A DNA stretch of 10,055 bases from an uncultured bacterium. GTDB lineage: Bacteria > Hydrogenedentota > Hydrogenedentia > Hydrogenedentales > CAILVY01. How positions within the stretch are numbered: position 1 is the stretch's first letter; every line of letters starts with the position of its first letter. The position numbers and the translations under genes were made by a program. A model generated the notes under the pieces. The model did not search any database. It was not told the origin of the DNA and was given only the letters and a program-made list of their open reading frames with translations. The DNA lies in assembly GCA_937951485.1 (NCBI GenBank), contig CALEDJ010000054.1, positions 1 through 10,055 on the forward strand, in the 5' to 3' direction. Shown piece by piece: positions 1 through 10,055 of the stretch.

Positions 1-691
1 CTTCCCCTTCGCCCTCCCACCATCCTTCGCCTTCTCCCTCACCTTCGCCGGGCGGTGACGGGGACTGGTAGTAAATGGTAATCCACCATTCATAAACGCG
101 TTCGCCGGCGGTGTTGGACCCCTGGCCCCACAGCCGCCATGGCTGGTTCACGGGACGCCCGTTGAACGCGGTGATCCCGCTGACTGTGTGGTCAAACCAG
201 ATGTAGTCATACCATTTCGGGAAGGTGTATCTGATGTTCGAGGTATCGCGCAGTTGGAACCAGCAGAGGTCGGTATAGGCCGCGATGCCCCGCAGGCGGA
301 CAGTAATCCTGCTGACAACGGCATTCGCCGGCGCGCCGGAAATGGTGATGGTGCCGTAATTGGCGAAATTGATGGGAAATCCCACGCTGTCATGCCCTGA
401 TATGCTTTGAAGGCTCTTTTCTTCCGGAATCTCCGATACCGTGGTGAAGGTTTGAAGCACCTCGAAGCGGAACTCGCGCTGGGCCAATTCGCGGACCGCG
501 CTGTCCGGAAGAAAGGCATACACATTTCCGTCCGCGTCGTGGTTCAGCGCCACCGGTCCCCCGGCCAGTTCAGACAAAAATTCCTCGGAAATTTCTTCAT
601 CCAGGCGCACTTGCGACATCGTAAGCGCGCTTGCGGGCGCGGCCAATGCCGCCGCCCAACCGATCAGCGCAGCCAACCACACCTTTCTCAT
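1..691 (-). CDS. Secreted protein, N-terminal part, with P-domain-like region and Gly-Glu linker (3' end outside window)
   Basis: An open frame of 230 codons starts at the ATG at 691 and runs off the left edge without a stop. A GGGAGG ribosome binding site lies about 7 bases upstream. Residues 1-22 form a signal peptide (MRK, hydrophobic core, cleavage probably after ASA at 20-22), so the protein is exported. Residues 23-100 are charged and unrecognised. Residues 105-208 look like a beta-sandwich: the stretch FNGRPVNQPW (176-185) followed by a Gly-rich turn and EWWITIYY (201-208) resembles the end of proprotein-convertase P-domains, which often accompany secreted proteases in bacteria. That assignment is inference. 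From residue 212 a PPGEGEGEGEG linker begins, encoded by purine-rich repeats; such linkers usually separate domains of large secreted proteins. The main functional domain is probably beyond the window. It is preceded by its own promoter and appears to be transcribed separately from the helicase gene. Confidence 0.8.
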   Translation of the reverse strand, partial: MRKVWLAALIGWAAALAAPASALTMSQVRLDEEISEEFLSELAGGPVALNHDADGNVYAFLPDSAVRELAQREFRFEVLQTFTTVSEIPEEKSLQSISGHDSVGFPINFANYGTITISGAPANAVVSRITVRLRGIAAYTDLCWFQLRDTSNIRYTFPKWYDYIWFDHTVSGITAFNGRPVNQPWRLWGQGSNTAGERVYEWWITIYYQSPSPPGEGEGEGEGWWEGEGE

Positions 692-829
692 CGCCCAGCC
701 TCCCCTTGGCAGGACAAGCCCGAACCCTGCGCGTCTGTCAGATGAAGGTGTCCTGCTTTTTTTCGTTCCGTCGCACCCCTTTTTCAGGATTCCCGGTTTC
801 TTCGCGAAACATCACACTGTCTGTAAACT

Positions 830-858
830 GGTATAACATATCATACCTGTCCTGTCAA
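830..858 (-). promoter_or_regulatory. Sigma70-type promoter for the secreted-protein gene, with overlapping dyad
   Basis: On the minus strand a perfect -35 box TTGACA (858-853) is followed after exactly 17 bases by TATACC (835-830), 4 of 6 to the -10 consensus. Transcription would begin near 823, giving a leader of about 130 bases before the ATG at 691. The spacer and -10 box together form an imperfect 18-bp dyad, GGTAT...ATACC (830-847, 14 of 18 positions symmetric), in a place where a dimeric repressor could block polymerase. The promoter is read directly from sequence; the operator role is inference. Confidence 0.6.
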
Positions 859-927
859 TAGGCCGTTGTCATTTCGGTGTGTGATTTTCAGCGTTCATGC
901 GGCCAAAAGCCTTTTTGAAAAAATGGC

Positions 928-954
928 CACAAAAAGCGCAAGAAGCACAAAATA
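928..954. repeat. Three degenerate 9-bp tandem units
   Basis: Three consecutive 9-mers in perfect register: CACAAAAAG, CGCAAGAAG, CACAAAATA. They lie in the 299-base gap between the helicase stop (991) and the secreted-protein start (691). Just beside them, at 901-927, GGCCA and TGGCC flank an A/T-rich segment that could fold weakly; I do not see a convincing intrinsic terminator for the helicase gene. No gene is recognisable in the rest of this gap apart from the promoter at 830-858. Confidence 0.5.
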
Positions 955-990
955 GCATCCTTGGACCTTCTTCAAAAACGGGAAAACGTG

Positions 991-3282
991 TTACTGTTCG
1001 TTTTTCGGTTTGGCGGTGAGGGCCATGGCGGCGAGTTTGAGTGCGCCGGCCTTGCCGTGCGCGCCGATTTCGAGGGCGGGGCCGACGCAACTGGGGCATC
1101 CTTCCTTGCAGGGGCAATCGCTGAGCAGGGACACGGCCGCACGGAACAGGTGTTCGTGGTGGTGGTACAGTTTATCGCTGAAGCCCACGCCGCCGGGATA
1201 ACTTTCATAAAGGAAAACGGTGGGGAGGCCGGTGGCGGGTGCGCGCACCATGGCCTGGGCGCGGATGTCGGAGGGGTCGCAGAGCACCTGAACGGGAGCG
1301 ACCTGCCGCAGGGTATTGGCCAGCGCGTGCAGCGCCTCGCCCATTTCTTCATCACCACCGGCAAAGGCCGCCTGCGCCTCCTGCGGGAATTCCACCCAAT
1401 AGCCGGTGGTGTGCATGGTCTGTTCAGGCAGATGGATTTCGCCCCAGCCCACGTTTTCGTGGGTGCCGAATTTGATCTTCTTGTATTTGGCGGGCAGCCA
1501 CGTAACGCTGAGTTCGCCGCAGCACCGCATGGCTTCGCCCGCCGCGCTCTCCTGAAACCGGTCCAGCACCTTCAGGTCCACTTTCAACAGGGCGTCGGTG
1601 TAGTAGTCCGTGTCCACAGGCCGCGCATAGGCCTTGCGGTCTTCCAGGTCCAGCCGGTCAATCGTGTACTGCGCGCTCTGGTGGATGTAGATTGCGTTCT
1701 GGTGCACAAGCATCGGCGCGGCGAAATAGTCCACCTCTCCGATCACGCGGCCGTTGTCGGAGGTGTCGAGTATGACCACGTTGCCGGGGGCGGCGGTACG
1801 CAGGCTGATGTCCTCGGCGGGATAGGTCTCGGCGCTCCAGTGCCATTTGTCGCGCACCTTGCGCAGAATGCGGTTTTCCGCCAGATAATCGAGGATTTCC
1901 GCCGTGGATGCGGCATCCAATCCGAACGCTTCGCCTTCGCGGAAGGGCAACTCGAAGGCGGCGCATTTGATGTGGCTCGTGACGATGATCAAATTGTTCG
2001 CGTCAATGACCGCGTTCTCCGGCGTCTGGTCGAAGAAGTATTCGGGGTGGCCGATGATGTACTGGTCGAGCGCGGCGCTCGACGCGACGAGCACGATCAG
2101 CGAAACGTCGTGGCGGCGTCCGGCGCGGCCCGCCTGCTGCCAGGTGCTCGCGATGCTGCCGGCATAGCCGGTCATGATGCAGACATCCAGCGACCCGATG
2201 TCAATGCCCAGTTCCAGCGCGTTGGTGCTGACGACGGCCATCACGCGGCCTTCGCGCAGGCCCCGTTCAATCTCGCGGCGCTCCGTCGGCAGGTAACCCC
2301 CGCGATAGCCGCGCACGAGGTTGTGGTCCTTGCCCATGCGCCGCACCGCTTCCTTGAGGTAGGTCGTGAGAATCTCGACGCGGAGGCGGCTGCGCGCAAA
2401 CACGATGGACTGGATGTTCCGGGAAAGGAACTGCGCCGCGATACGGGTCGCCTCCTTGACCGACGAACGGCGGATGCCCAATTCCGCATTCACCACCGGC
2501 GGATTGTAGAACAGGAAATGCTTTTCACCCGCGGGCGCGCCGTTGTTGTCCACGAGGCGCACCGGCCGTTCGATAATCCGCTCGGCCATTTCGCCGGGGT
2601 TCGCAATGGTGGCGCTGCAACAGATGAAGCACGGATTCGACCCGTAGAACGCGCAAATCCGCCGCAGGCGGCGGATGACATTCGCCAGATGGCTCCCGAA
2701 AACCCCGCGATAGTGATGGATTTCGTCAATCACCACATATTCCAGGTTCTCAAAGAGGCGAATCCAGAGGGTGTGGTGGGGGAGGATACCCGTGTGCAGC
2801 ATGTCGGGATTGGTGACGACGATATGCCCGGCGCTGCGGATGGATTTCCGCGCCGAGGCCGGCGTATCGCCGTCGAAGGTGTATGCGCCGATCTTGACCT
2901 CGAGCCCTTCAATCGTGCCGGTCAGTTCCGCCACCTGGTCCTGGGACAACGCCTTGGTCGGGAAGAGATACAGCGCGCGCGCCTTGGGGTTGTTCATGAT
3001 CGCATCCAGGACCGGCGCGTTGTAGCACAGCGTCTTGCCCGATGCCGTCGGTGTCACCACGCAGACGTCCTCCCGGCGCAGGGCCGCCTCTATGGCGTCC
3101 CGCTGGTGGGTGTAGAGATCATGAATGCCGCGCTGTTTCAGCCCTTCCACAAGACGGGGATTCAAGCCCTCCGGAAACCCCGCAAACCGTGCCGACCGCG
3201 CGGGAATTGTGCGCCATGTCGTCAGATGCGCAGTGAATTTCGGGTCGTGCCGCAGTCGGTCAAGCATCTGGGCGACGTTCAT
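991..3282 (-). CDS. mrfA: DEAD-box helicase with C-terminal DUF1998 zinc-binding domain (MrfA/YprA family)
   Basis: Superfamily 2 helicase of 763 residues, close to the roughly 750 residues of Bacillus MrfA. Known family members are DNA helicases acting in mitomycin C-type lesion repair. Motif I is TPTASGKT (77-84, K83 binds ATP phosphate), motif II DEIH (186-189), motif III SAT (223-225), and motif VI QQAGRAGRR (382-390). The segment HHYRGVFGSHLANV after motif II and NALELGIDIG near 354-363 are typical of the YprA group. The C-terminal DUF1998 (MZB) domain carries four cysteines, C723, C725, C729 and C732 (CPCKEGCPSC), expected to bind zinc. I chose the ATG at 3282 because AAGGA lies 8-9 bases upstream and the family similarity begins there; an ATG at 3456 would add 58 residues translated from a tandem repeat. 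No mrfB-like nuclease is visible nearby. The gene follows the epimerase on the same strand after 234 bases of repeat-bearing spacer. Confidence 0.92.
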   Translation of the reverse strand: MNVAQMLDRLRHDPKFTAHLTTWRTIPARSARFAGFPEGLNPRLVEGLKQRGIHDLYTHQRDAIEAALRREDVCVVTPTASGKTLCYNAPVLDAIMNNPKARALYLFPTKALSQDQVAELTGTIEGLEVKIGAYTFDGDTPASARKSIRSAGHIVVTNPDMLHTGILPHHTLWIRLFENLEYVVIDEIHHYRGVFGSHLANVIRRLRRICAFYGSNPCFICCSATIANPGEMAERIIERPVRLVDNNGAPAGEKHFLFYNPPVVNAELGIRRSSVKEATRIAAQFLSRNIQSIVFARSRLRVEILTTYLKEAVRRMGKDHNLVRGYRGGYLPTERREIERGLREGRVMAVVSTNALELGIDIGSLDVCIMTGYAGSIASTWQQAGRAGRRHDVSLIVLVASSAALDQYIIGHPEYFFDQTPENAVIDANNLIIVTSHIKCAAFELPFREGEAFGLDAASTAEILDYLAENRILRKVRDKWHWSAETYPAEDISLRTAAPGNVVILDTSDNGRVIGEVDYFAAPMLVHQNAIYIHQSAQYTIDRLDLEDRKAYARPVDTDYYTDALLKVDLKVLDRFQESAAGEAMRCCGELSVTWLPAKYKKIKFGTHENVGWGEIHLPEQTMHTTGYWVEFPQEAQAAFAGGDEEMGEALHALANTLRQVAPVQVLCDPSDIRAQAMVRAPATGLPTVFLYESYPGGVGFSDKLYHHHEHLFRAAVSLLSDCPCKEGCPSCVGPALEIGAHGKAGALKLAAMALTAKPKNEQ

Positions 3283-3308
3283 GGGGTGAATTCCTTTTGT
3301 TCGGTCAT
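3279..3308 (-). promoter_or_regulatory. Possible leader mini-ORF overlapping the helicase start
   Basis: A nine-residue frame, MTEQKEFTP, starts at 3308 and its TGA overlaps the helicase ATG as ATGA. The helicase ribosome binding site (AAGGA) lies inside it, so translation of the mini-ORF could couple to the helicase. Its own ribosome binding site is weak (AGG only), and a chance frame is quite possible. A similar arrangement precedes the deoC-like gene. Confidence 0.2.
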
Positions 3309-3362
3309 CGCACAACCTGAATATAACATCAGTGATCGGAGATTGCAAACACCACGAAAAAG

Positions 3363-3425
3363 GTCGGACAACTCGGACAAGTCGGACGAGGCGGACGTTT
3401 TGGACGGGGCGGGCAGGTCGGACGG
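3363..3425. repeat. Seven degenerate 9-bp tandem repeats, consensus GTCGGACRR
   Basis: Seven consecutive 9-mers in exact register: GTCGGACAA, CTCGGACAA, GTCGGACGA, GGCGGACGT, TTTGGACGG, GGCGGGCAG, GTCGGACGG. GGAC or GGGC sits at the same place in every unit. They occupy the spacer between the epimerase stop (3517) and the helicase start (3282). Immediately after them, GCGCA-ATGC-TGCGC (3427-3440) can form a 5-bp hairpin, and the octamer TGCTGCGC recurs about 40 bases later. The repeat is translatable in all frames because of the 9-bp period, which explains spurious open frames here. No gene is supported in this 234-base spacer. Confidence 0.75.
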
Positions 3426-3516
3426 GGCGCAATGCTGCGCTGCCGATGTGCCCCAATCTGACATGTTGAGTGCTGCGCCTTGATCACACACAGAGCAAAG
3501 CCATGAAGTGGATCGC

Positions 3517-4518
3517 TCAACCTGGCAGATAGTGGGGGAGACGTTCTTCAAAGAAGACCTTGGTTTTCTGCAATCCGTCGAGCAGGCCGACAGTTGGTTT
3601 CCAGCCCAGCCGCGCCTTGATCTTTTCGTTGGAAATGGCGACATCGCCAACGTCCATCTTGATCCAGTCGTTCGGCCAGGGGACATGCCGCACCTCACCC
3701 CGGCCCATGACCGCGACCACCGTGCGGGCAAAATCCGCGACAGCGTATTCTTCGTCACCAGAGGCGAAGAAAATCTCGCCATGCGTCTGGTCCTGCATTG
3801 CGACCTGAACAAGCGCCTCCACGCAATCGTCCACAAACAGCACATTGCGGCGCTGTGCGCCCTCGCCATAAATGGTCAGCGGCTTGCCCTGCAGGGCCAG
3901 TCCGATGAAAAAATTCAGCACCCCGGCATCGCTGCTGCTGATCTTGGCGCGCGGTCCGTAGATGTTCGCCAGGCGCACCACGGCGGTGCGCAGCCCATGT
4001 ACCCTGTGGTAGATCAGATGATACTTTTCCGCCGCGCTTTTGTTCGCCGAATAAATGTCCAGCGGAAATTCCGGGTGCTGCTCGTCAATGGGATGGCGCA
4101 GCATCGGCCCGCACTGGGTGCTGGTGCCGATGTAAATCACCTGCGCGGCGGGATTCTCGCGCCGGACCGATTCCAGCAGGTTCATGGACCCCACGCAGTT
4201 GATGGCGATGTCGAGAAACGGGTCCTTTAATGAATAACTATGCGAGGTGTGCCCCGCGCAATGGAAGATGATGTCCTTATCCGCCACGGCCCGGCAGACA
4301 AAGTTGTAGTCTCGGATGTCGTGGTGAATGACCCGGATGCGGCCTTCATATCCCGCGATATTGGCGCGGTTGCCGCCGCCGTGGTCCATCAACGAATCGA
4401 AGACAGTGACCTGCGCATCCATGTCGGCGCATCGGATGGCCAGATTGCTGCCGATAAAGCCCAGCCCGCCCAGCACCAGGACGCGCTTTCCTGCGAACGC
4501 CCCGTCTCGTCTTTCCAT
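3517..4518 (-). CDS. NAD-dependent epimerase/dehydratase (extended SDR, sugar-nucleotide type)
   Basis: A 333-residue extended short-chain dehydrogenase/reductase, the usual length for UDP-glucose 4-epimerase and GDP-sugar epimerase/dehydratase relatives. The N-terminal Rossmann motif is G17-x-x-G20-x-x-G23 (GGLGFIG), with D41 at the end of the second strand expected to bind the NAD ribose. The catalytic set is T134 (in GTSTQ), Y156 and K160 (YSANK). RLANIYGPR and the later [16 protein letters not shown] are typical substrate-domain motifs, and the C-terminus [13 protein letters not shown] matches the family ending. The exact sugar substrate cannot be read from the sequence. The ATG at 4518 has GGAG about 7 bases upstream. 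It starts 33 bases after the deoC-like gene on the same strand, so the two are probably co-transcribed, perhaps in sugar or cell-surface polysaccharide metabolism. Confidence 0.88.
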
Positions 4519-4551
4519 GCGTTCTCCGTCCGCCGTTGCCCTGTGAAGCGT

Positions 4552-5250
4552 CTAAAACCGGACCTTGCGATAAGCGCCGGGGTGCCCGGCGTCCTTGGGC
4601 ATGTCGTCCAGCAGTTGCGGCCCCACGCTTGTGCCGATGCGCGACGCGCCGGATTCAATCATGATTACTGCGTCCATATACGTGCGGATGCCGCCCGCGG
4701 CCTTCACGCCGAGCGCGTCCCCGACCACTTGGCGCATCAGGCCCACATCCTCCGGGGTCGCCCCGCCGTGACCATAACCCGTTGCCGTCATTACGTAGGC
4801 CGCGCCCGCTTTCATACTCATCTTGCAGACGTCCACCTTCTCTTCTTCGGTCAGAAAACTGCATTCCAGAACGACTTTGACCGGAATGCCCTGGACCGCT
4901 TTCACGACGGCGGCGATTTCCTGGTACACAAAGGTGGGATACCCGGATTTCAACGCGCCGATGTTGATCACCATCTCGATTTCGGTGGCGCCACTGCGCA
5001 CGGCGTCCCGCGCCTCTTCTACCTTGATGTGCGCCGTGCTCGCACCCAGCGGAAAGCCCACGCACGCCGACACCCCCACATCGGATCCTGACAGTTGCTT
5101 TGCGCAAAACGATGTCCACGCCGGGTTCACTGTCACCGTGGCGAAGCCGTACGCCTTCGCCTCGGCGCACAATTCCCGGATGTCCTCCTCGGTGGCATAG
5201 GCGCGCACCTGGGTATGATCGATCATCTTCGCAAGTTGCACTTGCGTCAC
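4552..5250 (-). CDS. DeoC-like (deoxyribose-phosphate aldolase family) protein with altered active site
   Basis: A 232-residue TIM-barrel protein clearly of the DeoC/DERA family: IDHT (10-13), VNPAW (41-45), VGFPLGAST (64-72), VINIGALKSG (94-103), TATGYGHGGAT (155-165), GVKAAGGIRT (181-190) and RIGTS (204-208). DERA normally cleaves 2-deoxyribose 5-phosphate to glyceraldehyde 3-phosphate and acetaldehyde through a Schiff base on Lys in the K-T-S/A-T-G motif. Here that position is Met154 (V-M-T-A-T-G), and the Asp of the EVD/EID motif is Glu92; the second Lys (K183, in GVKAAGG) remains. It may therefore be a non-aldolase paralogue, so I give no gene symbol. The GTG at 5250 is chosen because AAGGAG lies 10 bases upstream and homology begins at once; an upstream ATG at 5421 would extend through the promoter of the divergent gene. 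It heads an apparent transcription unit with the epimerase. Confidence 0.88.
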   Translation of the reverse strand: MTQVQLAKMIDHTQVRAYATEEDIRELCAEAKAYGFATVTVNPAWTSFCAKQLSGSDVGVSACVGFPLGASTAHIKVEEARDAVRSGATEIEMVINIGALKSGYPTFVYQEIAAVVKAVQGIPVKVVLECSFLTEEEKVDVCKMSMKAGAAYVMTATGYGHGGATPEDVGLMRQVVGDALGVKAAGGIRTYMDAVIMIESGASRIGTSVGPQLLDDMPKDAGHPGAYRKVRF

Positions 5251-5273
5251 GGCCGGGCAACTCCTTTTTTCAT
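5247..5273 (-). promoter_or_regulatory. Possible leader mini-ORF overlapping the deoC-like start
   Basis: An eight-residue frame, MKKGVARP, starts at the ATG at 5273 with AAAAGGA about 7-8 bases upstream, and its TGA overlaps the GTG of the aldolase-like gene as GTGA. The AAGGAG serving the aldolase-like gene is inside it. The arrangement would allow translational coupling. It may be chance; the peptide has no recognisable role. Confidence 0.25.
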
Positions 5274-5369
5274 TCGGTATTCCTTTTGTGCTGCGCACCG
5301 GGTATCCTACCATGCACGGCCGTTTTGATGAAACCGGACGATCCGGGTTCCGGGTGATGGCGCATCCTG

Positions 5370-5378
5370 TGCTATACT
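5370..5378 (+). promoter_or_regulatory. Extended -10 promoter for the small Sm-like gene
   Basis: TGCTATACT at 5370-5378 is an extended -10 element (TGn followed by TATACT, 5 of 6). No good -35 box is seen at 16-18 bases upstream, as is often the case for extended -10 promoters. Transcription would begin near 5385, giving a short leader with GGGAGGA at 5408-5414 before the ATG at 5421. Confidence 0.5.
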
Positions 5379-5420
5379 GCCGGACATGGCAAGCGACCGC
5401 GATATCGGGAGGACAATACA

Positions 5421-5753
5421 ATGATCAAGGATCGAATAGTCCGGGTGAAACTCAAGAAGTTTTACAAAGAGCAGAAACCGTTCTCTTTCGTTGGCAAAGT
5501 GACCGCGTTCTCCGAGGGCTGGGTGGTGCTCGACGCCAGGGGAATCATGCTGTCGCGGGCGCAATCCAACGGCGTGCAGGTGGACAGCCGGGCCAATCCG
5601 GTCATGATTCCCAGGGAAAACATCGAATCCATCCGCGTGTTGCCTGACAATTACGACATAAACAACATCACCGTCACCACGGAAGGTCAGCAACTGAAAC
5701 TTGTGGTGGACGGTCCCCGTGATGTTTTCATCGGGGAACTCGGCGAGGGTTGA
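5421..5753 (+). CDS. Small conserved-looking protein, possible Sm/LSm-like fold
   Basis: A 110-residue soluble protein with no signal peptide or membrane helix. The ATG at 5421 follows GGGAGGA at good spacing and a nearby extended -10 promoter, so the gene is well supported. After a basic N-terminus (IKDRIVRVKLKKFYKEQK) comes a strand-rich region, FVGKVTAFSEGWVVLDARG (23-41), that resembles the first strands of Sm/Hfq-type domains (strand, G-x-V, bulge, strand, G), and later PVMIPRENIESIRVLP (residues 60-75), like the last strands in which a hydrophobic residue precedes an Ile-rich strand. The residues that define Hfq RNA binding are not evident, so an RNA-binding role is only a suggestion. 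It is transcribed away from the aldolase-like gene and converges on the DUF1318 gene, whose stop is 24 bases away. Confidence 0.75.
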   Translation: MIKDRIVRVKLKKFYKEQKPFSFVGKVTAFSEGWVVLDARGIMLSRAQSNGVQVDSRANPVMIPRENIESIRVLPDNYDINNITVTTEGQQLKLVVDGPRDVFIGELGEG

Positions 5754-5777
5754 TTTGCAGGTCAGCGACCCCGCGAG

Positions 5778-6377
5778 TCAGGGAATAGTCACCCACGCGC
5801 CCGGCTGGCATTGGTCGCCGAGTCGCGCCCCCAGTTCAGTCTTCTTCAATTGCGCGATGAGTTCAGGTTCCTTCGGCAACTGGCATATTTCGCCGGAGGT
5901 GGCGCGTACCAGCCGCTGCATGACATAGATTTGTTCGACGCGCGTCACAGAAAGGCCGAAATCCCGATGCGTGTGCGCCACTTCCCGGTAGAGTGTCTTG
6001 CGATCCCGGTTCTCCTGCGCCATGATGCGCTGGGCTGTATTCCGGTCCTCCGCGTCCCCGAAGTCTTCGCACTTGCGCAATTCCAGCCGCCCCCGGTTAT
6101 TCTCCGTCAGACAGCCCTTGCCTTTCAGGTCGGCGATGAAGATATGCCGCTCGCGAAACCCTTCCCAGAAAAGATTCTTGTCGTCATCGGGATCGGTCCA
6201 TGTGGGCGGCGCATCAGTCCGGCCCTCAATAAAATCCAGGATTTGCGCCGCTTGCGCCTCTATTGCGCCCATATCCAGCGTCGCGCGCGTTGTGGCTTGT
6301 GACATCATTGCGCCGCCGCGACACCCCAGGACTCCCAAGAGCGCGGCGAATGACATTATGAACACCGGCAATCGCAT
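5778..6377 (-). CDS. DUF1318 (YdbL-like) putative lipoprotein
   Basis: A 199-residue protein. Residues 1-18 are a hydrophobic signal ending in the lipobox-like VLGC, so C19 is probably lipid-modified and the protein anchored in the outer or inner membrane. After a variable acidic segment (35-75) the DUF1318 hallmark appears at 86-160: KGCLTENNRGRLEL (86-99, matching the family G-x-x-G-E-x-x-x-G-y-L pattern with a T-E variant), ENRDRKTLYREVA (122-134), a V-x-x-V-type segment and RLVRATSGE (155-163). E. coli YdbL of this family is periplasmic and assists the YdbH-YnbE envelope lipid-transport bridge. Four further cysteines (89, 103, 165, 190) could form disulphides. The ATG at 6377 has AGGAG about 10 bases upstream. 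It is the last gene of the transglutaminase unit, 49 bases after the small membrane protein. No ydbH-like gene is in the window. Confidence 0.75.
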   Translation of the reverse strand: MRLPVFIMSFAALLGVLGCRGGAMMSQATTRATLDMGAIEAQAAQILDFIEGRTDAPPTWTDPDDDKNLFWEGFRERHIFIADLKGKGCLTENNRGRLELRKCEDFGDAEDRNTAQRIMAQENRDRKTLYREVAHTHRDFGLSVTRVEQIYVMQRLVRATSGEICQLPKEPELIAQLKKTELGARLGDQCQPGAWVTIP

Positions 6378-6426
6378 TCGTCCTGTCTCCTGTACAAGCG
6401 ACTATGTTGTTTCTCCCTGACCGACA

Positions 6427-6618
6427 TTATTTGGCGAACGCGCTGATCGTGATCACCGCCGACCATGTTCCGAGAAGATACCCCTCATCGAGCGTGTTTT
6501 TCAGGACAAAGACCGTGGACAGGGCGGTAATGATGATCAGCGCCGATGAACTGCTTGTCAGCCGCATTCTCATTCGTTCCAGCATGGTCTCTGTTGTCGC
6601 CCTCTTCTCATGTGGCAT
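6427..6618 (-). CDS. Tiny membrane protein with two predicted helices
   Basis: A 63-residue frame (MPHEKRATTETMLERMRMR at the N-terminus) with a basic start and two hydrophobic segments, SSSSALIIITALSTVFVL (about 24-41) and YLLGTWSAVITISAFA (about 47-62), consistent with a membrane hairpin. Its ATG at 6618 overlaps the end of the transglutaminase gene by 11 bases, suggesting translational coupling; GGGAGG lies 13 bases upstream, which is rather far. An ATG at 6585 giving 52 residues is an alternative start. I do not recognise the family. Its position between a secreted transglutaminase and a lipoprotein suggests an envelope role. Confidence 0.6.
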   Translation of the reverse strand: MPHEKRATTETMLERMRMRLTSSSSALIIITALSTVFVLKNTLDEGYLLGTWSAVITISAFAK

Positions 6619-8122
6619 TTTCGGGAGACGGCCTCCCTTCCTCCACTGTTTCCGTTTCGCTTTCCGGCATTGCGGGGTCATCAGGCGCCGTCTCCGTTTC
6701 CCGCGCCGCCACTTCAATTCTCAGGTTGCCGATGACAGGGATCAGTTTGGCCTGTTTGATGAGGTCGCCCTCGGCGAGTTTGATGTGCGTAACGTCCACC
6801 AGCGGCTGGTTGAAGGTGGGGTCCATGTCAACCCACTGGCCCACCCAGACCTTGGCCCACTGATGGAAGTAAAAACCGGGTTTCTGCCCCTCCACATAGA
6901 CCAGTCCCGCCACCTCGCGCGCGGGAATGCCGATGGCGCGCGCCAGCGCGATGAACAGGATGCTGTGCTCCGTGCAGTCGCCTTCGAGGCTGGAGAGCAC
7001 CTCCAGGGCATTTGTCAACCGCGCCGAGAACGTACTGCGCATGTTGGCGTGTACCCACGCGCAAATCTTTTTCGAGGCTTCAAACGGGTCCTTTTCGTCG
7101 CCGATGATTTCCTTCGCCTTCTCCACGATGCGCGGGTCCTCACTCTGCACAAAAACGGTTGGGCGGGTCCAGCGCAGCAGTTCGGGGTCTTCAGTCGGCA
7201 GCGTTGCGCGGGTGATCTCGTCCTGGGATATCCGGCGCGCCGTAAAAACGAAACAGTCCCCTTCCGCCGTGAGGGTTTGGCGATCATCGTTGAAAAGATG
7301 TTCGCCCGTGATCGGGCCGCGCAGAATAAGCCGCAGGCTTTCCATGCTGCGCGGCGACTCGATCGGTTCCGGGATCAATGCCGCGTTGGACACGATCACG
7401 TCGCTGCTGTAGTTGACATCCTTTGCGCTTTCCTCCGATTCGATTCGCTTTACGATAATGCCGGAGATGACATCTTCCAATGTCGTGCCGTTTTCCGCCA
7501 CCAGGGCCATGGATTCCACGCCCATCAGGTCCAGGGTGGTTTTGATCTGATACACCAGCGTGGGCACGCCGTCAAGCACGCGTTCCTCAATCCCCACGAT
7601 ATGGCTCATGCCCGCCACCTCCTGCTGGTACATCGGCTCAAAGGTGCTGAAATTGATCACATCGCCCATTTGCGGTTTCTGGCGCACCCACAGGGCGTGT
7701 TTGATGGTGTCTTGCAGGCTTTCGGCGGGCGCGGGGAAACGCCGCTCCTCCGTGCTGCCGCCCGCAACGCTGACCAGCACCAGTTCATCGCCCTCAATCC
7801 GCGCGTTGAAGTCGGACACGCCCGCGGGATCGGTCACCTGCGCGACAATGGCTTCCAGACGGCCATCGGCGGCGTAGATGCGCTTGGTGAATATCCGCAA
7901 GTCCTGCTTGGCCCCCACCATGTTCACCATGAAACGCGCATCTTCCACGGCGGTCACGCGCCCCTCATCGTCCCGCTGTAAGGAATTCATGGCATATCCG
8001 GCCTTCTCCCCATTCAAATACAGGCCATACCACGTGTCGCCCAGCAGGGCGTCTATCTCAGCGGCATCCTGCGCCATGACCGAAGCCGTCAGCAAGACGC
8101 CCACCCACATAATGCGATACAT
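6608..8122 (-). CDS. Secreted transglutaminase-like domain protein
   Basis: A 504-residue protein with an N-terminal signal peptide (MYRIMWVGVLLTASVMA, cleavage probably after AMA-like VMA at 15-17). Residues about 20-330 form a beta-rich region without a named family, probably an N-terminal domain typical of bacterial transglutaminase-like proteins. The C-terminal transglutaminase core (about 330-450) has the Cys-His-Asp triad: C383 in GDCTEHS, H420 in FYFHQWAKVWV and D434 in VDMDPTF. Such proteins are cysteine proteases or acyltransferases acting in the periplasm or at the cell surface. The last 30 residues are acidic and Pro-rich (TETAPDDPAMPESETETVEE), probably disordered. I chose the ATG at 8122 because GGAG lies 8 bases upstream and the signal peptide follows; an ATG at 8197 would bury the signal sequence. 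It is the first gene of a unit with the small membrane protein and the DUF1318 lipoprotein. Confidence 0.9.
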   Translation of the reverse strand: MYRIMWVGVLLTASVMAQDAAEIDALLGDTWYGLYLNGEKAGYAMNSLQRDDEGRVTAVEDARFMVNMVGAKQDLRIFTKRIYAADGRLEAIVAQVTDPAGVSDFNARIEGDELVLVSVAGGSTEERRFPAPAESLQDTIKHALWVRQKPQMGDVINFSTFEPMYQQEVAGMSHIVGIEERVLDGVPTLVYQIKTTLDLMGVESMALVAENGTTLEDVISGIIVKRIESEESAKDVNYSSDVIVSNAALIPEPIESPRSMESLRLILRGPITGEHLFNDDRQTLTAEGDCFVFTARRISQDEITRATLPTEDPELLRWTRPTVFVQSEDPRIVEKAKEIIGDEKDPFEASKKICAWVHANMRSTFSARLTNALEVLSSLEGDCTEHSILFIALARAIGIPAREVAGLVYVEGQKPGFYFHQWAKVWVGQWVDMDPTFNQPLVDVTHIKLAEGDLIKQAKLIPVIGNLRIEVAARETETAPDDPAMPESETETVEEGRPSPENAT

Positions 8123-8199
8123 CAGACAATTCTCCGCGCCGCGCCTTGTTTTCATCGGGAATGCCCACAACCCACACAGGACGGGACGAGTTTCCAAAA

Positions 8200-8301
8200 C
8201 CGGTATTCATCCGGCGTACTCCTTCCAACAGCGCCGACGGCGCTGATCCAGAATTCGCCTTCCTGCCGGTATTCATCCGGCGTACTCCTTTCAACAGCGC
8301 C
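8200..8301. repeat. Two direct copies of a 36-bp repeat separated by 30 bp
   Basis: Copies at 8200-8235 and 8266-8301 match at 35 of 36 positions (a single C/T difference). On the minus strand each reads GGCGCTGTTGRAAGGAGTAC followed by GCCGGATGAATACCGG, and so contains AAGGAG eight bases before an ATG. The unit-to-unit distance of 66 bp is a multiple of three, so the two ATGs share a frame that ends inside the transglutaminase gene. At the first copy, CAGCGCC-GAC-GGCGCTG (8229-8245) is a perfect 7-bp stem with a 3-base loop. Only two copies are seen and no cas genes. Confidence 0.8.
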
Positions 8302-8318
8302 CGGCGTCGTTCACCGCC

Positions 8319-8348
8319 TTTATACGCGATACGCCATGCCGGTTTCCA
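8319..8348 (-). promoter_or_regulatory. Candidate promoter for the transglutaminase operon
   Basis: On the minus strand TGGAAA (8348-8343, 4 of 6 to -35) is followed after 18 bases by TATAAA (8324-8319, 5 of 6 to -10). If used, the leader of about 190 bases contains both copies of the 36-bp repeat. Spacing and boxes are acceptable but not exceptional. Confidence 0.35.
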
Positions 8349-8373
8349 CTGATTCTTTGAAAACGCCTGGGGC

Positions 8374-8402
8374 TTGCAAATCCATGGGATATGAATTATG
8401 CT
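8374..8402 (+). promoter_or_regulatory. Candidate promoter for the first prepilin gene
   Basis: TTGCAA (8374-8379) and TATGCT (8397-8402), each 4 of 6 to the sigma70 boxes, are separated by exactly 17 bases. The resulting leader would be about 195 bases long, ending with AAGGAG at 8591-8596 before the GTG at 8604. Confidence 0.35.
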
Positions 8403-8603
8403 ATTGCCAGGCAGTTTGTATCGTTGACGCGCATGGGCGGTGCCTTCGGCGATCCGGGAAAGTCAGGATTCTTTAATAATCAGCGTAAGGGCGTTGTGTG
8501 TCCACGCGGGGATCATCTGCGCGATGTATGTGGCATCGCAGGTGCCAAGATGATAACAACGCGGGGACAAGGCCATAAAACATCAACGATAAGGAGTCAA
8601 GTC

Positions 8604-9620
8604 GTGAAAAAAGGAACAAAAGGATTTACACTCATCGAATTGCTGGTGGTGATTGCCATCATCGGCATCCTGGCGGCGATCCTGCTGCCGGCGCTGGCGC
8701 GCGCACGCGAAGCGGCGCGGCGATCGAGTTGTCAGAACAACCTCAAGCAATGGGGACTGGTGTACAAGATGTACGCCAATGAATCCAAAGGGGAGAAGTA
8801 TCCCGCGATGCAATTGGAGGTGGCTCAGCGTGAAGATTCGGGCCAATGGGAACTGTATATTGCAGCCGGACCGCGTGTGAAATCCATCTACCCCGAGTAT
8901 CTTACCGACCCGTCCATTATTGTGTGCCCTTCTGATGCGACGGAGACCATCGAGAACCTGCGCGACTTTGACAGCCCCGCGCTGGGCATTCGGAAGGGTG
9001 ATTGGCACATTGGCTATTACCTGGGAGGTGGCAATGGCGTCAATGATATTGACATGAGTTACGCCTATTTCGGCTGGGTGTTTGACAAGATGGGCGACAA
9101 TCCGGCGGACCTGGTGCCGGCCAACGTGCTTGCTCTGGACGTTATCGCTGCTTTGCTCGGGGTGACACTCCCCGCGATTAATGCTCCCGTGCCGGCGCAA
9201 TTGGCCTTGGGCGTTATCAAATTGGCGACCTCAGATCCCGCCATCCTTGGCTGTATTGGAAGCCCCGGCCCGGGCTGCGAAATTGTCGGCAGGGTTGTGG
9301 ACAATGATGTCGGCAATGTTGTTCTGCCGCCGAGTTACGGTAACGGCGGAGGCGATACAATCTATCGTCTGCGTGAAGGCATCGAGCGCTTCCTGATCAC
9401 CGACATCAACAACCCGGCGGCGTCGGCCAAAGCCCAGAGCGAAATCTTCATCATGTTAGACCAGTTGGGCACCGCAGGCACGACAACGCTGTATAACCAT
9501 ATCCCCGGCGGCTGCAACGTGCTGTATCTGGACGGTCATGTGGAATTCATCCGCTATCCTGGCAAGCAGCCGGTGAATCCGGCCCTTGCCAACATCATGG
9601 CGCTGTTTAGCGCGAACTAA
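8604..9620 (+). CDS. Type IV prepilin-like protein, DUF1559 / H-X9-DG type
   Basis: A 338-residue protein starting at GTG 8604, with AAGGAG 7 bases upstream; the in-frame ATG at 8391 would put 71 unrelated residues before the class III signal. The leader KKGTKG is cut by prepilin peptidase between G7 and F8 (G-FTLIE), with Glu at +5 and a hydrophobic helix [17 protein letters not shown] for pilus or pseudopilus assembly. [20 protein letters not shown] (32-51) and [13 protein letters not shown] (99-111) are hallmarks of the DUF1559 group abundant in Planctomycetes, Lentisphaerae and Hydrogenedentes. Near the C-terminus H299 and D310-G311 form the family signature, but with ten rather than nine intervening residues ([13 protein letters not shown]). 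A hydrophobic, Ala/Pro-rich insertion (about 176-215) lies in the middle. It is followed by a strong hairpin and by a second gene with an almost identical N-terminus. Its role is probably in a pilus, secretion pseudopilus or surface layer. Confidence 0.9.
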
Positions 9621-9638
9621 GATTCCCGTTTGCGGACT

Positions 9639-9675
9639 TCCGCGGTGGAGCACATGTATGTGTCTCCACCGCGGA
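9639..9675 (+). terminator. Strong hairpin after the first prepilin gene
   Basis: TCCGCGGTGGAG (9639-9650) pairs perfectly with CTCCACCGCGGA (9664-9675), a 12-bp GC-rich stem. The loop can fold further as CACA-TGTA-TGTG (9651-9662). It begins 18 bases after the stop codon. No run of T follows, so it may terminate inefficiently, or instead protect the 3' end of the messenger. Confidence 0.7.
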
Positions 9676-9756
9676 GGAAACCGTCTTAAACGGCAGGCCT
9701 GAGTGTTCAAAGACTTTTTGTTCGATACGTATGGGCGGTTCGCGCAGATTTTTGAC

Positions 9757-9846
9757 TGTTGTGATCGGACTCCTGACCGAACAACAGAAATGACCGACGG
9801 TCTCCAAATGATATGTGAACGGCGTTTTCGGGTGGCTCGGTCAGGA
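9757..9846 (+). promoter_or_regulatory. Possible structured leader of the second prepilin gene
   Basis: Within the 288-base gap 9621-9908, TGTTGT-ga-TCGG (9757-9768) can pair with CCGAACAACA (9777-9786) around an 8-base loop. The segment TCCTGACCGA (9771-9780) is also the exact reverse complement of TCGGTCAGGA (9837-9846). The two pairings share 9777-9780 and exclude each other. A small stem GGGC-GCAAT-GCCC (9880-9892) precedes the ribosome binding site. No known riboswitch class was recognised and I see no clear promoter here. The regulatory role is inference. Confidence 0.3.
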
Positions 9847-9908
9847 ACCTGGCCACAAGGAACGCGGTTTCATTTCAATGGGCGCAATGCCCGAAAAGGA
9901 GGACTGCT

Positions 9909-10055
9909 ATGAAAACCGAAAGAAGAGGATTCACACTCATCGAATTGCTGGTGGTGATTGCCATCATCGGCATCCTGGCGGCGATCCTGCTGCCGGCGCT
10001 GGCGCGTGCGCGCGAAGCGGCGCGGCGCTCGAGTTGCCAGAACAACCTCAAGCAA
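9909..10055 (+). CDS. Type IV prepilin-like protein, N-terminal part (3' end outside window)
   Basis: The ATG at 9909 follows AAGGAGG (9896-9902) at ideal spacing and opens a frame of 49 codons to the window edge. After the leader MKTERRG comes the cleavage site G7-F8 and the same 43 residues from G7 ([20 protein letters not shown] and onward to NNLKQ) as in the preceding gene. The full protein is expected to be a DUF1559-type prepilin of 200-350 residues. The N-terminal coding segment is 124 of 129 bases identical to that of the upstream gene, all five differences being synonymous, while the leader peptides and upstream regions differ. This suggests a tandem family in which the pilin N-terminus is kept uniform. 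Confidence 0.88.

Follow-up and report, generated by a model that had tools for sequence, protein, structure and literature searches.

Deoxyribose-5-phosphate aldolase (DERA), the product of deoC, is the textbook class I aldolase, and its Schiff-base lysine is regarded as irreplaceable. In the Escherichia coli enzyme, Lys167 serves as the nucleophile and its exchange costs function (PMC8403123, PMC6244999), while Lys201 tunes Lys167 (PMC6244999). No description of a lysine-less bacterial DeoC was found in the literature searched. Here, we describe such a protein, encoded in a 10,055-nt stretch of DNA from an uncultured bacterium; the whole stretch is referred to as the window. The original prediction for this DNA was that a DeoC-family protein lacking the Schiff-base lysine may be a pseudoenzyme or catalyze a different reaction, perhaps linked to a neighboring sugar-nucleotide epimerase.

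Results

The gene occupies positions 4552..5250 on the reverse strand and encodes a 232-aa DeoC-family protein with a DERA-family TIM barrel. Its reading frame opens with GTG (5250-5248), ends with a stop at 4552 and runs through 232 codons with zero internal stops. A ribosome-binding site, AAAAAAGGAG (5261..5270, reverse strand), was read directly 10 nt upstream of the GTG, and a gene of the NAD-dependent sugar-nucleotide epimerase/dehydratase family (3517..4518, reverse strand) follows on the same strand 33 nt past the deoC stop. Across its whole length, the protein matches TIGR00126 with 254.5 bits (cut-off 117.3), and it is approximately 50% identical to many solved DERAs. The AlphaFold model (pLDDT 93.4, pTM 0.89) predicts a barrel that superimposes at 0.9-1.6 Å on its nearest structural neighbors, solved DERAs of bacteria and Entamoeba; the match to 3ngj has Z 38.9 and rmsd 0.9 Å. 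Based on profile match and fold, the window gene is clearly a true DeoC by descent. The Gly-rich phosphate loops are also retained. Elsewhere in the window are a DEAD-box helicase with MrfA zinc-binding and HRQ1 winged-helix domains (991-3456, reverse strand) and a Type II secretion/pilin-like N-methylation protein with DUF1559 (8391-9620, forward strand).

Residue-by-residue alignment to solved DERAs places the motif yvMTATG of the window protein opposite yvKTSTG, with codon 154 (ATG; 4789..4791, reverse strand) encoding Met at the Schiff-base lysine position (E. coli Lys167). Similarly, eiEmvinig stands opposite evDmvinig, and codon 92 (GAG; 4975..4977, reverse strand) encodes Glu at the position of the catalytic aspartate (E. 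coli Asp102). The relay motif G-x-K-A-A/S-G-G is present as GVKAAGG, in which Lys183 (codon AAG; 4702..4704, reverse strand) corresponds to E. coli Lys201. Of the residues that mark a functional DERA (EC 4.1.2.4), the Schiff-base lysine and catalytic aspartate are therefore absent and the relay lysine is present. All three residues had been called correctly in the original prediction, numbering included.

A search for a second canonical deoC, as had been suggested, returned none in the window genome, which is 94% complete; the altered protein is its only DeoC. The remaining PF01791 match is LsrF (436 bits to NF006081), and a compensating second DERA was rejected as an explanation. In the same genome, lsrF (AI-2 phosphate thiolase family) adjoins, as judged by eye, a gene resembling a DhaL-type dihydroxyacetone kinase subunit (contig C35; L001 1396-2289 and 2273-2980).

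The phylum was sampled as one order of 68 genomes, and a DeoC census was carried out on 60 of them. Exactly one DeoC match was present in 51/60 genomes and two in 0/60, and part of the sample was without any DeoC. The nearest relatives of the window protein, from genomes G002 (75% identical) and G001 (70%), have the canonical Asp and Lys, indicating that both K154M and D92E date from the branch leading to the window genome and are private to it. Each is explicable by one base, the former from Lys AAA/AAG to ATG and the latter from Asp GAC, the codon found in G002, to GAG. At positions 92/154/183, the window reads E/M/K, G005 reads D/Q/K, G053 and G057 read A/Q/K, G038 and G045 read A/K/K, G022 and G031 read S/Q/K, and every remaining aligned row reads D/K/K. 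On a maximum-likelihood tree built with columns 92 and 154 left out, the Schiff-base lysine was lost four independent times among the 51 DeoC proteins (once to Met and three times to Gln, in six genomes), and the catalytic aspartate was lost three times. In genus g28, Asp was lost earlier (A/K) and Lys afterwards (A/Q). As to whether the substitution is conserved among homologues, a question raised at the outset, loss of the lysine recurs, but Met occurs in the window alone. In view of the independent lysine losses in five other genomes and of a further one-base substitution (GAC to GAG) at the catalytic aspartate position, an artifact of sequencing or assembly at codon 154 is highly improbable, even though AAG to ATG is one base and the window genome is the sole member of its genus in the comparison set.

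Lys183 was lost in 0/51 DeoC proteins of the phylum. Lys183, Lys125, Lys76 and the phosphate-loop glycines were invariant in a 36-row alignment that included the lysine-less rows. Sequence comparison revealed no new lysine common to the lysine-less proteins, and a shared replacement lysine in the pocket accordingly appears not to be present at this level of comparison.

For comparison across phyla, a single DNA pattern spanning codons 153-187 was used and rows were counted by hand. In the phylum to which locus L072 belongs (a Planctomycetes record), 392 genomes yielded 137 matches, and in that of locus L033 (Bacillota), 149 genomes yielded 114. The Schiff-base codon specified Lys in 251/251 matches listed from these two phyla, suggesting that lysine loss in the window's phylum is more than chance. 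There, 4/49 pattern-matching genomes were non-Lys (Fisher P = 0.0006 versus the two other phyla, a value that overstates the case because the genomes are related). A short DNA pattern for VMT(A/S)TG produced many chance matches and was uninformative. Two divergent DeoC-like proteins were also observed, one in a Bacilli MAG (L085 6001-6618) with Glu/His and a broken KTSTG motif, and the other in a Flavobacteriales MAG (L084 5932-6531) with Glu, a retained Schiff-base lysine and no relay lysine.

Change of both catalytic residues would suit early decay, a scenario in which the lineage no longer depends on DERA, mutations reached the active site before the rest of the protein and the gene is heading for loss. 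DeoC is missing from part of the phylum, as noted above, and the branch leading to G022/G031 is long (1.43), which is compatible with relaxation. The window protein also has eight private changes at conserved sites, versus three and four in its two nearest relatives, so that partial relaxation of the window gene is possible. However, its frame and start are intact, its branch length (0.24) is ordinary next to those of its relatives (0.18 and 0.25), and its dN/dS (0.09 with G002 and 0.16 with G001) is similar to that between G002 and G001 (0.10), with dS near saturation in these comparisons. Moreover, it was the two catalytic residues that were replaced, whereas Lys183 and the phosphate loops were preserved. 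In the parallel case of G053 and G057, which have neither Asp nor Lys, 46 synonymous and seven non-synonymous changes (dN/dS 0.042) reveal strong purifying selection on such a doubly altered protein. We therefore consider early decay of the window gene unlikely. The earlier statement that the gene is not simply decaying holds directly for G053/G057, and less firmly for the window gene in light of its private changes.

An epimerase/dehydratase gene adjoins a canonical deoC in at least seven relatives (G002, G037, G016, G034, G026, G009 and G040) and is absent around the other lysine-less deoC genes in the stretches read. The neighbor is thus conserved in several relatives, all with canonical DeoC, and not at the other lysine-less loci, and it does not explain the substitution. 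On these grounds, the proposed link to the epimerase lacks support as an account of the altered protein, and the epimerase partnership was rejected as the cause of the substitution. A second neighborhood, consisting of an apbE and gfo/idh/mocA pair, is found near deoC in approximately 14 genomes of the order, several of which also have yceI. This cluster is usually divergent from deoC (L137 4100-9700, L138, L144, L146, L106, L154 and others), and it persists after lysine loss in two lineages, G005 and G022/G031, the latter also with yceI. The cluster suggests an association of DeoC with a flavinylation-type gene (apbE). Near the lysine-less deoC of G053/G057 lies a gene for a 1346-aa protein (L139 308-4348; L140 1185-5225) with a hydrazine-synthase-alpha-like middle domain and an FGE-sulfatase domain.

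In all 68 genomes, including that of the window, no match above the family cut-off was found for DeoB (phosphopentomutase) or for pyrimidine-nucleoside phosphorylase (PyNP; Y_phosphoryl). G028 has a near-full-length phosphorylase match of 210 bits that falls below the cut-off, and the weak partial matches to DeoB and the phosphorylase are probably related superfamily members. With neither partner recognizable, DeoC in this phylum may not serve ordinary deoxynucleoside breakdown, although divergent enzymes could fill the DeoB and PyNP steps.

Discussion

We propose, with a probability of roughly 0.6, that the window protein belongs to a recurrent type of DeoC pseudo-aldolase, retained because it binds a ligand or carries out other chemistry. 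It is a descendant of deoxyribose-5-phosphate aldolase in which the nucleophile was lost (K154M) and the acid/base aspartate altered (D92E). Given established DERA chemistry, the class I Schiff base should not form at its normal position, and class I aldolase activity has probably been lost, although some weak activity could persist through another lysine in an enzyme with Gln or Met at this position. The window's loss is one of the four independent lysine losses in the phylum. Since the lysine was lost at least three other times with the gene kept, the job of the protein probably needs no classic aldolase reaction. The gene may be kept for a Schiff-base-independent role, most likely sugar-phosphate binding in a retained pocket made up of the relay Lys183, Gly186-Gly187 and Gly206/Ser208, and the retained function would rest on this phosphate-binding pocket. 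The role of the product could lie in binding, regulation or structure, or else the product could catalyze a simpler reaction with Lys183. The missing DeoB and pyrimidine-nucleoside phosphorylase would fit a DeoC uncoupled from deoxynucleoside breakdown. The original suggestion of a pseudoenzyme or a different reaction fits these observations, in that both catalytic residues are changed, the frame is intact, the rate is ordinary and losses were repeatedly kept.

An active enzyme with altered chemistry, acting on a sugar phosphate as an aldolase, isomerase or lyase with Lys183 or Lys125 as nucleophile or base, strikes us as quite improbable. Invariance of Lys183, Lys125 and Lys76 in all of the lysine-less proteins would suit it, and the DERA fold is easily re-purposed, as illustrated by the designed Kemp eliminases and re-engineered variants that the structural comparison recovered; however, the lysine-less proteins share no new lysine, and the role of Lys201 in E. 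coli is to tune Lys167 (PMC6244999).

The pseudo-aldolase reading can be widened, more tentatively, to the phylum as a whole: its DeoC may have a conserved second, Schiff-base-independent function on Lys183 and the phosphate pocket that permitted at least four lysine losses. We regard this as possible but somewhat doubtful. The K154M/D92E pair itself was seen in one genome, with no second genome showing its stable retention.

Curated models label the lysine-less proteins as deoxyribose-phosphate aldolase with high scores, and recurrent, selectively maintained loss of the lysine means that some DERA annotations in the phylum are probably wrong. The natural series D/K, A/K, D/Q, A/Q, S/Q and E/M at positions 92/154 offers a means of probing other DeoC capabilities.

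The closest described relatives are bacterial DeoC/DERA proteins (TIGR00126; Geobacillus 8qps, Thermotoga 3r12 and Bacillus halodurans 6d33), to which the window protein is similar over its full length at approximately 50% identity, sharing the TIM barrel (Z ~38, rmsd 0.9-1.6 Å), the relay lysine and the phosphate loops. It differs from them by Met in place of the Schiff-base lysine, Glu in place of the catalytic aspartate and the absence of DeoB/PyNP partners. The lysine-less DeoC proteins of G005, G053/G057 and G022/G031 resemble the window protein in family, lost residue, retained Lys183 and intact gene, but they stem from independent losses to Gln and have Asp (G005), Ala (G053/G057) or Ser (G022/G031) at residue 92. 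LsrF (3-hydroxy-5-phosphonooxypentane-2,4-dione thiolase), the paralogue in the window genome, likewise belongs to PF01791 and uses the aldolase fold for another reaction, but constitutes a separate subfamily. The DeoC-like proteins of Toxoplasma gondii (3qyq and 4eiv) share the DERA fold (Z 28), and one Toxoplasma DERA-like protein is reportedly without aldolase activity; however, they are eukaryotic, approximately 23% identical and far more divergent than the window protein.
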